Shown: one piece after another, positions 1 through 64,000 of the stretch | How positions within the stretch are numbered: the first letter of the stretch is position 1 | Layout: every line of letters starts with the position of its first letter | DNA from: Calditrichales bacterium MX18-03 | GTDB taxonomy: Bacteria; Bacillota; Clostridia; Lutisporales; Lutisporaceae | Reading direction: 5' to 3' | DNA length: 64,000 nucleotides | NCBI GenBank assembly: GCA_021083345.1 | Contig: JAJGRE010000001.1 | Location: forward strand, 1,054,001-1,118,000 | Translations under genes and position numbers: made by a program | The notes under the pieces: model-generated | The model's input: the letters and a program-made list of their open reading frames with translations, nothing else | Database searches by the model: none | Told to the model about the DNA's origin: nothing

Positions 1-730
1 AGCTGGGCCAGCCGCAGCCAGAGTCAAATTTATCCCGGGAGCTGAACAGGGGCTCCCCGGAGACAATATCCACATAAATGCCTTCCCGTTGATTGTCCCA
101 AAACTCATTTTCGAAAGGCGGCTCTGTCTTATTATTCTGAGTCACTTCATACTGAAGCTTGGTCAGCCGCTCCTGCAATGTCTGATCATCTTTCTTCATT
201 TTCCAGTTTTCCTTTATAAATGCTTCTCGCCCGGAGCCCTTCCGGTACCGCTTGTAATGGTAAGGGTTCTTTCTATAGTACCTTTGATGGTATTCCTCTG
301 CCGGATAAAAGGGAGCCGCAGGAAGAATTTCAGTAACAATGGGCTTATCGAACCGGCCGCTTTCCATCAGTTCTTTTTTAGATGCCTCCGCCAGCTTTTT
401 CTGTTCATCGGAGTGATAGAAAATCGCGGTTTTGTATGGGGTCCCCCTGTCATGGAACTGACCTCCGGGATCCGTGGGATCAATTTGCTGCCAGAACAGC
501 TTCAGTAGCCTTTCATAAGGAAATACAGCCGGATCATACTTTATCCGGACTGCCTCATAATGCCCTGTCTTATGCGTACATACTTCTTCGTAGGTCGGGC
601 TTTCCGTATGCCCTCCAGTATAGCCGGAAACGACTTCAAGGATCCCCGGCTGCTCATCAAAAGGGGATACCATGCACCAGAAGCAGCCTCCGGCAAAGGT
701 TGCCCATCCATATGCCTGTTCCTTGTCCAT
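1..730 (-). CDS. msrAB: Peptide methionine sulfoxide reductase MsrA/MsrB fusion (3' end cut by window edge)
   Basis: The visible 243 residues begin with an MsrA domain carrying GGCFWC at residues 14-19; Cys16 is the expected nucleophile, a cysteine and not selenocysteine. From about residue 182 an MsrB domain starts ([12 protein letters not shown]...) and runs off the left edge at SGCGWPS, a typical MsrB motif. Fused MsrAB enzymes reduce both S and R diastereomers of methionine sulfoxide in oxidised proteins. The start is ATG at 730, preceded by AAAGGAGG at good spacing. The ORF is open at position 1, so the C-terminus including the MsrB catalytic Cys is outside the window. Confidence 0.95.
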
Positions 731-805
731 GCCAGAATTCCTCCTTTGTATATCATGCTTGATACTTCTACATCGTTTATGATTTCCCTGCTTTGGGGGC
801 TTATA

Positions 806-845
806 CTTAAAAAGAAAGAAAGCAATCGCTTTCTTTCTTTTTAAG
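806..845 (-). terminator. Hairpin terminator between the 119-aa gene and msrAB
   Basis: A perfect 18-bp inverted repeat (806-823 with 828-845) has a 4-nt loop. It is AT-rich, with runs of A and T in the arms. It lies 10 bp past the stop of the gene at 855-1214 and so probably ends that transcript. It may act in both directions. Confidence 0.7.
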
Positions 846-854
846 TCCTTTCTG

Positions 855-1214
855 TTATGATTCCCAGGCCTTCTTCATAAGCGCTTTTAGCTTATTCATA
901 TACTCCGGAGCTCTCTGCATTGGATAAAGTGCAGCCTGCTCCAAAAACACCGCCTTCCGCATAAGCAGAAAATCCAACGGCATTTCCTTTTTTAGCTGCT
1001 GCATGGAATAAGCAGCTACGGCTTGCGGCTCTTTTGCCGCTGCCGGAGTATCAATGACTTCGCTGTTCCCTTCTTCGAAATAAGATTCCAGGGCATCAAC
1101 TTCATCACCTGTTATTTCAAACATTTCAGCGTAGTCACAAGCCGTCAGCCGCGTATCCGTACCTTCTGCATGTGAACAAGGTCCAATCGCCTGAGTATTG
1201 CATCCGTTGGACAT
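855..1214 (-). CDS. Hypothetical protein, 119 aa, Cys-containing N-terminus
   Basis: I do not recognise this protein. The N-terminal 28 residues contain three cysteines ([21 protein letters not shown]) and a His, which could bind a metal. The middle is acidic and the C-terminal half is basic and probably helical ([11 protein letters not shown]). The start ATG at 1214 has an AGGAGG ribosome binding site 8 nt upstream, so the gene is very likely real. It is followed by a hairpin terminator and then msrAB on the same strand. No signal peptide or membrane segment is visible. Confidence 0.75.
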
Positions 1215-1345
1215 ATTAGCATCCTCCTAAATTTAATCTTTCTTGCAATACATACTATGTTGCATGTCCCACAAGGTGACAGGCAGAAAAAAACACCCCT
1301 CTGCAGTCAAGTGCAAACAGGTGCTTGTTTCAATATCGTGCCGGC

Positions 1346-2308
1346 TTATACCTCGTACAAATCGGTACTCAGATATTTCAGCCCCGAATCATTGATGGTC
1401 AAGGCTATGGATTTGTTTCTTTCAATACCCTTCAAAAGTTTGACCGCCGCCACAACATTCGCTCCGGATGAAAAACCTGCAAATATGCCTTCGTATTTTG
1501 CCAGGCTTCTTGCCATCTGAATCGCTTCCTCATCGGAAACACCTACATAGCCGGCTACCAGCTCCTTTTCCACAAATCCCAATTCCATAGCGTATCCGCC
1601 GCCTTGTATCTTATGGCTGGGGTTTGTCACCGGCTCTCCGGCCAGAACGGCAGCAGCTGTCGGTTCAACCACATAGCACCGGATATCCTCCCTGTGCTTT
1701 TTCAATGCCTTGGCACAACCTGCATAAGTCCCCCCTGTTCCCACAAAATCCACATAGGCATCGATGTCGCCGCTGCACTGTTCCCACATTTCCTCTCCGG
1801 TATGGTATTCATGGGAATGAACATTGCCGGGATGGTGAAACTGGTCTGCCCTAAAGGCTTTCAGTTCATTGACGATTCTTCTTGCCTCTTCCTCCACCAG
1901 TGCCAGGTCCTCACCCGACACCTGTCCGATTTGGGAGTCCGGCGCTTGATCTACAAGCACCACTTTTGCGCCTAAGGCACGCATCATTCGGGCACGCTCA
2001 GGCGAATTCCCTTTTGACATGACTGCGATAAACCGGTAACCCTTCACCGCACATACGATAGCCAGCCCCGTACCTGTATTGCCGCTTGTCAGCTCCACCA
2101 CAGGCTGACCTTTTTGCAAAGCGCCGCTGTTCTCCGCTTCCTCTATGATTTGCAGCGCAATCCGGTCCTTCTTGCTGAAACCCGGATTGAGATACTCCAG
2201 TTTGGCATATATCCTGCCCTCTGCGCCATATTCCTTTACAATCCGGCTCAGATTGACCATGGGTGTCTGTCCGATTGCCTCATGGACACCGCTCAAAAGT
2301 TTCCTCAT
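1346..2308 (-). CDS. PLP-dependent cysteine synthase family protein
   Basis: The 320-aa protein belongs to the fold-type II PLP enzymes (CysK/CysM/cystathionine beta-synthase). Visible family marks are QTPMVNLSRI near the N-terminus, NPGFSKKDRIA with the PLP-binding lysine (the usual text is SVKDR), TSGNTGTGLA for substrate binding, GTGGTYAG for PLP phosphate binding, and FSSGAN near the C-terminus. It probably makes cysteine from an activated serine and sulfide, or works in reverse transsulfuration; the sequence alone does not decide. I chose ATG at 2308, which has AAGGGGG upstream; an in-frame GTG at 2326 is possible. The gene reads toward the 119-aa gene and msrAB. Confidence 0.88.
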   Translation of the reverse strand: MRKLLSGVHEAIGQTPMVNLSRIVKEYGAEGRIYAKLEYLNPGFSKKDRIALQIIEEAENSGALQKGQPVVELTSGNTGTGLAIVCAVKGYRFIAVMSKGNSPERARMMRALGAKVVLVDQAPDSQIGQVSGEDLALVEEEARRIVNELKAFRADQFHHPGNVHSHEYHTGEEMWEQCSGDIDAYVDFVGTGGTYAGCAKALKKHREDIRCYVVEPTAAAVLAGEPVTNPSHKIQGGGYAMELGFVEKELVAGYVGVSDEEAIQMARSLAKYEGIFAGFSSGANVVAAVKLLKGIERNKSIALTINDSGLKYLSTDLYEV

Positions 2309-2380
2309 CCCTCTTTCCCCCTTCACATCTCATATTCCTATTTTATCATATGTGCCCGTATATTTCGTCCTGCTTCAGCA

Positions 2381-2821
2381 TTAATCGTTGATATCTTCGC
2401 TCCAATGCCGCTGTGAAGATGCTCTGTTGAAGCTGAAAAAAAGCGCCTGGACCTGTTCGGTTTTCAAAAATGCAATCAGGCTCTCGATAGCCAGTATGGT
2501 AGACGAGCAGAGGTAGTGCTCCATGGCCTCCGCTTCCTTTGCTATGTCGCAATCACTATTGATGGTGCGCAAAAAATCCTGAAGCATGCTGTTTCTTCTG
2601 ACCAGCAGCACGCCCAGCCTGTCTCCCGCTTCTGTCAGTGTGATTCCCTCGTGCCGTTTGTATCGGATGTAGTCTTCATCGTTGAGTTTTTTCAAAGCTC
2701 TTACAACAGAAGGTGAAGAGACATTCAGCTTCGCTGCAATATCCCCTACCCGTACCTTGTCCTTTAAGAGGGACAACCGGTAGATTTCTTCCAAATAATC
2801 TTCCTGGCTTGGAGACAACAT
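2381..2821 (-). CDS. DtxR/MntR-family metal-dependent transcriptional regulator
   Basis: This 146-aa protein has the N-terminal winged HTH of the family (VRVGDIAAKLNVSSPSVVRALKKL) and a metal-binding/dimerisation domain. Compared by eye with Bacillus MntR, the ligands Asp8, Glu11 and the Glu-x-x-Glu-His group (EAMEHYL) are kept, but the position of MntR His77 is Asn (RRNSMLQDFL), so metal preference may differ. Start ATG at 2821 has AAAGGAAGAG upstream. It is divergent from a ZIP transporter, and the shared intergenic region has two copies of a 14-bp dyad. The inference is that it represses the transporter and possibly itself when metal is plentiful. Confidence 0.88.
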   Translation of the reverse strand: MLSPSQEDYLEEIYRLSLLKDKVRVGDIAAKLNVSSPSVVRALKKLNDEDYIRYKRHEGITLTEAGDRLGVLLVRRNSMLQDFLRTINSDCDIAKEAEAMEHYLCSSTILAIESLIAFLKTEQVQALFFSFNRASSQRHWSEDIND

Positions 2822-2928
2822 GGCACTCTTCCTTTCTCTGCTGATACGCTGCCCATTTCAGCGCTTCGTCGTTTTGCACAGGTCACCTTTCCATACCATC
2901 CGTCATATGATGGAATTAGGTCGAATTC

Positions 2929-2942
2929 TTAGCTTCAGCTAA
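2929..2942. promoter_or_regulatory. Operator-like dyad, copy 1
   Basis: The sequence TTAGCTTCAGCTAA is a perfect inverted repeat (TTAGCT, 2-bp spacer, AGCTAA). An identical copy lies 95 bp away at 3024-3037. DtxR-family operators are AT-rich dyads of similar type. It sits between the divergent regulator and ZIP genes. Confidence 0.75.
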
Positions 2943-3023
2943 CAATTCAACAACACCTTTGCAGAAAGCCGTTTACGCCCTCACTATTTGATATTCAGGC
3001 TTCCTCAGATTTATGTGCCATTA

Positions 3024-3037
3024 TTAGCTTCAGCTAA
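3024..3037. promoter_or_regulatory. Operator-like dyad, copy 2
   Basis: This is an exact copy of the 2929-2942 dyad. It ends 26 bp before the ZIP start codon and just upstream of its AAGGAGG site, so a bound repressor would block transcription of the transporter gene. Confidence 0.75.
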
Positions 3038-3063
3038 CTTTCAGCATAAGGAGGACTTAAGAA

Positions 3064-3879
3064 ATGATAATAAGCTGGTTTCAGCATCTGGATCCTATCT
3101 GGCAGGCCTTGCTGGCTACCTGCTTCACATGGTTTGTAACGGCACTGGGTGCGGCTCTGGTTTTCCCCTTTAAAAGCGTCAGCAGAAAAGTTATGGATAC
3201 CATGCTGGGGTTCGCAGCGGGTGTTATGATAGCAGCCAGCTTCTGGTCCTTGCTCTCTCCTGCCATTGAAATGGCGGAACAGACGGATACACCTGCCTGG
3301 ATTCCAGCAGTGGTCGGCTTTCTATCCGGCGGCCTGAGCCTGCGGTTGATTGACAGATTCCTTCCTCATATTCATGCCGGCCTCTCCCTGAGTGAAGCAG
3401 AAGGCATAAAAACCAGCTGGCAAAGAAGTATCCTGCTGGTGCTGGCCATCACGCTGCACAATATTCCTGAAGGTCTTGCCGTGGGTGTAGCCTTCGGTGC
3501 CCTGAAAGCCGGCCTGCCCTCGGCTTCCCTGGCAGGTGCCGTAGCGCTGGCTATCGGCATCGGACTGCAGAACTTCCCGGAAGGCGCATCTGTATCCATT
3601 CCCCTTCGCCGTGAGGGTTTTTCCCGTCTGAAAAGCTTTTGGTACGGCCAGTTATCCGGTGTGGTGGAGCCCATCGCAGGGGTTCTCGGTGCCGCTGCAG
3701 TCATCTCCATGAAATGCATCTTGCCTTATGCATTGTCCTTTGCAGCAGGCGCCATGATCTTCGTTGTTGTGGAAGAGCTGATACCCGAATCCCAGCTGGA
3801 AAAGCATGCCGATATTGCCACAATGGGTGCCATGCTGGGCTTCGCAGTCATGATGCTGCTGGATGTGGCATTGGGATAA
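3064..3879 (+). CDS. ZIP family divalent metal transporter (GufA-like)
   Basis: The 271-aa integral membrane protein has about eight hydrophobic segments. The two signature membrane motifs are HNIPEGLAVGV (TM4) and QNFPEGASVSIPL (TM5), whose His, Asn and Glu residues form the metal site in ZIP transporters; a VEEL motif follows in TM6. Family members import Zn2+, Mn2+ or Fe2+. Start ATG at 3064 follows AAGGAGG. The position opposite a DtxR/MntR-type regulator and two dyad operators suggests metal-repressed uptake. A hairpin follows the stop. Confidence 0.93.
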   Translation: MIISWFQHLDPIWQALLATCFTWFVTALGAALVFPFKSVSRKVMDTMLGFAAGVMIAASFWSLLSPAIEMAEQTDTPAWIPAVVGFLSGGLSLRLIDRFLPHIHAGLSLSEAEGIKTSWQRSILLVLAITLHNIPEGLAVGVAFGALKAGLPSASLAGAVALAIGIGLQNFPEGASVSIPLRREGFSRLKSFWYGQLSGVVEPIAGVLGAAAVISMKCILPYALSFAAGAMIFVVVEELIPESQLEKHADIATMGAMLGFAVMMLLDVALG

Positions 3880-3885
3880 AAAAAG

Positions 3886-3926
3886 AGGCGCAGCTCTGAA
3901 TGTGAACTGCACCTCCTTATTTACTT
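3886..3926. terminator. Convergent-gene terminator hairpin
   Basis: An imperfect inverted repeat (AGGCGCAGCT... with ...AACTGCACCT, two mismatched or G-U positions) lies between A-rich and T-rich flanks, between the convergent ZIP and nitrilase genes. It could serve both. Confidence 0.55.
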
Positions 3927-4751
3927 ATTTATTCTTAAGCTGTAGACATCATGCCGGAGGCTGCTTAATAGCGGAAGCTCTCCCCGATATTTCTCCACTT
4001 TGCTCAGATCGATTTCCTGCACCAGAATGCCCTCTTCATAACCCAGCCTTCCGGTTATGTTTCCCCAAGGATCCGCCACCAGGGAATTCCCATAGGACTT
4101 ATAGGAAGCTTGACTATTCTGAGCAGGGGCGATCCCCGCCGCAAAGACCTGGTTGTCCAGGGCTCTGGTCCTGAAAAGCAGTTCCCAGTGAGCCGGTCCG
4201 GTGGTCATGTTGAAGGCTCCCGGTGTGATTATCACCCTTGCGCCCTGCTGCACCATGAGCCTGAATAATTCAGGAAACCGGATATCGAAGCAGATGGCAG
4301 CACCCATCTTCCCATAGGGTGTCTCGAATACCGTAACCGAATTGCCTGCTGTCAGAACGTCGGATTCCTTGAAATACTGGCCTCCCTTGACATTGATATC
4401 AAAAAGGTGCATTTTTCTGTGCTTCCCTATCTTTCGACCCTCTTTGTCAAATATGTAACAGGTATTGTAGACCTTCCCGTCACCATCGATTTCAGGCATG
4501 GAGCCACCCACAAGAACAACGCCCTGCTCCCTGGCAATCCTCGAAAGCCGTTGGTAGGAAGCACCGCCTTCCTCCTCGCTGTAGTGTCTGAAATAGCTGT
4601 TGTCATACGGGCAGTTGAACATTTCGGGCAGCGCAACGACCTGCACTCCTTGCTCAGCGGCTTTCTCAACCATACGCTCTGCTCTGTCCAGGTTATTCTC
4701 TTTCGCTTCTTCCACATGCATTTGTACAAGACCGATCTTTAAGGGTTCCAT
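3921..4751 (-). CDS. Carbon-nitrogen hydrolase, omega-amidase (Nit2)-like
   Basis: The 276-aa protein has the complete nitrilase-superfamily Glu-Lys-Cys triad: Glu in ALPEMFNCPY, Lys in GKHRKMHLFDI and Cys in AAICFDIRFPE. The HLFDI motif and overall length fit the Nit2/omega-amidase branch, which hydrolyses alpha-ketoglutaramate and alpha-ketosuccinamate. Substrate assignment is inference from family resemblance. Start ATG at 4751 has GGAGGGAAGG upstream. The next gene upstream is hutD, 150 bp away on the same strand. Confidence 0.9.
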   Translation of the reverse strand: MEPLKIGLVQMHVEEAKENNLDRAERMVEKAAEQGVQVVALPEMFNCPYDNSYFRHYSEEEGGASYQRLSRIAREQGVVLVGGSMPEIDGDGKVYNTCYIFDKEGRKIGKHRKMHLFDINVKGGQYFKESDVLTAGNSVTVFETPYGKMGAAICFDIRFPELFRLMVQQGARVIITPGAFNMTTGPAHWELLFRTRALDNQVFAAGIAPAQNSQASYKSYGNSLVADPWGNITGRLGYEEGILVQEIDLSKVEKYRGELPLLSSLRHDVYSLRINK

Positions 4752-4900
4752 TTCCTTCCCTCCCGTTCAACTAGATCTGGTTTTTCCATAATCTATAGGT
4801 TAACGCTATTTTATCATAACCCCCTCAATTTTGCTATCATGCAGGTCCGCAGAAATGGTTTTTCTCTACTTCCCGAATAATAAAATATCCAATCTGAGAA

Positions 4901-5518
4901 TTAATACTGAATACCGCTTTTGATGATCACAGCGGCATTACCGTGTTTATTCTCCAGCTTCAGTACATGCGGCTCCCATTCATCCTGAAAATCTATGCGA
5001 AGCAAATCGCCTGGCAGCAAGTCATGGCTTTCTTCGTTAACGGTAATCTGCACGCTGCCTTCACAACAGTAGTAAGCCTCCGTATATTTAGAATCTACCT
5101 CAGTGCTGTTTCTGCCTGAAATTATGGACTGAACCTGGTTTACGACCCGTATTGCTTCGATTGTACCCATGCAGCCTTCACCCAGCATGAGATTGAAATC
5201 GGTTACCCGCCCCTTGCTTCTGGTTTTCCATGCACCACTGAAACTGTCCTGGTCATAGGGCTTCAGAGTCACAGAATGGTGACCCTCATGTTCCAGAGCC
5301 AGAACACCTTCGATGATCATCAGGAACCGCCAGAAGCCGGGCAAAGGTGTAAACTCCGATTCCTCAGCCTCTACCTGCGCAGAGCTGAGCCGCCACCTGA
5401 AATCACGTCTGGCATATTCCGCCTGCTCCGGATAGATAGCCAGCTGCATCGTTGTCCCTCCCGACCAGGCCGTGACGGCTTGCTGACTTTTCCTTATATG
5501 CGTTATTGTCATTGACAT
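4901..5518 (-). CDS. hutD: HutD family protein (bicupin)
   Basis: The 205-aa protein matches HutD: WSGGTTMQLAIYP near the N-terminus, then DFRWRLSSAQVEAEESEFTPLPG and RFLMIIEG, all characteristic of the family. HutD proteins accompany histidine utilisation and may sense or bind a pathway intermediate; no other hut gene is in the window. Two in-frame ATGs exist near the start. I chose 5518 because AAAGGGG lies 9 nt before it, whereas it abuts the ATG at 5527. It is divergent from the c-di-GMP enzyme gene. Confidence 0.85.
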   Translation of the reverse strand: MSMTITHIRKSQQAVTAWSGGTTMQLAIYPEQAEYARRDFRWRLSSAQVEAEESEFTPLPGFWRFLMIIEGVLALEHEGHHSVTLKPYDQDSFSGAWKTRSKGRVTDFNLMLGEGCMGTIEAIRVVNQVQSIISGRNSTEVDSKYTEAYYCCEGSVQITVNEESHDLLPGDLLRIDFQDEWEPHVLKLENKHGNAAVIIKSGIQY

Positions 5519-5737
5519 ATGCGGCATCCCCTTTCTATATCATTCGGACTTTTCCATCGTTTTTTCTTCTGCTATATTTTCTCTCTTTTTCCGTAAACTC
5601 CTTCTTCTTGCACAGTGTTGCATTGCTTTCGCAAAAGTGCTAAAATTTATTTTAGATTATGTATCACATATCCCGTTATTACTTTGATTCTACTTATTCC
5701 AACAATAAAAAACAAACTGCAGATAGGAAGTAATAAT

Positions 5738-8245
5738 ATGAAAATACGTGATAAGGCGATTGCCATCTTTACTTTGCTGATACTGCTGCTCATTACCGGG
5801 GGTTATCTGATAACCAAGCCGTTTTTTTTTAATGCCATCTATGCTCAGGAAGCGGAAAAAGCAAGGGTAGCTAAAGAGCGAACGCTGTACCTGCTGCAGG
5901 AAAGCGGTGCCAACCTGGAAACCCTCGTGGGAGACTGGGCGCCTTGGGATGATACGCTGTACTTCATAAACAATCATAATGAAGATTATATTACGGACAA
6001 CCTGAACGATGCCACCCTTGCCAATTTGCAAATCAATGCAGCTGTTTTTCTGGACAAGCAGCGTCAGATCGTTTTCTCCATAGGCAATGATTCAGAGACA
6101 GACCTCAATACAGCAGTTTCCGACAACCTGCTGAAGTATATCCAATCTCATTTGGACCTTTTCTACAGCAATGACGGACAATTCAGCACCAGCTCAGGCA
6201 TTGTCGTCTTACCGGAAGGGCCTATGCTGGTTTCTTTTGCTCCGATAACCGATTCTGAATTCCGCACAACATCCTCCGGCATCCTTGTATTCGGAAAGTA
6301 TCTGGATGAAAACCTGCTCAGCCATATCGAGCAAATCGTACAAGCCGAATTACACTTGGAATCTGCCGATTCCCAAAGACTGTCCCGGCTGGGCACAGCG
6401 CTTGGTAAGCCTGAAATAGCGGGACATTTGACGGCTGGGGAATCCTTTAACCATCCTGTAGATGACAACACGCTTGAAATTTATTTTTATATCACCTCTT
6501 TGGACGGCCAGTCCAATTTGCTTGCCAAACTTACCACCAACAGGACCATCTATACCTCAGGCGTTCAGTCCTTTAATTTTTTTCTACTTGTTGCTATTTC
6601 TTTCATACTTGCCATAACGATACTCTCCCTATATTTGCTTCAGCGCTATCTGGTCAAGCCTATGCTGGAACTAAGCAGCACTATTGAGAGGATCGACCTG
6701 AGCAGCAACCGCTTCAGCCGCCTGGAAGTAAAAAGCACGGATGAACTGGGCAGGCTCTCCAATGAAATCAACAGCATGCTTGAGCGGATGGAGCAGGACA
6801 ACGTACGCATTGTTGGAAACGAGCGGAAGCTCATGCAGGTTTTTGAAGCCTCCGAGGCAGGTTTTTTTGACATGAACTTGCTGGACCACACCCTCTACTT
6901 GAGCACCAATCTATATGCCATGCTGGAATATCCGCCTCACGACGGTTATGTTTCCATCGATTTTTGGAAAGATCTGATGTTTCCGGAGGATCTGGAAAAT
7001 ATCAGCAAGATGTTCCGGAATGTCCCCAAATATTATTCTGAGCTTCAGAATGCTGAATTCAGAATATGCAGCAGATCCGGGATTTTCAAATGGTTCATGA
7101 TTCGCAGCAGCATAGCGGAATATGATCAAGACGGCAGCCCCAAACGGATTACCGGTATCATCATTGGTATCGATGAAAAGAAAAAGATTGAGGAAGACCT
7201 TAAGTACCTCAGCTTCCATGATAAGCTGACAGGCATCTACAATAGAAGCTATTTTGAATATGTTTTGAACAACCGGATCAATGCAGCCGACATGCCCTTA
7301 AGCATCATCATCGGTGATTTGAATGGATTAAAAGTCATCAACGATGCTTTCGGCCATGCAGAAGGCGATAATCTCTTGATAACCGTTGCCAACGTGCTGG
7401 TCAAATCCTGCCGTCAGCAGGATGTTGCCTGCCGCTGGGGCGGAGATGAGTTTGCACTCATATTGAAAAACGCCGATGAAGCATTGGCAGAAGCGGTCTG
7501 TGATAAGATACGGTATGAAATGGACCGGATCGGGGACCAATATATCTCCCTGAATATTTCCCTGGGTTACTCCACCAGGCACCAATTGGAGCAGGATAAA
7601 GCCGCCATCATCCGGGAAGCGGAGGAGCGGATGTACCGCAACAAGCTTTTCGACGACAGCAGTGTCCGCAACAGTATCCTTGCCTCCCTCAAGCGTGCCC
7701 TCTACGAAAAAAGCTTTGAAACGGAAGAGCACACAGAAAGAATGTACGATAAATGCAAGAAAATCGGCATCCGATTGAACATGAGCAATGCCAAAATCGA
7801 TGAGCTGTCTTTGCTGGCTGTTTTGCACGACATCGGCAAGGTTGCCATCAGCGACAGCATCCTGAATAAGCCCGGGCCTTTGACCGCCGAAGAATGGGAA
7901 ATCATGAAAACCCACAGTGAAATAGGCTACCGGATTGCAAACTCCTCCCCTGAAATCAGCCATATCGCTTACCCCATCCTTTGCCATCATGAGCGCTACG
8001 ATGGCAAAGGCTATCCCAGGGGCATCAAGGAAAAAGAGATTCCGACGCTGTCAAGGATCATTTCCATTGTTGATGCCTTTGATGTCATGACCCACGACAG
8101 GCCTTACAGGCAGCGGATTACAGCAGTTGAAGCCATCCGAGAGCTTAATGCCTGCAGCGGCGCCCATTTTGATCCTGAACTGCTGAAGGTCTGTATAGAA
8201 GTATTTGAAGAAGATTTGGCAATTGAAGAAGGGCTCCCTGCATAG
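5738..8245 (+). CDS. CHASE4-HAMP-PAS-GGDEF-HD-GYP cyclic di-GMP signalling protein
   Basis: The 835-aa membrane protein has an N-terminal TM (residues about 8-28), a periplasmic CHASE4-like sensor with the WAPWDD motif, a second TM near residue 280, HAMP, PAS, a GGDEF domain and a C-terminal HD-GYP domain. Both catalytic sites look intact: RWGGDEF with an RxxD inhibition site (RQQD) five residues before it, and HDIGK plus HHERYDGKGYP. It could therefore both make and break c-di-GMP, with product feedback at the I-site. Start ATG at 5738 has AGGAAG; an upstream extension to 5615 lacks a ribosome binding site and is rejected. Confidence 0.93.
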   Translation: MKIRDKAIAIFTLLILLLITGGYLITKPFFFNAIYAQEAEKARVAKERTLYLLQESGANLETLVGDWAPWDDTLYFINNHNEDYITDNLNDATLANLQINAAVFLDKQRQIVFSIGNDSETDLNTAVSDNLLKYIQSHLDLFYSNDGQFSTSSGIVVLPEGPMLVSFAPITDSEFRTTSSGILVFGKYLDENLLSHIEQIVQAELHLESADSQRLSRLGTALGKPEIAGHLTAGESFNHPVDDNTLEIYFYITSLDGQSNLLAKLTTNRTIYTSGVQSFNFFLLVAISFILAITILSLYLLQRYLVKPMLELSSTIERIDLSSNRFSRLEVKSTDELGRLSNEINSMLERMEQDNVRIVGNERKLMQVFEASEAGFFDMNLLDHTLYLSTNLYAMLEYPPHDGYVSIDFWKDLMFPEDLENISKMFRNVPKYYSELQNAEFRICSRSGIFKWFMIRSSIAEYDQDGSPKRITGIIIGIDEKKKIEEDLKYLSFHDKLTGIYNRSYFEYVLNNRINAADMPLSIIIGDLNGLKVINDAFGHAEGDNLLITVANVLVKSCRQQDVACRWGGDEFALILKNADEALAEAVCDKIRYEMDRIGDQYISLNISLGYSTRHQLEQDKAAIIREAEERMYRNKLFDDSSVRNSILASLKRALYEKSFETEEHTERMYDKCKKIGIRLNMSNAKIDELSLLAVLHDIGKVAISDSILNKPGPLTAEEWEIMKTHSEIGYRIANSSPEISHIAYPILCHHERYDGKGYPRGIKEKEIPTLSRIISIVDAFDVMTHDRPYRQRITAVEAIRELNACSGAHFDPELLKVCIEVFEEDLAIEEGLPA

Positions 8246-8269
8246 GAGCCTTTCTTATGCAACACGCTG

Positions 8270-8717
8270 CTACAGCTTCCTGGATACCGATTTCAACTGC
8301 ATGAACTGCACGAGATAATCGGGCCCTCCCGCTTTTGAATCTGTACCAGACATATTGAAGCCGCCGAAGGGATTGACTCCTACCAGCGCACCAGTGCATT
8401 TGCGGTTCAGGTACAGGTTTCCCACATGGAATTCTTTTTTTGCCCGGTCCAGCTTGTCACGGTTCCGCGAGAACACTGAGCCGGTCAAACCATATTCCGT
8501 ACCATAGGCAATATCCAGAGCCTGCTCATAATCCGCAATGATCGTAGGCTCTATGTAATATCCGTTCTTGCCGGTCTACCAGCTCTAAAGCCTTTCTCAT
8601 TGCTTCCCGGTTGATGTCTTTTGTAAAATCCGTCATTGCTTCATTGCAGAATTCGGGCAATGAACCTCTACTTTTTGCTGATTGGGCAGCATCCATTTTG
8701 AACACTCGACTTTCCAT
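8270..8717 (-). pseudogene. rocA: Remnant of 1-pyrroline-5-carboxylate dehydrogenase (two internal deletions)
   Basis: Three pieces of the roughly 515-aa enzyme remain. The N-terminal piece starts at ATG 8717 after AGGAGG and reads FCNEAMTDFTKDINREAM, typical of the family. At about 8572 the frame shifts into a piece reading [11 protein letters not shown], which lies after the catalytic centre. At about 8530 another 25 or so residues are missing before [19 protein letters not shown]..., which continues to the normal end with [24 protein letters not shown] and the TAG at 8270. The NAD-binding and catalytic regions are gone, so the gene cannot make active enzyme. The promoter and leader upstream look intact. 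Confidence 0.88.
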
Positions 8718-8743
8718 TCTTTTACCTCCTCTATCTGAATAAG

Positions 8744-8776
8744 CAAAAAACGCTCCCTCTATTCGAGAGGAAGCGC
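8744..8776 (-). terminator. Intrinsic terminator inside the pseudogene leader
   Basis: On the minus strand a 10-bp stem (CGCTTCCTCT with AGAGGGAGCG, one G-T pair) and a 5-nt loop are followed by six T residues. It lies between the leader structure and the AGGAGG of the pseudogene, the position expected for a transcription attenuator. Confidence 0.85.
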
Positions 8777-8789
8777 AGCAGCAGCGTAA

Positions 8790-8940
8790 AAAAACCGTCT
8801 TCTTGCGAAAACCGCAGCACAAATATACCTGTCTCAGGTACCTGCTGCTCCTTTCCAATGGGGAGGCACTGCTGTTTCCGGCAATACCCTGACGGTCCAT
8901 ATCCCATGAGGATGAACTTTTTAGGCACATGGACTCGGAG
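8790..8940 (-). ncRNA. Structured 5' leader, riboswitch-like (class not identified)
   Basis: The leader between the promoter (8957-8985) and the terminator (8744-8776) has several possible hairpins on the minus strand. These include a CCTAA...TATGG pair like an 11-nt tetraloop receptor, a GC-rich stem closed by a GAAA loop (GCCGGAAACAGC), CTCC-CCATTGGAAA-GGAG, and ACCTG-AGA-CAGGT. A tetraloop plus receptor is seen in several riboswitches, including c-di-GMP-I and Moco RNA. The text GCCTCCC...GGAG...AGGTACC reminds me of the Moco motif, but I could not confirm that. The downstream gene is a pseudogene. Confidence 0.55.
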
Positions 8941-8956
8941 CTGTGAAATTGTATAC

Positions 8957-8985
8957 ATTATAGAGCATTCCCTGCGCGCTGTCAA
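8957..8985 (-). promoter_or_regulatory. Consensus sigma-A promoter
   Basis: On the minus strand TTGACA (8980-8985) and TATAAT (8957-8962) are separated by exactly 17 bp, so both hexamers are perfect. Transcription should start near 8950 and run through the structured leader to the P5C dehydrogenase remnant. Confidence 0.92.
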
Positions 8986-9085
8986 TGCAAATACGTTCAG
9001 AAAATGAGTCTTTTGTCCTTTACCTTATGAATCAAATCCTATAAACTGAATAAAGAAACATTACACTTTGGGGAGGTTTATTATA

Positions 9086-9514
9086 ATGGGGGTTATGTAC
9101 ACACTGCTGGCAGGTATTTTTATCAGCCTGCAGGGAATTTTCAATACCAGAGCTGGAGAAAAAATCGGCATGTGGGAAACAACCACACTGGTCCATGGAC
9201 TGGGCTTCGCTGTCTCACTGTTGATCTGGCTTTTTGCGAGGGACGGAAGCTTCAGCCGCATCAACGAAGTCAATAAGCTCTATCTGGTTGGCGGTGCATT
9301 GGGTGTCATGATCATTTTCTGCGTTATGAAGAGCTTTGCCCTGCTGGGACCGACGCTGGCGGTTTCTATGCTTCTGGTAACGCAGCTTGTAATGGCTATG
9401 GCTATTGATGTGTTCGGACTGTTCGGGAGTCCGAGGATTTCACTGCACTTTACCAAGCCCTTAGGCGTCATCGTCATGATACTGGGTATCCTCCTTTTCA
9501 AGCTGAAAGGTTAG
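9086..9514 (+). CDS. YdcZ/DUF606 family DMT-type membrane protein
   Basis: The 142-aa protein has about five hydrophobic segments and the family features GVMYTLLAGIFISLQGIFNTRAG at the N-terminus and a C-terminal PLGVIVMILGILLF segment. DUF606 proteins are half-size members of the drug/metabolite transporter superfamily and often work in pairs; only one is seen here. Its substrate is unknown. Start ATG at 9086 is preceded by GGGGAGG; the longer frame from 9068 begins inside that site. It lies 100 bp beyond the divergent promoter of the P5C dehydrogenase remnant. Confidence 0.87.
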   Translation: MGVMYTLLAGIFISLQGIFNTRAGEKIGMWETTTLVHGLGFAVSLLIWLFARDGSFSRINEVNKLYLVGGALGVMIIFCVMKSFALLGPTLAVSMLLVTQLVMAMAIDVFGLFGSPRISLHFTKPLGVIVMILGILLFKLKG

Positions 9515-9582
9515 CATTCATTTCCTCTTTGTCTTGTTATTCTCAGCAGGAGTGCTGGTGAAATTTGTAGAATTGCACAGAG

Positions 9583-9596
9583 TATAATGCTATAAT
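9583..9596 (+). promoter_or_regulatory. Putative -10 region of the chemoreceptor gene
   Basis: Two TATAAT hexamers (9583-9588 and 9591-9596) lie about 45-58 bp before the ATG at 9641. No convincing -35 was found. Confidence 0.45.
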
Positions 9597-9640
9597 TGTA
9601 TCTATAAGCTATAGAACGAAATACGATGAGGGGGGTTACT

Positions 9641-11350
9641 ATGAGATTATTCACTAATCTAAAGATATCGGCAAAAATCATTTTGGGTTTTTCAATTACT
9701 GTTGCAATATCTACCTGCATTGGGGCAGTCAGCTATTTCAGCTTACTGAACGTCAACAGCGGCATGGACAAGCTTTACAATACCAGCTTGATACCCATCA
9801 AGTACCTGGGTGAGATTCGTCGGGATTTCCTGACCATGCGGGGCGATTTGTACGATCTCATTGCAACGGAGGAAGCTGCCAAAAGAAAGGACATCGAAAA
9901 GAAAATCAGGGAAGACCAAGCCATGATGATGAACACACTTGGCAAATACGAGCAGTTTGACCTTTCAGAGGATGAAAAGACAAAGGTTGCAGATTTCAAG
10001 AGTGCCGTTGATATATACTTCACCAATGCAAAAGACATTTTCATGCTGCTTGATGCCCGCAATACCATGGTCGCTGTCAGGAAACAGGAGGCTGCCCATG
10101 TATTCAGCGATTTGGCCATCACGGCGCTTAATGAACTGATACAAATTGAAACCGGTCATGCAGAGGAAACCAATGTACACGGCAAAATGATTTTCCAGCA
10201 GAGTTCTTTATTATCTTTAGGTTTAATTATTGCGAACATCCTGCTGTGCCTTGTTATTACATTTGCCATTACACGGTCTATCAAAATGCCGCTTCAGAAA
10301 TCCTTAAAGCTGGCAGAAGCCATTTCCCTAGGTGATCTGACCCAGCGGATCGACTACCGTAGCAAGGATGAAATAGGTCATCTGGTGGAAACCCTGAACC
10401 AGACTGCAAGTAAGCTTCAATCAACACTCCGGGGTATCCAGAATGCTTCGTCCACAGTATCCTCAGCAAGCCAACAGCTTTCTGCCACGACGGAGGAGTC
10501 CAACGCCTCCATGCAGGAAGTCACTCATGGCATAACTCAGATTTCTGAGGGTGCTGAGAGCAATGCATCAGCCATTGAGCAAATATCAGCAGCACTGGCT
10601 GATATTTCAGATAAGCTGAATGCCACTGCGGAATCCAGCATTCAGGTATCGGAAGCAAGCCGCCAGGTTAAGGCTGCAGCCGAGAACGGCGGAAAGCTGG
10701 TAGTGGACATGGCAGAGTCGGTTGAAAACGTATCTAAATCTTCTGGGGATATTGCAGCCATCATGAATGAATTGGATACCTCAGCCAAAAAAATAAATGA
10801 AATTGTTGCCTTGATCACACAGATTTCCGAGCAGACGAACCTGCTGGCATTAAACGCAGCCATTGAAGCAGCCAGGGCAGGCGAGCAGGGCAGAGGCTTT
10901 GCGGTAGTAGCGGACGAGGTGCGGAAGCTGGCTGAGCAGAGTAAGGAAGCAACACAGACAATTGATCTCATGTCCCGGGATATTCAGGTGAAGACGGCAT
11001 TGGCGTCGGAAAAGACCAAAAACTCCGGCATCCTTGTCAATAGTGCTTCCTCTATGGCAAGGGAGACCAACCGCCACATTCAGGAAATTATCCTGCAAAT
11101 CAAAACAGTGGTGGATCAGGTAGCCGGAATCTCTGAAGCGACAGTCCTTCAGTCAAGCCTCACACAGGAAATCAACAAGAGCATTGAAACCATAACGGTT
11201 GCAATAGAATCCCAAGCCGGCAGCGCACAGGAAATCAGTGCTACGATGCAGGAGCAAGCCAGTGCCATGGAAGAAATAGGTGCCACGGCAGAAGAGCTGG
11301 CCAGCATGTCTGCTGATTTGAACAGCCAGATTGCCAAGTTTAACATCTAA
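9641..11350 (+). CDS. Methyl-accepting chemotaxis protein
   Basis: The 569-aa chemoreceptor has an N-terminal TM (about residues 9-30), a helical 4HB_MCP-type ligand domain, a second TM near residues 188-210, HAMP, and a long cytoplasmic signalling domain. The hairpin tip that contacts CheA/CheW is present as [20 protein letters not shown] and [18 protein letters not shown]. The helical sensor often binds amino or organic acids, but no ligand can be inferred. ATG at 9641 has GAGGGGGG upstream and is preferred to ATG 9626. A terminator follows at 11372-11396. Confidence 0.95.
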
Positions 11351-11371
11351 TCGAATCTTGTTTACATGCAT

Positions 11372-11396
11372 AAAGGAACGGTTTATCCGTTCCTTT
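11372..11396 (+). terminator. Terminator after the chemoreceptor gene
   Basis: A 10-bp perfect stem (AAAGGAACGG with CCGTTCCTTT) lies 21 bp past the stop codon and is followed by a T-rich stretch. Confidence 0.75.
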
Positions 11397-11513
11397 ACAT
11401 TTTCCCATATTACCGGGCAAGTTGAATTTTTAAGCTTTCTGGTGGAAACATAAGAAAGCAACATAAAGGCTATATCATCCTGCGATTGATAGGAAACTCA
11501 AAAGGAGATTCTT

Positions 11514-11993
11514 ATGCTTTCTTCGTTTTGGAGCAATACCATATGGTATATTTTATTACTGATAACGAGTATAATTGCAATGATAGCCGCATTACTGAAG
11601 TCAAAAAAACGCAAGTTTACTATTGCCTTCTCCCAGCTTTCAATTTCAACGACCTCGGCATTGACCATTGTATTTGACCTATCCTATGGATGGTATTTTG
11701 TATTTGCATTTACTTATTATCTCATTGAAGAGCTCTTTATAAGACTGGGCATTTATCAGCACCTCTGGTATAAGTCCATCCATACCCTTGCCGGATTTGT
11801 CCCTTTTTTTGGTTTATTCGAATGTGGTATAACAAACTTATCTGCTCTTCAAGACGCTTTTATCATTTACCTTAAAGATGGCTGGGCCATTCTGATAACG
11901 CTATATGATTTACTCGGGACTTATTTCTGGATTATTGTTCTGAACCGGTTTTTAAGTCAGAAGCCAGCTGTCTATTGCAAAAAGAAAATGTGA
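11514..11993 (+). CDS. Hypothetical integral membrane protein, 159 aa
   Basis: The protein has four or five hydrophobic segments (about residues 8-28, 45-70, 95-112 and 125-148) and conserved-looking charged or aromatic residues (EELFIRLGIYQHLWYKSIHT) between them. I recognise it only as a small multi-pass membrane protein of the kind common in Bacillota. Start ATG at 11514 has AAAGGAG 6 nt upstream. It converges with the SnoaL-like gene, only 16 bp apart. Confidence 0.7.
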   Translation: MLSSFWSNTIWYILLLITSIIAMIAALLKSKKRKFTIAFSQLSISTTSALTIVFDLSYGWYFVFAFTYYLIEELFIRLGIYQHLWYKSIHTLAGFVPFFGLFECGITNLSALQDAFIIYLKDGWAILITLYDLLGTYFWIIVLNRFLSQKPAVYCKKKM

Positions 11994-12009
11994 GAAGTCC
12001 GGCGCTCCC

Positions 12010-12429
12010 TTATGCTCTGCGGCTCTCATCCTGCCACAGCATATTGAGTATCCGCCATTTTGCTCCGTCATAAACCAGCTGGACCAGGTTGACACCCCGC
12101 TTGATGGGCTTGTTGTCCAGCATGGATGCCTTGGCCTCGTACTCACTGTATACATGTGCGATATTCCCAAAAATCCTGACACTATAACGAAAGCCATACT
12201 CGTAAAAATCCTTGGATTCAAGAAATTTTGCCAACCTGGTGATATATGATTCCACATCATGAGTGACAGCTGCGTACGCCTTCTGCTCCGTCAGCCTCAT
12301 CACCGTAAGGCTGGCACCCTTGTGGAACAGGTCACGAAAACTGTCCCAATTGCGCGCTTCGCCTGCTTTGCCCGAAATAATTGAATAAAAAGCATCAATA
12401 GGTTCCTGTATATTTGACATATTGATCAT
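12010..12429 (-). CDS. SnoaL/NTF2-like protein, third gene of the carbamoyltransferase operon
   Basis: The 139-aa protein looks like an NTF2-fold (SnoaL/DUF4440-like) domain: an N-terminal helix (PIDAFYSIISGKAGEARNWDSFRDLF), DVESYITRLAKFLESKDFYEYGF, and terminal strands VNLVQLVYDGAKWRILNMLW. Members range from enzymes to ligand-binding proteins, so no reaction is assigned. I chose ATG at 12429 because GGAGG lies 8 nt upstream. It is 29 bp downstream of the helical-repeat gene and probably cotranscribed with it. Confidence 0.75.
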   Translation of the reverse strand: MINMSNIQEPIDAFYSIISGKAGEARNWDSFRDLFHKGASLTVMRLTEQKAYAAVTHDVESYITRLAKFLESKDFYEYGFRYSVRIFGNIAHVYSEYEAKASMLDNKPIKRGVNLVQLVYDGAKWRILNMLWQDESRRA

Positions 12430-12458
12430 CCTATGTTCCTCCGTATAATTTGTTTGAT

Positions 12459-13211
12459 CTATTTTTTCATGCCTGTCTGCAGTTTGCATTTTTGGAGCCA
12501 ATCCTCGTCCAGCCGCTTCAGCCGGTCCTTTTTCAAGTTTTCTTTAATGATCCAGCGAATGTCCTTATCTTCACACAATAGCCATTTTTCAAAAATCGGC
12601 TTCCCCTCTTCGGCGTTCCCAACGATAGCGACACTCCAGCAATAAGCCATTCCCTTCCTTAAAGCAATAAAGCCTTCATCTTTTCTGTCCTGAGCCCCTT
12701 TGATTGAGCCGGTGATGCCATCCAATATCTTAAGGACGGCCTGTACCTGGTCCTTTTGCCTTAAGAGCCTCGGCTCGCAAAGTGCCGCTGCTGCCGCTCT
12801 TTTTTCGAAGCAGTTGCCCTGTACCCATTCTTCCATCTGCCTGATCAGTTCTTCCATATGGCTTTCACCATAGAGCTGCAATGCCATTGCCACAGCCTCA
12901 CGGGTCCTCCACCTGGGATCGGAGGCCAGCAGACGCAGCTTTTCCATGTACCCTGTTTTTCCCTCGGCAGCCAGTCTGCCTAGCCCCACCGTCCCGCAAG
13001 CAGCCAGGAATTCTTCGGGCGTGTTGAGCGGCGCTCTTTCAGGTGTGAAGCTGATCAGGTGAAGAAACAACGCTTCCGATCCAATTTCTGCAACGGCTTG
13101 AATCAGCTCCAGATTGCCTCGGGGGCCTGGCAGCCCCGACTCCTGCATCAAGTAGCTGTCCCAGTTCTTCATTGTCCTTAGCTTCTCAATGTATGCTTGT
13201 ACCTTTTTCAC
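12459..13211 (-). CDS. HEAT-like helical repeat protein, second gene of the carbamoyltransferase operon
   Basis: The 250-aa protein is rich in amphipathic helices spaced like HEAT/armadillo repeats, for example DPRWRTREAVAMALQLYGESH and KDIRWIIKENLKKDRLKRL. Such proteins usually act as scaffolds or, in the AlkD branch, as DNA glycosylases; I cannot place it further. The start appears to be GTG at 13211, which has GGAGG 7 nt upstream located inside the end of the preceding gene. The tight 2-bp gap to the carbamoyltransferase stop shows translational coupling. Confidence 0.7.
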   Translation of the reverse strand: MKKVQAYIEKLRTMKNWDSYLMQESGLPGPRGNLELIQAVAEIGSEALFLHLISFTPERAPLNTPEEFLAACGTVGLGRLAAEGKTGYMEKLRLLASDPRWRTREAVAMALQLYGESHMEELIRQMEEWVQGNCFEKRAAAAALCEPRLLRQKDQVQAVLKILDGITGSIKGAQDRKDEGFIALRKGMAYCWSVAIVGNAEEGKPIFEKWLLCEDKDIRWIIKENLKKDRLKRLDEDWLQKCKLQTGMKK

Positions 13212-13213
13212 AT

Positions 13214-14080
13214 CTACGCCTCCGTTAACTGCAGCCCACAGCAATATAAGATGACTGCTTGCTGAACAATTGTGAGATTTTCTTTAAAGGGATACCCGAC
13301 AAAATAATCTGACAAGATGACCTCTTCACTGACTTCTTCGTTTCTGTAAAAAGGCGGGCATGGATTTAGAATCGCCTTCTCATTGGCCAGCTTCATGACT
13401 TCCAGTGTAACCTGGTATTTTGATATATAATCTTTTGTCCTCAATTCCTCCGGCAGTGAATCCGTCAAAACCACATCCGTACCCGGCATGGCATCTTGAA
13501 GCTCAGTATAAAACCTGTAATTCTTGCCATCCCTGTCCAGCGCATGCCCCTCCAGGCAAACATGTCTGAAATCGAGGTCCATGACCGCCGCAATGGCTTT
13601 CCATGTGCCCGCTATATTTGATTTGGGTCCTACAAAAGTATATTTCAGCTCCTTGAAATTGCTTCTCAGCTTGCTTATTGTATAGATATCAGATAAGATT
13701 TCACAAGGGTGATTCTGGCTTGTCATACCATTGATAATGGGAATCGAAGCATGACATGCCAATTCCTCCAGCTTGGAAGAATCCGGGTGCCTGGCAATGA
13801 TGCCGTCAGCCCAGTTCTCCAGATATTTGACTACATCCTTTAATGATTCCCGTTTATTCAGCGAATCGGGCGGAAACAGGATGCATTCGCCCCCCAAATC
13901 TCGTATCCCCTTTTCAAAAGTAACCCTCGTTCTAATACTTGATTCAGGAAAGAAGAGCACAAATGTTTTGCCGCTTAATCGGCTTATGCCTTGCTCTGTA
14001 TTCAACTGATCAGCCATTCTGAAAATGGCCATTATTTGGTTTTCACTCAGATCTTCAATCCTTAACAGGTTCATCCCCAT
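13214..14080 (-). CDS. Divergent ornithine/aspartate carbamoyltransferase family protein
   Basis: The 288-aa protein keeps the carbamoyl-phosphate motif as SSIRTRVTFEKG (STRTR in ordinary OTCase) and the second site as HPCEILSDIYT, with Glu where HPCQ is usual. The C-terminal substrate loop is LNPCPPF instead of HCLP. The middle has the expected FVGPKSNIAGTWKAIAAVM. It is therefore a carbamoyltransferase homologue with altered substrate determinants, and the acceptor may not be ornithine. ATG at 14080 follows GAAGGAG. It leads a three-gene operon with a HEAT-like and a SnoaL-like protein; no other arginine gene is nearby. Confidence 0.82.
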   Translation of the reverse strand: MGMNLLRIEDLSENQIMAIFRMADQLNTEQGISRLSGKTFVLFFPESSIRTRVTFEKGIRDLGGECILFPPDSLNKRESLKDVVKYLENWADGIIARHPDSSKLEELACHASIPIINGMTSQNHPCEILSDIYTISKLRSNFKELKYTFVGPKSNIAGTWKAIAAVMDLDFRHVCLEGHALDRDGKNYRFYTELQDAMPGTDVVLTDSLPEELRTKDYISKYQVTLEVMKLANEKAILNPCPPFYRNEEVSEEVILSDYFVGYPFKENLTIVQQAVILYCCGLQLTEA

Positions 14081-14247
14081 CACATTCTCCTTCTTGTCTT
14101 GTATTGTCTTTCTATCAAAACTTGCCTCCTCAATAAGCCCTACCCAGAAACATGACTGCAAAAGCAGCATCCATCAGCGCACGAATAAAAACCAGGTATG
14201 GCATCATAAGCCAAGTCCATCGTTTCGAATTCTTTTTTCCCATCCTG

Positions 14248-14281
14248 CAGCTTGTCTGCAATGGGTTTTGCAGACAAGCTG
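14248..14281. repeat. Long perfect inverted repeat upstream of the carbamoyltransferase operon
   Basis: Two 14-nt arms (14248-14261 and 14268-14281, CAGCTTGTCTGCAA and its complement) flank a 6-nt spacer. Neither side has a T-run, so it is not a simple terminator. It lies about 170 bp upstream of the 14080 start and might be a leader hairpin or operator. Confidence 0.6.
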
Positions 14282-14322
14282 CGCTTACAAATCCATTATA
14301 GCATTATGCCATAAAATAGCAA

Positions 14323-14367
14323 AAGATTACGGCAGAAATAAAAACAAGCCATTTCTGCCGTAATCTT
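14323..14367 (-). terminator. Terminator of the yetF-like gene
   Basis: A 17-bp perfect stem (14323-14339 with 14351-14367) has an 11-nt loop and is followed on the minus strand by TTTTGCTATTTTA. It lies 20 bp past the stop of the DUF421 gene. Confidence 0.85.
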
Positions 14368-14386
14368 GGTTGAATTTACTTCAGGC

Positions 14387-15088
14387 TTACGCCTGACTCC
14401 TTTTCTGTTGAACCGGACTGATATACAGGCTGCCGTCTTCTTGCAGTTCTGCAAAAAAAACCTCTTTGTATCGGGTGATCCCGGCTTTTTTCAGTTCCTT
14501 CAACAGCCAGTCTTCAGACAAGCCCCACTCTTTGAGGTTATGTGAAACCAGCCTCCCGTCCACAATGACTTCAGTGGGGAGGAACAGCTTTTTCGGAGGC
14601 TGTATTTTCAAGTCCGATCGTGTAGCCGGCTCCTGCTCTGCCGGCTTCAGTATGCTGAGCTGCCCGTTAGGCTCTAGAATGGCATAATCCACCTCCTTGA
14701 TGGAGAATATCTGGTTGCTTCGCAGCAGTGTTGTCAGATCGTCCATGTTCAGCCGGTGCGCCCTGAGCTCCGACTGCATGATTTTACCCTTCTTTATGAC
14801 GATGGTAGGCTCTCCGTCCAGAAGGACTCTGGCTCTGGCGGATTTGAGGCTGATGTATTCTACGACGAAAGTTAGAAAAGCCCATATGGTTAAGCCGATT
14901 ACACCATCAACCAGCTTGATGTCACGGTGCACCACCATGTCTCCTGCTATGTTCCCCATTGCAATTCCTGTAATGTACGTGAAATATGTTGATTGCCCCA
15001 ACTGCTTCTTCCCCAAGACACGGATTAGGAATAACAGCACCAGAAAGCCCAACACAGTCCTTATAGATGTCTCAAGAATCGTATGCAT
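14387..15088 (-). CDS. DUF421 membrane protein (YetF/YcaP family)
   Basis: The 233-aa protein has three N-terminal TM segments (about residues 10-80) and a cytoplasmic DUF421 domain with the family text LLDGEPTIVIKKGKI, LRAHRLNMDDLTTLLRSN and ILEPNGQLSI. The C-terminal part (VDGRLVSHNLKEWGLSEDWLLKELKK) is also typical of YetF proteins. Homologues in Bacillus have been linked to spores and membrane homeostasis, but a clear reaction is not known. ATG at 15088 begins the frame; the ribosome binding site is weak-looking (GGATGATGGG). Confidence 0.88.
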   Translation of the reverse strand: MHTILETSIRTVLGFLVLLFLIRVLGKKQLGQSTYFTYITGIAMGNIAGDMVVHRDIKLVDGVIGLTIWAFLTFVVEYISLKSARARVLLDGEPTIVIKKGKIMQSELRAHRLNMDDLTTLLRSNQIFSIKEVDYAILEPNGQLSILKPAEQEPATRSDLKIQPPKKLFLPTEVIVDGRLVSHNLKEWGLSEDWLLKELKKAGITRYKEVFFAELQEDGSLYISPVQQKRSQA

Positions 15089-15263
15089 CCCATCATCCTT
15101 TTCAGCTTATGTATAACTATTTTGTACAAAATCCCACGCTGTTATTTGCAGCCGCATCAAAAGTTGTATTCAATGCACTGCAATACATATCAGTTGTGTA
15201 ACAGAGGTAAACTATATACATTGGACCATATTCCATGTATGCAGAAGAATAAGGAGGCATCAT

Positions 15264-15593
15264 ATGCGTATCGTCGCTAGATTTCCGGATCAACACCAGG
15301 CAAGTGCCCTGATTGACTCGCTCAGGAATGCCGGTTTTGACCGTAAGGACATGATTGTCAGCGATCTCGCAAAGGAGCCGGTGTGGAACACTACAGAAGA
15401 GGCTGCCCAAGAAATGACCTTCATCAAGTCCGAGCGTGAAGGGCTTGGTGAAATCGAAACCTTCGGCAGCGGCATCAAAGGGCTCAAGGGTGATTCAGGC
15501 ATCATTGTAGCAGTAAAAACCCCCAAGCATAAAAGCGACCGGGTGCGATCCCTGGCCGAACAGTCGGGCGCCGTCGAAATCGTCCAGGACTAA
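15264..15593 (+). CDS. Hypothetical protein, 109 aa, possible stress-type alpha/beta domain
   Basis: The protein begins MRIVARFPDQHQASALIDSLRNAGFDRKDMIVSD and ends with a second beta-alpha-beta-like stretch (GIIVAVKTPKHKSDRVRSLAEQSGAVEIVQ). This layout resembles small ferredoxin-like-fold proteins such as those in general-stress YflT-like families, but the match is only structural impression. Start ATG at 15264 is well supported by AAGGAGG. A strong bidirectional terminator follows immediately. Confidence 0.75.
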   Translation: MRIVARFPDQHQASALIDSLRNAGFDRKDMIVSDLAKEPVWNTTEEAAQEMTFIKSEREGLGEIETFGSGIKGLKGDSGIIVAVKTPKHKSDRVRSLAEQSGAVEIVQD

Positions 15594-15594
15594 A

Positions 15595-15625
15595 AAAGTG
15601 CCTTCCGCCTAGCGGAAGGCACTTT
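15595..15625. terminator. Bidirectional terminator between convergent genes
   Basis: A 14-bp perfect stem (AAAGTGCCTTCCGC and its complement) has a 3-nt loop and is flanked by an A-run on the left. It lies between the 109-aa gene and the giant surface protein gene. Confidence 0.85.
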
Positions 15626-15643
15626 GCTGCTTAATATTCCTTC

Positions 15644-18600
15644 TTATTGTCCTTTCCTGACAGTGACCCGGTAGTTTTTCCGGGCGCCGTCATAGCCGAT
15701 GACGGTGTAGGTAACAGGTTTTCTGAAGTCATTGACGGTTTCGCCGCTGATCTGTTCCTTTCCGTTCACTTCAACGGATTTTCCCACGAAGTCGAAGGTG
15801 GCCCTAAGCTTTGTAATATCCGTTCTCCAGGGCACAGTAACCAATATGGCATTTCCCCACTGCTCTGTGATCCTTCCCCAGACATTGGGCTGCAGGTCGC
15901 AGAAGCCCAACCGGGTTATCGCCTTGTCGCCTTCTCCGGCAACGGTAACAGTCACCGTATAACTACCGCTGCTTCCGTCCTGTGCCTTTACTTTATATAC
16001 AACCGGAACAGTAAAATTATTGGGGGTAACACCGCTGGTCTGGACTGATTCACCGGCATATACCGCAGTATTCTCAGTAACCCTGAATACCGCTGCCAGA
16101 TTGGTGATATCCGTACCATAAGGCACCGTCACAGCAATTGCACCTGTCTCCTGGTTGATGATGCCCCATACCGCCGGGGCTGCAAAACCGAATTCCAGTA
16201 GCTGCTTTTGACTGCTGCCCGCCTTTTCTACGGTTACAGCATAGTTCTGCCTTGAACCGTCTTCTGCTATGACGGTATAGGTCACCGGATTGGTAAAATC
16301 ATTGGGTGTAATCCCGCTTCTTTGGAGCACATTTCCAACCCATACCTGTGTATTTTCTGAACTGACAAAGGTTGCTACCAGATTAGTCACCACCGTTTCG
16401 GCCGGCACAAGCAGCTTGATCGTTCTATTCTCCTGGTTGATCTGCCCGGCAGCCACAGGGTTCAACCCTCTGAAGCCAAAATGGGTAATCTCCTGTTCAG
16501 AGGACAGGTTTGCAACCTCCGACAAAACCAACTTCGAACCATGCAGCACCACTTCATCTGACTTGCGTACCACATAGGCATAAAGGACATCGCCGTTATT
16601 CAGATCCTCCGATGCATCGATATAATAGTATCCATTTCTCAGATTGACCTGCAGCCTGGTTCCATCCTGTCTTTCAGCTACAGCTTCCTGATCTCTGGTA
16701 TTCTGATCCTGCCAGGTGATCTTTCTTGTGGTGCCATTCACTGCAATTCCATAGTCTTCGACGGTTCCCCGGAACCGGTGTGTCAAGCCGTCCACGGTGA
16801 TATTATAGGCCAGTTCTTTCAGCAGCGGCCGTCTCACATCAACTTCAAAGCGTGTATCTGAAAGTCTGATGGGTGTTCCGGCGATCAGATTGCGGCTTAC
16901 GGCGTTGCCGGAGGCGTCCACCTCTACAACGGATTCTACCTGGTTGATCCGGCTGCTTTTGGTAACCCTGATGCACTTTGCATCGACGAACTCCACACTT
17001 TGAATATTATTTGCGTTTGCTACGCTGACAGTGACGGTATAATCCGTTTCAGACCCATTCTCTGCCACAACCGTATAGACTATGGGATAAGTGAAGTCAT
17101 TGACTGTCTCTCCGCTATACTGCTTCTTGCTCCCTATCAGTACGGTTGATTCTGGAGAACTGCTGAAGGTCGCTGCCAGCCGGGTTATGTCCGTTCCGTA
17201 AGGCACCGTCAGCTTGACGGTCTTGCTGCTCTCATTGATTATCCCTACGGCGTCAGGCTCAAACCGCGTGAACTTAAAGCTTGTAAGCCGCTTCTCTGAA
17301 GACAGGCTGGCACTCACGACGCCCTGAACCGTCACCTTTGCGCCATAAAGCACAATTCCATCGTATTCATCCAGAACCGTCACATACAGCTTATCTCCGT
17401 TTTTCAATCTGCTTGTATTCTCAATATAAAAGTGTCCGTTTCTGAATTCAACATCCAGCGCTGTTCCATCTGCCTTTTGCACCTTTACTTCCTGCTCGGC
17501 TTCATCCTGATCGTCATACTCAATTCTTCCAGTTGCACCATCAACTGAAATGTCGTTATCTTCTACGACGCCCCGGAAGCTATAGCTCAGATCATCCACA
17601 TTGACTTTGTAATAGAGCGCCTCTAAGAGCGGCACCTTCACCTCCACCTCATAGCGGGTATCGGAAATCCGGTCCACAGTCCCGCTCATCAGGTTATCAC
17701 TGATGACATCGCCATCACTGTCAACCTCTACGATGGATTTCACGCTGTCAATCCTGCTGCTTTTTGTGACACGGACTGTCTTTTCATCGATGACCTGAAT
17801 CCCCTGAATGTAATCTACGCTTACGATATCCGTGCCTTCAAACTCATATTCTTCGTCATCCGGATCCATTTTGTTTCCGGCCAGGTCAACGGCGCCTGTC
17901 AAGGCTATGAGGGTATAGTAGGTATCCCCGTCCATCAGGTCATCGGTATAGATGTTGACCTTTTCCTTATCATCTGCATCCACTTCCACATGTTTGATGT
18001 CCAGCGTTTTATCACGGCCGTTATCATCATAATAGGTTATTTTGTAGCTGCCCGGACGTGACAGCTCCTCATTGAAAACAAGCTGGACCTTTGTGCGGCT
18101 TAAAGCTTCAGCGTATTCCAGGTACGGCTCCTCATCATCTTCCAGATAGGCTTCAAGGACCGTTGCTTTGGAGGTATTGCCGTCGGTGTCGTCTTCATCC
18201 ATGGCAGCCCGCCCGGCATAATCCACCACCATCTTTGTAAAATCAAAATAGTACTCCCGGTCAGCCGGTATTTCTTTGTCTGCAATGAAATCAACTGTGC
18301 TATAGCCCTCATCGTCTTCCTCGTCTTCGGGGTCGATCTCTGCTTCCCAGCCAAGACCTGAGCCTTTAGGGTCCCTGATACCGTTTTCGAAATCTTCTTT
18401 GAGCAAAACCGGTTCCGAGAAGGTCACCCTGAAAGTCCGGATGTTGTACTGATCCCAATCATCCACTTCCGGCGGATCATTTTCTTCAGTAGTACCCTCA
18501 AATTCAAGATCTTCTTCAAAGACAACATTTCTGTTATTATAGTAATCTCTGATGTTTTCAATGGATGTCACTTCATAGGTTCTATCCTGCATCGGCGAAG

Positions 18601-20956
18601 CAGCCTTCAGCACAACAGTTGTGCCTTCCTCCAGCAAACTCGTTCCCTCTGCCTGACTAAAGGTAAACCCGCCTGCTTTAAGCCTTGCCAGACCGGTAAC
18701 TCTGACCTTTTCTTCAAAGTGTACCCAGATTTCATCTTCATTCACTGCTTCGATGTAGTCGACCTCTGCTGGTTCCCCATCATCGTAACCGTCATCCACC
18801 TCCACATAGACCTTGATATCCGACATGGCGTTTCCCGCCAGGTCCTTGATGCCGTTTAACTGGACGGTATGCTGCTCCTCTTCGGAAAGGTAGCCGGTTT
18901 CAAGGATAACGGTTTTTTCATTGTCCGCAAGCCGGGCTTCCGTTACCAGGAAAAGACCGTCGATTCTATAGTTCCGGATATTCTCTGCAGAGACCTTATC
19001 CAGACGGTCATCGAAATTCAGCTGGATTTCCCTGTTTCCGCTGCAATTCAGGGATACCACATAGGGCGGTGTCCTGTCGGCAGCCCTCCCGCTAAAGCGG
19101 TATTTCTTATAGCTGGAACCTGAGGATGCTTTGATTTCATTTCCAAATTCATCGAGGATCCCGCTGATGGTAATATAATAGGACTCAGACTTTTCCATTT
19201 CCGTCGTGGTAAGGACCACCGTCTTTCCAGCAGCGGCATAAAGGTCATAGGAATCCTTGAGCTCTGCCCTGATCGCTTCCAGACCGTCGTTGAATTCATA
19301 GTTGTTCAGATCAGTCAGGGAGTCAATATCCATGGCACTGGCATCGTCAAATACGATTTCCAGTTTGTCGTTGGAAATCACCACAGGGTTCTTGGCAACG
19401 GTCGGTGAACCGGTATCCTTCCTTTTCCCCCTGAATTCTTTCCGGATCTCTTTGCTGATCCGGTTTCGGGCATCGGAATCATCCTCAATGCCAATAACCC
19501 TCAGCACATAATCCTCTCCGCTGATCTGCTCATCTGTCGTTAACTCCACCGTATCCAGCAGGCCGTCATGGTCAAGATCCATAACCCTGACGGACTGCAC
19601 CTCCAATGTGCCTCCTTCCCATGTGATTCGGTAATTGTCCCGATCTTCTGCTGAGCGTTCACCCAACCCGTTTTTGTCCGAGAAGGACAGCCTCAACCGG
19701 GTATTCGTCAGCGCCGTCAGCGTATCGGCCTTTGGAGCGGTGGTATCCTTGAAGCCGCTGAACCGCTTGGTCATGGTCTTCTTCAAAACACCATCGCCGT
19801 TTTTCAGGCTGCTGACCTTCAGGTCATATGACTTATGGGATTGTATCCCTTCTACGGCTAGCCTGACCATCGTATTGGACGCATCCAGCTCTGCTGACTT
19901 GACAGTTACACCGCTGATGGTATACGTACCGGTGTCCTGGGCAGATACATGGTCCAATACTCTGTCAAAATGCAGCTCCAGGCGGCTGCTGTCTTTGCAG
20001 ACCACACTCACCAGTTCAGGTGCTCCTGTGTTCTTCTTCACACCTTTGAAGTCAAAAGACCGGCCATCTGCTTCCAAAGTATAGCTATAGCCTTCCTTAA
20101 GCCCTGCAACCTCCAGTACCAGCGTACTGTCGTTCTTCATCCTTGCCCCGTTGATAGGCAAATCTGTGCTGCCTTGTTCTATCGCATAAAGGTCCTCATC
20201 TTCAGCTGCATCACCATTCACTTCACTGTCAAATTCTATCTCCACCCTGCTGCCGGAAATTGCCCTGACTGCCTTTATATCAGTGTTTATTCCACTATGA
20301 TACAGACCGTAGTCTTCAGCAGCGTACTGATCTACCACACCTTCTTCGATCAGCCGGTCAATCAACCTTATATTGCTGTTTTTCAGTTTGATTTTTAATG
20401 CTTCCACAGTGGCAACCGCCAGGCTGTTCACGGTGAAATAACTATCTTTTGCCGCTTTTTCAAGTCCTTTGCCTTTTGCAAACGTCAGAACGGAACTCCA
20501 CGAGAAATCCCCTGCGCCGTCCAGTATCTGCTTGTAACCAAGGGCCTCCAGCAGGACCTTGTAATAGGCCTGCGCATTCAACGGTTCGGAGGGCCTGAAA
20601 TAAGTACCGTCTCCGATCCACCCCAATTCGGGATGCGCTTTCAGGTAGCCCAGTACGTTTTGCCCTTGTTTCCAGGCAACTGTACCGGCATCACCGAAGT
20701 TAACATCCCAGTCATATTCCAGCGCCCTTTCTTCCAAGCCCTTCAGTCTCAAAAACATAACGGCAGCCTGCAGCCTGGTGGGTCTTGTTCCGAGATACGC
20801 TGCATCCACCACTCCCGTATGTCCCTTCAGAATGCCCAAACGGGTACAGATTTCCCCTTCTTCACTTATCGCCGCCTTCGCATATACCCCCACCGGCAAT
20901 AGACTGTTCAAAACCATTAAAGCGGATAAGAGAAAAACAAACAAGCTCTTTCGCAT
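15644..20956 (-). CDS. Giant secreted surface protein with SLH-like N-terminus and many Ig-like repeats (1770 aa)
   Basis: A signal peptide (MRKSLFVFLLSALMVLNSLLPVGVYA) precedes a region resembling two or three SLH modules (residues about 30-220), which would bind secondary cell-wall polymer. Then come about ten Ig-like segments of the Big_5/SbsA type, each ending in patterns such as LRLSFSDKNG and DLAGN, with very acidic stretches. The last roughly 370 residues hold four repeats of about 90 aa with the core TVPYGTDIT...ATF...SG.T.NDF..PV.YTV.A.DGS...Y.VTV (DUF5018-like). ATG at 20956 has GGAGG 7 nt upstream. No enzyme domain was seen, so an S-layer, adhesion or matrix role is inferred. Confidence 0.88.
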   Translation of the reverse strand: MRKSLFVFLLSALMVLNSLLPVGVYAKAAISEEGEICTRLGILKGHTGVVDAAYLGTRPTRLQAAVMFLRLKGLEERALEYDWDVNFGDAGTVAWKQGQNVLGYLKAHPELGWIGDGTYFRPSEPLNAQAYYKVLLEALGYKQILDGAGDFSWSSVLTFAKGKGLEKAAKDSYFTVNSLAVATVEALKIKLKNSNIRLIDRLIEEGVVDQYAAEDYGLYHSGINTDIKAVRAISGSRVEIEFDSEVNGDAAEDEDLYAIEQGSTDLPINGARMKNDSTLVLEVAGLKEGYSYTLEADGRSFDFKGVKKNTGAPELVSVVCKDSSRLELHFDRVLDHVSAQDTGTYTISGVTVKSAELDASNTMVRLAVEGIQSHKSYDLKVSSLKNGDGVLKKTMTKRFSGFKDTTAPKADTLTALTNTRLRLSFSDKNGLGERSAEDRDNYRITWEGGTLEVQSVRVMDLDHDGLLDTVELTTDEQISGEDYVLRVIGIEDDSDARNRISKEIRKEFRGKRKDTGSPTVAKNPVVISNDKLEIVFDDASAMDIDSLTDLNNYEFNDGLEAIRAELKDSYDLYAAAGKTVVLTTTEMEKSESYYITISGILDEFGNEIKASSGSSYKKYRFSGRAADRTPPYVVSLNCSGNREIQLNFDDRLDKVSAENIRNYRIDGLFLVTEARLADNEKTVILETGYLSEEEQHTVQLNGIKDLAGNAMSDIKVYVEVDDGYDDGEPAEVDYIEAVNEDEIWVHFEEKVRVTGLARLKAGGFTFSQAEGTSLLEEGTTVVLKAASPMQDRTYEVTSIENIRDYYNNRNVVFEEDLEFEGTTEENDPPEVDDWDQYNIRTFRVTFSEPVLLKEDFENGIRDPKGSGLGWEAEIDPEDEEDDEGYSTVDFIADKEIPADREYYFDFTKMVVDYAGRAAMDEDDTDGNTSKATVLEAYLEDDEEPYLEYAEALSRTKVQLVFNEELSRPGSYKITYYDDNGRDKTLDIKHVEVDADDKEKVNIYTDDLMDGDTYYTLIALTGAVDLAGNKMDPDDEEYEFEGTDIVSVDYIQGIQVIDEKTVRVTKSSRIDSVKSIVEVDSDGDVISDNLMSGTVDRISDTRYEVEVKVPLLEALYYKVNVDDLSYSFRGVVEDNDISVDGATGRIEYDDQDEAEQEVKVQKADGTALDVEFRNGHFYIENTSRLKNGDKLYVTVLDEYDGIVLYGAKVTVQGVVSASLSSEKRLTSFKFTRFEPDAVGIINESSKTVKLTVPYGTDITRLAATFSSSPESTVLIGSKKQYSGETVNDFTYPIVYTVVAENGSETDYTVTVSVANANNIQSVEFVDAKCIRVTKSSRINQVESVVEVDASGNAVSRNLIAGTPIRLSDTRFEVDVRRPLLKELAYNITVDGLTHRFRGTVEDYGIAVNGTTRKITWQDQNTRDQEAVAERQDGTRLQVNLRNGYYYIDASEDLNNGDVLYAYVVRKSDEVVLHGSKLVLSEVANLSSEQEITHFGFRGLNPVAAGQINQENRTIKLLVPAETVVTNLVATFVSSENTQVWVGNVLQRSGITPNDFTNPVTYTVIAEDGSRQNYAVTVEKAGSSQKQLLEFGFAAPAVWGIINQETGAIAVTVPYGTDITNLAAVFRVTENTAVYAGESVQTSGVTPNNFTVPVVYKVKAQDGSSGSYTVTVTVAGEGDKAITRLGFCDLQPNVWGRITEQWGNAILVTVPWRTDITKLRATFDFVGKSVEVNGKEQISGETVNDFRKPVTYTVIGYDGARKNYRVTVRKGQ

Positions 20957-21168
20957 CAATATACCTCCTTATTCATGTGTTTCCTGTGATACTATTAAAT
21001 ATGTTCAGCATTTCTCAAACTATACAGTTTTTCCAATTTGTAACATTTTTTTAATAGCCCTGTAATATATGTCAAGCCGGAATTCTGCAAAAAGAAAACC
21101 GCCCACTTGAAAAGAATTCAGCGTTGCGGTAGAATTACAGATATATATGGAACATATATGAATACGAA

Positions 21169-21323
21169 TGGCAGAGTAGGCTGTTATGCGTTAAGTGCCG
21201 GATGAACGGGAAGTTGACGCCCGGACGAAAAATCCTTGTGATTTGCGGTATGACAGCCGCATTCCGCTGTCACTTAATGAGCCCGATTCTCTTTAAGTGG
21301 CATATGTTTGCTGTTTAAAGAGA
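21169..21323 (+). ncRNA. Tetrahydrofolate (THF) riboswitch controlling folT
   Basis: The element has the THF class core: AGAGTAG after a P1 5' strand (TGGCAG, 21169-21174), the GCGTTAAGTG block, and a P1 3' strand (CTGTCA, 21267-21272). P2 pairs GGCTGTTAT (21179-21187) with ATGACAGCC (21250-21258). Downstream, CACTTAA (21271-21277) can pair with TTAAGTG (21293-21299), or TCTCTTTAA (21288-21296) can pair with TTAAAGAGA (21315-21323) next to the AGGAGGTG. The two hairpins exclude each other, so folate would switch translation. The folT gene downstream fits this known class. Confidence 0.9.
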
Positions 21324-21335
21324 GGAGGTGATTCC

Positions 21336-21848
21336 ATGAACAAGACGAGAACGCTTGTTTTTGTGAGCTTGCTGATTGCGATGGAAGTCATTTTTACACG
21401 CTTCCTGGCATTTCAGACCCCCATCATCCGAGTGGGCTTCGGTTTTATACCCATTGCCTTCGCAGGGATCCTTTTCGGACCTGTCATCGGCGGAGCGACA
21501 GCTGCTTTATCCGATATTATCGGAATGATGCTGTTCCCGAAGGGAGCCTATTTCCCGGGCTTTACGCTCAGCGCTTTTCTAACCGGTGCCAGCTTTGGGT
21601 TATTCCTTCACAAAAAACCGGTGAACCTCAAGAATGTCACCATTGCGGTGCTTGCCATCACAGTTGTCGTTGACTTGGCCCTCAATACCCTATGGCTTTC
21701 CATGATTACAGGCAAGGCTGTTTCGGTCCTGATGATGCCTAGAGTCATTAAGTCAGCCATCCTGCTGCCTATTCAAGTTGTGATCATACAGGTATTGTGG
21801 CGGTACATCGGTCATTACATCAACCAAAACGCTGCGCAAAATGCATAA
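21336..21848 (+). CDS. folT: Folate ECF transporter S component FolT
   Basis: The 170-aa membrane protein has about six TM segments. It shows the FolT-type text RFLAFQTPIIRVGFGFIPIAFAG, LFGPVIGGATAALSDIIGMMLFPKGAYFPGFTLSAFL and LNTLWLS. With an ECF energising module encoded elsewhere it would import folates. The start is ATG 21336 after AGAGGAGGTG; the longer frame from 21297 lies inside the riboswitch expression platform. The THF riboswitch upstream supports the folate assignment independently. A strong terminator follows at 21905. Confidence 0.94.
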   Translation: MNKTRTLVFVSLLIAMEVIFTRFLAFQTPIIRVGFGFIPIAFAGILFGPVIGGATAALSDIIGMMLFPKGAYFPGFTLSAFLTGASFGLFLHKKPVNLKNVTIAVLAITVVVDLALNTLWLSMITGKAVSVLMMPRVIKSAILLPIQVVIIQVLWRYIGHYINQNAAQNA

Positions 21849-21904
21849 CTGCAATCAGGTAAAGGTTGACCTAAAATTTCAAACCGTATTTTTACAATGA
21901 CGCT

Positions 21905-21946
21905 GGATTGGATCCGGTATTTCACCGGATCCAATCCTTTTATTTT
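21905..21946 (+). terminator. Terminator after folT
   Basis: A 14-bp perfect stem (GGATTGGATCCGGT and its complement) with a 5-nt loop is followed by TTTTATTTTT. Confidence 0.93.
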
Positions 21947-21993
21947 TGAGTCACTCAAATCCCACCTATTTACATGACAGCTTACCCGTTTCT

Positions 21994-22149
21994 TTACCTC
22001 AGCCAGGTATCATATTCATCCCTGAAGCTGGCTGCTATTTCTCTCTCCCTTTCGTCGGTCAATACGTCGTTGCTGTCCAGCATCTCAACTCTGGCAGGCG
22101 TTTTCCGCGTCTTCCGCATTTTCAGCCCGCCCCTTGTCATTCGTGCCAT
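21994..22149 (-). CDS. Small basic protein, 51 aa
   Basis: This short frame reads MARMTRGGLKMRKTRKTPAR followed by an acidic helical part ending DEYDTWLR. ATG 22149 has a very strong GAGGAGGTG upstream, and codon use looks like the neighbours, so I think it is a real gene although short. Its N-terminal half is highly positively charged, as in nucleic-acid binding small proteins. It lies downstream of the VOC protein gene on the same strand (78-bp gap). I do not recognise a family. Confidence 0.6.
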   Translation of the reverse strand: MARMTRGGLKMRKTRKTPARVEMLDSNDVLTDEREREIAASFRDEYDTWLR

Positions 22150-22227
22150 AGCGACTCACCTCCTCAACTTATTACTTCCCCGCCAGATAAAAACCATGCA
22201 AGAGTCGCAAATATCCTATCTACCAGA

Positions 22228-22593
22228 TCATTCATCAAAATAGCAGGCCTTCAGCATGTTGCCGTCGGGATCCTTGAACCAGAACCATTTCACATCATAA
22301 AGCATTTCGATGGGACCTGTCTCCACCTCTTGACCGGCAAGCTTCTCATGAATGCTTTCGATGTCGCTGCCATAAAACAGAAAGGTCGCATCCTCAAAGG
22401 GCTTGAAAAGCTCCGGATTTTTTTCCTCTACCAGTGTGATGGGAACACCGTCTATGTCCAAAGCGGCGAACCCTCCTTTGTCATTCCTCCACCGCAGCTC
22501 CAAACCCAGGATTTTTGTGTACCACTCCACCGCTGCGGCAAGATTGCTGACCTTGATGAATACCGTGTCCAAACGGCTGAACAAAGCTGGCAT
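22228..22593 (-). CDS. VOC family protein (glyoxalase/bleomycin-resistance fold)
   Basis: The 121-aa protein has the paired beta-alpha-beta-beta-beta units of the VOC superfamily: LDTVFIKVSNLAAAVEWYTKILGLEL at the N-terminus, and VKWFWFKDPDGNMLKACYFDE at the C-terminus, the latter being the common FxDPDGN ending. These proteins bind a metal and act on varied small molecules; the substrate is unknown. ATG 22593 has GGGAGG 7 nt upstream and is preferred over the longer frame from 22620. Confidence 0.88.
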   Translation of the reverse strand: MPALFSRLDTVFIKVSNLAAAVEWYTKILGLELRWRNDKGGFAALDIDGVPITLVEEKNPELFKPFEDATFLFYGSDIESIHEKLAGQEVETGPIEMLYDVKWFWFKDPDGNMLKACYFDE

Positions 22594-22755
22594 ACCAAAA
22601 CCTCCCGAATATCTATTCACAGATAGTATATTCCCGAGGTTTGGCCCTTTTTCCTACAAATATCGTGTTTCCTTCGGCTTTCGCTCTCTGCCCATCTGAA
22701 AAAATGACAGAAAGTTTTCAGTTCGGCTGAATATACTTATAAGGAGGTGATCGGT

Positions 22756-23544
22756 ATGTTCAACCAGGAATATGGGCCGCAGGCATCTGGCCAGGAAACC
22801 GTCAATACTTATACAGTAGAACAAGGTGATACGTTTTATTTTATTGCATGCTTTTACAATATTGTTCTGGATGATTTACTGGAAGCAAATCCCTGGGTGG
22901 ATCCGGATACACTTGCCCCGGGGCAGGTCCTTAGAATACCTGTTTCTTTACCTTCGGCCAACTGTCCGCTGGGTGCCAATACGTATTTCGTTCAGAAAGG
23001 CGATACTTTTTTTTCCATATCAAAAAAATTCGGCATCTCCCTGTCGACGCTATTAAGAGCCAATGCCGGCATCAACCCAGACGGCCTTTTAATAGGGCAA
23101 AGCCTTTGCATACCCACGACCTGGAGCATTTACAGGAATGAAACCCTGGGTGCGGCCTTCAGCTATCCCTTTCGATGGAGAAGGATCGATCCATCAAGAT
23201 ATGCCGGAATCGACGGTTTCTTTGAGATCTTCTGTGTTGCAGAAGAAACATTGGAGGAAGCATGCAAAACGGAGGTCTTCCATAAGCATAAGCCATATGG
23301 GTCTATGCCTGAAATAACGACTGTCACTGTTCAGGGTCGGACGTCCAGGCTTGTCTATCCCTCTGAAGATCAGCCCCATGAAATGCGCGGGCAGGCAGTC
23401 CTTATCACCGGATATGCGGTGCCGCTTCTGGTTTCAGGTGCCTTGTACCATTATCTGGTTCTGCGTGCTGACAAGGAGCATATGCGCGGGATTATCCATT
23501 CCTTCAGGTTTTTGACTTCTGAGACGGCTCCTTTAACAGAGTAA
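22756..23544 (+). CDS. Protein with two LysM domains and an unknown C-terminal domain
   Basis: Two LysM repeats are clear: YTVEQGDTFYFIACFYNIVLDDLLEANPWVDPDTLAPGQVLRIP and YFVQKGDTFFSISKKFGISLSTLLRANAGINPDGLLIGQSLCIP. LysM binds N-acetylglucosamine polymers such as peptidoglycan. The remaining roughly 130 residues (ETLGAAFSYPFRWRR... to ...MRGIIHSFRF) resemble PsbP/lipoprotein-like domains in other Clostridia, but their role is unknown. There is no obvious signal peptide, which is common in spore-associated LysM proteins. ATG 22756 follows AAGGAGGTGA. Confidence 0.87.
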   Translation: MFNQEYGPQASGQETVNTYTVEQGDTFYFIACFYNIVLDDLLEANPWVDPDTLAPGQVLRIPVSLPSANCPLGANTYFVQKGDTFFSISKKFGISLSTLLRANAGINPDGLLIGQSLCIPTTWSIYRNETLGAAFSYPFRWRRIDPSRYAGIDGFFEIFCVAEETLEEACKTEVFHKHKPYGSMPEITTVTVQGRTSRLVYPSEDQPHEMRGQAVLITGYAVPLLVSGALYHYLVLRADKEHMRGIIHSFRFLTSETAPLTE

Positions 23545-23660
23545 CGCAAAAATTAATAAAAACAGCCAAGTGCTGCTTTATAATCAATTAATAATGAGGA
23601 AATAATTAAAGGATGCATACTTTTTCAATTACGTTTAAAAAATGGATGGAGGTTTTGAGA

Positions 23661-24203
23661 TTGGACAAATCATTGGTAAGGAAATGGGAGACAACGGGCT
23701 TTTTTTTCATCGTTCTGGCAGGGACGCTACTCCACTTTTGCTTTGAGTGGAGCGGATTCTGGAAACCCTGTGCTTTGATCTGTGCGGTCAATGAAAGCGT
23801 ATGGGAGCACCTCAAGCTGGCCTTCTGGCCGTCAGTTGCTCTGACGGTATTGGAATACTTCTCCTATGGCAAAAGCTATGATAACCTCCTCCCAGGCAAA
23901 ATACTCTCTTTATATATTTCACCTTCTGCAATCGTCTTTATGTTTTACGCGTATACCGCGTTACTAGGAAAGCATTTGCTCTGGATGGACATACTCATTT
24001 TCGTGCTGGCTGTGCTTTTTGCCCAGCTTGTCAGCTATCGGATCACAGTATCACGCCATGATTACTCCAAATATAAAGGCTTGTCGGTGATATTGTTTCT
24101 GATCATCACTGCTGCCTTCTGCCTCATGACCTATTTCCCGCCTGAGCTGCCGCTTTTCCAGGATCCAAACAGCAGCCAATATGGCATTCCGGCAAAAAAA
24201 TAG
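23661..24203 (+). CDS. DUF6512-like integral membrane protein
   Basis: The protein of about 180 aa has five or six hydrophobic helices and the recognisable stretch LLHFCFEWSGFWKPCALICAVNESVWEHLKLAFWPSV. Members are uncharacterised. The start is uncertain. TTG at 23661 has GGAGG at 8 nt and puts KWETTGFFFIVLAGTLLHF near the N-terminus, as in the family; an ATG at 23613 would add 16 residues but has a poor ribosome binding site. It ends directly at the left terminus of the ACCATA-rich element. Confidence 0.75.
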   Translation: MDKSLVRKWETTGFFFIVLAGTLLHFCFEWSGFWKPCALICAVNESVWEHLKLAFWPSVALTVLEYFSYGKSYDNLLPGKILSLYISPSAIVFMFYAYTALLGKHLLWMDILIFVLAVLFAQLVSYRITVSRHDYSKYKGLSVILFLIITAAFCLMTYFPPELPLFQDPNSSQYGIPAKK

Positions 24204-24205
24204 AA

Positions 24206-24589
24206 GGGAACGTAACAATCTACCTTGCACCACCATAGATCGCTTATTGCCCAGCTATGATCTTCCGACCATAACCAAACAGTTCACCACCCATGATGAT
24301 GGTTCGTTCGACCATACGAAATACTTGCATAGCTGTATGCAACCTCTCGGCTGCATACAACCAAGAGTCTAAGACCTTCAGCACTCCGTATGATCTTCGC
24401 TCGACCCTATATGATAGATTGGGACCCTATTATAATCAAGGATGATCGACCATAATAGAACCTTTCTCAACCATATAGAATCTTCCCTCCGACTGCATAC
24501 CAGCCCTATGACCAGCATGCAATCTTTGGCCGACCCATATACGACCCGAATGGATCATATATGAGTCTTGGCTCAACTGTTACGTACCC
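24206..24589. repeat. MITE-like noncoding element with ACCATA-rich interior
   Basis: This 384-bp gene-free segment is bounded by near-matching inverted ends: GGGAACGTAACA at 24206-24217 and TGTTACGTACCC at 24578-24589 (one mismatch in 12). The interior is full of short related words: ACCATA five times, GACCC(A/T)(A/T) three times, and GACC nine times on the plus strand. Perfect small hairpins also occur, such as TTGCATA-GCTG-TATGCAA at 24325-24342. No ORF with a ribosome binding site is seen. It sits between two convergent genes, immediately after a stop codon. A non-autonomous mobile element or a structured RNA are the likely explanations. Confidence 0.6.
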
Positions 24590-24670
24590 TACGCTATTAT
24601 ATTAACCTGATTATGTGCGGCCTATACCTTCCATTTTTTTCAATTTGCAGCAGCTTTGACGCACCGTGAA

Positions 24671-25789
24671 CTAATAGAGTCGATTGTAGATCCCGTATAT
24701 TTCTTCCCTGGACAGGGGGACATAATTGTTTCCAAGAAGCCGCTGCTGCGTATTGATGACAGCCTCCGTAAAGCGAGCGATTTCATCTTCCTTCATGCCG
24801 TACTCCCTGAGGGGCTTCTTTGGCAGCAATTTGTTCAAAAGGTTATCCAGCTCGTTATAGACGTTTTCTGTGCTCTCCAGTCCAAGCATCTCTGCAATCA
24901 AGGCATTGACTGATTTTATCTTTCCATCGGGGTTCAGGCGGTTATAAGTCTTGAATACTTCTGTAAAAAACTCACAGTTTGCTTCACCATGGGGGACATG
25001 ATATTTGCCTCCCAATGGATACGACAGCGCATGCACAGCACCAACTCCGGCATTGCCGAAGGCTACGCCTGCATAATTGCTGGCTGTCAGGAAGTCCTCA
25101 ATGATCTGCAACCTGTGTTCCTGCCCTTTCTCAAGGATTTCCATATAGCCTTTGATGATCATTTCTATGGCTTTTATACTGAAAAGCTCGGTATAACAGT
25201 TGGCTCTGGGGGAAACATAGGACTCAATGGCATGGATCAGCGAATCCACTGAGCTATATACAAAGAACTTATATGGCAAGCCCTTTACCAGCTCTGGAAT
25301 TAATACGGCATAATCCGCATTCAATTCTTCTGCACCGAGACCCATTTTAGTCTGTTTTTCCTTGATCTCCACAATGGACAAGTTGGTCACTTCACTGCCC
25401 GTGCCGCAGGTTGTCGGAACGATGATCAGCTGTTTCTCCTTTACCAGGGGTACCTTCCTTTCAAAAAGATCCAGTACACAATGGCTGCCTTTCAGAACAA
25501 GCAGCTTTGCGATGTCGATGACCGTGCCGCCTCCGATGGCAAAAACCCGTTCATAGTGTACATCCTTCAGATCTGCAAAGATCTGATCGATCATCACGTT
25601 GGACGGTTCCGACGTACCGTATTTCTCCTGGAACAAAAACGTTGCGCTCAAGTTAAGCGGTCTCATAAAGGCATCATAGAAGAATTCATGGGTCAATACC
25701 AGGTCATCCGCACCGATATTGAAAAAACCATTGAATTCCCCGACATCATTAAACCGGTGAATCTGCGGCACCAGTTGAAAAAGCTTCAT
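24671..25789 (-). CDS. 4-Hydroxybutyrate dehydrogenase (iron-containing alcohol dehydrogenase family)
   Basis: The 372-aa protein aligns by memory along its whole length with the Clostridium kluyveri/C. aminobutyricum enzyme: FQEKYG, AIGGGTVIDIAK, IIVPTTCGTGSEVTN, GVGAVHALSYPLGG, YHVPHGEAN and the near-identical KPLREYGMKE. The metal-site His residues are in AVHAL and VPHGE. It interconverts 4-hydroxybutyrate and succinate semialdehyde with NAD(H). ATG 25789 has AAGGAGG 8 nt upstream. It lies about 11 kb from the CoA-transferase and dehydratase genes that act next in the pathway, in a separate transcription unit. Confidence 0.93.
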   Translation of the reverse strand: MKLFQLVPQIHRFNDVGEFNGFFNIGADDLVLTHEFFYDAFMRPLNLSATFLFQEKYGTSEPSNVMIDQIFADLKDVHYERVFAIGGGTVIDIAKLLVLKGSHCVLDLFERKVPLVKEKQLIIVPTTCGTGSEVTNLSIVEIKEKQTKMGLGAEELNADYAVLIPELVKGLPYKFFVYSSVDSLIHAIESYVSPRANCYTELFSIKAIEMIIKGYMEILEKGQEHRLQIIEDFLTASNYAGVAFGNAGVGAVHALSYPLGGKYHVPHGEANCEFFTEVFKTYNRLNPDGKIKSVNALIAEMLGLESTENVYNELDNLLNKLLPKKPLREYGMKEDEIARFTEAVINTQQRLLGNNYVPLSREEIYGIYNRLY

Positions 25790-25945
25790 TCCACATTCCT
25801 CCTTACTGCGATTTCAAACCTTCGCGTTTCTTTAAAGCCTCTTTCATTTGATTAAATATTCTACCTTTTTTGGTATAATCCTCTAATAGGGTTAAGTATT
25901 TAACAAAATTTCATTTTTGTTATTTGATCCTTTTCCACATGAAAA

Positions 25946-25965
25946 AAACTGCCCGAAGGCAGTTT
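25946..25965 (-). terminator. Terminator of the SLH-GH18 gene
   Basis: An 8-bp stem (AAACTGCC with GGCAGTTT) and a tetraloop (TTCG on the minus strand) are followed by a T-run on the minus strand, directly after the stop codon at 25969. Confidence 0.9.
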
Positions 25966-25968
25966 CAG

Positions 25969-28020
25969 TTATAACGCATTATTGGTTTTTAAGACACTGC
26001 TGATCACATTCCATACCGCCGGTTTCTCAAAGCCCAGCTTCCACGAGGCAACACCGGCCAGATCATACTTGTTTACCAGCTCTGTTTTCAACTGGATGGA
26101 ACGCTCGTCCTCCAGCCATATCTTATAGGTAGCGTTGTCTTTCTTAAAAGTAGCTGCATACTGCCCGCTCAACTGGTCCCAAGTCTTGACAGCCTTGTTG
26201 TCAGCAATGACCTTCTCTGCCTCTGCCATAGATATTGCTTTGGAAGTCACTACAGGTGTTGTACTGCCAGGCAGCGTCACTTCCTTCCACAGTCTGGTAT
26301 AGAAGGGAACGCCCAGAAGCAGCTTTTGTGCCGGAACTTCTTTCAGCACCTTTGCAAGATGTGCATCAACCCAGGAAATCTGTGCTACTGAACCGCTGAC
26401 CGGGCTTCCTGCCCAATGCTGGTCATAAGCCATCAACGCGACATAGTCCACTTCCTTTGCCAGAGCTGCCCTGTCGTATGACTCCGACCAGTTGGAGCGG
26501 CTGACAATCACCGTGACATCCACCGAAACCGTGAGACCTTTCTGCCTGGCTTTGGCGGACAGTTCTTTGACAAAGCCTGTAAATGCATCCTTATCCTTAA
26601 TATACATGTTCTCGAAATCGATATTGATCCCATCTACCCGAAATTTCGTAGACTCGGTGATAACGCTGTCAATAAACCGGGTTCTGGCCTGCGTGTTATT
26701 GAGCATGGCATTGGTGATGTCGGCCTTGAAGTCGTTTGCTACCAGCACCCATACCTTGTAACCGCTCTGGTGCGCCCATTCCGTATATTTCAAGCTGGCT
26801 GTGCTTTTCAAGCCACCACTGCCGTCCGTCAAGGTAAACCAGGTGGGAGATACCACATCCAACCCATCAATTTTTGCGGTTCCAGTCATATCCGGCGTAT
26901 AATTCCCGATATACTGCCAGGACATATTGACTTTTTTCGGTTTTTCAATCCGGCCTGCGAAAAGGTATGCTGCCTCAGTATTATAGACAGTCCAACGGTT
27001 TCCCAGGTTTTTCAAGTACACTGTCTTTGCTGCCGAATACCGGTTGGCTGAGTAGTCCGCTGCTGTCACTTCCAATTGATAGGTGATTCTGACCTTAGCC
27101 GTATACTTGGATTTTTCCAAGACCTCTGCTTCAAAGCCTGTCAAAGAACGCTTATAGGTTACGCCTGCCTGACTCAGGTTCTTTAAGGCTTGTCCCCTTT
27201 TTTCATTCAGTAAGTTCTCTTTTCCGATGGACTGAAACAGCGCGTCACCCATCGTATACTTTCCTTCATTGGCATTGTTCAGCACAGTCTTCTCATAGTG
27301 CTGAACCATTGAGGACAGCGTGGTGTCACCAGGCTCTCTGGAAGGCTCCCTGACCTTCAGGAATCTGCTGATGATGGCAGCTGCCTGCGCTCTGGTAGCA
27401 TTACCCTTTGGGTTGAAGGAGCCATCCGGCAGCCCGTTTATGATGCCTAGTGCAGATATTTTCCCGATACTGTCTCTATATTTATAATTGGAGGCTATAT
27501 CCTTAAAGCTTAAGCCTGTCCCAGATGCCGGGATGCCGGTCAGCGCTTTCTCGGTGATGACGGCCATTTCCTCTCTCGTAATAGTTTTTTCAGGATAAAA
27601 AGAGGCTCCGCTGAAAATCGTCAGCAAACCGGCATTTTTTGCTGCCGATATGGAAGCATAACTCCATTTTTGGGACGTCACATCGCTATAATGTTGAGAA
27701 GCCGTGCCAGAGGTTGAGATTCCTGCAGCCCTTACCAGCATGGCAACATATTCTTCCCTGGTAATGGTTCTTTCAGGCTTCATGGTCTTATCATCATAGC
27801 CCTTCATGATATCGATATGGCTCAGTTGGTACAGTTCATTCCTGGCCCAGTGCTTTTCAATGTCCTGAAAGAAATAACCGGTAATCTGGATCTGCAGTAG
27901 TTCTTCCTTCAACTGCTTCTCAGTGACAACTTCTGTATTTGCCGACACCGGTATGTAAAAATTGAATATTAACGCTAAGCTGCTAATGATTGCCAAAACT
28001 GCAGCGAATCTTTTCATCAT
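25969..28020 (-). CDS. SLH-domain glycoside hydrolase family 18 protein
   Basis: The 683-aa secreted protein has a signal peptide (MMKRFAAVLAIISSLALIFNF...), three SLH modules (residues about 45-230; DIEKHWARNELYQL, ITREEYVAMLVRAAG, ITREEMAVITEKAL, GNATRAQAAAIISRFL), a linker, and a C-terminal GH18 barrel (from about residue 370). The catalytic strand reads VDGINIDFENM, keeping the acid Glu; the third position of the usual DGxDxDxE motif is Asn, as in many YaaH/YdhD-like enzymes. YVALMAYDQHWAGS gives the downstream MxYD motif. It probably cleaves peptidoglycan or spore cortex glycans at the cell surface. ATG 28020 has GAGGTGA upstream. Confidence 0.92.
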   Translation of the reverse strand: MMKRFAAVLAIISSLALIFNFYIPVSANTEVVTEKQLKEELLQIQITGYFFQDIEKHWARNELYQLSHIDIMKGYDDKTMKPERTITREEYVAMLVRAAGISTSGTASQHYSDVTSQKWSYASISAAKNAGLLTIFSGASFYPEKTITREEMAVITEKALTGIPASGTGLSFKDIASNYKYRDSIGKISALGIINGLPDGSFNPKGNATRAQAAAIISRFLKVREPSREPGDTTLSSMVQHYEKTVLNNANEGKYTMGDALFQSIGKENLLNEKRGQALKNLSQAGVTYKRSLTGFEAEVLEKSKYTAKVRITYQLEVTAADYSANRYSAAKTVYLKNLGNRWTVYNTEAAYLFAGRIEKPKKVNMSWQYIGNYTPDMTGTAKIDGLDVVSPTWFTLTDGSGGLKSTASLKYTEWAHQSGYKVWVLVANDFKADITNAMLNNTQARTRFIDSVITESTKFRVDGINIDFENMYIKDKDAFTGFVKELSAKARQKGLTVSVDVTVIVSRSNWSESYDRAALAKEVDYVALMAYDQHWAGSPVSGSVAQISWVDAHLAKVLKEVPAQKLLLGVPFYTRLWKEVTLPGSTTPVVTSKAISMAEAEKVIADNKAVKTWDQLSGQYAATFKKDNATYKIWLEDERSIQLKTELVNKYDLAGVASWKLGFEKPAVWNVISSVLKTNNAL

Positions 28021-28119
28021 TATTATCACCTCATTCCTACTTATTATAACATTATGTAAACTATTTTTGTTTTACAGTTCGATTTCACTTCCTTTACAAA
28101 AAAAGGCGGTCTTAAGCCG

Positions 28120-28161
28120 CAAAAAGAAAAACTGCAGTCTCCGCTTCCGCGGAACCTGCAG
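28120..28161 (-). terminator. Terminator of the ECF S-component gene
   Basis: On the minus strand a nested stem (CTGCAG..TCCGC-GGAA-GCGGA..CTGCAG) is followed by TTTTTCTTTTT. Confidence 0.85.
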
Positions 28162-28211
28162 CTACACTAAATAAGCTTTATGATTATTGTCTTGTATTGT
28201 AGAGGCCTATT

Positions 28212-28748
28212 CTATTTGTTTTTGAAATAATTGGTTTTTTTCACCGCTGCAAGGAGGACGGTTGCAATGACCGTTCCTGCCGTAGCCTGGATCACATTTC
28301 CAAGAATGCTCTGCAAAGGCGCTAAAATGTTCGAGTACAGAATCGCTTCAGCTGCATAATATCCGGCTATCATCCAGATACCTGCCAGCACCATTCCGAC
28401 TATGTTCCTGACCATACTTTCACCTTTAGCGCCGCCACTGTATGCAATTGTTCCTACAATTATTGCCATACCCGCCTTAATGACCAGCGTAAAGGGCGCC
28501 CACTCCGCATAAGGCGAGAGCAAGTCAAACAAGGTCATGCCTATAGCGCCGGACAAGGCTCCGGTTCTTCTTCCAAATAGGATAGCCGCCAGAAAAACCA
28601 TGCTGTCTCCAAGATGAATGACCCCGCCGTATCCGTTGGGGACGTTGATGACCGCCGTTGCCACATAAGTCAGCGCAGCCAGCAGGCCCACCTGAACAAT
28701 ATCCCTTACGCCAAAAGACGCATTGCTTTTGCTTCTCTTCATCTCCAT
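28212..28748 (-). CDS. ECF transporter S component (substrate unknown)
   Basis: The 178-aa protein has about six TM helices and the S-component hallmarks LAALTYVATAVINVPNGYGGVIHLGDSMVFLAAILFGRRTGALSGAIGMTLFDLLS. This matches the PF07155/HmpT-like group for which vitamin-type substrates are predicted. The energising EcfA/EcfT proteins are not in the window. ATG 28748 has AAGGAG 8 nt upstream. A TATAAT at 28808-28813 (minus strand) gives a leader of only about 50 nt, so no riboswitch is apparent. Confidence 0.85.
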   Translation of the reverse strand: MEMKRSKSNASFGVRDIVQVGLLAALTYVATAVINVPNGYGGVIHLGDSMVFLAAILFGRRTGALSGAIGMTLFDLLSPYAEWAPFTLVIKAGMAIIVGTIAYSGGAKGESMVRNIVGMVLAGIWMIAGYYAAEAILYSNILAPLQSILGNVIQATAGTVIATVLLAAVKKTNYFKNK

Positions 28749-28875
28749 ACATCCCGCTCCTTTTATGAATTATCTAGATCCGGCTGTTAAGCGCATATCC
28801 AATTATTATTATAGCGCGAGACCGCGGCAATACAATGGCTTAATGCTATTTTTGCACGTCGATGCTCAAAAAAAA

Positions 28876-28899
28876 CGTGATTGTATCGATACAATCACG
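28876..28899 (-). terminator. Palindromic terminator of the 216-aa gene
   Basis: A perfect 24-bp palindrome (CGTGATTGTATC and its complement) is followed on the minus strand by eight T residues. It overlaps the last codons of the gene ending at 28895. Confidence 0.8.
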
Positions 28900-29545
28900 A
28901 AATATTGCTTTCGGTTAGCTTTTCCTTTGCAGCCGTTACGGGTACTTTGAAGTAGTCAATATAATCGAGTCCTGCCATTCCCAACTGAATGGCCACCTGT
29001 TCAATCAGATACAGTACCAGAATATCCACAAGCTGCCCTCTCGCCACCTGCTCTTCCAATGCAGTCATACCCGCTGAACCATTTGCCCTGATGGCCAGTT
29101 CCAGGTTGAAGGGCTTATGATATGATACTGCCAGCCGGTAGAAAAGCAGCGGATCTATCTCAACATCGCACAACCAGTCAGAGAAGAACTGGCTCAGTTC
29201 CTCGTTCAGCTCCTTGAACAGCGCACTCTTGCTTTCTTCTGTCAGTTCAATCAATTTATAGCCCTTTGTATACTTCTTGATGGGATTGATGAACAGTGCA
29301 CAGATAATGACCGGATAAAAATCCCTGGCCTCATTGAGCAGCCGTCTGTATTCCTCGGCACTGAGCAGCTTTCTCTCTGTAATGTATCTCATCAGTGCCT
29401 CGATATTTTCAGAAACGTAGTAGCTGAGAAAAACCGTTCTGAAGGAGCATAAAACGCCTTTTAGCAGGATGCTGTATATTTCTGAGGGAGTTTTGCTTTC
29501 ATCTGCAACTTTTAGCTGATGCTTCCGACTGTCTTTTTTGCTCAT
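28895..29545 (-). CDS. Hypothetical helical protein, 216 aa
   Basis: I do not recognise a family. The protein is predicted soluble and largely alpha-helical. It has a basic N-terminus, a cluster SEIYSILLKGVLCSFRTVFLSYYVSENIEALMRYI, and a hydrophobic C-terminal helix (LVDILVLYLIEQVAIQLGM). The start ATG at 29545 has AGGAGG 7 nt upstream, so expression is likely. It is a single-gene unit with its own terminator, and the 249-bp region upstream to rluF contains nothing I can identify except a small dyad (ATGTACACTATACATGT). Confidence 0.65.
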   Translation of the reverse strand: MSKKDSRKHQLKVADESKTPSEIYSILLKGVLCSFRTVFLSYYVSENIEALMRYITERKLLSAEEYRRLLNEARDFYPVIICALFINPIKKYTKGYKLIELTEESKSALFKELNEELSQFFSDWLCDVEIDPLLFYRLAVSYHKPFNLELAIRANGSAGMTALEEQVARGQLVDILVLYLIEQVAIQLGMAGLDYIDYFKVPVTAAKEKLTESNIS

Positions 29546-29793
29546 ATACAAACCTCCTGTCGCATAAGAACCGCCAATGGATGTGTTCCAGTATATACCC
29601 CTATTTCCATATTATCCTATCATTCATTATTGACATTTTGACCAAGGATATGCAACCTTTTCTCTCCAATTGATTATTTTGACAAAAATATGTACACTAT
29701 ACATGTAGCCCTGTTCATGTTACGTGCTGCGCATGGCGTGGGAAAGCAAACCGCCCTAAGAACCAAGATTATTTTTTATAAAGGAAGATACAT

Positions 29794-30549
29794 ATGAGAA
29801 ACAAAGACCAGCAGACATCCGTTGAAATGCGCATCAACAAATACATCAGCGACACCGGCATCTGCTCGCGCCGGGAAGCCGACAAGCTCATCCAGCAAGG
29901 CAAGGTTACCATCAATAGTGAAGCTGCGCAAATGGGAAGCAAGGTACGCCCAGGAGACAGCGTAAAGGTTGACGGCAAACCCCTGAAGCAAAAAGAAAAA
30001 ACCCTCTACATTGCCTTCAACAAACCGGCAGGCATCATTTGCACAACGGACCGGCGGGTACGTGACAACATCATCGATTATATCCGGCACCCCAAACGGA
30101 TTTTTCCCATCGGAAGGCTGGACAGGGAGTCGGAAGGGCTGATTTTCCTGACCAACGACGGTGATATTGTGAATAAAATCCTTCGTGCAGGCAATCATCA
30201 TGAAAAGGAATATATTGTAACCGTTGACAGGCCCATTACAGCTGAATTTATTACAGCCATGGGAAACGGTGTCAGGATCCTCGGTACCGTCACCCGTAAA
30301 TGCCGTATCGAGAAGCTGTCGGGACGTGTTTTCAGGATCATCCTGACAGAGGGCATGAACCGCCAGATCAGAAGAATGTGCGAGGCATTCGGCTACCAGG
30401 TTGTGAAGCTAGAACGGATCCGGATCATGAATGTCCGGCTGGAGGATCTGCCTGCAGGCCAATGGCGTTATCTGACACAGGACGAGATGGAAGCCATCAA
30501 CAAGCTGGTGGCGCACTCCGTTAAAACGGAAGAAGCCTCCTATACCTAA
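29794..30549 (+). CDS. rluF: 23S rRNA pseudouridine synthase, RluF-type
   Basis: The 251-aa protein has an N-terminal S4 RNA-binding domain ([30 protein letters not shown]-like) and the RsuA/RluB/E/F catalytic core with [10 protein letters not shown], whose Asp is the catalytic residue. [26 protein letters not shown] closes the domain. RluF modifies U2604 of 23S rRNA; the F subtype is inferred from overall text. ATG 29794 has AAGGAAG upstream. Confidence 0.9.
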
Positions 30550-30686
30550 AGATTATTCCTCGTATTCCATCACTTGATGGAACTTTTTTGAAGCTTCTCA
30601 GTCTAATAGAACAGACCGGGTTACAATGGCAGATACATATTGAATTGCAATCCGCAAATAATTGACTTATGGAAAGGAGACCCCCT

Positions 30687-32891
30687 ATGAAACGTATCAT
30701 ATCAATCCTGACACTTGCTGCCCTTCTCTTCAGTCTTGCCTTTGCAGGACCGGTAAGCGCCGCAGCAAATCCCAAAACCGATTTGAAGCAAGCCATCGAA
30801 ATAGCGAAAGCAACCTTCAATATTGACAGCAAAAACTATGACTTCAACAGCAACTACTCCGAAGCCCCCAACGGACAGAAGCTTTGGAACCTGTCCTGGA
30901 ACGCGAACAATCCCAATGGTGGAAACGGCATCAATGTTACAATAGATGCCGATACCGGCGAAATTGTCAATATGAGCCTCTGGGAGCCCTACACCGGTCC
31001 CGCCTCCAGGATCCCCAAGCATGCCAAGTCCGATGCCCTGAAAGCAGCGGAAGCTCTGGCTATGAAGCTTCAACCCGAAAAGTTCAAGCAAAGCAGACTG
31101 TATGAAAGCACTCAGGATCGGGTTCTTCGATACAATTATTATTCCGACGTGTACAGCTTCTATTTTGTACGACAGATTAACGGTATCGATTACCAGGATA
31201 ACGGCATAACGGTCAATGTAGACAAGAACACGCTGAAAGTAAAATACTTCGGTGTCAATTGGGATAACAGCGCTTTCCCCGACGCAAAGAAAGCTCTCCC
31301 AAAAGAGCAGGCAATCAGAATATTCGAGGATAAGCTGGGTCTGGAGTTGGCCTATTACTATGCCTATCCACAATCACAAAAGGATAAGAAGCCCATACTG
31401 GTCTATACCTTCAAGAATGGCAGCAGACCCATTGATGCATTCACTGGAGAACTGCTGAACAACTGGTATGGCGGCCCCATGTATGATAAAGAGATGATGG
31501 GGCGAGGCGGAGATGCTGCTGCCAATGAAGTTGCTTTAACGCCTCAGGAGCAAAAGGTAATTGACGATGCAGGCAGCTACATTTCAAAAGAGCAAGCCAT
31601 TGAAAGCCTGAAAAAATTCGTTACGGTCACTGACAGCTACAAGCTCATCAATGCCAACCTCTTTGCCGGTTATATGAACGAAAACGCAGCCTGGAATTTC
31701 GGCTGGGATATGGCGGATAAGGAAAAGAACCTGTACAGCTATATCAGCGGCAGCGTTGATGCTGTGACAGGTGAAGTCCGGAGCTTCTATATCAGCGACA
31801 ATCAGATGGAATTCGGAAAAGGCGAAACACCCAAGTATACAAAAGAACAGTGCAAGGAAATTTCAGATAAGTTCCTGGCGCAGTTCCACCCGGAAAAAGC
31901 CAAGTCCTCCGAATACCGTGATAATGTCTACGATTATATGGGTATGCCTGAAAAACCTGTTTCCCATAACTTCAATTATATCCGGAAAGTCAACGGCGTC
32001 AGTGCTCCCTTCAACAGTCTGAACGTTACGGTCAATACCAGAACAGGAGCAGTCATGGGCTTCAACATGAACTGGAACAACATGGCTTTCCCGGAGGCAA
32101 AGGACGTTATCAGCCTGGAACAGGCATACAAGATTCTTTATACCAAGTCTGACCTGGTTTTGAAATACATCAAACAATATGATTACCGAAATTACAACGA
32201 TTCAACGACCAGGCTGGCGTATCTTCTGAATGATTTCTACGGCATGCTTGATGCCAGAACCGGCGCACAGATCGATTACAACGGCGATCCGGTCATCGAA
32301 ACAAAAGAAGTTGCCTTTTCAGATATTAAAGGCCATGCTGCTGAATCCGACATCAAGCTGCTGGTGGAAATGGCAATCCTCGAATCCACAGAAGAGAATT
32401 TCCGCCCCAATGACAGCATGCTTCAAAAGGACTTCATCAAACTGCTGATGCGTGCCATTCAGCCGGTTTACTATCCGGTGTACATGACAGAAAAAAGCAG
32501 TGAGTATGACAACTACTATAACCAAGCTATCCAGCAGCGCATCATCAGCGAAGCTGACAAGAAGCCTGATGCAGCGGTAACAAGACAGGAAGCGGCAAAA
32601 ATGCTGGTTAAGGCTTTGGGCGTGGGTTTCGTGGCTGATCTGAGCAATATATACACCATCAGCTTTAAGGATGTAGCCGCTGTCCAGCCCTCTTACAAAG
32701 GTTACATTGCCATCGCTTCCGAGCTGGGGCTTATCCAAGCTGCAGACGGCTGCATCAACCCTGTGAATCCCGTTACCCGGGGCGACGCAGCAAGCATGCT
32801 GATCAAAATGATGAAGGTGGATACGACCCAAGGAAATGAGAGCGTAGAAGTCACGCCCATCAAAGCAGAGCTCATACGCATGTCAAAATAA
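30687..32891 (+). CDS. Secreted YcdB/YcdC-repeat protein with C-terminal SLH modules
   Basis: A signal peptide (MKRIISILTLAALLFSLAFAGPVSA) precedes several PepSY/YcdB-YcdC-type units that repeat the pattern NVTVDxxTGEVxxxxxxW, for example GINVTIDADTGEIVNMSLW, DNGITVNVDKNTLKVKYFGVNWDN and SLNVTVNTRTGAVMGFNMNWNN. The C-terminal 190 residues resemble SLH modules (AFSDIKGHAAESDIKLLVEMAIL...; VTRQEAAKMLVKALG; VTRGDAASMLIKMMKV) for cell-wall anchoring. The repeats are thought to be inhibitory or structural; the function is unknown. ATG 30687 has AAAGGAG 7 nt before it. A terminator follows. Confidence 0.9.
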   Translation: MKRIISILTLAALLFSLAFAGPVSAAANPKTDLKQAIEIAKATFNIDSKNYDFNSNYSEAPNGQKLWNLSWNANNPNGGNGINVTIDADTGEIVNMSLWEPYTGPASRIPKHAKSDALKAAEALAMKLQPEKFKQSRLYESTQDRVLRYNYYSDVYSFYFVRQINGIDYQDNGITVNVDKNTLKVKYFGVNWDNSAFPDAKKALPKEQAIRIFEDKLGLELAYYYAYPQSQKDKKPILVYTFKNGSRPIDAFTGELLNNWYGGPMYDKEMMGRGGDAAANEVALTPQEQKVIDDAGSYISKEQAIESLKKFVTVTDSYKLINANLFAGYMNENAAWNFGWDMADKEKNLYSYISGSVDAVTGEVRSFYISDNQMEFGKGETPKYTKEQCKEISDKFLAQFHPEKAKSSEYRDNVYDYMGMPEKPVSHNFNYIRKVNGVSAPFNSLNVTVNTRTGAVMGFNMNWNNMAFPEAKDVISLEQAYKILYTKSDLVLKYIKQYDYRNYNDSTTRLAYLLNDFYGMLDARTGAQIDYNGDPVIETKEVAFSDIKGHAAESDIKLLVEMAILESTEENFRPNDSMLQKDFIKLLMRAIQPVYYPVYMTEKSSEYDNYYNQAIQQRIISEADKKPDAAVTRQEAAKMLVKALGVGFVADLSNIYTISFKDVAAVQPSYKGYIAIASELGLIQAADGCINPVNPVTRGDAASMLIKMMKVDTTQGNESVEVTPIKAELIRMSK

Positions 32892-32908
32892 ACAGAATAT
32901 AAATAAAG

Positions 32909-32947
32909 CGCCGTGGGTTTTCAATGTGAAATCCCACGGCGTTTTTT
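32909..32947 (+). terminator. Terminator after the YcdB/SLH gene
   Basis: The stem CGCCGTGGG / CCCACGGCG is extended by TTTTC/GAAA pairs and followed by TTTTTT. Confidence 0.92.
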
Positions 32948-32968
32948 CATATAAATCTGCTAAACAGG

Positions 32969-32996
32969 TTGCAATTGCATTCTAATGTGATATAAT
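32969..32996 (+). promoter_or_regulatory. Putative sigma-A promoter of the helD gene
   Basis: TTGCAA (32969-32974) and TATAAT (32991-32996) are 16 bp apart. The leader to the ATG at 33112 is about 110 nt and very AT-rich. Confidence 0.6.
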
Positions 32997-33111
32997 GAAG
33001 TCTGATGCACAGAACTATCCATTTTATTTTATAACTTCTCAATATATATTATATCATATATAAATCCTTTTGTCAACAGGTGCCGTAATACTTTAGAAGG
33101 AGTGCGTTGTT

Positions 33112-35334
33112 ATGAACTATCCGCATAAACAGCAGGAAGAAACCCACTATCTCAAAAGCACATTGGCATTCCTGGAAAAGACCATTGAAAACGAGTATGA
33201 CAGCCTAGCAGAAAGAAAGCATGATATGCTGACCTCGCGCCGGGAGATGTGGGAGAACTCTGCCCATGCCTCCCACGATTTCGACAAACTGACTGAGATG
33301 AATCAATATCTGACGGAGGTCATAAACAGTACGGCACAGTACTCAGAGAAACACAGATTACTGACCCGGCTGGAAAAGCTTATGGATACTCCTTACTTCG
33401 GCCGGTTTGATTTCCTGGAAGTCGGCACTGACCAAATTGAGAAAATCTATATCGGCTTATCCAATATCATCAACCGTGAGACGGGGGACATATGGGTCTA
33501 CGATTGGCGAGCACCCATTTCCAGCATTTTTTACCGTTATGAACTTGGCAATGCACAGTACAACGCGCCCATGGGAGCCATAAAAGGCCAGGTTTCCCTC
33601 AAGCGGCAATACAAAATCAGGTATGGATCCTTAGTTTATTTCTTTGACTGCAGTATTGCCATCAACGATGAGATGCTGCAGGAGATCCTCAGCAGCAATG
33701 CATCGCCCAAAATGCGCAGCATAGTGGAATCCATACAAAAGGAACAGGATACCATCATCCGGGATGAGGTCAACGAGCTGCTGATTGTGCAGGGCACTGC
33801 CGGCAGCGGCAAAACCTCTGTTGCACTGCATCGCATTGCCTTTCTGCTTTACCAGGGTCTGAGCGTCCGGCTGACCGCCCAGAATATCGTCATCGTCTCG
33901 CCCAATCAGATATTTAGCGGATATATTTCCGATGTTCTGCCCGGACTGGGGGAAGAAAACGTCAATCAGTTCACCTTCGATGACTTTTCCAGGCAGCAGC
34001 TGGCAGGGCGTTATACCATGGAAAGCAGGAATCAGCAGCTGGAAAGGCTGGTTTTGTCCGATTCTGCAATCAGCTTGAAGCAACATGGTGCAGCTGCCTT
34101 CAAAGGTTCTGATTGTTTTCTGAAGCTGCTGGGCCGCCTGCTGGCCCATTACGAACGCCATATGGTCAGTTTTGAAGATATTTATTATGACGGTAAGGTC
34201 CTTCTGACCCGGCAGCAGCTTAGAACCGCTTTTCTGAACAGTCGGAAAACACTGCCGATGACCGGAAGAATGAAAAGCCTTGAGCTGATGATTTTTGATA
34301 AAATACACACATATCGCAAGGCCCGGCTTCATAAGATCCAGAAGTTCTTAACAACAATGGACGGGCACGAGCTTGACGCAAAGTCCTTCGGGAGGCTGCT
34401 GGCCATCAAGGAAGCCAGGACCTTCACCCGACGGCTGAGAAAAACAACAGACATCGACTTTTTCAAGCTTTACGAAATGTTGTTTTCACAGGCAGGGCTG
34501 CTGAGAAAGCTTTCCAAAGGGCTGGCCCTTCCTGACGACCTTGAAAGCATCGTTTCAGAAACCAGATGTTACCTTCGAGAAAAGCAGCTCCGGTTTGAGG
34601 ACTGCGCTCCCCTGCTCTATCTCAAATTCACACTGGAGGGCTGGGATCAGTTCCCGGATATCCGCCATGTAGTCATTGATGAAGCACAAGACTATTCCCT
34701 GCTTCAATACGTGGTTTTCAAACAGCTTTTCAGGTACGCCTCCTTCACCATTCTGGGAGATGTTCATCAGACAATGTCTCCCTACGCTGAAGGTGCCTTG
34801 TATGAGCGCATCGCCCATATTTTTGAAAAACAGAGGTCCGCCAAGATAACCATGAAAAAAAGCTACCGCTCAACCTATGAGATAACTGAATATGCAAACA
34901 AGATACCGGATACACCGTTACTCATCGATACAGCAGATCGGCATGGCAAAGAGCCCCATGTGGAAGAGTTTCGGGACGAAGCAGCTTTGGAGCAAGCAAT
35001 CCTGCAAACAGCTTCCATGTATCTGGATCAAGGCTACGAGACAGTCGCAGTCCTCTGCAAAACAGCAGCGGAGGCTCAGCGTTTTCATGCGCGGCTGGTA
35101 AACTGTTCCGGCATGAAGCTGTTCTGCTCCGGGGTTGAAGAAATGCAGAAGGGCATCCTCATCCTGCCTGTATATCTATCGAAAGGACTGGAGTTCGATG
35201 CTGTCATCATTGCCAACGCCAATGCCGCTAATTATTTCGATGCGATGGACAGAAGGCTTCTATATATCGCCTGCACCAGAGCGTTGCACCGTCTATCGCT
35301 TTTCCATACCGGAGAAAAAAGCCCTTTCATCTGA
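33112..35334 (+). CDS. helD: UvrD-like superfamily 1 helicase, HelD type
   Basis: The 740-aa protein has a coiled-coil N-terminus (TLAFLEKTIENEYDSLAERKHDM), Walker A GTAGSGKTSVALHRIAFLLYQ, Walker B VIDEAQDYSLLQ, GDVHQTM (motif III), and C-terminal SYRSTYEI, YLSKGLEFDAVII and YIACTRALHRL motifs. Clostridial/Bacillus HelD of this form binds RNA polymerase and releases stalled complexes from nucleic acid. Assignment rests on the length and the N-terminal coiled coil that true UvrD/PcrA lack. ATG 33112 has AGAAGGAG upstream. It converges on the selenoprotein candidate. Confidence 0.9.
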   Translation: MNYPHKQQEETHYLKSTLAFLEKTIENEYDSLAERKHDMLTSRREMWENSAHASHDFDKLTEMNQYLTEVINSTAQYSEKHRLLTRLEKLMDTPYFGRFDFLEVGTDQIEKIYIGLSNIINRETGDIWVYDWRAPISSIFYRYELGNAQYNAPMGAIKGQVSLKRQYKIRYGSLVYFFDCSIAINDEMLQEILSSNASPKMRSIVESIQKEQDTIIRDEVNELLIVQGTAGSGKTSVALHRIAFLLYQGLSVRLTAQNIVIVSPNQIFSGYISDVLPGLGEENVNQFTFDDFSRQQLAGRYTMESRNQQLERLVLSDSAISLKQHGAAAFKGSDCFLKLLGRLLAHYERHMVSFEDIYYDGKVLLTRQQLRTAFLNSRKTLPMTGRMKSLELMIFDKIHTYRKARLHKIQKFLTTMDGHELDAKSFGRLLAIKEARTFTRRLRKTTDIDFFKLYEMLFSQAGLLRKLSKGLALPDDLESIVSETRCYLREKQLRFEDCAPLLYLKFTLEGWDQFPDIRHVVIDEAQDYSLLQYVVFKQLFRYASFTILGDVHQTMSPYAEGALYERIAHIFEKQRSAKITMKKSYRSTYEITEYANKIPDTPLLIDTADRHGKEPHVEEFRDEAALEQAILQTASMYLDQGYETVAVLCKTAAEAQRFHARLVNCSGMKLFCSGVEEMQKGILILPVYLSKGLEFDAVIIANANAANYFDAMDRRLLYIACTRALHRLSLFHTGEKSPFI

Positions 35335-35341
35335 TGCAGCA

Positions 35342-35665
35342 TCACTCAACTAGTATGTTCAAGCCTTCAATCTCGAGCTTTCTTAAATAAAACAGCTTCT
35401 CAATGCGTATTAAGACTTCCTTATTCTCTGTCGTATCAATCCTGGGTGATAGATAGATTTCAACGCCGCCGGCATCAAAGCGGGAAAACCCGCTTCTGAT
35501 GCTTTCTTTTTTGAATCCCATTCGCACCGAAGGGATATAGTACCGCTTGGTACCACCACAGCCTCACCCAGGATTCGTTACATTCAACATCATTTCAACG
35601 ATTAAAAAAAGCGCATTATTTTTTTTCAAATATTCCTTTACATCCTCTGTCACCGATATGTTCAT
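35342..35665 (-). CDS. Probable selenoprotein (Sec34 encoded by in-frame UGA), 107 aa
   Basis: Reading through the TGA at 35564-35566 gives one continuous 107-aa frame. A 33-residue N-terminal part ends NVTNPG, then comes UGCGGTKRYY, then a C-terminal part with GGVEIYLSPRID and LRKLEIEGLNILVE. The frame on both sides looks like one small HesB/IscA-like domain. I recall small HesB-like selenoproteins from Clostridia with Sec near Cys. Right after UGA an 8-bp stem (GTGGTACC/GGTACTAT, two G-U pairs) with loop AAGC begins, loop at 16-19 nt, as in bacterial SECIS elements. ATG 35665 has AAAAGG upstream. It is 74 bp downstream of the permease gene, after a terminator. Confidence 0.7.
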
Positions 35666-35690
35666 AGACTGCACAACCTTTTCTAGAATA

Positions 35691-35724
35691 CTAAAACCGG
35701 ACAGCCTGCATCGAGACTGTCCGG
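35691..35724 (-). terminator. Terminator of the 4-hydroxybutyrate operon
   Basis: CCGGACAG (35697-35704) and CTGTCCGG (35717-35724) pair with a 12-nt loop and are followed on the minus strand by TTTTAG. It ends the dehydratase-to-permease operon before the selenoprotein candidate. Confidence 0.8.
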
Positions 35725-35738
35725 AAATACTTGTGGAT

Positions 35739-37106
35739 TTATGCTGCTTCTTCTGTCTGCTCGAATATGATCTCGTCATATTGTGGCTTGTTTCCAAGGT
35801 TTATCAGGATAGAAAGGATGATCCCTACTGCAAGGCCCCATGCTGCACCCCTTGTCGCAAGAACAGCGCCCATAACGCCTGCAATGCCCAGGTCATTGCC
35901 TGTACGTGCCTTCAACACGCCTACCTTAACTGAAACGTAGCCCTGAATCAGCATCGTGGAGGCCAATGCAATGCCAAGTATCGGCTTAACCAGCGTTACA
36001 ATCGGAAGGATGAAATATCCGGTAAGTGTACCGAACCGGAACGAACCTGCTCCTCCGTTGATTGAATCCATTGCTTCCTTGCCATGCTTGTATCTTTCAC
36101 ATACGACGACCTGCATTGCTGCCCACAGGGGACCACACATCGTAATATCAGGTCCGAACAATGACATCAATATGTTTCTTAAACCGAAGACCATATGGGA
36201 ACGATTAGGATTATAATCTATGAGTTCGTCCGGTCTGACTTTGGCTGAATCGTCAAGCAGCGCCTTGGATTGGATCATATCTCCGAATAGTATGATATAA
36301 GCTGAGAATACCATCGGCAGACCACTTATGAACAGCGATAATGGCGGGAAACCTACACCAAAGAAAGTCCATTCTCTAAATAGTGTGCCGAAAGCCGGCT
36401 GTGTAATTCCCCACTCAATGACCGGCCATTTTGTCTCTCCGACGAGAGGGCCTATTACAACTGCAAGGGCAATAACAGGTAGTATTCCGAGGTTCGATAT
36501 CATTTTGAGAACAGCGTTATTGTTTTTGATGCTTTTAAAGTGATTAGAGAACAACAGATAGAATCCAAGTCCGATACAAATCGTGATTGAAATCGGGAAG
36601 GTATCAAAACGCTGACCTTTGTTGAATATGACCATTACTGCAGCAAAGCCTGATCCTACAATAATTCCGCACTGCATCGCGTTCGGTACGAAGGATATGA
36701 TTTTCTTTCCAAAACCTGTAATACCGAGTACAAATGCCAGAAGGCCCAATGTCAGTTCAAAGGCTATCAGAGCCTGAACCCTTTCAGGTCCCATCGGGAA
36801 CTGCGAAACGTAGAGCATGAGAAGCGGTATCGCAGGTGTTACCCACCCGGGCACCACCGGATCACCTAGAAAAATATGAGCGCAATAGAGTATTCCATTC
36901 AGTACAACAACGGCAATTGCAACTTCGAAGGGCATTCCCAAATAGTCCTGCAGCATCGGGATGGCTCCCAGACACACTGCGCACATCAATAAACCTTGTA
37001 GATAATCAGCCCACTCAAATCGGTAGTGAACAAACGGGATACGAATTTTAAAAGGGCCTGCCGGAATGTATGGTTGTTCCTTACCAAATTCTCTTTTCAA
37101 TGCCAC
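35739..37106 (-). CDS. Putative permease, last gene of the 4-hydroxybutyrate operon
   Basis: The 455-aa protein has about 12-14 TM segments and a general resemblance to the NCS2/SulP-type (UraA-like) permeases. WVTPAIPLLMLYVSQF, PNAMQCGIIVGSGFA and GPDITMCGPLWAAMQVVVCERYKHG look like conserved substrate-site helices. I cannot assign a substrate from sequence alone. Being the fifth gene behind abfD and the CoA-transferase (33-bp gap) suggests it carries the carbon source, for example 4-hydroxybutyrate, 4-aminobutyrate or a related acid. ATG 37106 follows AAGGGGGAAT. Confidence 0.75.
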   Translation of the reverse strand: MALKREFGKEQPYIPAGPFKIRIPFVHYRFEWADYLQGLLMCAVCLGAIPMLQDYLGMPFEVAIAVVVLNGILYCAHIFLGDPVVPGWVTPAIPLLMLYVSQFPMGPERVQALIAFELTLGLLAFVLGITGFGKKIISFVPNAMQCGIIVGSGFAAVMVIFNKGQRFDTFPISITICIGLGFYLLFSNHFKSIKNNNAVLKMISNLGILPVIALAVVIGPLVGETKWPVIEWGITQPAFGTLFREWTFFGVGFPPLSLFISGLPMVFSAYIILFGDMIQSKALLDDSAKVRPDELIDYNPNRSHMVFGLRNILMSLFGPDITMCGPLWAAMQVVVCERYKHGKEAMDSINGGAGSFRFGTLTGYFILPIVTLVKPILGIALASTMLIQGYVSVKVGVLKARTGNDLGIAGVMGAVLATRGAAWGLAVGIILSILINLGNKPQYDEIIFEQTEEAA

Positions 37107-37139
37107 AATAATTCCCCCTTATATTCTTTTGTTGGATGT

Positions 37140-38465
37140 TTAAAAACTGCTGCGAAATCTTTTTTCCCATTCTTCTATCAATTGAGGTCTAAAGTCGGGG
37201 TGTGCTATTCCGATTAAAGCTCTTCCTCGCTCTTTCAGACTTCTGCCTTTGAGATCCGCAATACCGTATTCCGTTACGATAAATCGGACATCATTCCTCG
37301 AAGTCGTTACCGCACCTCCTTCATCTAAAAACGGGACAATTCTGGATACCTTTCCGCCCGAGGCGGTCGAAGGCATGGCTATGATCGATTTTCCATCCTG
37401 CGCCATGCTTGCCCCTCTGACAAAATCCACCTGGCCTCCCACACCGCTGAATTGTTTAAGACCGATGGTTTCCGACGCGACCTGACCCATCAGGTCCACC
37501 TGCACACAAGAATTGACGGACACCATCTTGTAGTTTTTCATGATCACCACAGGGTTGTTTACATAATCCACAGGGTGCATTTCAACCATGGGATTATTGT
37601 TTACAAAATCGTATAACCGCTTGGTTCCCATCAGGAAGGTGACGACAATCTTACCCGGATGCAGCGTTTTCATCCGGTTGGTAACGACACCCGCTTCCAC
37701 TAGTTCGACGACGCCATCAGAAATCATTTCCGAGTGAATCCCCAGATCCTTTTTATCCTTCAAGAAAAGCAGCACTGCATCCGGTATGGCGCCAATTCCA
37801 AGCTGCAGAGTGGATCCATCTTCTATCAGCGAAGCGCAGTTCTCTCCGATAGCCCTTTCAACTTCCGTTATTTGCGGAGGTTTTAGTTCTACCAAAGGAT
37901 ATGAAGCTTCAACAAAGTAGTCGACCTCCGAGACATGAACGAAGGAATCTCCCATAGTTCTCGGCATTCTGTCATTCACCTGCGCAATAACGGTTTTTGC
38001 ACTTTTCAGCGCCGGTTTTGTATAGTCCACCGATACGCCCAGGCTGCAATAGCCATGTTCATCCGGCGAGCTGAGCTGTACAAGTGCAACATCTACAGGT
38101 AAATAGCCTTCGCGGAAAAGCTTTGGGACCTCAGAGAAGAAACAAGGTGTATAATCCGCTCTGCCTTCGCTTACTGCCTCTCTCGTAACTGCCCCCACAA
38201 AAATGGCATTATGGTGAAAGTGTGGAGCCATCTCAGGTTTTGTATACGCACCCTTGCCCATCGCTACCATGTGAACGATTTCAACATTGTTGTAAAGTTC
38301 CTTATTCCTTACCATGGCCTCTACAATCTCAAGAGGCTCCCCCACTGCATGCCCTAACACGACCCTGTCACCGGATTTTATTTTGCCGACTGCCTCATCG
38401 GCACTAACAACTCTTTCTCTGTACAAAGTCTTCCAGTCCAATTGCACCACCCTTTCGAGCATCAT
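37140..38465 (-). CDS. abfT: 4-Hydroxybutyrate CoA-transferase
   Basis: The 441-aa protein is an acetyl-CoA hydrolase/transferase family member. It is strikingly close, as far as I recall, to C. aminobutyricum AbfT: SLIEDGSTLQLGIGAIPDAV, HSEMISDGVVELVEAG with the catalytic Glu, TFLMGTKRLYDF, GLKQFSGVGGQVDFVRGAS and TSRNDVRFIVTEYGIADLKG. It moves CoA from acetyl-CoA or butyryl-CoA to 4-hydroxybutyrate. The start codon overlaps the stop of the small gene before it (TGATG), showing translational coupling. The GAGG site is within the end of that gene. Confidence 0.95.
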   Translation of the reverse strand: MMLERVVQLDWKTLYRERVVSADEAVGKIKSGDRVVLGHAVGEPLEIVEAMVRNKELYNNVEIVHMVAMGKGAYTKPEMAPHFHHNAIFVGAVTREAVSEGRADYTPCFFSEVPKLFREGYLPVDVALVQLSSPDEHGYCSLGVSVDYTKPALKSAKTVIAQVNDRMPRTMGDSFVHVSEVDYFVEASYPLVELKPPQITEVERAIGENCASLIEDGSTLQLGIGAIPDAVLLFLKDKKDLGIHSEMISDGVVELVEAGVVTNRMKTLHPGKIVVTFLMGTKRLYDFVNNNPMVEMHPVDYVNNPVVIMKNYKMVSVNSCVQVDLMGQVASETIGLKQFSGVGGQVDFVRGASMAQDGKSIIAMPSTASGGKVSRIVPFLDEGGAVTTSRNDVRFIVTEYGIADLKGRSLKERGRALIGIAHPDFRPQLIEEWEKRFRSSF

Positions 38466-38737
38466 TGATCCTCAATTTTCTTTATTAACTCTTCGTATGC
38501 TGCTGAAAAATCATCTTCCCTGGCTATGATTATTACAGCACCTTTATGCTTAAGTCTGCTGTAATCCGCGCACCTGCTGCTGCACCCGCAAATGACCACA
38601 AGAACATCATAGTCTTTTCCTTCACGGGCAGTTTCAACGGTATACGTTTTGTCCCCAGTTGCTGTAAGGCGCCTTACCATTCCAGCCCGGTCATATTTTG
38701 GGTTGCAGCCGCCGCAGTATTTAATTCCGGCTTTCAA
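38462..38737 (-). CDS. Small Cys-rich protein, 91 aa, in the 4-hydroxybutyrate operon
   Basis: The protein starts MKAGIKYCGGCNPKYDRAG and later has VVICGCSSRCADYSRL, giving five cysteines in CxxC-like and CxCxxxC patterns suited to a metal or Fe-S centre or a thiol relay. Hydrophobic strands (YDVLVVICGCS, KGAVIIIARE) suggest a small alpha/beta fold. The CGGCNP..DR motif seems to recur in anaerobic Clostridia next to Fe-S enzymes, but I know no function. It lies 1 bp from the Nfu-like gene and overlaps abfT, so an accessory role for the Fe-S dehydratase is a fair guess. Confidence 0.75.
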   Translation of the reverse strand: MKAGIKYCGGCNPKYDRAGMVRRLTATGDKTYTVETAREGKDYDVLVVICGCSSRCADYSRLKHKGAVIIIAREDDFSAAYEELIKKIEDQ

Positions 38738-38738
38738 A

Positions 38739-39029
38739 TCAATTCCCCTTATCTGCTCTTTTATTCAAAATCTGCCTTGCCAGATCCAGCATATCAGCGC
38801 TAACCGCATCCGCGAGTATCACTTGCTTTATTTCCCTGATTTCATGCTTTAATGCTGTTGCGACAATTTCCTCAACGGTGATTCTTGCCGAAGGGCACCC
38901 GCTGCAGTTGCCAAGAAGTCTTACGGTGACAATGCCGTCAATGGCTTCCACAACCTCAATGTCTCCATGGTGGTTTTTCAGGTAGGGCTTTACTTTTTCT
39001 TCAATTATTTTTTGAACCTTGTCAAGCAT
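38739..39029 (-). CDS. Nfu-type Fe-S scaffold domain protein
   Basis: The 96-aa protein is a single NifU C-terminal (Nfu) domain. It begins KVQKIIEEKVKPYLKNHHGDIEVVEAIDGIVTVRLLGNCSGCPSARITVEEIV, where CSGC is the cluster-binding pair. Nfu proteins hand 4Fe-4S clusters to apo-enzymes. The gene lies 22 bp behind abfD, whose product needs a 4Fe-4S cluster, so dedicated cluster supply is likely. ATG 39029 follows GAGGGAACGAT; the longer frame is not supported. Confidence 0.93.
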   Translation of the reverse strand: MLDKVQKIIEEKVKPYLKNHHGDIEVVEAIDGIVTVRLLGNCSGCPSARITVEEIVATALKHEIREIKQVILADAVSADMLDLARQILNKRADKGN

Positions 39030-39051
39030 ATCGTTCCCTCGAATCCAATGG

Positions 39052-40515
39052 TTAGATTTTGCTCTCATCTATTCTGGCTATCGCTTTTGCCAGCTCTTTC
39101 TTATGTGCCAGGTTACCTTGCCGCGCAATCATGATCCGCTGTGCCTGAGGTGAGCCCGCACCATGCATGGATTCTGTCCTGTAGCCTACTGCTGCCGTAC
39201 CTAATGTAAGGTTTTCGATCAAGCGCAGAATTCTCATTCTGTTTTCCGTAGAAACGGTGGCGACACCCTTCAGATATTTTTCTATATATGGACCTACCTT
39301 CGGATCTCTGAAATCCTGCTCGGAAGGCATCGTTACCATGATTCCGCCGGCTATATCCTCTGCCAGACGCGCTATTTCATATGGGAACCGCGTTACATTC
39401 TGTTTGCATACATTGGCGAGCAGCAAATCAATCTGATAGTTTCCTGCTTCAGTGGGGTATCCTTCCGCCGAACAGGCTATTCCGCAGCTGTATAAGGTTT
39501 CGTTCAAATGTGTCATTTCAATAAGTTTATCTTTTATATGAGATGCTTTTGCTGCACCGTTATAATCTGCAGCAAGTGCCGCAGCCCCGATCAAAACATC
39601 ACCTACGCCTACCTTGCAGCCGCCGTAGCTCTGCCTGTGATAGCCTGCAAACCGCTCAACCAGTTCGCCTGCATAATCCGTTTCTCCATTCAAGAAAATC
39701 CTCTCATTTGGCACGAACACGTTATCGAATATGACCAATGCTTCATGGCCGCCAAAGTTCTTATTGCCGACATCGATGTCAGCACCTTCTTCCAGTTTTC
39801 GGGTATCGCAGGATTGTCTTCCATAGATCATAAAAATACCATCTGTATCGGTAGGTACCGCAAATGCAATGGTCCAATCCTTGTCTTCCGGCCTCATTGC
39901 AATGGTTGGCATTACAATGACTTCATGAGAATTGACCATACCGGTCTGATGTACCTTGGCACCTTTAACGACAACACCATCCGGCCTTCTTTCAACAATA
40001 CGGAGATACAGGTCTTTATCTGCCTGCTGACTGGGTGACAAGCCTCTGTCACCTTTTGGATCCGTCATTGCGCCATCAACTGTCAAGTCGTTCTTCTGCA
40101 CAAATTCCCAGTATTTCCTGAAATTCTGATGGTAGTTGGTCCCATATGCCTTGTCAGCATCGAAAGTTGTGCTGAACAGTGCATTTCCTGCATCCATACC
40201 GACACATCTCTGAAAACAGGCTGCTGTATTTTGTCCCAGCAACCTTAGCATTTTTACCTTTTTTCGCAGATCATCCGTGCTTTGGTGCAGGTGCGTGAAT
40301 CTGTTTATCTTTTCACCGGTCAGGTTTGATGTTGCCGTCATCAAGTCTTCATATTCAGGGTTTTCCGCAAAGGCATATGTCATGGAAACCGAATTCATAG
40401 AGGGTCGAATAATCGGATGGTCCACTGTGTTTTGAACAAGCTCTCCAAACATGTAAACCTTCAGATCCAGTTTACGCAAGCTTTCTACATATTGGTCCCT
40501 GGTCATTAAAGCCAT
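39052..40515 (-). CDS. abfD: 4-Hydroxybutyryl-CoA dehydratase / vinylacetyl-CoA isomerase
   Basis: The 487-aa protein matches AbfD of C. aminobutyricum along its full length. It keeps the cluster Cys pair CFQRCVGMD (near residues 100-104) and the HRQSYGGCKVGVGD segment with the His and Cys ligands. ADIDVGNKNFGGHEALVIFDNVF and YRTESMHGAGSPQAQRIMIARQGN are also diagnostic. The FAD and 4Fe-4S enzyme dehydrates 4-hydroxybutyryl-CoA to crotonyl-CoA and is oxygen sensitive. ATG 40515 follows AAAGGAAGGAT. The gene leads a five-gene operon from a sigma-54 promoter 50 bp upstream. Confidence 0.97.
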   Translation of the reverse strand: MALMTRDQYVESLRKLDLKVYMFGELVQNTVDHPIIRPSMNSVSMTYAFAENPEYEDLMTATSNLTGEKINRFTHLHQSTDDLRKKVKMLRLLGQNTAACFQRCVGMDAGNALFSTTFDADKAYGTNYHQNFRKYWEFVQKNDLTVDGAMTDPKGDRGLSPSQQADKDLYLRIVERRPDGVVVKGAKVHQTGMVNSHEVIVMPTIAMRPEDKDWTIAFAVPTDTDGIFMIYGRQSCDTRKLEEGADIDVGNKNFGGHEALVIFDNVFVPNERIFLNGETDYAGELVERFAGYHRQSYGGCKVGVGDVLIGAAALAADYNGAAKASHIKDKLIEMTHLNETLYSCGIACSAEGYPTEAGNYQIDLLLANVCKQNVTRFPYEIARLAEDIAGGIMVTMPSEQDFRDPKVGPYIEKYLKGVATVSTENRMRILRLIENLTLGTAAVGYRTESMHGAGSPQAQRIMIARQGNLAHKKELAKAIARIDESKI

Positions 40516-40564
40516 AATATCCTTCCTTTCAAATAAAGATTTCATTGTCTGCCATCTTATACAT

Positions 40565-40580
40565 TGCAATATTCTTGCCA
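40565..40580 (-). promoter_or_regulatory. Sigma-54 (-24/-12) promoter of the abfD operon
   Basis: On the minus strand the sequence is TGGCAAG-N4-TTGCA (consensus TGGCACG-N4-TTGCW), with the essential GG and GC dinucleotides at the right spacing. The matching activator gene is the next gene upstream. Confidence 0.88.
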
Positions 40581-40739
40581 AGTCCTGAATGAATCAAATT
40601 TTGCAAGGATTTTTAATAAATCATTCACGTTCTGGTCTGTCCCGCCGCCTGCCCCAGCTTCCGTTGCCTTTAGCCCCGGTTTGCAAAGCCTGCCATCACA
40701 TACGTGACCCATATGGAAACAAAAAAGACCAAGCGTAAA

Positions 40740-40759
40740 TTGTTGAAATTTTGCAACAA
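40740..40759. promoter_or_regulatory. Inverted repeat near the abfD promoter (TTGTTG...CAACAA)
   Basis: TTGTTGAAATTTTGCAACAA is a near-perfect dyad about 160 bp before the -24 element. The TTGCAA core also occurs near 40605, at 40681 and in the 40828 element, so it may be a further activator site. Confidence 0.5.
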
Positions 40760-40827
40760 AATAATCATGGTCTTGTCATTTCAATTAAACCTCCACCGGT
40801 TTCAGTCATTTGACTCCAAGCTCAATG

Positions 40828-40844
40828 TGTTGCAATAATGCATC
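40828..40844. promoter_or_regulatory. Shared 17-bp upstream element, copy 1
   Basis: TGTTGCAATAATGCATC occurs here and, in exact reverse complement, at 44601-44617. It lies about 250 bp upstream of the abfD sigma-54 promoter, just after the activator gene's stop, which is where enhancer sites for AAA activators are found. Confidence 0.75.
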
Positions 40845-40850
40845 ATGTTT

Positions 40851-42287
40851 TCATTCCTGCAACACATCCTGCCTGCCGTGTTTCTGCCTCTTCCTCACAA
40901 AGGTTGCCGCGTCTATTTCCAATGCTTTTGCCGCATCCCTGACATTCCCGTATCTTTCGAAAGCTCTTTTTATGAGTTGGTCTTCTACCTTGCCAACAGC
41001 AACCCGCAATGGAATGATTTCATCCGAAAGGGTTATGCATTTTTCGTCTACTGAGCAAACGATTTGTTTGGGAAGATCCTCCCGAACGATCTTATCCTCT
41101 CCGCTCATCACAACGACTCGTTCTACTATGTTTTTCAATTCCCTTACATTTCCAGGCCATTCATATTCATAAAGACACTTCATGGTATCCGCACTAAAAC
41201 TCTTTTTTAAATGATACTTGCTATTGATCTGAGATAAAAAATACCGGATCAGCGGTATAATATCCTGCTGCCGTTCTCTTAAAGGCGGAACAGTCAACGG
41301 TACCACATTCAGTCTGTAATAAAGGTCTTCCCTGAAGCTTTTGTTTTTTACCATTTCCTCCAGATTTCTGTTGGTCGCAGCAATGATCCGAACATCCACC
41401 TTTATCGGATTTACTCCGCCGATTCTCACGATCTCATGCTCTTGCAACACACGTAAGAGCTTAACCTGCAATGGCGGGCTCAATTCACCGACTTCATCCA
41501 AGAACAATGTCCCACCGTCGGCAACCTCAAACAAACCGATTTTGCCTTCTTTGTTCGCACCGGTAAATGCACCCTTCTCGTACCCATATAATTCGGCCTC
41601 AATAAGGTTCTCCGGTATGGCACCACAGTTGATTTTAATATATTGCCTATTCTTTCTGCCGCTGTTGCGAAAGATAAGTTTGGCCAACTCCTCTTTGCCT
41701 ACACCGGTCTCACCAAGCAATAGCACGGTTGTATCCATCAAAGCAACTCTTCTGGCAATCTGTATCACACGAAGCATTTTTATATCCTCTGCGATGATAT
41801 CTTCACTGTCTAGAAGCTGCAGACGCATTTGCTCAATTTCCATGTAATATTTTTGTGCCAGCCTCTCTTTTGCCTCAAGTGCCTCCTTTAGTTCATACAA
41901 TTCGGTTATGTCTCTTACATTGGTGACAACCATCGTGATTTTCCCGTCGGCATTAAATATCGGCGTACCTGTCACAAGCGCTTTCTTACCTGTCTTAAAG
42001 TTCTGTTGTATGGTATTGACACTTCTGCTTCCCAATACCATCAACGTAACAGATTTTGATATATAGCCTTCATCAACCAGATCCTTCATGTTTTTACCGA
42101 GCATTTCTTCTCTTTTCAGACCGGTGATCCGCTCATACGCTTTATTGATTCTTAAAGTATTGGCATTTCCATCGGTAATGTATATACCGTCATAAGAGGA
42201 TTCAATAACTTCATCCATGTTATTCCATATGCTGTGTGAGGCTCTGAGGCTTTCCAGCTCTTTTTGACATTCAGCTAAAGCATTCAT
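40851..42287 (-). CDS. Sigma-54-dependent transcriptional activator (PAS-AAA-HTH)
   Basis: The 478-aa protein has an N-terminal PAS domain (about residues 20-130; SYDGIYITDGNANTLRINKAYERITG), an AAA domain with Walker A GETGVGKEEL, the sigma-54 contact loop GAFTGANKEGK, Walker B GTLFLDEVGEL and RiiAATNRNLEEM. It ends with a C-terminal HTH (VRDAAKALEIDAATFVRKRQ). The PAS domain may bind a pathway intermediate; the ligand is unknown. It lies between the abfD operon and the thiolase operon, both of which have sigma-54 promoters, so it should activate both. ATG 42287 has GGAGG 10 nt upstream. Confidence 0.95.
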   Translation of the reverse strand: MNALAECQKELESLRASHSIWNNMDEVIESSYDGIYITDGNANTLRINKAYERITGLKREEMLGKNMKDLVDEGYISKSVTLMVLGSRSVNTIQQNFKTGKKALVTGTPIFNADGKITMVVTNVRDITELYELKEALEAKERLAQKYYMEIEQMRLQLLDSEDIIAEDIKMLRVIQIARRVALMDTTVLLLGETGVGKEELAKLIFRNSGRKNRQYIKINCGAIPENLIEAELYGYEKGAFTGANKEGKIGLFEVADGGTLFLDEVGELSPPLQVKLLRVLQEHEIVRIGGVNPIKVDVRIIAATNRNLEEMVKNKSFREDLYYRLNVVPLTVPPLRERQQDIIPLIRYFLSQINSKYHLKKSFSADTMKCLYEYEWPGNVRELKNIVERVVVMSGEDKIVREDLPKQIVCSVDEKCITLSDEIIPLRVAVGKVEDQLIKRAFERYGNVRDAAKALEIDAATFVRKRQKHGRQDVLQE

Positions 42288-42427
42288 TTGTTACCAACCT
42301 CCATGTCCAGCTTACACATTAATTGCGGTCCTTCAAGTTTAACATCATTATAGCACATTGACAAAATAGAATGGCAACTGGATTTTTCGTCCTGCTGTTT
42401 TTTTATCTCCTCGATCCGATTTCAGCA

Positions 42428-42462
42428 TCAAAAAAATAAAGGCCCGGATAAAAAATCCGGGC
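42428..42462 (-). terminator. Terminator of the thiolase-reductase operon
   Basis: The stem GCCCGGAT/ATCCGGGC is followed on the minus strand by TTTATTTTTTT. Confidence 0.92.
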
Positions 42463-42468
42463 TCAAAC

Positions 42469-43212
42469 TTAGCCTAAAACCAATCCTCCGTCTACCGAAA
42501 GGACAGCACCTGTGATAAAGCTGGCCTCGTCGGAAGCAAGGAATAAGAATGCACTGGCTATATCTTCCGGTTTGCCCAGCCTCTGAAGCGGTGCCTTTTC
42601 CTTCATCATATCCAGTATCTTTTCCGGAACAGCTTCCGTCATCGGTGTCATGATAAACCCGGGAGCAACCGCGTTGACACGGATACCCTTTCTTCCCAAT
42701 TCCTTTGCCCAAGTCTTTGTCATCCCGATGACGCCCCACTTTGCTGCAGCATAATTGGTCTGACCTACATTACCATAAAGTCCTACAACGGAGGTTGTAT
42801 TCAATATGACGCCGCTACCCTGCTCCATCATTGTATCTGTAACGGCCTGAGCACAGTTGAACACGCCTTTAAGGTTTATGTTAATAACCTTATCGAACTG
42901 TTCCTCAGTCATTTTTTTCAGCATAGCGTCTGCTGTCACACCGGCATTGTTTACCAGTATATCAATTCTTCCCCAGGCACTTTTGACGCCTGCCACCATT
43001 TCATCTACCTGAGCCCGTTTGCTTACATCCACTTTGAAACCCAGGGCTTCCGCACCATAGCTTTTTGCTTCTTCTACGCCGGATTTGATGGCTTCTTCAT
43101 TAGTACCGCAGATAACAACCTTGGCTCCTTCCTTTGCAAACCGCATGGCCGTTTCTCTGCCGATTCCCTTGGTTGAACCGGTAATGATCGCAACTTTATC
43201 TTTTAATCTCAA
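42469..43212 (-). CDS. SDR family 3-oxoacyl reductase (FabG/PhaB-like)
   Basis: The 247-aa Rossmann protein has AIITGSTKGIGRETAM (NAD(P) site), NNAGVTADAML, and the Ser-Tyr-Lys catalytic set in NTTSVVGLYGNVGQTNYAAAKWG. FabG and acetoacetyl-CoA reductase (PhaB) are too alike to separate by reading. Position behind a thiolase on a sigma-54 promoter favours interconversion of 3-hydroxybutyryl-CoA and acetoacetyl-CoA in the 4-hydroxybutyrate route over fatty acid synthesis. The gap to the thiolase is 33 bp. ATG 43212 follows AAGGAGGAAG. Confidence 0.9.
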   Translation of the reverse strand: MRLKDKVAIITGSTKGIGRETAMRFAKEGAKVVICGTNEEAIKSGVEEAKSYGAEALGFKVDVSKRAQVDEMVAGVKSAWGRIDILVNNAGVTADAMLKKMTEEQFDKVININLKGVFNCAQAVTDTMMEQGSGVILNTTSVVGLYGNVGQTNYAAAKWGVIGMTKTWAKELGRKGIRVNAVAPGFIMTPMTEAVPEKILDMMKEKAPLQRLGKPEDIASAFLFLASDEASFITGAVLSVDGGLVLG

Positions 43213-43245
43213 ATTCTTCTTCCTCCTTATAATGTCCCTTTTTGA

Positions 43246-44421
43246 TTATCTTTCTACAACCAGAGCCGTGCCCATGCCGCCGCCGATACAGAGGGTTGCA
43301 AGACCGTGCTTGGCATTTCTTCTCTTCATTTCATAAAGCAGTGTGATCAGGATCCTTGTTCCGCTGGCGCCCACCGGGTGTCCCAATGCGATTGCACCAC
43401 CGTTAACATTGACTTTGCTCATGTCAAGTCCCAATTCCTTAGCTACTGCAAGGGACTGAGCTGCAAATGCTTCATTGGCTTCGACCAGATCGATATCCTC
43501 CAGCTTGAGGTTGGCTCTTTCCAGTGCCTTTTTCACTGCCGGAACCGGCCCTATTCCCATGATGCTGGGATCTACACCTGCGGAGCCGTAGCCTGCAACC
43601 CTGGCCAGGGGTTCGATTCCCAGTTCTTTTGCCTTTTCTGCAGCCATGACGACTACCACTGCAGCGCCGTCATTGATTCCGGAGGCGTTTCCTGCCGTTA
43701 CCGTTCCATCCTTCTTGAAAGCAGGTCTGAGCTTCCCAAGGGCTTCTGCTGTAACGCCTGGTCTGGGGAATTCATCCGTATCCACAACCACATCTCCCTT
43801 TTTGCTGGGGATAATGACGGGTACGATTTCGTCCTTGAACTTGCCTTCCTTGATTGCGGCTTCTGCCTTGTTCTGGCTGGCTGCAGCAAACTGATCCTGC
43901 TCTTCCCTTGTCAAACTATACTTTTCCGCCAGATTTTCGGCAGTCACACCCATGTGGTAGTTATTGAATATATCGGTAAGAGAGTCATGAATCATGGAGT
44001 CAACGACTTCGCCATGACCCATCTTGTAGCCGGTTCTGGCATTTTTGAGCAAATACGGTGCTGCACTCATGTTTTCGGTGCCGCCTGCCACCACCACATC
44101 ACACTCGCCTGTCATAATCTGTTGTGCTGCAATCTGTACCGCTCTGAGACCGGAACCACAAATCATGTTGATGGTGTATGCTGGCTTTTCAACCGGTATG
44201 CCCGATTTTACGGCTACCTGCCTTGCCACGCCCTGTCCTTGACCGGCTTGAAGGATACAGCCCATCACCGTTTCATCAACCATTTCCGGTGAAACCCCTG
44301 CCCTTTTCAAGGCTTCCTTAACGGCAACGACACCCAGATCGACGGCAGAAACGCCCGAAAGGCTGCCGTTGAAGTTACCGATAGGTGTTCTGGCTGCGCC
44401 TACAATTACAACTTCTCGCAT
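43246..44421 (-). CDS. Acetyl-CoA acetyltransferase (thiolase)
   Basis: The 391-aa thiolase has all catalytic residues: Cys in [12 protein letters not shown], His in [12 protein letters not shown] and the second Cys in [30 protein letters not shown] and [17 protein letters not shown] are family blocks. It condenses or cleaves acetoacetyl-CoA; in the fermentation direction it yields acetyl-CoA. It heads a two-gene operon with the SDR reductase. ATG 44421 follows GAGGAGGTAAT; a sigma-54 promoter lies 44 bp upstream. Confidence 0.95.
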
Positions 44422-44464
44422 GAATATATTACCTCCTCAATCAATTTTGTTCGCATTCTAATAA

Positions 44465-44480
44465 TGCAATAAATGTGCCA
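44465..44480 (-). promoter_or_regulatory. Sigma-54 (-24/-12) promoter of the thiolase operon
   Basis: On the minus strand the sequence is TGGCACA-N4-TTGCA, matching consensus in the GG and GC dinucleotides and with the same geometry as the abfD promoter. Confidence 0.9.
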
Positions 44481-44600
44481 GTTCCCGGCGCATTAAAGGA
44501 TATCCATTATTATATACGGAAAAGCATCATAAAAACAGCCCGCACTCTAAAAAATACCTGGTCAAATTGTCTCTAGTTCCAAATATCAGGAACAATGACA

Positions 44601-44617
44601 GATGCATTATTGCAACA
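44601..44617. promoter_or_regulatory. Shared 17-bp upstream element, copy 2
   Basis: GATGCATTATTGCAACA is the exact reverse complement of 40828-40844. It lies about 120 bp upstream of the thiolase sigma-54 promoter. A further TTGTTGCAAAT occurs near 44670. Confidence 0.75.
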
Positions 44618-44701
44618 TCCTTCGAATCTTACCTGCACCGAATGCAAATTCGCAACGCCTTTTATGTTGTTGCAAATCCCGCCCAATATTGGGCGATATT
44701 G

Positions 44702-46096
44702 CTATGCCTTGCACAAGGTGAACCAGAAGCTGGTACCTGAACCAGCTTTGCTCTCTACGCCATAGGCGCTTTCATGGGCCTCCAGGATACTCCTGACAAT
44801 GGCAAGCCCCAGGCCGGTTCCCCCGTTTCCGCTGCTGCTCTGCCCCGTTCCCTTGTAAAACCGGTCCCAGATGTGCGGCAGGTCTTTCTCAGGGATTCCT
44901 TCTCCGCTGTCAGCCACGACCAGTTTTATAGTATTTCCATGTTCCAATGCGCTTATGCTCAGTGTGCCCCCGGATTCAGTATGGCTGAATCCGTTATGGA
45001 CCAGGTTATACAGTACCTGCTCAATCCGGCTTTCATCTCCCAGGACGTTGAGGACGGTGCCGGGAATATCGGCTATGAAGTTTACCCCTCTCTCGTCTTG
45101 AAGATAATGGAAACGCTCCATCACAGTCCGGACAGTTCCGCCTATGTCAAAAGCGGCCTTATCCAATTGGAAATACTGTGATTGGATCTGCGCAAGGTTC
45201 AATATATCGTCAACCATTTCCTTCAAGCGGTCTGTCTCCTCCAATATGATGTTCAATTGCTTCTCTCTTTTTTCCGGGTTGTTGCCTGAAACATCCTTGA
45301 TTGTCTCGGCATATCCCTTAATGAGGCTCAAAGGCGTCCTGAATTCATGAGAAACATTGGCGATCAATTCTTCCCTCAGCCGCTCAATTTTTTGCAGCTG
45401 TCTGGAAAGGTCATTGATGGTATCGGAAAGCATGCCCAGCTCATCCAAGGTTTTTACTTCCAGTTTTATGGATAGGTTTCCTTCCGCCATCTGTCGAGCG
45501 GCCTTATTGATATTGATAATGGGATCTGTAAATATCTTGGAAAAAAAGTAACTGAGTACCAACGACACCATGATCAGGATAATGGTGATCATCCCCAGCT
45601 GCTGCTTCAGTATGGATGCCGTCTCCTCGACTGCGGCCAGCGGTGCGTTCAACAGCACAGCACCTGTTATATGGATGCCTTCCCTGAGGGGAATCCCCGC
45701 CATCAACATCTGGTTCATAAAGCGGTTGTGGTATATCCGTTTCACTGTTTTTTCACCGCTTAATGCTTCTTCGAAAATATTCTTCCTGTCAAAATTCATC
45801 CCCATCATCCGGGGTGCATACTGGCTGCGGAATAGGCCGGTACCATCCAAGCGATATGCTTCAATTGATACATTATACTTCAGGTACATTTGCTCCGCTT
45901 TATCCTCCAGCTGCGCTTCAGATGCCCCGTCAAGCAGCAGCTCCGCGAAGTCGGTGCCTTCCTTTATGATCCGGTTGGACTGGCTGACAACATAATACTT
46001 GTCCAGCATTTCAATCTGGAACAGCCACAGCAAACCCAGCATCACGGCAATCAGCGCCAGCATCAGGAGCCAGAGCTTGGTCGAAATCTTCTTCAT
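44702..46096 (-). CDS. Sensor histidine kinase
   Basis: The 464-aa membrane kinase has TM1 (about residues 8-27), an extracellular sensor region of about 135 residues, TM2 (about 167-187), HAMP, HisKA with NVSHEFRTPLSLIKGYAETI (phosphorylatable His), and HATPase_c with the N box NLVHNGFSH, GEGIPEKDLPHIWDRFYKG and GGTGLGLAIVRSI. It overlaps the response-regulator stop by 4 bp, so they form one operon. The signal is unknown. Its divergent neighbour encodes a secreted DUF2680 protein. Confidence 0.95.
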   Translation of the reverse strand: MKKISTKLWLLMLALIAVMLGLLWLFQIEMLDKYYVVSQSNRIIKEGTDFAELLLDGASEAQLEDKAEQMYLKYNVSIEAYRLDGTGLFRSQYAPRMMGMNFDRKNIFEEALSGEKTVKRIYHNRFMNQMLMAGIPLREGIHITGAVLLNAPLAAVEETASILKQQLGMITIILIMVSLVLSYFFSKIFTDPIININKAARQMAEGNLSIKLEVKTLDELGMLSDTINDLSRQLQKIERLREELIANVSHEFRTPLSLIKGYAETIKDVSGNNPEKREKQLNIILEETDRLKEMVDDILNLAQIQSQYFQLDKAAFDIGGTVRTVMERFHYLQDERGVNFIADIPGTVLNVLGDESRIEQVLYNLVHNGFSHTESGGTLSISALEHGNTIKLVVADSGEGIPEKDLPHIWDRFYKGTGQSSSGNGGTGLGLAIVRSILEAHESAYGVESKAGSGTSFWFTLCKA

Positions 46097-46785
46097 TTGA
46101 TTACCCCCAGCTCAAATTTATAACCCACTCCCCAGACGGTTACGATGAGGTGCCGGTATACACCCAGACTTTCCCTCAGCATTTTGACATGGGTATCCAC
46201 CGTTCTGTCATCGCCGCCGAACTCATAACCCCAGACCTTATCCAGCAGCTGGTCCCGGGTAAAGACATGGTCCTGATTTTTGACAAAAAAGCTTAGCAAC
46301 TCATATTCCTTGGGTGTTAAATCAATATTATCGCCCTTGATGGTGACCCGCCTTGCGTTCAGGTTTATTTTCAGGTCTTGGTACTCAAACAGCTCACTGC
46401 TTGGGGTCCTGTCACGTGCCCCTGCCGTCCTTCTGAGCACCGCTTTAATGCGGGCAACCAGTTCCCTCGGGCTGAAGGGTTTTATGATATAATCGTCTAC
46501 ACCCAGCTCAAAACCGAACAATCGGTCGTATTCCTCTCCTCTTGCTGTCAGCATGATAACCGGTATTTGTGAATGTCTTCTGATTTCCCTTAATACACTC
46601 CAGCCGTCAATCTTGGGCAGCATTACGTCCAGAATGATCAAATCAAAACCGCCTGTCTTCCAGCTCTGGATTCCGGATTCACCATCCTGTGCCTCCGTTA
46701 CCTCCAGTCCTTCACTTTCCAGATACTCTGCAACCATTTCCCTTATGCGTTTCTCATCTTCCACCAACAATATTTTTTCGGCCAT
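46093..46785 (-). CDS. OmpR/PhoB family response regulator
   Basis: The 230-aa protein has a receiver domain (KILLVEDEKRIREMV; phospho-acceptor Asp in LIILDVMLPKIDGW; conserved Lys in YIIKPFSPREL) and a winged-helix DNA-binding domain (VTIKGDNIDLTPKEYELLSFFVKN; GDDRTVDTHVKMLRESLG). ATG 46785 follows GGGAAGTGG; the longer frame would start upstream of that site. Its stop overlaps the kinase start by 4 bp. Confidence 0.95.
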   Translation of the reverse strand: MAEKILLVEDEKRIREMVAEYLESEGLEVTEAQDGESGIQSWKTGGFDLIILDVMLPKIDGWSVLREIRRHSQIPVIMLTARGEEYDRLFGFELGVDDYIIKPFSPRELVARIKAVLRRTAGARDRTPSSELFEYQDLKINLNARRVTIKGDNIDLTPKEYELLSFFVKNQDHVFTRDQLLDKVWGYEFGGDDRTVDTHVKMLRESLGVYRHLIVTVWGVGYKFELGVIK

Positions 46786-46971
46786 AAAACCACTTCCCAA
46801 TCTGATTCTTTACCTTCATTATATAAGTCATGCACCGGCAGCACAATGGCTTTGAGCTTGTCCCGGCAATTTTCATCAATCTATCACAATTTGAACATAA
46901 GGTGCTCAAATTTGTTTTATAGAATAAAGATAACAGGTCAATCCAAAAACCTATTTGAAAGGATGAGAAAA

Positions 46972-47520
46972 ATGAAAAAAATGTTATTAATCGGAACACT
47001 GATTCTGGCTTTGGTGGTGACAGCACTTCCGGTATTTGCCGACAGCAGCCAAAGCATCCTGTCCAAAATCACAGGCATAAGCGATGAAAAGATTGCCGAA
47101 TATCGTACGCAAGGAATCGGTTACGGGCAATTGATTCCGGCTTCCATTATTGCAAAAAAAGCAGACATGGACCTTGATGATGTATTCAAGCTCAGAAGCG
47201 CAGGTAAAAGCTACTATACCATCGCAACAGAAAACGGTATCAAGGAAGACGACTACAAGAACGATCTGCTGGACAAAAGAAACGACTATGTCGACGAACA
47301 GGTTAAAGCCGGTGTCATAACAGCCGAGCAGGGAAAGCTGATCAAGGAAAGAATGGCTGCCAATATTGAAAGTTGCAACGGCCTGACGCCTGGAGCCGGC
47401 AGACTGAATGGCGGCTGCGGCATGGGTGGCGGCTTCGGCCGATCCGGCAACGGCGGCGGTTTTGGAAGAGGTAGGCTGGGCAGCCAAGGCTTTGGTTTCC
47501 GCACAACAACGACTCAATAG
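46972..47520 (+). CDS. Secreted DUF2680-type protein with a Gly-rich tail
   Basis: A signal peptide (MKKMLLIGTLILALVVTALPVFA) is followed by a domain with two repeats of the pattern seen in DUF2680 proteins, where TAEQGKLIKERM is a typical core (VKAGVITAEQGKLIKERMAANIESCNG). The last 40 residues are Gly-, Arg- and Phe-rich (GGCGMGGGFGRSGNGG...). The function is unknown. It is divergent from the two-component system, with a short dyad (ATTTGA...TCAAAT, about 46888-46910) in the shared region, so it may be a target of that system. ATG 46972 follows GAAAGGATGAG; an in-frame ATG lies 9 nt upstream. Confidence 0.85.
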   Translation: MKKMLLIGTLILALVVTALPVFADSSQSILSKITGISDEKIAEYRTQGIGYGQLIPASIIAKKADMDLDDVFKLRSAGKSYYTIATENGIKEDDYKNDLLDKRNDYVDEQVKAGVITAEQGKLIKERMAANIESCNGLTPGAGRLNGGCGMGGGFGRSGNGGGFGRGRLGSQGFGFRTTTTQ

Positions 47521-47534
47521 CAGAGAAAGAAAAA

Positions 47535-47567
47535 CGGATTGCAGAATCAAATCTGCAATCCGTTTTT
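47535..47567. terminator. Terminator overlapping the end of the S41 peptidase gene
   Basis: An 11-bp stem (CGGATTGCAGA with its complement) is flanked by A- and T-runs on both sides, so it can work for both convergent genes. Its right arm contains the last codons and stop of the peptidase gene on the minus strand. Confidence 0.88.
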
Positions 47568-48800
47568 ACGAATCCACTCCAATACCGGATCGCTCCCTTC
47601 CCGGTAAGCAGCAAAAGTCTCCTCTATCACCTTATCCGGCTCCAGCGTATTGATATCCTCATCCACCCATTTAAAATACTTGGTAGAATACCGGATCGGC
47701 ATCTCGCTGTTTGGAAGCATGAATTGCTTTACCTCGCCGTAGTGGTTAGGTTCTCCTCCCGTCGCTTCTCCCACAAAATAGGCATTTGTTTCTTTCTTCA
47801 AGCGAATGGCATTTAAAACAGCAGAAGAAAAAGTGTCCCTTCCGATTATCACATAAAGCTTGCCCGGCTGATTAAAACTACTGTGTTTCACTGCTTTGAC
47901 AAAGGGTTCAAGGATAGGCGAGCTTCCACCGCGATTATCCCTTATATCCAAAATCAGCTTTTCTACTTTATGGCTTTCTACAAAATCCCAGAATTCCTTG
48001 GCGAAAATCTCAAAAGGCTTGTCTCTCATCTGTCGGCAGCTGTTGTAGTTCAGGTATACCGTCTTATCTTCCTCAAAATACGCGTACCAATAATTCTCGT
48101 CCGGGCGGCTTCGGTACAACGGCACAGGCTTATCTGACGTCTCTGCCCCTACATATTCCTTATAACTTATCGGCTTCATCTTTATCTTTTTCTTTTCACC
48201 ATTTGCCAGCTCCATCTCCAACTCGATCTCATCCGACGTGCTTAAACCAAAATATTGAATAACGCCCGGTATCGGCAGATAATAGATGATCTGGGTTCTG
48301 AACCAGCTTTCATTGGCTTCACCCAGCACGGGTCTGAGCTTATTAACCACTTCTTCAATCTTTCTGCCGTTCAGGGAGATAAGCCTGGCATCCAGCAATT
48401 CTACATGTTCTATGTTCGTACGGGTAACATAGATACCTTCGGCAAACCAGTGCAACTCCAGCGGATACTGATACTCAGCACCTACACTGGATCCCGTATG
48501 GGTATCACCCAGACCGGCCAGGATCACGCTCAATGCAATCTCGATTTGTTCGTCGGTATAAGCGGGAATCTTATGTTTCAGTTCTTCCAGCTGTCGGTGA
48601 AACGCTTCCTCGGTAAGATGAAAATACAAGTTCTTATGAACCTTTGGCAGGGTTCTTTCCAAATAGGTAATGTCATTCACCCAGCGAGAGTCCCGGTCTT
48701 CAGCCAGATAAGGCTTTGTTGAAGGGATACGGCTGCACCCGATCAGTAAAAGCGAAAACGCAAGTATAACGCTTACGAGCAGTAAATCATACTTTCTCAT
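47547..48800 (-). CDS. S41 family peptidase, lipoprotein, in the Bce-type operon
   Basis: The 417-aa protein has a lipoprotein signal (LLVSVILAFSLLLIGCS, lipobox LIGC). It also has an S41/tail-specific protease-like domain with GLGDTHTG, LILDIRDNRGGSSPILEPF, the Ser nucleophile in GRDTFSSAVLNAIRLK, and GEATGGEPNHYGEV. It overlaps the preceding ABC permease gene by 14 bp. S41 domain proteins of this form may act on peptides outside the membrane, so a link with a peptide antibiotic response is a fair inference. Confidence 0.88.
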   Translation of the reverse strand: MRKYDLLLVSVILAFSLLLIGCSRIPSTKPYLAEDRDSRWVNDITYLERTLPKVHKNLYFHLTEEAFHRQLEELKHKIPAYTDEQIEIALSVILAGLGDTHTGSSVGAEYQYPLELHWFAEGIYVTRTNIEHVELLDARLISLNGRKIEEVVNKLRPVLGEANESWFRTQIIYYLPIPGVIQYFGLSTSDEIELEMELANGEKKKIKMKPISYKEYVGAETSDKPVPLYRSRPDENYWYAYFEEDKTVYLNYNSCRQMRDKPFEIFAKEFWDFVESHKVEKLILDIRDNRGGSSPILEPFVKAVKHSSFNQPGKLYVIIGRDTFSSAVLNAIRLKKETNAYFVGEATGGEPNHYGEVKQFMLPNSEMPIRYSTKYFKWVDEDINTLEPDKVIEETFAAYREGSDPVLEWIRKNGLQI

Positions 48801-50739
48801 GAACTCCCCACCCCCTTACAACCATATTTTTATATTTCTTGCCCATCAATACATAGAATCCGGTCATCGCCAGTATCAGAATGCCAACCCCCGCCAGGAT
48901 ACAGCCGGTGAATTGATAGTGGATAAACGACTCTAAGGCTTTGATAGCCATAACACCATGCATTAAACCTAATAACGATGGCAGGAGAAAGGCTATACTT
49001 AACTGAGTATAGATACTAACCGCGATATCCTTTTCCGTCATCCCAATTTTCATCAGGATTTTATATTGCTCCCGGTCCAGGATAGCATCGCTTAGAATTT
49101 TAAAATAAAGGGTGCTGAAGGTAGAAATCATAAAGACAAGCGTCATCACTAAGCCCATAAAATAAAAGGCCCCGATCAGATAGTACTTGTATTGAAACTG
49201 CCCGGCGTAGCTGTTGAGGTTGCCACCGGGGTTTTTCATCACACCGGCGATCTTTTGCACTAATGTTATGCTGTCTTCCGGATCTGTGATGTTGATTCCG
49301 TACAGTGACATCACCGGGTTGTTTTTCTTCAGTTCATCAAACTGCTCATCTGTAACGATATAGGTCTGATAGCAGCCAATATCATGCATTTCACCTATGA
49401 ACGGAATCTTGACCTCCTTTTTGAGGATATACTCCCTGCCCTGGATAACCAGATGATCTCCGATATAACTGATGCCCGAAAAAACCAGGTTGGCGTGTAA
49501 AATGCTTACTGTTTCGTTATCCAGGGGCTCAATATCCGCTATGATTTCCCGGTAATTCCCCGGCCGGGTTACCATTAATGATTGCTTAACTTCAGAAAAG
49601 CCGGTAATCAGACAGGTTTCAATCTGTTCAGCAAGACCGTTGCGGTAAGACACTCTACCCTTGACAAAATGCGTTTCGTGCTCGGTAAGAATCTGATGCG
49701 GCGACTCTTGGATCAGCGCTTTAATCCTTTGGTTTGTTGCCTCACCCTGACTCATATAGGTGATACTGAAAGGCGCTTCGACAGTCGCATTGGTATCGGC
49801 AAAATACTTGAGAGCCAGGCTCCCGCTAAAAGCCGCTAGCGTTGCAGCGCAAAGGATTGCCGTCATAGCCAGGCTCCGGTAATTTGTTCCCAGCCGGAAC
49901 AAGGTATTGCTGAAGCTTACCAGCCTGGAACCTTTATAGATCACTCTTTTATTCGCAATCAGCGCCTTTAAAATGATCGCTAAAAAGCTGCCGAAGACAA
50001 AATAAGTGCCGATGATGATCAGGATCAGGATTAAAACACTGGTCTCCATAAAATTCAAAGGCAGATCAAACGGCAGATTAAGAATATTTACAGCTAAATA
50101 ATAAGCCGTAAGGATACAGAACACACCCATGAAGCCTCGGATCCATCTGATTTTCGGCAGGCTTTGTTCTTTCTTGGATGCATTCATAATCTCAATCAGC
50201 TTGCTTCTGCGCACCATCCAATAATTTACCATACCCATCAACAGGATGATAAAGGCAAAGATCAATATAAGCAAACTAACCGCCTTGATGGGGATATAAA
50301 ACGGGATCCGGATATTAAGAATCATTGCTTTGCCGAGCAGCATAAAAAAGAGTTTGGAAAACAATAACCCGACAGGCAGGCCGATGAGCATGGCTGTTCC
50401 TCCCAGCATCATGCTCTCCAGAGCAAAGACAGTACCGACTTTGCTGCATGGAATACCCATCAGCATATAGGTTCCAATTTCCTTGAAACGCAGCTTGTAG
50501 AAAAAATTATTGGCGTGGAGCATAAAAGACAGCACGGTCAAAAACAAGATTATACTGCACAAGGAACTCGCCACCTGCGCAAAAACGTACTGTTCATCGA
50601 GAACCTTTAGATAAGGGTTGTAGTTGACTGCTAAGAAATTATAATAGATCGCCGTCGACAGGATCAATACCGCTAAATAAAATTTATAAAGTCTCAGGTT
50701 GTTCTTAAAGAGCAGCCAGGAGATTTTAAAGGCGCTCAT
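48787..50739 (-). CDS. BceB-type ABC transporter permease (FtsX family)
   Basis: The 650-aa membrane protein has about ten TM helices: one N-terminal TM, FtsX-like groups (residues about 55-170, 195-280, 560-650) and a large extracellular domain (about residues 310-520). This topology is that of BceB/YtsD/VraG permeases, which sense and remove peptide antibiotics such as bacitracin. ATG 50739 follows GGGAGGTGAGAG. It overlaps both the ATPase gene upstream and the S41 peptidase gene downstream. Confidence 0.9.
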   Translation of the reverse strand: MSAFKISWLLFKNNLRLYKFYLAVLILSTAIYYNFLAVNYNPYLKVLDEQYVFAQVASSLCSIILFLTVLSFMLHANNFFYKLRFKEIGTYMLMGIPCSKVGTVFALESMMLGGTAMLIGLPVGLLFSKLFFMLLGKAMILNIRIPFYIPIKAVSLLILIFAFIILLMGMVNYWMVRRSKLIEIMNASKKEQSLPKIRWIRGFMGVFCILTAYYLAVNILNLPFDLPLNFMETSVLILILIIIGTYFVFGSFLAIILKALIANKRVIYKGSRLVSFSNTLFRLGTNYRSLAMTAILCAATLAAFSGSLALKYFADTNATVEAPFSITYMSQGEATNQRIKALIQESPHQILTEHETHFVKGRVSYRNGLAEQIETCLITGFSEVKQSLMVTRPGNYREIIADIEPLDNETVSILHANLVFSGISYIGDHLVIQGREYILKKEVKIPFIGEMHDIGCYQTYIVTDEQFDELKKNNPVMSLYGINITDPEDSITLVQKIAGVMKNPGGNLNSYAGQFQYKYYLIGAFYFMGLVMTLVFMISTFSTLYFKILSDAILDREQYKILMKIGMTEKDIAVSIYTQLSIAFLLPSLLGLMHGVMAIKALESFIHYQFTGCILAGVGILILAMTGFYVLMGKKYKNMVVRGWGVHEKV

Positions 50740-51490
50740 TCCTCTCACCTCCCAGCAAAGCAATCATGTTCAGAATCTTTTTGAAGAATTCTTTGGCATT
50801 TCCATTTGTTTCCAGTTTACTGCTGATCATCCCGTCTTTCAGGAACAATACCCGGTCACAATAACTGGCGGCCGAAGCATCATGCGTCACCATCACCACA
50901 GTGGTCGCGTACTTGTTAGTGATATTCTGAAAGCAAGCCAATAATTCGGAGGCCGCTTTGGAATCCAGCGCCCCGGTAGGCTCGTCAGCAAACAAGATTT
51001 TGGGGTCATTGACCAAGGCACGGCAGACAGCGGCTCTTTGCTTCTGCCCACCTGAAAGCTGGTAGGGATATTTGTCCAGCTGGTCATCGATGCCAAACAG
51101 CACCGTCAGCTCCCGGACTTTGCGCAAAATCTCTTCCGTCTTTTTATTATTCAGCGTCAGGGGTAAAGCAATATTGTCCCGGATTGTCATATTGTCCAGA
51201 AGATTGAATTCCTGAAAGACAAAACCAATCATATCCCTGCGAAACAGGGCCAGTTCTTTTTCCTTTAAGGTGCTGATCTCCCTGCCGCCGATAATTACCC
51301 GTCCTTTTGTCGGCTTATCAATGGAAGAAATGATATTGAGCAAGGTTGTTTTCCCGGAACCGGACGGTCCCATGACAGCCACGAACGCACCCATATCAAT
51401 CTCAAAACTTACCTCATGCAGTGCCCGGCAAGCTGCACCCCGCTGTCCGAAAATCTTGGTCAGATCCTTTACTTCAATCATTGAAGCCAT
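50726..51490 (-). CDS. BceA-type ABC transporter ATP-binding protein
   Basis: The 254-aa ATPase has Walker A VMGPSGSGKTTLLN, signature LSGGQKQRAAVCRAL, Walker B ILFADEPTGALDSK and the His switch MVTHDASAAS. These are characteristic of the MacB/LolD/BceA group. It overlaps the permease by 14 bp. ATG 51490 has AAAGGAGGAAG upstream. Confidence 0.95.
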   Translation of the reverse strand: MASMIEVKDLTKIFGQRGAACRALHEVSFEIDMGAFVAVMGPSGSGKTTLLNIISSIDKPTKGRVIIGGREISTLKEKELALFRRDMIGFVFQEFNLLDNMTIRDNIALPLTLNNKKTEEILRKVRELTVLFGIDDQLDKYPYQLSGGQKQRAAVCRALVNDPKILFADEPTGALDSKAASELLACFQNITNKYATTVVMVTHDASAASYCDRVLFLKDGMISSKLETNGNAKEFFKKILNMIALLGGERNERL

Positions 51491-51586
51491 ATTACTTCCT
51501 CCTTTATCGTCTTCCGGTATGATTCTATTGTAAGATTATTGCCCCCCAGGTTCTATCGGTTTAGATGACAATTTGGAAGTTTAACA

Positions 51587-51600
51587 TGACAATTATGTCA
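51587..51600. promoter_or_regulatory. Probable BceR-type operator upstream of the ABC genes
   Basis: TGACAATTATGTCA is a perfect 5-bp inverted repeat with a 4-bp spacer. A second TGACA half lies 21 bp away (51566-51570), two helical turns. BceR-like regulators are known to bind inverted repeats of this geometry upstream of bceAB operons. The site lies directly after the histidine kinase stop. Confidence 0.75.
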
Positions 51601-51602
51601 CT

Positions 51603-52646
51603 TTAGCTTCGTTGGCGCTGTAAATAGTCAGTCAGCTTATAAAAAGACAGTATGAACTCGGTATACGCCCCCTGCTTACTCCGTACTTGCAGACCAATGC
51701 TCAAGGTGTTAGCGATTTTCTTTGCATAATACATGCCCATACCGGTTGATTTTGTACTCATTCTGCCATTGCTGCCGGTGAATCCTTTATCAAAGACACG
51801 GTCAAGCTCTTCCTTGGGGATACCGATGCCGTTATCTCTCAGATGCAGGTGGTACCCCTGCTCATTTTCCCGGCTGAAAATGTTGATTTCTCCATTTTCA
51901 GCCGTGTATTTGCTGCTGTTATTGAGAATCTGGACAATTATATAATGGACCCACTTTTTGTCGCTGATACAATGATGCGGTCTCAAATCATTATGAATGC
52001 AGATACCCTTTTTAATAAAGAATTCAGCGTTATCGCGGATTGCTTCCTTGACAACCTGTTCCACGTCGACATTCTCCGATACGATGTCTTCGCTGTAATG
52101 ATTGGCCCTGGTGATAAACAGGGCCTGGTTGATCCGAAACTTCATTTGTTCGATCTGGAATATTAGTTTATTGACGATATCCGGTTCATTTTCCAGCCGG
52201 TTGACAACCATTTCACAGACAGAAAGGTTCACTTTCAAGTCATGGACGGACTGGGTCAGATAATCTTTTAAATCGTTCATCCTCTGCTGGTAGTCGTTTT
52301 CACGCTGGCTGAACTTCTCCCTTGCATAATCGAGCAGTTCACTCATCATACTGATACCGGGGACACTGTCTTCCCCTGCCTCAGATAGCTGCGTGAAGAG
52401 CCAGGCGATGTCCTGCCCCTCTATCATCGCTTGCCTGATTTTTGTATAGGCTTTGTCCATCCGCCGGAAGTGAAAAAAATACCCGGTTGCAGATAAGAAA
52501 ACCATCAGCAGATCCAAATAAAAAACCTCCCCTAGAGTTTTAGCCAGGGGAGTACTTGTCAGTAAAATCAAATTGATCAGTATAATGATGCCGGCATGAC
52601 AGGCAATCCATTCCCACTGTCCCTTGATATAGGCCATCGTCCTCAT
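51603..52646 (-). CDS. BceS-type intramembrane-sensing histidine kinase
   Basis: The 347-aa kinase has only two TM helices with a very short loop (residues about 12-60), then HisKA-like SVHDLKVNLSV with the phosphorylatable His and HATPase_c (QILNNSSKYT, RDNGIGIPKEELDRVFDKGFTG, STGMGMYYAKKIA). The lack of an extracellular domain is the mark of Bce-type kinases, which take their signal from the transporter. It overlaps the response regulator by 4 bp. Confidence 0.93.
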   Translation of the reverse strand: MRTMAYIKGQWEWIACHAGIIILINLILLTSTPLAKTLGEVFYLDLLMVFLSATGYFFHFRRMDKAYTKIRQAMIEGQDIAWLFTQLSEAGEDSVPGISMMSELLDYAREKFSQRENDYQQRMNDLKDYLTQSVHDLKVNLSVCEMVVNRLENEPDIVNKLIFQIEQMKFRINQALFITRANHYSEDIVSENVDVEQVVKEAIRDNAEFFIKKGICIHNDLRPHHCISDKKWVHYIIVQILNNSSKYTAENGEINIFSRENEQGYHLHLRDNGIGIPKEELDRVFDKGFTGSNGRMSTKSTGMGMYYAKKIANTLSIGLQVRSKQGAYTEFILSFYKLTDYLQRQRS

Positions 52647-53332
52647 AATATCACATACCCCATTCCTTTTTTTGTCGTAATGAAAGACCGAAGTCCAAAT
52701 TCCTCCAGCTTGAGCCTGACGCGATTGACATTAACGGTCAAGGTATTCTCATTGACATAGATCTCATCGTCCCACAATCCCCGCATCAAAGCTTCTCTGG
52801 TCACGATTTTTCCTTGGCTTTCCATCAGGAGCTTTAAGATTTTCAGTTCATTCTTGGTCAATTCACACTTTTTATCCTCATAGATGGCCACAGCCCCCTC
52901 AATATGGACGGTAAGCCCCCGGCACCGTAGAACCTGGGATTCCTGGTAATTATATTCATAGGCTCTGCGGATAACAGCCTGAAGCTTGGCTACTAAAACA
53001 GCATTGTCAAAAGGCTTGGTCAGGTAGTCATCGCCGCCGTTATTCATGCCCATAATGATATCCATATTGCTGTCCCTGGAAGAAATATAAATGACAGGAA
53101 CAGAAGAAATCTCCCTGATCTTCTTGCACCAGTGGAATCCGTCAAAGCTGGGGATATTGACATCCATTAAAACAACATGCGGCTGTATGGTCAGGAATTC
53201 ATCCATGATGTTGTCAAACATCGCTGCGATCCATACATCATAGCCCCACTTCAGCAGCAGCTTAGAAATCTCTTCAGCCAACATCCCGTCATCTTCAACA
53301 AGGTATATACGGTATTGTTCTTTTATTATCAT
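52643..53332 (-). CDS. BceR-type response regulator
   Basis: The 229-aa OmpR-family regulator has the receiver (YRIYLVEDDGMLAEEI; Asp in VVLMDVNIPSFDG; Lys in YLTKPFDNAVL) and a winged helix ending YVNENTLTVNVNRVRLKLEE, the text typical of BceR. The start is ATG 53332 with GAGG 8 nt upstream. It is the first gene of the regulator-kinase pair, which the operator at 51587 follows. Confidence 0.94.
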   Translation of the reverse strand: MIIKEQYRIYLVEDDGMLAEEISKLLLKWGYDVWIAAMFDNIMDEFLTIQPHVVLMDVNIPSFDGFHWCKKIREISSVPVIYISSRDSNMDIIMGMNNGGDDYLTKPFDNAVLVAKLQAVIRRAYEYNYQESQVLRCRGLTVHIEGAVAIYEDKKCELTKNELKILKLLMESQGKIVTREALMRGLWDDEIYVNENTLTVNVNRVRLKLEEFGLRSFITTKKGMGYVIL

Positions 53333-53422
53333 CTTGAATTCCTCATACATTTTTCACTTTATTCTAATTTTACCATATACAAGTAGTTAACGCATTCGGA
53401 AAATCATTTCTTCTCCAATGTA

Positions 53423-53457
53423 AAACAGGCACGCCACCCAAAGCAGCATGCCTGTTT
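53423..53457 (-). terminator. Terminator of the ppdK gene
   Basis: AAACAGGCA (53423-53431) and TGCCTGTTT (53449-53457) form a 9-bp stem with a 17-nt loop, 20 bp past the stop. The T-run is short. Confidence 0.65.
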
Positions 53458-53477
53458 CATCTTTATGCTAATTTACC

Positions 53478-56120
53478 TTACTTCTGGCTATATTCGCCTA
53501 GTCTATCCTTGATCGTAGCTTGTGCTGCTGCCAGTCTTGCGATCGGCACCCTGTAAGGTGAGCAGGAAACGTAGTTCAAACCAACCTTGTGGCAGAACTC
53601 AACGGAAGCGGGATCTCCACCGTGCTCGCCGCAGATACCGAGCTTCAGCTCAGGTCTGACGGAGCGGCCTAATTCCGCAGCCATCTTAACCAGCTTGCCT
53701 ACGCCATTCTGATCCAGCGTCTGGAACGGATCCTGTTCAAAGATGCCTTTGTTGAGGTATTCCTTGATGAACTTGCCTGCATCGTCTCTGGAGAAACCGT
53801 AAGTCATCTGGGTCAAGTCGTTGGTTCCGAAGGAGAAGAACTCAGCTGTCTTAGCAATTTCATCTGCTGTCACGGCGCCTCTCGGAACTTCAATCATGGT
53901 GCCGTACATGTAATCCAACTGGATGCCTGATTCAGCTATGATCTTATCGGCTGTTTCTCTGACAACCTTTTCAATGTAGGTCAACTCTCTGATATCGCCA
54001 ACCAACGGAATCATGATCTCCGGATGCACGTCGATACCCTTTGCCTTCTTTACATGGACAGCTGCTTCAATAATCGCTCTCGCCTGCATTTCAGCGATTT
54101 CCGGGTAAGTAACGGCCAAACGGCAGCCTCTGTGACCCAGCATCGGATTGAACTCGTGCAAGCTTTCAACTCTGGCCTTGAGCTTTTCGAACTCGATGCC
54201 CATAGTCTTTGCCAGTTCCTTTATGTCCTCATCTTCATGAGGCAGGAACTCATGGAGCGGCGGATCCAGAAGACGGATGGTAACCGGTCTTGCTTCCATC
54301 GCCTCAAAGATGCCGATAAAGTCTTCGCGCTGCATCGGAAGCAGCTTGCCAAGACCAACCTTTCTCTCTTCCAGCGTTTCGGAAATGATCATTTCTCTCA
54401 CTGCCGGAATTCTGTCTTCTTCAAAGAACATATGCTCTGTACGGCAGAGACCGATGCCTTCTGCGCCGAACTTGACAGCCTGCTGGGCATCTCTGGGCGT
54501 ATCAGCATTGGTTCTGACCTTCATTTTTCTGACTTCGTCGGCCCAACCCATCAGGATGCCGAAATGTCCGGAAAGCTCCGGCTCTTTTGTCTCGATAACG
54601 CCTTCATATACCAGGCCGGTGCTGCCGTTCAGTGAGATGAAATCGCCTTCATTATAAACCTTATCGCCAGCGATAAATATCTTTTCTTCTTCCTTGACCT
54701 TGATGTCTTCACAGCCTGCTACGCAGCATTTGCCCATGCCCCTTGCAACAACAGCTGCGTGGGAAGTCATGCCGCCTCTTGCTGTCAGGATCCCCTTGGA
54801 CTCAACCATACCTTCGATATCCTCCGGTGAGGTTTCAAGTCTGACAAGGATGACCTTCTCGCCGTTTCTTGCCGCATGCACGGCTGCCTCAGCTGTAAAG
54901 TATACTTTACCTGTGGCGGCGCCGGGTGATGCCGGTAGACCCTTTGCTATGGCAATAGCTTTCTTCTCTGCAGCAGGATCAAACATCGGATGCAGCAGCT
55001 GATCCAATGTTGCAGGCTCAACTCTCATGACCGCTTCTTCCTTGGACAGCTTGCCTTCTTCTACCAGTTCAACCGCTACCCGCAGTGCTGCAGGAGCTGT
55101 TCTCTTGCCATTTCTGGTCTGAAGCATGAAAAGCTTGCCTTTTTCGATGGTAAACTCGATGTCCTGCATATCCCTGTAGTGGTTTTCAAGAAGGTTTGCT
55201 ACCTCGATAAACTGCTTGTAAACTTCGGGGTTGATCTCGCCCAGCTTATCAATGGTCTGGGGGGTTCTGATGCCTGCAACAACGTCTTCACCCTGTGCGT
55301 TCATCAGGAACTCGCCATATATCTTTCTTTCGCCGGTCGAGGGGTTTCTTGTGAAAGCAACGCCGGTACCGCAATCATCACCCATGTTTCCAAATACCAT
55401 GGACTGTACATTGACGGCTGTTCCCAGGTTTCCGGGAATGTTGTTCAATTGTCTGTAGATGATGGCTCTCTCATTGTTCCAGGACCTGAAAACGGCTTTT
55501 ACAGCATGCAGAAGCTGCTCTCTGGGATTCTGAGGGAAATCTTCTCCCTTTTCCTTCTTATACATATCCTTGAACTTATGTACCACTTCCAGCAAATCGG
55601 AAGCACTTAAGTCTGTATCGTATTTAGCGCCCTTTTCTTCCTTGATGCCGTCCAGGATCCTCTCGAACTTGGACTTTGGAATTTCAATAACAACGTCGCT
55701 GAACATCTGGATGAATCTTCTATAGCTGTCGTATGCAAACCGGTCATTATTGGTGCTCTTTCTAATGGTTTCAACCACCTCGTCGTTAAGACCCAGGTTC
55801 AGGATGGTGTCCATCATGCCGGGCATTGAGAACTTGGCGCCGGAACGGACAGATACCAGGAGCGGATTATCCCCGCCGCCGAAGGTCTTACCGGTGGCTG
55901 CTTCCAGTTCAGCGAGCTTTCCGAATATCTCATCGTTCAACTCAGGCCAGATATCCTGCCCCTTGTTATAGTACTCATTGCAAGCTTCAGTCGTAATCGT
56001 GAATCCATGAGGTACCGGCAGTCCGATATTGGACATTTCCGCCAAATTCGCGCCCTTTCCTCCCAGAAGATCCTTCATAGAAGCTTTACCTTCTTTGAAG
56101 TTGTAGACAAACTTCTTCAT
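53478..56120 (-). CDS. ppdK: Pyruvate, phosphate dikinase
   Basis: The 880-aa enzyme has the N-terminal ATP-grasp domain (MKKFVYNFKEGKASMKDLLGGKGANLAEM), the central phosphohistidine domain with RGGMTSHAAVVARGMGKCCVAGC, and the C-terminal PEP/pyruvate barrel with GICGEHGGDP. It interconverts ATP, Pi and pyruvate with AMP, PPi and PEP. The Thr next to the catalytic His is the target of the regulatory protein encoded immediately upstream, with which it overlaps by 4 bp. The length is normal for bacterial PPDK. Confidence 0.97.
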   Translation of the reverse strand: MKKFVYNFKEGKASMKDLLGGKGANLAEMSNIGLPVPHGFTITTEACNEYYNKGQDIWPELNDEIFGKLAELEAATGKTFGGGDNPLLVSVRSGAKFSMPGMMDTILNLGLNDEVVETIRKSTNNDRFAYDSYRRFIQMFSDVVIEIPKSKFERILDGIKEEKGAKYDTDLSASDLLEVVHKFKDMYKKEKGEDFPQNPREQLLHAVKAVFRSWNNERAIIYRQLNNIPGNLGTAVNVQSMVFGNMGDDCGTGVAFTRNPSTGERKIYGEFLMNAQGEDVVAGIRTPQTIDKLGEINPEVYKQFIEVANLLENHYRDMQDIEFTIEKGKLFMLQTRNGKRTAPAALRVAVELVEEGKLSKEEAVMRVEPATLDQLLHPMFDPAAEKKAIAIAKGLPASPGAATGKVYFTAEAAVHAARNGEKVILVRLETSPEDIEGMVESKGILTARGGMTSHAAVVARGMGKCCVAGCEDIKVKEEEKIFIAGDKVYNEGDFISLNGSTGLVYEGVIETKEPELSGHFGILMGWADEVRKMKVRTNADTPRDAQQAVKFGAEGIGLCRTEHMFFEEDRIPAVREMIISETLEERKVGLGKLLPMQREDFIGIFEAMEARPVTIRLLDPPLHEFLPHEDEDIKELAKTMGIEFEKLKARVESLHEFNPMLGHRGCRLAVTYPEIAEMQARAIIEAAVHVKKAKGIDVHPEIMIPLVGDIRELTYIEKVVRETADKIIAESGIQLDYMYGTMIEVPRGAVTADEIAKTAEFFSFGTNDLTQMTYGFSRDDAGKFIKEYLNKGIFEQDPFQTLDQNGVGKLVKMAAELGRSVRPELKLGICGEHGGDPASVEFCHKVGLNYVSCSPYRVPIARLAAAQATIKDRLGEYSQK

Positions 56121-56947
56121 AACTCATTAGCCTCCTTTAATATTTGAAGAATGATATTCGCAGTTTCTTCAATCGCCTTATCCGTAACGTCTATAACGGC
56201 GCAACCGATACCGGCCATGACTTCCTCTGCGTATTGAAGCTCTTGGGCAATTCTGTCCAGACTCGCATAGTTGGCTTCGCTGCTTAGCCCATGAGCTTTT
56301 AGTCTCTCTTGCCTGATAGGGTTCAACTGCTGCGGACCGATGACCAGTCCGATGATCTTATGGGGCGCTATTTCATACAACTCCTTGGGAGGCTTAACCT
56401 CCGGCAGAAGCGGTATATTGGCTACCCTCAGGTTCTTGCTGGCCAGGTACATGCTGAGAGGCGTCTTGGAGGTCCTGGAGATACCAAGCAGGACGACGTC
56501 CGCTTTCTTGATTCCCCTGGGATCCTTGCAGTCATCGTATTTTACTGCAAACTCCACAGCCTCTATTCTGTTGAAGTATTCATCATCCAGTTTTCGGATA
56601 ACGCCCGGCGTATAGGAGGGAACACATCCCGTTACCTTCGAAATGGCATCGACGGCCGGTCCCATGATATCGACATAGGCGATATGGTGCTTTTCTGCCT
56701 GCTCAATAATATATTGCCTGATCTCCGGAACAACCAGAGTAAACATAATGATACTATTGAGGTCCTTTGCTTCGCTTATGACTTCCTGGATACTTTCCAG
56801 TTCCGTTACATAAGGAATCCATTTGATTTTGATTTCACAGTCGGGGTATTGGGCTGATGCTGCCTTTGCAACCTGCTCGGCCGTCTCGCCGATGGAGTCC
56901 GACAACACATAGATTACAGCTCTTCCATTTTCCATCATTTTACTCAC
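56117..56947 (-). CDS. PPDK regulatory protein (bifunctional ADP-dependent kinase/phosphorylase, DUF299)
   Basis: The 276-aa protein has the DUF299 features VIYVLSDSIGETAEQVAKAA and the P-loop-like GISRTSKTPLSMYLA. Such proteins switch PPDK off by phosphorylating its active-site Thr with ADP and on again with Pi. Its gene lies directly before ppdK. The start is uncertain between GTG 56947 and ATG 56938; the latter has GGGTGAG 4 nt before it. It is 1 bp from the CBS/HTH gene, so the three form one operon. Confidence 0.93.
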   Translation of the reverse strand: MSKMMENGRAVIYVLSDSIGETAEQVAKAASAQYPDCEIKIKWIPYVTELESIQEVISEAKDLNSIIMFTLVVPEIRQYIIEQAEKHHIAYVDIMGPAVDAISKVTGCVPSYTPGVIRKLDDEYFNRIEAVEFAVKYDDCKDPRGIKKADVVLLGISRTSKTPLSMYLASKNLRVANIPLLPEVKPPKELYEIAPHKIIGLVIGPQQLNPIRQERLKAHGLSSEANYASLDRIAQELQYAEEVMAGIGCAVIDVTDKAIEETANIILQILKEANEL

Positions 56948-56948
56948 C

Positions 56949-57590
56949 CTATTCCTTGCCTAGATCGTAAAAAAGCCTGGTTATATTCGTCTTGGATATT
57001 TTTCCGGTAATCTTGAATTGTTCCTTCCCCTCGCTGTTTGTAAAGGGCTCCAATACCGGAAGACTGTCAATATCGTGAGAGATCAGCTTGCCTGCTGCGT
57101 CGTAGGCGCTCTCGCTATCTGTCGTGAAGATGATGTTCGGCATTCTGGACATGATCATACCTACCGGCATATTCCGTATATCGTTATTGCCGATAGCTAT
57201 CTTGATGAAATCCTTGCGTGATACAATACCGGCCAATGCACCGTTACTCTGGACGTATATGGTGCCGACATTGGAAAGGAACAGCATGACAATAGCATCG
57301 TATACCGTCGTCTCTTCATTGACAACGACAGGTCTTGTCTTGATTTCGGACACTTTGATGCCTTTGATGACGTCTCCCGCGATATTGTTTATGTTCTTGC
57401 CGGAATAAAAATAGCCTACCTTGGGACGCGCTTCCAGCACATCCGACATGGTAAGAATCGTAAGGTCCGGCCTCAGCGCTGCCCTCGTCATATTCAGCTT
57501 GGCTGCCAGCTGTTCACTTGTGATGGGTTGGTGCTTTTTTACAAGCTCAACGATATGTTTTTGACGACTCGTGAATTCGATAACTATCAC
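56949..57590 (-). CDS. CcpN/YqzB-type HTH-CBS regulator
   Basis: The 213-aa protein has an N-terminal winged HTH (TSEQLAAKLNMTRAALRPDLTILTMSDVLEARPKVGYFYSG), nearly the same text as B. subtilis CcpN, and two CBS domains (residues about 75-200), which bind adenine nucleotides. CcpN represses gluconeogenic genes. The gene order CcpN-like, PSRP, ppdK is also typical of other Clostridia, suggesting control of PPDK. The start is GTG 57590, three codons before the IEF text conserved with CcpN. Confidence 0.92.
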   Translation of the reverse strand: MIVIEFTSRQKHIVELVKKHQPITSEQLAAKLNMTRAALRPDLTILTMSDVLEARPKVGYFYSGKNINNIAGDVIKGIKVSEIKTRPVVVNEETTVYDAIVMLFLSNVGTIYVQSNGALAGIVSRKDFIKIAIGNNDIRNMPVGMIMSRMPNIIFTTDSESAYDAAGKLISHDIDSLPVLEPFTNSEGKEQFKITGKISKTNITRLFYDLGKE

Positions 57591-57732
57591 CTGCCTTTAA
57601 TAACATAATTATAAATAGGAATGAATGCCGTTTTCCTTTAATTCTCTATCAATACTAACATAAAAAAATTACCGCCTGCAATATATAATTGGAAAAATAT
57701 CGAAAAAATATGCATGCCTACTGCATTGCCCA

Positions 57733-57768
57733 GCATATGCCACCCACAGGAAATCGGATGGCATATGC
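57733..57768. repeat. Long inverted repeat after glyS
   Basis: GCATATGCCACCC and GGATGGCATATGC pair over 13 positions with one mismatch. There is no direct T-run, so terminator function is uncertain, but the position just past glyS suggests an RNA 3'-end structure. Confidence 0.6.
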
Positions 57769-57789
57769 CGGTTGCAGGTCTTAGGCTTC

Positions 57790-59871
57790 CTATTTCACGA
57801 CAATGCTGCCCAGATCGGCGATCCGGTTCATCATCCCGCTGATGCATTTCAATAAAGCCAACCGGTTGTTCTTGATATCCGCATCTTCAACCATAACCAT
57901 AATGTTATCAAAGAAATCGTCAATGGGTTTCTTCAAAGTCATCAGCAAGCATAGCGCCTGATGGTATTCGTTGTTCTGTACATGCTCTTCAAACACCGAC
58001 TTGATTCCGTTATAAGCGTTGAGCAGCTCCATTTCGGCGCCCTGGGTAAACAGCTCCTCATTCATTTCAGTCTCACCGGCTTTGGCTGCCAGATTGGAAA
58101 CCCGGTTGAAGGAGCCCAGAATGCTCAGGAATTCCTCCTTATACTTCCAGGCAGCCAATTCTTCTATTTTAAGATAGGCTTCAAACAGGTTGTCGAACTC
58201 GGCGTTGATCACCGCATCCACTACGTCATACTCAAAGCCTCTGTCAATCATGACATTCTTGAAGCGCTGCTTGAAAAACTCCACAACATCCTTCTTGACG
58301 ATCTTGACATCGCCCTTGACGATCCCCTTCTCGACAAAGACCTTCAAGGCAATATCCGCCAGATGCTTCAAGCCTACATGCAGCTTGCTGTCCAATACGA
58401 CAGACAGAATACCGATAGCCTGACGCCGCAGCGCATAGGGGTCTTGAGAGCCTGTGGGCTGGATGCCGATGGCAAAACAACCGCATATGGTGTCCATTTT
58501 GTCTGCAATGCTCAGGATAGCGCCGTTTGTCGTTTCCGGTGTATAGTCTCCGGCAAACCTTGGCAGGTAATGCTCCAGTATGGCATCGGCAACCGACTCC
58601 TGCTCTCCCTGAATGAGGCCATACTCTCTGCCCATGATGCCCTGCAGTTCATCGAACTCCTTAACCATATTGGTGACCAGGTCCGCCTTGCAGAGGTAAG
58701 CAGCTCTCAGAAGCTGCTTCTTGTCCTCGGCCTGCAGCTCCACTGCTTCCGCCAGATATTCGCACAGACGGCTGATCCGCATGGTTTTGTCATAAATCGT
58801 TCCAAGAGTCTCCTGGAACACCACATTCTTGAGCTTCTCCACACAGCTGTCCAAGGACATCTTTTTATCTTCATTATAGAAGAATGCCGCATCCGCCAAT
58901 CTGGCCCGGAGCACCTTCTCGTTTCCTTCCCTTACGGTATCCAGGTACTGGTCGTTTCCGTTTCTCACCGTAATAAAGCAATTCATCAGGTTGCCCGACT
59001 TGTCAACCACCGGGAAATAGCGTTGATGCTCCTTCATCGGCGTAATGACGACTTCTTTCGGCAGCTTGAGATAATCGGCCTCAAAGCTGCCCATGAGGGC
59101 AGTCGGGTACTCGACCAAATGGACGACTTCTTCCAACAGCGCCTCATCCATCAAGACTTCTCCGCCTTTTTCATGCGCCAGCTTTTCACACTGCCTGCGG
59201 ATCAACTCCCGTCTTTCATCCTGGTCAACAATGACAAAGCCTTCCTTCAACTTGTCAAAGTACTCTGAAACCTGATCGATCTGAATGGCACCCTGCGACA
59301 GAACCCGGTGTCCCCTGGTGACACGGCTGCAGAGAATACCGTCCTTGTCAAACGCGATCAGTTCCTCCCCTAAAAGGGGCAGGACCCAACGGATCGGCCT
59401 TGCGAAGCGGAAGGACTTGCTGCCCCACTTCATGGATTTGGGGAAGGTCATAGACGTCATGACAGCAGGCAGTATCTGCTTCATTACCGCATTGACAGAG
59501 CCGCCCTTTTCAAATTTTTTATAATAGACGTATTCCACACCTGACAGTTCTTTTGTAAAAACATCCGAATGCTCCGCTTTCTGTCCCTTCAGGAAGCCCA
59601 AAAGGGCTTTTGTCGGATTGTTGTTCTCATCGTAGGCCGCCTTTTTCGAAGGACCTTTCACCAGTTCCTCCAGATCAGCCTGCTGCTCAGCAATACCTTT
59701 AACATACAGCACAAGCCTTCTGGGTGTCCCGTATGTCCTTATTTCTTCAAAGTCAACGCGGTTATCCTTGAGGAGCGCAGCTGCAATATTTTTCATCTGC
59801 TCCAACGTGTTGGGCATATAATGCGCCGGGATTTCCTCTGTTCCGATTTCAAAAATTAGATCTCTATTCAT
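57790..59871 (-). CDS. glyS: Glycyl-tRNA synthetase beta subunit
   Basis: The 693-aa protein starts [26 protein letters not shown], the family N-terminus. It continues with [27 protein letters not shown]-like text and a C-terminal anticodon-binding domain. The beta subunit handles tRNA recognition in the bacterial alpha2-beta2 enzyme. ATG 59871 follows GGAGGTGAAAG; a longer frame to 59925 overlaps glyQ further and is rejected. It overlaps glyQ by 8 bp. Confidence 0.96.
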
Positions 59872-60781
59872 TGCTTTCACCTCCTGCGAGCGTAGCTTTC
59901 TCCCCGAAAACATCCTTCCTGGCAAGGGGATAACCCATCTCTTCCCGCTGCTTCAGATAGGCCTGTGCAACCCCACGGGCCAGGTTTCTGACCCTGCCTA
60001 TGAAGCTTGCCCTTTCTGTCACGCTGATAGCTTTTCTGGCATCCAGCACATTGAAGGTATGGGAACACTTCAATACATAATCATAGGCCGGCAGAACCAG
60101 GGGAATGGCCAGCAGCCTTTTGGCCTCTTTCTCGTACTCATCGAAAAATCTAAAGCATAGTGCCGTATCCGCTTCTTCGAAGCTGTATTTCGAGTGCTCG
60201 AATTCCGCTACCTTGAATACGTCGCCGTAATTGACGCCAGAAACCCATTCGATATCAAAAACATTGTTCTTCTCTTGGATATACATGGCGATTCTCTCCA
60301 GACCGTAGGTCAGTTCGGCGGATTCCAGGTGGCAGTCGATGCCGCCCACCTGCTGGAAGTAGGTGTACTGGGTGATTTCCATGCCATCCAGCCAGACCTC
60401 CCAACCAAGCCCCCATGCCCCCAGGGTAGGAGACTCCCAATTATCCTCAACGAACCGTATGTCATGCTTCAGGGGGTCGATACCCAGGGCTTTGAGGCTT
60501 CCCAGGTACAGATCCTGTACATTGTCCGGCGACGGCTTTAAAATCACCTGAAACTGATGATGCTGATACAACCGGTTGGGGTTCTCGCCGTATCTGGCAT
60601 CGGCAGGCCGTCTTGACGGCTCAACATAAGCGATCCGCCAGGGCTCCGGCCCCAAGGCTTTCAAAAAGGTATAGGGGCTCATTGTCCCGGCACCCTTCTC
60701 CACATCATAGGGCTGGCCCAGGATGCAGTTTTGCGCTGCCCAGTAATTCTGAAGCGTCAGAATGATCTCTTGAAAAGTCAT
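59864..60781 (-). CDS. glyQ: Glycyl-tRNA synthetase alpha subunit
   Basis: The 305-aa class II synthetase subunit begins [40 protein letters not shown] and contains [35 protein letters not shown], both diagnostic. With GlyS it charges tRNA-Gly. It is expressed behind a T-box leader that reads uncharged tRNA-Gly. The start is ATG 60781 with GAGGAGGGACTG upstream. Confidence 0.97.
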
Positions 60782-61011
60782 TTTCAGTCCCTCCTCTTTA
60801 CTTTGTTACAATTTTATTTTAAACTTTGACCCTTAATCAGGAATGGAAAGTTATCTCTGACGAAATCCTTTCACTGACATCTATTGGGAATACCTCCAGG
60901 CAAAATCGTCAAACGGACCACCAGAGATGGGACCCATGCCAACGATTTTGTTGGCTTTGAAAGGATAAGGAAGACATTACTTTTCATTACTAACCCTGAC
61001 TTCAGAGAAGA

Positions 61012-61347
61012 AAAAATAAAAACCCTTCATCCCTTATCGGTAAGGGACGAAAGGTTACTTCCGCGGTTCCACCCTTTTTGACCGGATCATTGCCTGCCCG
61101 GTCCTCTTTCGGTACGTATGCTCCAAAGTGCCCTTCACTGAACCGCTTACCGGATTTCCACCACCGGGCAGCCGCGCTGCCGGATCCGGCTCTCTATAAA
61201 AGCGGAGTCAGTTACTCCTCTTTCTCAACACATACATATTATTCTGAAAATCCTTCACAAACCGACACCGTTCCAGGTCTTTCGCCATTATTGCCCGGGC
61301 AATACGCCATCCCGACACAGCGGCTCTGCGGTTTATGCAATGATGTT
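61012..61347 (-). ncRNA. T-box leader of glyQS
   Basis: On the minus strand the T-box sequence AAGGGTGGAACCGCGG (about 61061-61076) is perfect and is followed by a terminator (stem AACCTTTCGTCCCTTA/TAAGGGATGAAGGGTT, 61019-61054) and TTTTTATTTTTT. Upstream are other stem I-III-like blocks. I did not fix the specifier codon, which should be a Gly codon because glyQS follows. Uncharged tRNA would favour the antiterminator. Confidence 0.92.
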
Positions 61348-61353
61348 ACCAAT

Positions 61354-61382
61354 AATTTAGCAGATTGCCATTGGTTTGTCAA
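61354..61382 (-). promoter_or_regulatory. Sigma-A promoter of the glyQS T-box transcript
   Basis: On the minus strand TTGACA (61377-61382) and TAAATT (61354-61359) are 17 bp apart. The start would be near 61347, giving a leader of about 566 nt to glyQ. The 230 nt between the T-box terminator and glyQ contain only a 9-bp inverted repeat (CAAAATCGT...ACGATTTTG). Confidence 0.85.
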
Positions 61383-61388
61383 CTCATA

Positions 61389-61417
61389 AATAAAATGCGA
61401 CTCAGTCGCATTTTATT
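61389..61417 (-). terminator. Terminator of the DUF4342 gene
   Basis: AATAAAATGCGAC and its complement form a 13-bp perfect stem directly after the stop codon. The T-run is short, but the arms are AT-rich. Confidence 0.75.
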
Positions 61418-61419
61418 GG

Positions 61420-61950
61420 TTATTGTATGGTTAGCACGTCGCCATATGTCCCCGGCTGCTCTGTATTGGCTGTCGGCTGTCCTTCAACCGCATGGTCTTT
61501 ACTGCCTGCTGCATTTTTCAGTTTGCTGGCTATGTCATCGGCCGTATTGGCAATCATATTGTTTACATTAATAGTCTCTTTGTTGGGCCGTTCCACCTCA
61601 ATGGTGCACTTCGACATCAGCGCGATTGCTGTGCCGATGGCGGTCAACTGCGGAACCACTACTGCGCTCAGGGCACCTGCAGTAACTGGTATGTCCAGGA
61701 TCACGTATTCATCCCTTTTAATCCGGATGCGGTTTACGTTTCCTGACTTGACGATGTTCTTAATCTTGTCAACGGCTTCAGTGCCTTTGACGGACATGGC
61801 TTCCGTCCACTTCTTATTGCCGGTCTCCTCTATGTTGATCAATGCATCTACGACGTTGCCGCCGGCAGCCTCCAGTGCATCCTTTGCTTCCTTATAGGAA
61901 ACGCCGGTCCTGTCACGTATGATATCAATCTTTTCCAGTGAAATATCCAT
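61420..61950 (-). CDS. DUF4342 protein with UBA-like (EF-Ts-type) N-terminus
   Basis: The 176-aa protein begins with a UBA-like three-helix domain (LEKIDIIRDRTGVSYKEAKDALEAAGGNVVDALINIEET). The DUF4342 part follows (NRIRIKRDEYVILDIPVTAGALSAVVVPQLTAIGTAIALMSKC), with a hydrophobic helix, and a low-complexity tail. Its function is unknown. The gene lies between recO and glyQS. ATG 61950 has AAAGGAG 8 nt upstream. Confidence 0.88.
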   Translation of the reverse strand: MDISLEKIDIIRDRTGVSYKEAKDALEAAGGNVVDALINIEETGNKKWTEAMSVKGTEAVDKIKNIVKSGNVNRIRIKRDEYVILDIPVTAGALSAVVVPQLTAIGTAIALMSKCTIEVERPNKETINVNNMIANTADDIASKLKNAAGSKDHAVEGQPTANTEQPGTYGDVLTIQ

Positions 61951-61964
61951 GGCCTCTTCTCCTT

Positions 61965-62732
61965 TCAAAGTTCTGAGTCCTTAATGCCATCCAGGAACTC
62001 CAGGGATCTGAACCGTTTATCCAGATGGATCCGGATGAATGCCCTCAGGATTTTATCTACTTCATTGAAAATAGTATTGTCAATTTTTTTAGTATTTACT
62101 CTAGATATTTCTGTGTTTAATAAAAATTTAAAGGCTTCTACGGTACCCTGACTGATTTTGAAAGCATTCGGATTGAAAAGGGAAGACGTTTCACTGCAGT
62201 CCCTGCAGATGACACCGCCAAGCTCGGCATCAAACTTCGGATAGAAATCCTTGTCGCCCCGGCAGCTTACGCAGCGTGACAGGTTGGGTCTGAAGCCGCT
62301 GATTTCCATCAGCTTCAGCTGATAAGCCAAATGCAGCAGCCCTGTAGGTATTTCCCCCGTTGAAAGGTAGTAGAGGGTTTTGGCCAACAGCATAAATAGC
62401 CGCTCACTGGGAATACCCTCTTCAGATACAGCATCTGCCAGTTCTACGAAGTAAGTCGCATAGGAGAGCCTCAGCAAATCCTTTCTCAGATTATAAAAGG
62501 TCTCCCTTACCGTTGCTTGTGTTATATGATAAAAATTTGTGCCCCTATAGAGCACAAATTCACTGAAGACAAAAACCTCACTGGCAGATAGCAGGCTGCT
62601 TTTGGGCTTCCTGCTGCCTTTAGCAATGGCCTTTATTTTTCCGTTGTTCCTTGTCAGGATGGTCAGAATCTTGTCGGCTTCACCCAGGTTGCTGTATTTC
62701 AGGATGATGCCCTGTGTTTTGGCAATTGCCAT
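61965..62732 (-). CDS. recO: DNA repair protein RecO
   Basis: The 255-aa protein has the RecO OB-fold N-terminus (AKTQGIILKYSNLGEADKILTILT) and a Cys4 zinc-binding module with CVSCRGDKD and CRDC. RecO promotes annealing and RecA loading with RecR. It lies 4 bp from era, a frequent clostridial arrangement. ATG 62732 follows GGGAGTGAGACC. Confidence 0.94.
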   Translation of the reverse strand: MAIAKTQGIILKYSNLGEADKILTILTRNNGKIKAIAKGSRKPKSSLLSASEVFVFSEFVLYRGTNFYHITQATVRETFYNLRKDLLRLSYATYFVELADAVSEEGIPSERLFMLLAKTLYYLSTGEIPTGLLHLAYQLKLMEISGFRPNLSRCVSCRGDKDFYPKFDAELGGVICRDCSETSSLFNPNAFKISQGTVEAFKFLLNTEISRVNTKKIDNTIFNEVDKILRAFIRIHLDKRFRSLEFLDGIKDSEL

Positions 62733-62736
62733 GGTC

Positions 62737-63636
62737 TCACTCCCAATAGCCCAGGTTTTTAAGGGCGGCTTTGCTGTCCCGCCAATTGTTCCTGACTTTC
62801 ACCCACAGCTGCAGGTTGATCTGGCAATCCAGGATGGTCTGTATATCCGCTCTGGATTTGCTTCCTATCTCTTTCAGCATTTTTCCCTGTTTCCCGATGA
62901 TAATGCCTTTGTGGGATTCCTTCTCGCAGTATATGGTGGCTTCAATGTCCATGATGTCCTTGCTGTCCCGGTCCTTCATGGAGAGTATCTCCACGGCCGT
63001 GCCGTGAGGCACCTCTTCCGATGTCAGCTCCAGTATCTTCTCCCGGATGATCTCCGAAACAATGAACTTTTCCGGCACATCGGTATACATATCCGCTGGA
63101 AAGTACTGCGGTCCGGCCGGCAGAAACTTAACGATCTCTCCGATCAATTCATCAATGTTGTTTCCGGTATGGGCGGATATGGGGATGATACTGTCGAAAT
63201 AGCTTTCGTGGATGCTTAAGGAGGCAACGGTCTGCTCCAATTTGCTTTTGTTGATCTTGTCGATCTTGTTCAAGACCAGGATCACCGGTGACTGAATCTG
63301 CTTTGCCACCTCTATGATGTATAGATCTCCGGTACCGATTTCGGTGGAGCAGTCAAATACGACTACAACCACGTCAACACCCTTCAATGACTCGGTAGCC
63401 GATTTTACCATGTATTCGCCCAGCATGTGCTTGGGCTTATGAATGCCCGGTGTATCAATAAACACAATCTGAAATTCGTCCCTTGTATAGATGCAGCGAA
63501 TGGAATTACGCGTCGTCTGAGGCTTGCTGGAAATAATGGATACCCGCTCGCCGATCAGCTGATTGATGAGCGTTGACTTGCCTACATTCGGTCTGCCTAT
63601 GATTGATACAAAGCCTGATTTGAATTTTTTATCCAT
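62737..63636 (-). CDS. era: GTPase Era
   Basis: The 299-aa GTPase has G1 GRPNVGKST, G3 DTPGIHKPKH, G4 NKIDK, and a C-terminal KH domain with GIIIGKQGKMLKEIGSKSR for 16S rRNA 3'-end binding. It is needed for 30S assembly. ATG 63636 follows GAGGTGACAAT. Confidence 0.97.
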   Translation of the reverse strand: MDKKFKSGFVSIIGRPNVGKSTLINQLIGERVSIISSKPQTTRNSIRCIYTRDEFQIVFIDTPGIHKPKHMLGEYMVKSATESLKGVDVVVVVFDCSTEIGTGDLYIIEVAKQIQSPVILVLNKIDKINKSKLEQTVASLSIHESYFDSIIPISAHTGNNIDELIGEIVKFLPAGPQYFPADMYTDVPEKFIVSEIIREKILELTSEEVPHGTAVEILSMKDRDSKDIMDIEATIYCEKESHKGIIIGKQGKMLKEIGSKSRADIQTILDCQINLQLWVKVRNNWRDSKAALKNLGYWE

Positions 63637-63750
63637 ATTGTCACCTCATCTGTTACCAAATACCTGCGTTTATTAACATTAATATTATCATGTGCAATGT
63701 GTCATCCTAGCATTGCGCAGGAGCCTTCTGTGGAAGAATGACAATGGTAT

Positions 63751-64000
63751 CTAATAAGTCGTGAATGCTTCAGGCAGCAGCTCTTTCAAAGTATGCACCC
63801 TCGTTCCTTCACCGTCTTCCAGAACAACCTGTATATCCAGCCCAAATTCTGCCATGAACTGTCTGCAGATTCCGCACGGATATGTTTGAAAACCGCCACT
63901 GCTTACTACGGCAATTGCTTCGAATTCCTTTTCACCTTCGGATATCGCCTTAGTATAGGCTACCCGCTCTGCGCATATGGTTGCACCGTACGAGGCGTTT
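63751..64000 (-). CDS. cdd: Cytidine deaminase, 5' part cut by the window edge
   Basis: The visible 82 residues contain the second half of the active site: NASYGATICAERVA, where Cys and Glu are key, and TYPCGICRQFMAEF with the paired zinc Cys. It ends LPEAFTTY before TAG at 63751. The start is outside. Cytidine deaminase converts (deoxy)cytidine to (deoxy)uridine. Its position upstream of era is the usual clostridial order. Confidence 0.96.
   Translation of the reverse strand, partial: NASYGATICAERVAYTKAISEGEKEFEAIAVVSSGGFQTYPCGICRQFMAEFGLDIQVVLEDGEGTRVHTLKELLPEAFTTY

Follow-up and report, generated by a model that had tools for sequence, protein, structure and literature searches.

The 384-bp element at positions 24206 to 24589 of the window (by which we mean the whole 64,000-nucleotide stretch of DNA analyzed) is the gene of a large structured noncoding RNA, ∼390 nt long in this genome and encoded on the minus strand. 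We show that compensatory changes have maintained its multi-armed fold in Bacillota lineages that are deeply separated. Judging from sequence, we propose that the product is probably an independently transcribed, forespore-expressed architectural RNA.

The original prediction described an ACCATA-rich, MITE-like element with inverted ends. We found that the ends, GGGAACGTAACA and TGTTACGTACCC, are indeed inverted copies with one mismatch and that the two reported words are over-represented, ACCATA occurring 5 times (shuffle mean, 0.34) and GACC 9 times (shuffle mean, 2.7) (0 of 1000 dinucleotide shuffles reached the count in either case). The claimed absence of an ORF holds as well, the longest stop-to-stop run within the 384 bp being 60 aa. 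The element starts 2 bp past the stop codon (24203) of a DUF6512 gene on the plus strand, which is convergent, as had been stated, with an Fe-ADH gene on the minus strand (24671-25789). The proposed boundaries were good; the transcription unit that we predict, with its promoter and 3' T-run, covers approximately 24194-24627. ACCATA and GACC recur because the 3' feet of the RNA's arms repeatedly carry UAUGGU and GGUC, to which these words are complementary.

Fold of the RNA and its covariation

We then looked into the folding of the two strands. Folding energies were -190 kcal/mol for the minus strand (z = -13.3; 0 of 100 shuffles as good) and -90.4 kcal/mol for the plus strand (z = -2.7). The gap stems from G-U pairs, which form on the RNA strand only; such a difference characterizes an RNA gene and not a DNA palindrome. 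In agreement, the better-folding strand was the predicted RNA strand in 49/49 homologous copies folded. The small perfect hairpins reported initially do exist, but the description understated the structure, which comprises eight helices of 15 to 17 bp and a 19-bp closing helix on the minus strand; only part of this had been discernible at first because so many of the minus-strand pairs are G-U.

The overall plan of the minus-strand RNA consists of a closing helix (P1), a multi-branch junction, and five arms (P2 to P6). P4, P5, and P6 share a layout in which a 15- to 16-bp proximal helix and a 15- to 17-bp distal helix are separated by a small internal loop. The parts are as follows, R1 being a covariance model built from six sequences of the organism's own family and A5 the larger alignment described below.

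24194-24592, minus strand: RNA gene, with the 5' end predicted near 24590 and the 3' end near the T-run at 24200-24194
24204-24592, minus strand: match of R1, 385 bits
24570-24592, minus strand: 5' strand of the closing helix P1 (right inverted end), pairing with 24203-24224
24532-24567, minus strand: arm P2, a 16-bp hairpin (97.5% of cells paired in A5)
24491-24524, minus strand: arm P3, a 15-bp hairpin (98.5% of cells paired in A5)
24403-24482, minus strand: arm P4, with a 15-bp proximal helix, an internal loop, and a 17-bp distal helix (95.7% and 95.5% of cells paired)
24396-24402, minus strand: junction between P4 and P5, consensus GAGCUAA, the most conserved unpaired stretch
24310-24395, minus strand: arm P5, with a 16-bp proximal helix, an internal loop, and a 15-bp distal helix (96.2% and 97.4% of cells paired)
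24228-24301, minus strand: arm P6, with a 15-bp proximal helix, an internal loop, and a 15-bp distal helix (97.0% and 97.5% of cells paired)
24203-24224, minus strand: 3' strand of P1 (left inverted end), pairing with 24570-24592

P1 has 19 bp, including an inner GCC/GGU, and 98.6% of its cells are paired in A5. P3 is enclosed by an invariant 2-bp CC/GG clamp (24528-24529 with 24486-24487). The internal loop of P5 holds a small lineage-specific hairpin, and the distal helices of P5 and P6 are capped by the GNRA loops GAGA and GGAA, respectively.

Evaluation of the predicted pairs revealed strong covariation. In the six-sequence alignment, 37/146 pairs were changed on both sides, and 97.0% of cells could pair, compared to 36 to 42% when partners were slid by 1 to 3 columns. 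In A5 (80 rows, 78 of them distinct and three being short antisense matches), compensatory change was found at 117/146 pairs over the 78 distinct rows, 96.9% of cells could pair versus 34 to 41% with partners slid, and 0 of 500 shuffles reached any of the five measures. A5 leans towards the structure because it was fitted to the model; the six-sequence alignment was made independently with MAFFT and is free of that bias.

Sequence conservation was evaluated on 121 aligned rows, reduced to 86 members once rows more than 90% identical were removed. On average, conservation is higher at unpaired junction and internal positions (0.77) than at paired positions (0.69), and GNRA-like loops occur on P5 and P6 across the 86 members. 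Six of the seven positions of GAGCUAA reach frequencies of 0.95 to 1.00, the fifth being at 0.76.

Distribution and genomic context

A BLASTN search within the organism's own family retrieved the element in 6 of 22 genomes (its own included), as one copy each with 69 to 79% identity; the 16 other genomes, some near complete, were without it. R1 matched 41/391 genomes sampled from the class and 144/398 sampled from the phylum. Many of these matches cover the full model with E < 1e-40, and the least significant ones are short or degenerate (as in genome G591, with E = 0.0072). A draw from the class of Tepidibacillus gave matches in 11/250 genomes, including the seeds G777 and G778 and one weak match of 34 nt (G866). 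We also ran a degenerate DNA pattern over named genomes, which returned at least 120 stretches. R1 was applied to 80 among the matches listed and confirmed 75 of them; the stretches that it did not confirm were from Methylobacterium, a "Proteobacteria" bin, a Pirellulaceae bin, a Kiritimatiellae bin, and one Clostridia bin. Of four IMG/VR stretches obtained with the pattern, two were confirmed. Named carriers include Desulfosporosinus, Pelotomaculum, Desulforamulus, Thermoanaerobacterium, Petroclostridium, Caldicoprobacter, and Clostridium polyendosporum, as well as Propionispora and Lucifera among the Negativicutes.

One copy per genome is usual, with three in Propionispora and a maximum of four in Lucifera. 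The RNA has a median length of 402 nt (10th to 90th percentile, 374 to 462; 86 nonredundant members), and its fold is unchanged over a GC range of 0.25 to 0.60. Several copies deserve a mention. Two of them lie in tandem, 106 nt apart, with a promoter-like sequence before each (L054:8343-8759 and 8866-9284). In Propionispora (L123:2198-2370 and 2504-2876, minus strand), 6S RNA (RF00013) is found ∼130 nt downstream of an RNA copy on the same strand. Shortened or degenerate copies without whole arms were seen at L079:8829-9104, L080:8849-9134, and L082:8862-9014, from which we gather that arms may be lost as units. A BLASTN search of the window's copy and two others against phages and plasmids gave no match. 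In contrast, the IMG/VR pattern scan yielded one copy (L118:2192-2569, minus strand; the same DNA is present in L119) that is located in a prophage, between the terminase large subunit gene and a portal gene split into two ORFs. It has its own forespore-like promoter and terminator, and this would be a prophage with a gene apparently turned on in the forespore.

The distribution bears on the suggestion that the element is a MITE or another small mobile repeat. Inverted ends and the absence of an ORF would fit such a repeat, as would the homologue between prophage terminase and portal genes and the presence of two to four copies in a few genomes. However, the element is single copy in its own 4.69-Mb genome, where the next match is 21 bp long (E = 1.56), and inspection of the locus sequence revealed no target-site duplication in the flanks at the element's ends. 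A single copy had been named in advance as evidence against a mobile element, along with random-like word counts; the former was found, whereas the counts are far from random. Moreover, the supposed terminal inverted repeats form P1 of a conserved RNA and are maintained by compensatory changes. Such changes at 117/146 pairs over long evolutionary distances, a promoter conserved at a fixed distance (see below), and flanks common within lineages, as expected for inherited genes, argue in the same direction. On copy number, ends, and covariation, we rejected a MITE or a transposon relic, which we regard as extremely unlikely.

We then analyzed the neighboring genes. No gene is a universal neighbor of the 49 copies considered; the most widespread family, which we take to be the MocR-type aminotransferases, a large superfamily, occurs near 12 copies at scattered positions. 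Even within the organism's own family, copies adjoin DUF6512, lipoprotein, deformylase, or LysM genes, and in family f4 an upstream block is common to five copies. A convergent dipeptidase-like gene lies 5 to 51 nt downstream of five copies from families f16, f53, f75, and f79, and 4.3 kb from a sixth. Its location on the opposite strand points to a single locus passed on by descent, not to a functional partner. A tRNA neighborhood was not striking, with 9/112 copies within 1 kb of a tRNA. Without a constant neighbor, and with shared flanks that we attribute to a locus handed down within lineages, the RNA appears to work in trans.

This context also speaks to a role in cis, in which the element would belong to the Fe-ADH mRNA, as a 3'-UTR or terminator structure, or would regulate the DUF6512 gene in antisense. 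The RNA does lie 82 nt past the Fe-ADH stop codon on the same strand, and it abuts the DUF6512 stop codon in antisense. Nevertheless, neighbors vary between lineages and even within one family, the upstream gene is on the opposite strand at 21/49 copies, and the RNA has its own predicted promoter. We thus judge a cis-acting element to be very unlikely.

Comparison with Rfam 15 (4227 families) returned no known family for the RNA. At the gathering level, the only matches in the whole window were two riboswitches elsewhere, a THF riboswitch at 21170-21271 (plus strand), which precedes an ECF transporter substrate gene (21297-21848), and, at 8832-8952 (minus strand), a molybdenum/tungsten cofactor riboswitch. 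A search of 24100-24700 at E ≤ 5 gave only one microRNA model and one long noncoding RNA model, far below their cutoffs. The RNA was likewise unmatched at 19 distant loci (E ≤ 0.1) and at 17 further ones (gathering level); a subthreshold match to STnc490 on L034 (E = 0.076) lies outside it. Known Rfam families, ribozymes included, were thus rejected for the copies scanned. A literature search, which mostly did not extend to subscription papers, found no recognizable description of this RNA. We conclude that it forms a new family, Rfam negative in the copies scanned, of a known kind (large structured bacterial RNAs), with a forespore promoter as an unusual trait. The scans weigh, too, on the idea of a catalytic RNA of the spore, either a ribozyme or a processing substrate. 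Large size, a multi-branch core, and highly conserved junction nucleotides are features of catalytic RNAs in general, but no ribozyme family matched, no self-cleavage or splicing context was seen, and both ends of the RNA lie in one continuous helix, P1, with the promoter and T-run outside. Catalysis therefore appears highly improbable.

Candidate forespore promoter and link to sporulation

We next turned to the sequences flanking the RNA. The two predicted elements at the window's locus are as follows.

24596-24627, minus strand: predicted forespore-type promoter, with a -35 element GTATA (24627-24623), a 15-nt spacer, and a -10 element GGTTAATATAAT (24607-24596)
24194-24200, minus strand: seven-T run after P1, a possible terminator tract, antisense to the last DUF6512 codons

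Upstream DNA was collected for 112 copies, from the 49 loci and 63 of 77 sense matches (the other 14 being duplicate loci or cut by contig ends), of which 103 remained without near-identical ones. The 112 upstreams revealed a GNATA box, followed after ∼15 nt by a GGNNATAATA-type box ending 2 to 9 nt before the model start. From these same upstreams we derived, post hoc, a pattern (G[ACT]AT[AGT], 14 to 18 nt, [GCT]NNA[ACT]N[ACT]TA). It was present in 72 of the 103, versus a mean of 5.4 and a maximum of 12 in 40 shuffle sets, and its reverse complement in 7. In 71/72 cases, the predicted promoter ended at a distance of 2 to 9 nt from where the model starts. As controls, the pattern was found in 98/2058 GC-matched windows of the same loci and in 47/558 upstreams of other ORFs. 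Upstreams from Bacilli were inspected by eye, outside the 103 counted; L271, whose locus is truncated by a contig end, was left out.

A sigma-A pattern occurred in 3/103 upstreams and a sigma-E pattern in 0/103, and both were rejected. The GNATA box has the form of the -35 element of sigma-F and sigma-G promoters. The available excerpts of one study describe similar -35 and -10 elements for sigma-F and sigma-G of Clostridioides difficile and Bacillus subtilis, with a conserved G before the -10 box for sigma-F and a conserved A after it for sigma-G (PMC3789822). By consensus, we infer that the promoter is of the sigma-F/sigma-G type. A score matrix trained on the RNA copies themselves was applied to SASP genes from ten RNA-bearing genomes as a positive control. 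It gave a median of 8.9 for 30 SASP genes and of 5.1 for 540 other ORFs (p = 3.4e-6), a modest separation in which 17/30 SASP genes scored at least 8 and 13/30 below 8.

At the other end, a run of four T's was found within 20 nt downstream of 51/102 copies, whereas sets of 103 random windows gave 15 on average. A hairpin followed by T's was present in 32/102 (a raw count, without control). In addition, the sequence TTACCA precedes the -35 box directly in 23/107 nonredundant upstreams (for example, L066, L067, L129, and L134) at a few fixed offsets, again as a raw count without control; it is possibly a regulator site.

We then compared the RNA to the distribution of SpoIVA (PF09547), which is encoded in 336/398 genomes of the phylum draw. 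Counting the overlap by eye from the two genome lists, we found that 140/144 RNA-positive genomes were SpoIVA positive (Fisher p = 8e-9, phylogeny ignored). The four RNA-positive genomes without detected SpoIVA comprise two with weak RNA hits (G468 and G512) and two that are 75% and 61% complete (G623 and G669, respectively). Conversely, the RNA is dispensable for sporulation as such, since 196/336 SpoIVA-positive genomes were without a detected copy. The sigma-F/sigma-G type of the predicted promoter suggests production of the RNA within the developing spore, in keeping with the near absence of the RNA from genomes that lack spoIVA.

Proposed role and relation to known RNAs

We propose the following scheme. 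P1 and the multi-branch junction carry five long arms. The RNA would form its own transcription unit, with the promoter just 5' of P1 and a T-run or an intrinsic terminator directly 3' of it, and a promoter of the sigma-F/sigma-G type would have it made in the developing spore. The least certain step is the last one, in which the RNA may act in trans as an architectural RNA, that is, as a forespore RNP scaffold or a self-assembling particle. We hold this architectural role in trans tentatively, as one that could well be right, because the RNA is almost all base paired, its arm stems are of near-constant length with insertions gathering in loops, the conserved unpaired positions are in the central junction, as in compact-core or protein-binding RNAs, and GNRA loops cap two of the distal arms. 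The earlier guess at a protein- or RNA-binding scaffold pointed in the right direction insofar as the element proved to be a structured RNA. A more specific version, which we consider rather unlikely, is that length-locked arms and GNRA loops would build a homo-oligomer or a large RNP in the forespore, packed into the spore core and aiding the setup or survival of dormancy.

The main rival is an antisense-type small RNA of the forespore that would pair with mRNAs in the manner of CsfG or Bvs196 and whose structure would chiefly confer stability. The promoter type is the same, and CsfG of B. subtilis, described in the excerpts at hand as a forespore small RNA under sigma-F and sigma-G, resembles our RNA in its inferred place and time of expression (PMC8216469, PMC9147052). 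Bvs196 of Bacillus velezensis is portrayed, in the accessible part of its report, as a forespore-specific, sigma-F/sigma-G-controlled, structured RNA of ∼300 nt with its own promoter and terminator, for which base pairing with mRNAs is reported (PMC9147052). In contrast, nearly all of our RNA is in long helices, its conserved unpaired parts are short junction segments, and its arm structure is kept while the sequence changes, which favors shape over pairing. CsfG is further described there as a small RNA with C-rich regions and a structure similar to those of RoxS and FsrA (PMC8216469, PMC9147052), and its description sets it apart, since our RNA has no C-rich unpaired consensus; among its conserved unpaired parts, there is no C-rich region like that given for CsfG in the excerpt (PMC8216469). 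Bvs196 is set apart by location and description, as it is reported from Bacillus, between hinT and ecsA, in the same partial source (PMC9147052), whereas the neighbors here are DUF6512 and Fe-ADH genes and our RNA matched 11/250 genomes of the Tepidibacillus class draw, two of them the seeds. We therefore regard an antisense role as improbable and retain the architectural reading.

The raiA motif RNA is an Rfam-listed family of ∼205 nt. Like our RNA, raiA motif RNA/ModT is a widespread structured RNA of the Bacillota, with a link to sporulation reported in the excerpts available (PMC11706538, PMC12286853), but the structures differ and no raiA match was obtained in the scanned copies. OLE, ROOL, and GOLLD, as presented in the accessible part of a recent paper, are likewise large, elaborately folded, conserved, and independently placed RNAs without a settled biochemical function (PMC12286853). 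The RNA described here has no Rfam match to any of them and differs by its octopus-like multi-branch plan, its length of ∼400 nt, and its predicted forespore-type promoter.

A structured RNA of ∼400 nt that occurs in about one-third of the genomes sampled from a phylum, and that matched nothing in Rfam 15 at the copies scanned, would rank among the most widespread uncatalogued families. The putative forespore promoter would tell where and when this RNA is made, information that is missing for most large RNAs without a known function. If our proposal is true, a conserved large RNA belongs to the endospore program, of which mostly the proteins are known, and if the particle version were also true, this would be an RNA-based component of the endospore common to monoderm Clostridia-type and diderm Negativicutes spore formers.

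Follow-up and report, generated by a model that had tools for sequence, protein, structure and literature searches.

The CC/Se motif family (NCBIfam model NF041239, CC/Se motif family (seleno)protein) is a hypothetical selenoprotein predicted in Moorella thermoacetica and is listed in Table 1 of a 2026 review (PMC13188914). According to the same source, the HesB-like selenoproteins (TIGR01911) bear the motif UxGP, and the hairpins that act as SECIS elements in bacteria have a loop of 3-9 nt with a G in one of its first two positions, a stem of 4-16 bp, a distance of 16-37 nt from the UGA and an MFE <= -7.5 (PMC13188914). Selenoprotein genes are missed or split in routine annotation. Here, we describe a gene that bears on this matter and on how a SECIS may move within a coding region, located in a stretch of 64,000 nucleotides (the window) from the anaerobe Calditrichales bacterium MX18-03.

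A read-through gene and its neighbourhood

On the minus strand of the window, a reading frame that opens with ATG 35665 meets an in-frame TGA at codon 34 (35566-35564) and, when this codon is read through, stays intact for 73 further codons up to the stop TGA at 35344-35342. The read-through product of positions 35342-35665 has 107 residues, MNISVTEDVKEYLKKNNALFLIVEMMLNVTNPG-U-GCGGTKRYYIPSVRMGFKKESIRSGFSRFDAGGVEIYLSPRIDTTENKEVLIRIEKLFYLRKLEIEGLNILVE, and its thiol and selenol content amounts to one Sec (U34) and one Cys (C36), two residues apart. The initial annotation had given exactly this start, in-frame codon, end and length, and the placement of Sec one residue from a Cys is indeed seen in the motif G-U-G-C. 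It had also anticipated that annotation would split the gene, as happens with standard ORF calling, which yields a TTG-started piece of 77 residues (35564-35797) and a GTG-started piece of 61 residues (35342-35527); the GTG “start” of the latter is the Val47 codon of the selenoprotein. When the window was scanned for further genes with an in-frame TGA, none was convincing by eye. The features of the locus are collected in Table 1.

Table 1. Features of the selenoprotein locus (positions in the window).
Feature	Position	Strand	Basis or remark
Selenoprotein gene, 107 residues, predicted IscA-like fold, NF041239-related	35345..35665	-	Read-through translation, NCBIfam match, homologues, AF2 model
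Sec codon 34, in-frame TGA, motif G-U-G-C	35564..35566	-	Sequence; Sec/Cys in column 34
Hairpin 1, GTGGTACC-AAGC-GGTACTAT, SECIS candidate of the initial annotation	35537..35556	-	Loop 15 nt after UGA
Hairpin 2, TCCCTTCG-GTG-CGAA-T-GGGA, best SECIS candidate	35516..35535	-	By rule and by family position
Terminator-like hairpin, 11 pairs then TTTTAGTATT	35697..35724	-	Between upstream membrane-protein gene and selenoprotein gene; 1 found, 0.5 expected
Upstream co-directional membrane protein, NCS2/purine-permease-like by eye, without Pfam match	35739..37106	-	
Convergent UvrD-like helicase, end 7 nt from end of selenoprotein gene	33112..35334	+	

Farther upstream there are genes for a CoA-transferase, a NifU-domain protein and an HpaB-type enzyme (4-hydroxybutyryl-CoA dehydratase-like, by eye). 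Because the terminator-like hairpin separates the selenoprotein gene from these genes and the homologue in Clostridium liquoris has different neighbours, the neighbourhood is uninformative on its role.

The same stretch holds other elements of some interest. The genes for the NifU-domain protein (38739-39068) and for a small Cys-rich protein with CGGC and ICGCSSRC motifs (38462-38737, both on the minus strand; no Pfam match) stand between those of the CoA-transferase and the HpaB-type enzyme, for which they perhaps provide a dedicated Fe-S supply. Additionally, a Molybdenum cofactor riboswitch (8832-8952, minus strand) and a tetrahydrofolate riboswitch (21170-21271, plus strand) score well above threshold. 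A plasmid search gave no match.

Homologues and the selenocysteine machinery

The read-through protein matches NF041239 over the full length of the model (1-91/91; E 1.3e-9, 38 bits), and the part after the TGA alone still matches it (E 2.3e-6). A search of 391 genomes of the class with the read-through protein gave matches at E <= 0.01 in 20 of them, some of the weakest being spurious. The apparent relative L064 was rejected as an rnfC-like gene in another reading frame, and the weak matches L054-L056, L058 and L059 appear spurious.

Found in the family of C. liquoris, the closest relatives of the window gene align with its entire read-through product, with either U or C at position 34. The homologue of C. 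liquoris itself (L042 = L065; 35% identity) has its UGA at the same place, as do L116, L117, L119 and L120, while L114, L115 and L118 have Cys at the Sec position. Sec or Cys occupies column 34 in all eight aligned members of the subfamily (the window protein and seven relatives). This pairing comes from the alignment of the closer subfamily, which was adopted for the analysis; a whole-family MAFFT alignment placed C36 instead of U34 in the Sec column, and a short MAFFT alignment of the DNA broke up the TGA of the window gene, leaving the hairpin columns unaffected. The initial annotation had called for a search for such homologues, spanning both halves and with Cys in place of Sec, and they do exist.

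In a tree that rests on a 100-residue protein, the window gene is basal (support 95/82) to a clade of five Sec and three Cys forms, in which both kinds are intermingled. In the related pairs L119/L120, L005/L010, L106/L107 and L116/L117, the differences fall mostly in third codon positions, both before and after the UGA. Other NF041239-type loci are present in the host genome, two that carry a single in-frame TGA and a third that carries a pair, and these paralogues have UGA at the corresponding site; NF041239-type relatives with one TGA are distributed across the phylum.

The bacterial Sec system, whose presence the initial annotation had also asked to be verified, is complete in the host. 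A tRNA-Sec with a TCA anticodon is encoded about 39 kb past the end of the window, and selB, selA and selD are neighbours at C7:1180574-1184980, with match scores of 372 bits for SelB, 634 bits for SelA and 390 bits for SelD. The host selD (G000:C7:1184060-1184980), which adjoins selA and selB, has one in-frame TGA, and SelD itself is probably a selenoprotein.

These results bear on a simpler explanation, in which the gene is a degraded remnant of a Cys- or Sec-protein gene (a pseudogene or a sequencing error) and the UGA is a plain stop. UGA is, after all, a stop in most genes, the gene sits behind a terminator-like hairpin and none of the hairpin statistics described below is decisive for the window gene alone. 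By contrast, the frame continues intact past the UGA for 73 codons, the homology is full-length, the same UGA recurs in C. liquoris and the four other Sec relatives as well as, at the corresponding site, in the host paralogues, and the machinery to decode it is in place. Such a degraded gene is thus highly improbable. The proposal of an unannotated selenoprotein is backed by the Sec/Cys exchange at position 34, the Sec machinery and the hairpins specific to Sec forms, and we hold with high confidence that the stretch is a single gene for a 107-residue selenoprotein with a predicted IscA-like fold; this confidence covers the identity of the protein, not its role.

Hairpins downstream of the UGA

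Hairpins in register with a TGA are frequent. The window contains 2686 TGA trinucleotides; some hairpin in register follows 601 of them, while 263 are followed by one that obeys the loop-G rule and 49 by an unbroken stem of eight or more pairs. An in-register hairpin alone is therefore weak evidence for the window gene, and synonymous recoding of this gene alone did not give significance for its hairpins (p 0.09-0.11). Similarly, codon identity between the window gene and that of C. liquoris is not significantly higher in hairpin 1 (5/7) than elsewhere (13/28; p 0.22). It is homology, and not the hairpin itself, that excludes chance. Across the family, 41 Sec genes have a best hairpin under the SECIS rules that exceeds those of synonymous recodings (median p 0.06), which does not hold for 11 Cys genes (median 0.44); this difference (Mann-Whitney p 2.5e-4) is indicative only, as the rows are related and kinship is uncorrected. 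This indicates that Sec forms have hairpins beyond the demands of the protein sequence and that Cys forms are without them.

Two hairpins follow the UGA of the window gene. Hairpin 1, which the initial annotation took for the SECIS, has the features described there, namely a stem of eight pairs and the 4-nt loop AAGC at nt 16-19 after the UGA, with its G in third position. The loop had been regarded as placed like that of bacterial SECIS elements, but the spacing of 15 nt lies outside the published range and hairpin 1 consequently fails two rules, that for the loop G and that for distance. Nevertheless, hairpin 1 is real, and all Sec relatives in the subfamily retain it. Its inner six pairs (GGTACC/GGTACT) are preserved in 6/6 Sec members compared; L116/L117 show one C-G to U-A double change there. 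Three Cys members each have one or two of these pairs broken. This comparison covers few sequences and small helix counts. The outer U-A pair is found in the window gene only, and the loop of L116/L117 is AAAA, without any G.

Hairpin 2 is the more rule-abiding of the two. Its loop, GTG, is exactly the Val47 codon and starts 36 nt after the UGA with G in first position, and with -8.7 kcal/mol it passes every SECIS rule. Many of the examined family members have a hairpin over the codons for P-S/T-V-x-M/L-G, in which hairpin 2 lies (in the main clade, e.g., CCGAC-AGTTCA-GTTGG). Within the subfamily, hairpin 2 is complete or nearly so in the window gene, L116 and L117, and mostly lost in C. liquoris, L119 and L120, whose hairpin 1 has the loop AGGC, with G second, at 18 nt from the UGA. 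In the Cys forms L114 and L115, hairpin 2 is spoiled because Glu replaces Ser in P-S-V-R-M-G. These two forms, with P-E-V-R-M-G, and the Sec forms L116 and L117, with P-S-V-R-M-G, belong to one genus-level clade, in which the Ser codon seems to have been held by the SECIS and released after the loss of Sec.

We propose that SelB, with Sec-tRNA, would read the UGA at 35566-35564 as Sec under the guidance of the RNA just downstream, hairpin 2 (loop G-U-G, 36 nt after the UGA) being the most likely guide. Hairpin 1 would fold within the long spacer that separates the UGA from hairpin 2, thereby shortening or stacking this spacer, and it may possibly serve as a second or weaker site. Alternatively, hairpin 1 might be the only SECIS that matters in this selenoprotein gene, and hairpin 2 might simply follow from the protein motif PSVRMG, as hairpin 1 alone is kept by all six compared Sec members, with one or two of its pairs broken in each Cys member. 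Additionally, C. liquoris has hairpin 1, with a loop G in second position and 18 nt of spacing, without hairpin 2, and builds it with the codons ACC, CGG and TAC, of which CGG is missing from the long ORFs around its gene. However, the AAGC loop of the window gene at 15 nt is outside the published rules (PMC13188914), and L116/L117 have no G in the loop of hairpin 1 while their hairpin 2 is intact or nearly so, which makes an exclusive role of hairpin 1 unlikely.

The simplest reading of these few sequences would be that hairpin 2 is the ancestral SECIS and that hairpin 1 was added by insertion and took over in one branch. The SECIS would then have moved within the subfamily, from the PSVRMG hairpin at 36 nt to a new hairpin at 18 nt in a 5-residue insertion, and the window gene, which has both, would be a living intermediate, perhaps with a two-hairpin SECIS; we consider this possible, if on balance doubtful. 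In any case, the subfamily offers a series that can be lined up, of Sec forms bearing the old site, the new one or both and of Cys forms short of pairs in both hairpins, in which such movement can be followed.

Predicted fold and possible role

The initial annotation had likened the protein to small HesB/IscA-like selenoproteins, a guess that agrees with the predicted fold and not with the known HesB selenoprotein model, TIGR01911, which the protein does not match. An AF2 model, built with the window, C. liquoris and Dethiosulfatibacter sequences as input, is of moderate confidence (pLDDT 75), lowest at residues 32-38, that is, at the site itself. In a Foldseek search with this model, IscA, SufA, ErpA-like and DsrR structures lead the PDB matches (best E 5.6e-4) with nothing else close, and in a comparison with PDB structures by VIA, Z reached 8.7 (2.7 A over 90 residues). 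The window protein is therefore predicted to fold like IscA/SufA. The link to IscA came from fold comparison only, as profile searches of PDB sequences gave nothing solid and Pfam, PF01521 included, had no match to the window protein; among CC/Se family members, 12/17 match PF01521 weakly (best E 2.3e-6), and those that were listed singly stay below its gathering score.

Judging from the fold and the motif, the protein could tentatively be regarded as a dimeric carrier. The dimer would take up a nascent Fe-S cluster, a metalloid or a soft metal ion via U34/C36 and then hand its cargo on, as A-type carriers do. The main alternative, a redox enzyme (a peroxide or disulphide reductase) working through a U-x-C selenenylsulphide, with no metal carriage, is somewhat less likely. 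It is true that U34 and C36, being two residues apart, could form such a bond, that the C-terminal Cys pair of IscA is lacking and that selenoproteins without an assigned role are mostly presumed to be redox proteins (PMC13188914), but the predicted fold is of IscA type and not of thioredoxin type, relatives have vicinal CC, CU, UC or UU, as is often seen where metals or metalloids are bound, and the double-Sec relatives are located among arsenic-resistance genes.

These double-Sec relatives are IscA-like as well and make up a sister family whose genes have two in-frame UGA codons next to each other (motif G-UU). The family is represented by L144 (G000:C10:15500-25500, positions 2677-7278) and also by L019, L020, L022 and L023. 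In the host, the locus of the UU protein is an arsenic operon with genes for ArsR, an SBF/Acr3-like transporter, a phosphoesterase, the UU protein, ArsD and two ArsA, and several other members of the UU family have ArsA-, Acr3- or ArsM-like neighbours, by eye. The UU protein is possibly a metalloid chaperone. As the host form scores 32.8 bits against NF041239, below the cut-off of 40, that model would not name it. This double-UGA branch in arsenic operons is the best clue to the role of the window protein, for which it tentatively favours U34/C36 as a carrier site for metal or metalloid on an IscA scaffold, and the branch provides a functional lead for the IscA-like selenoprotein family.

The host genome has five IscA/HesB-superfamily loci with in-frame UGA (C7:1089345, C10:211203, C9:489011, C10:20301 and C7:1348517), which comprise three NF041239-like loci with one UGA (the window gene included), one UU form and one weak TIGR01911 match. 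This looks like an expansion.

Comparison with known families

The A-type Fe-S carriers IscA, SufA and ErpA (PF01521) are the best structural matches in the PDB and cover nearly the whole chain. The window protein differs from them in having U34 and C36 in place of the three cysteines of IscA, with Sec at the site and without the Cys pair of the C-terminal C-G-C motif.

With the HesB-like selenoproteins, it shares the superfamily, by fold, a small size and the presence of Sec in an IscA-like domain. By contrast, their published motif, UxGP (PMC13188914), differs from the G-U-G-C of the window protein, for which TIGR01911 (cut-off 66.35 bits) gave no match at E <= 1; this cut-off was passed by no locus in 61 genomes.

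The closest likeness is to the CC/Se family, with a full-length match, a UGA in the same loop, an IscA-like domain and a hairpin over the PxVxxG codons, the place that most of the family uses for its SECIS. However, the window protein stays at 38 bits, under the curated cut-off of 40, and no tested member of its subfamily reaches that value (24.5-38 bits in the window clade, 20.3 in L121), so that the subfamily sits just below what the model would name. Its site is U-x-C and not a vicinal CC, CU or UC, although L114 and L115, Cys forms from the same clade, do show a vicinal CC. Furthermore, about five extra residues after the site encode hairpin 1, and the SECIS candidates of the gene lie in two places. 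The CC/Se family is already catalogued as a predicted selenoprotein family, and the branch to which the window gene belongs is a new, divergent sister branch of it.
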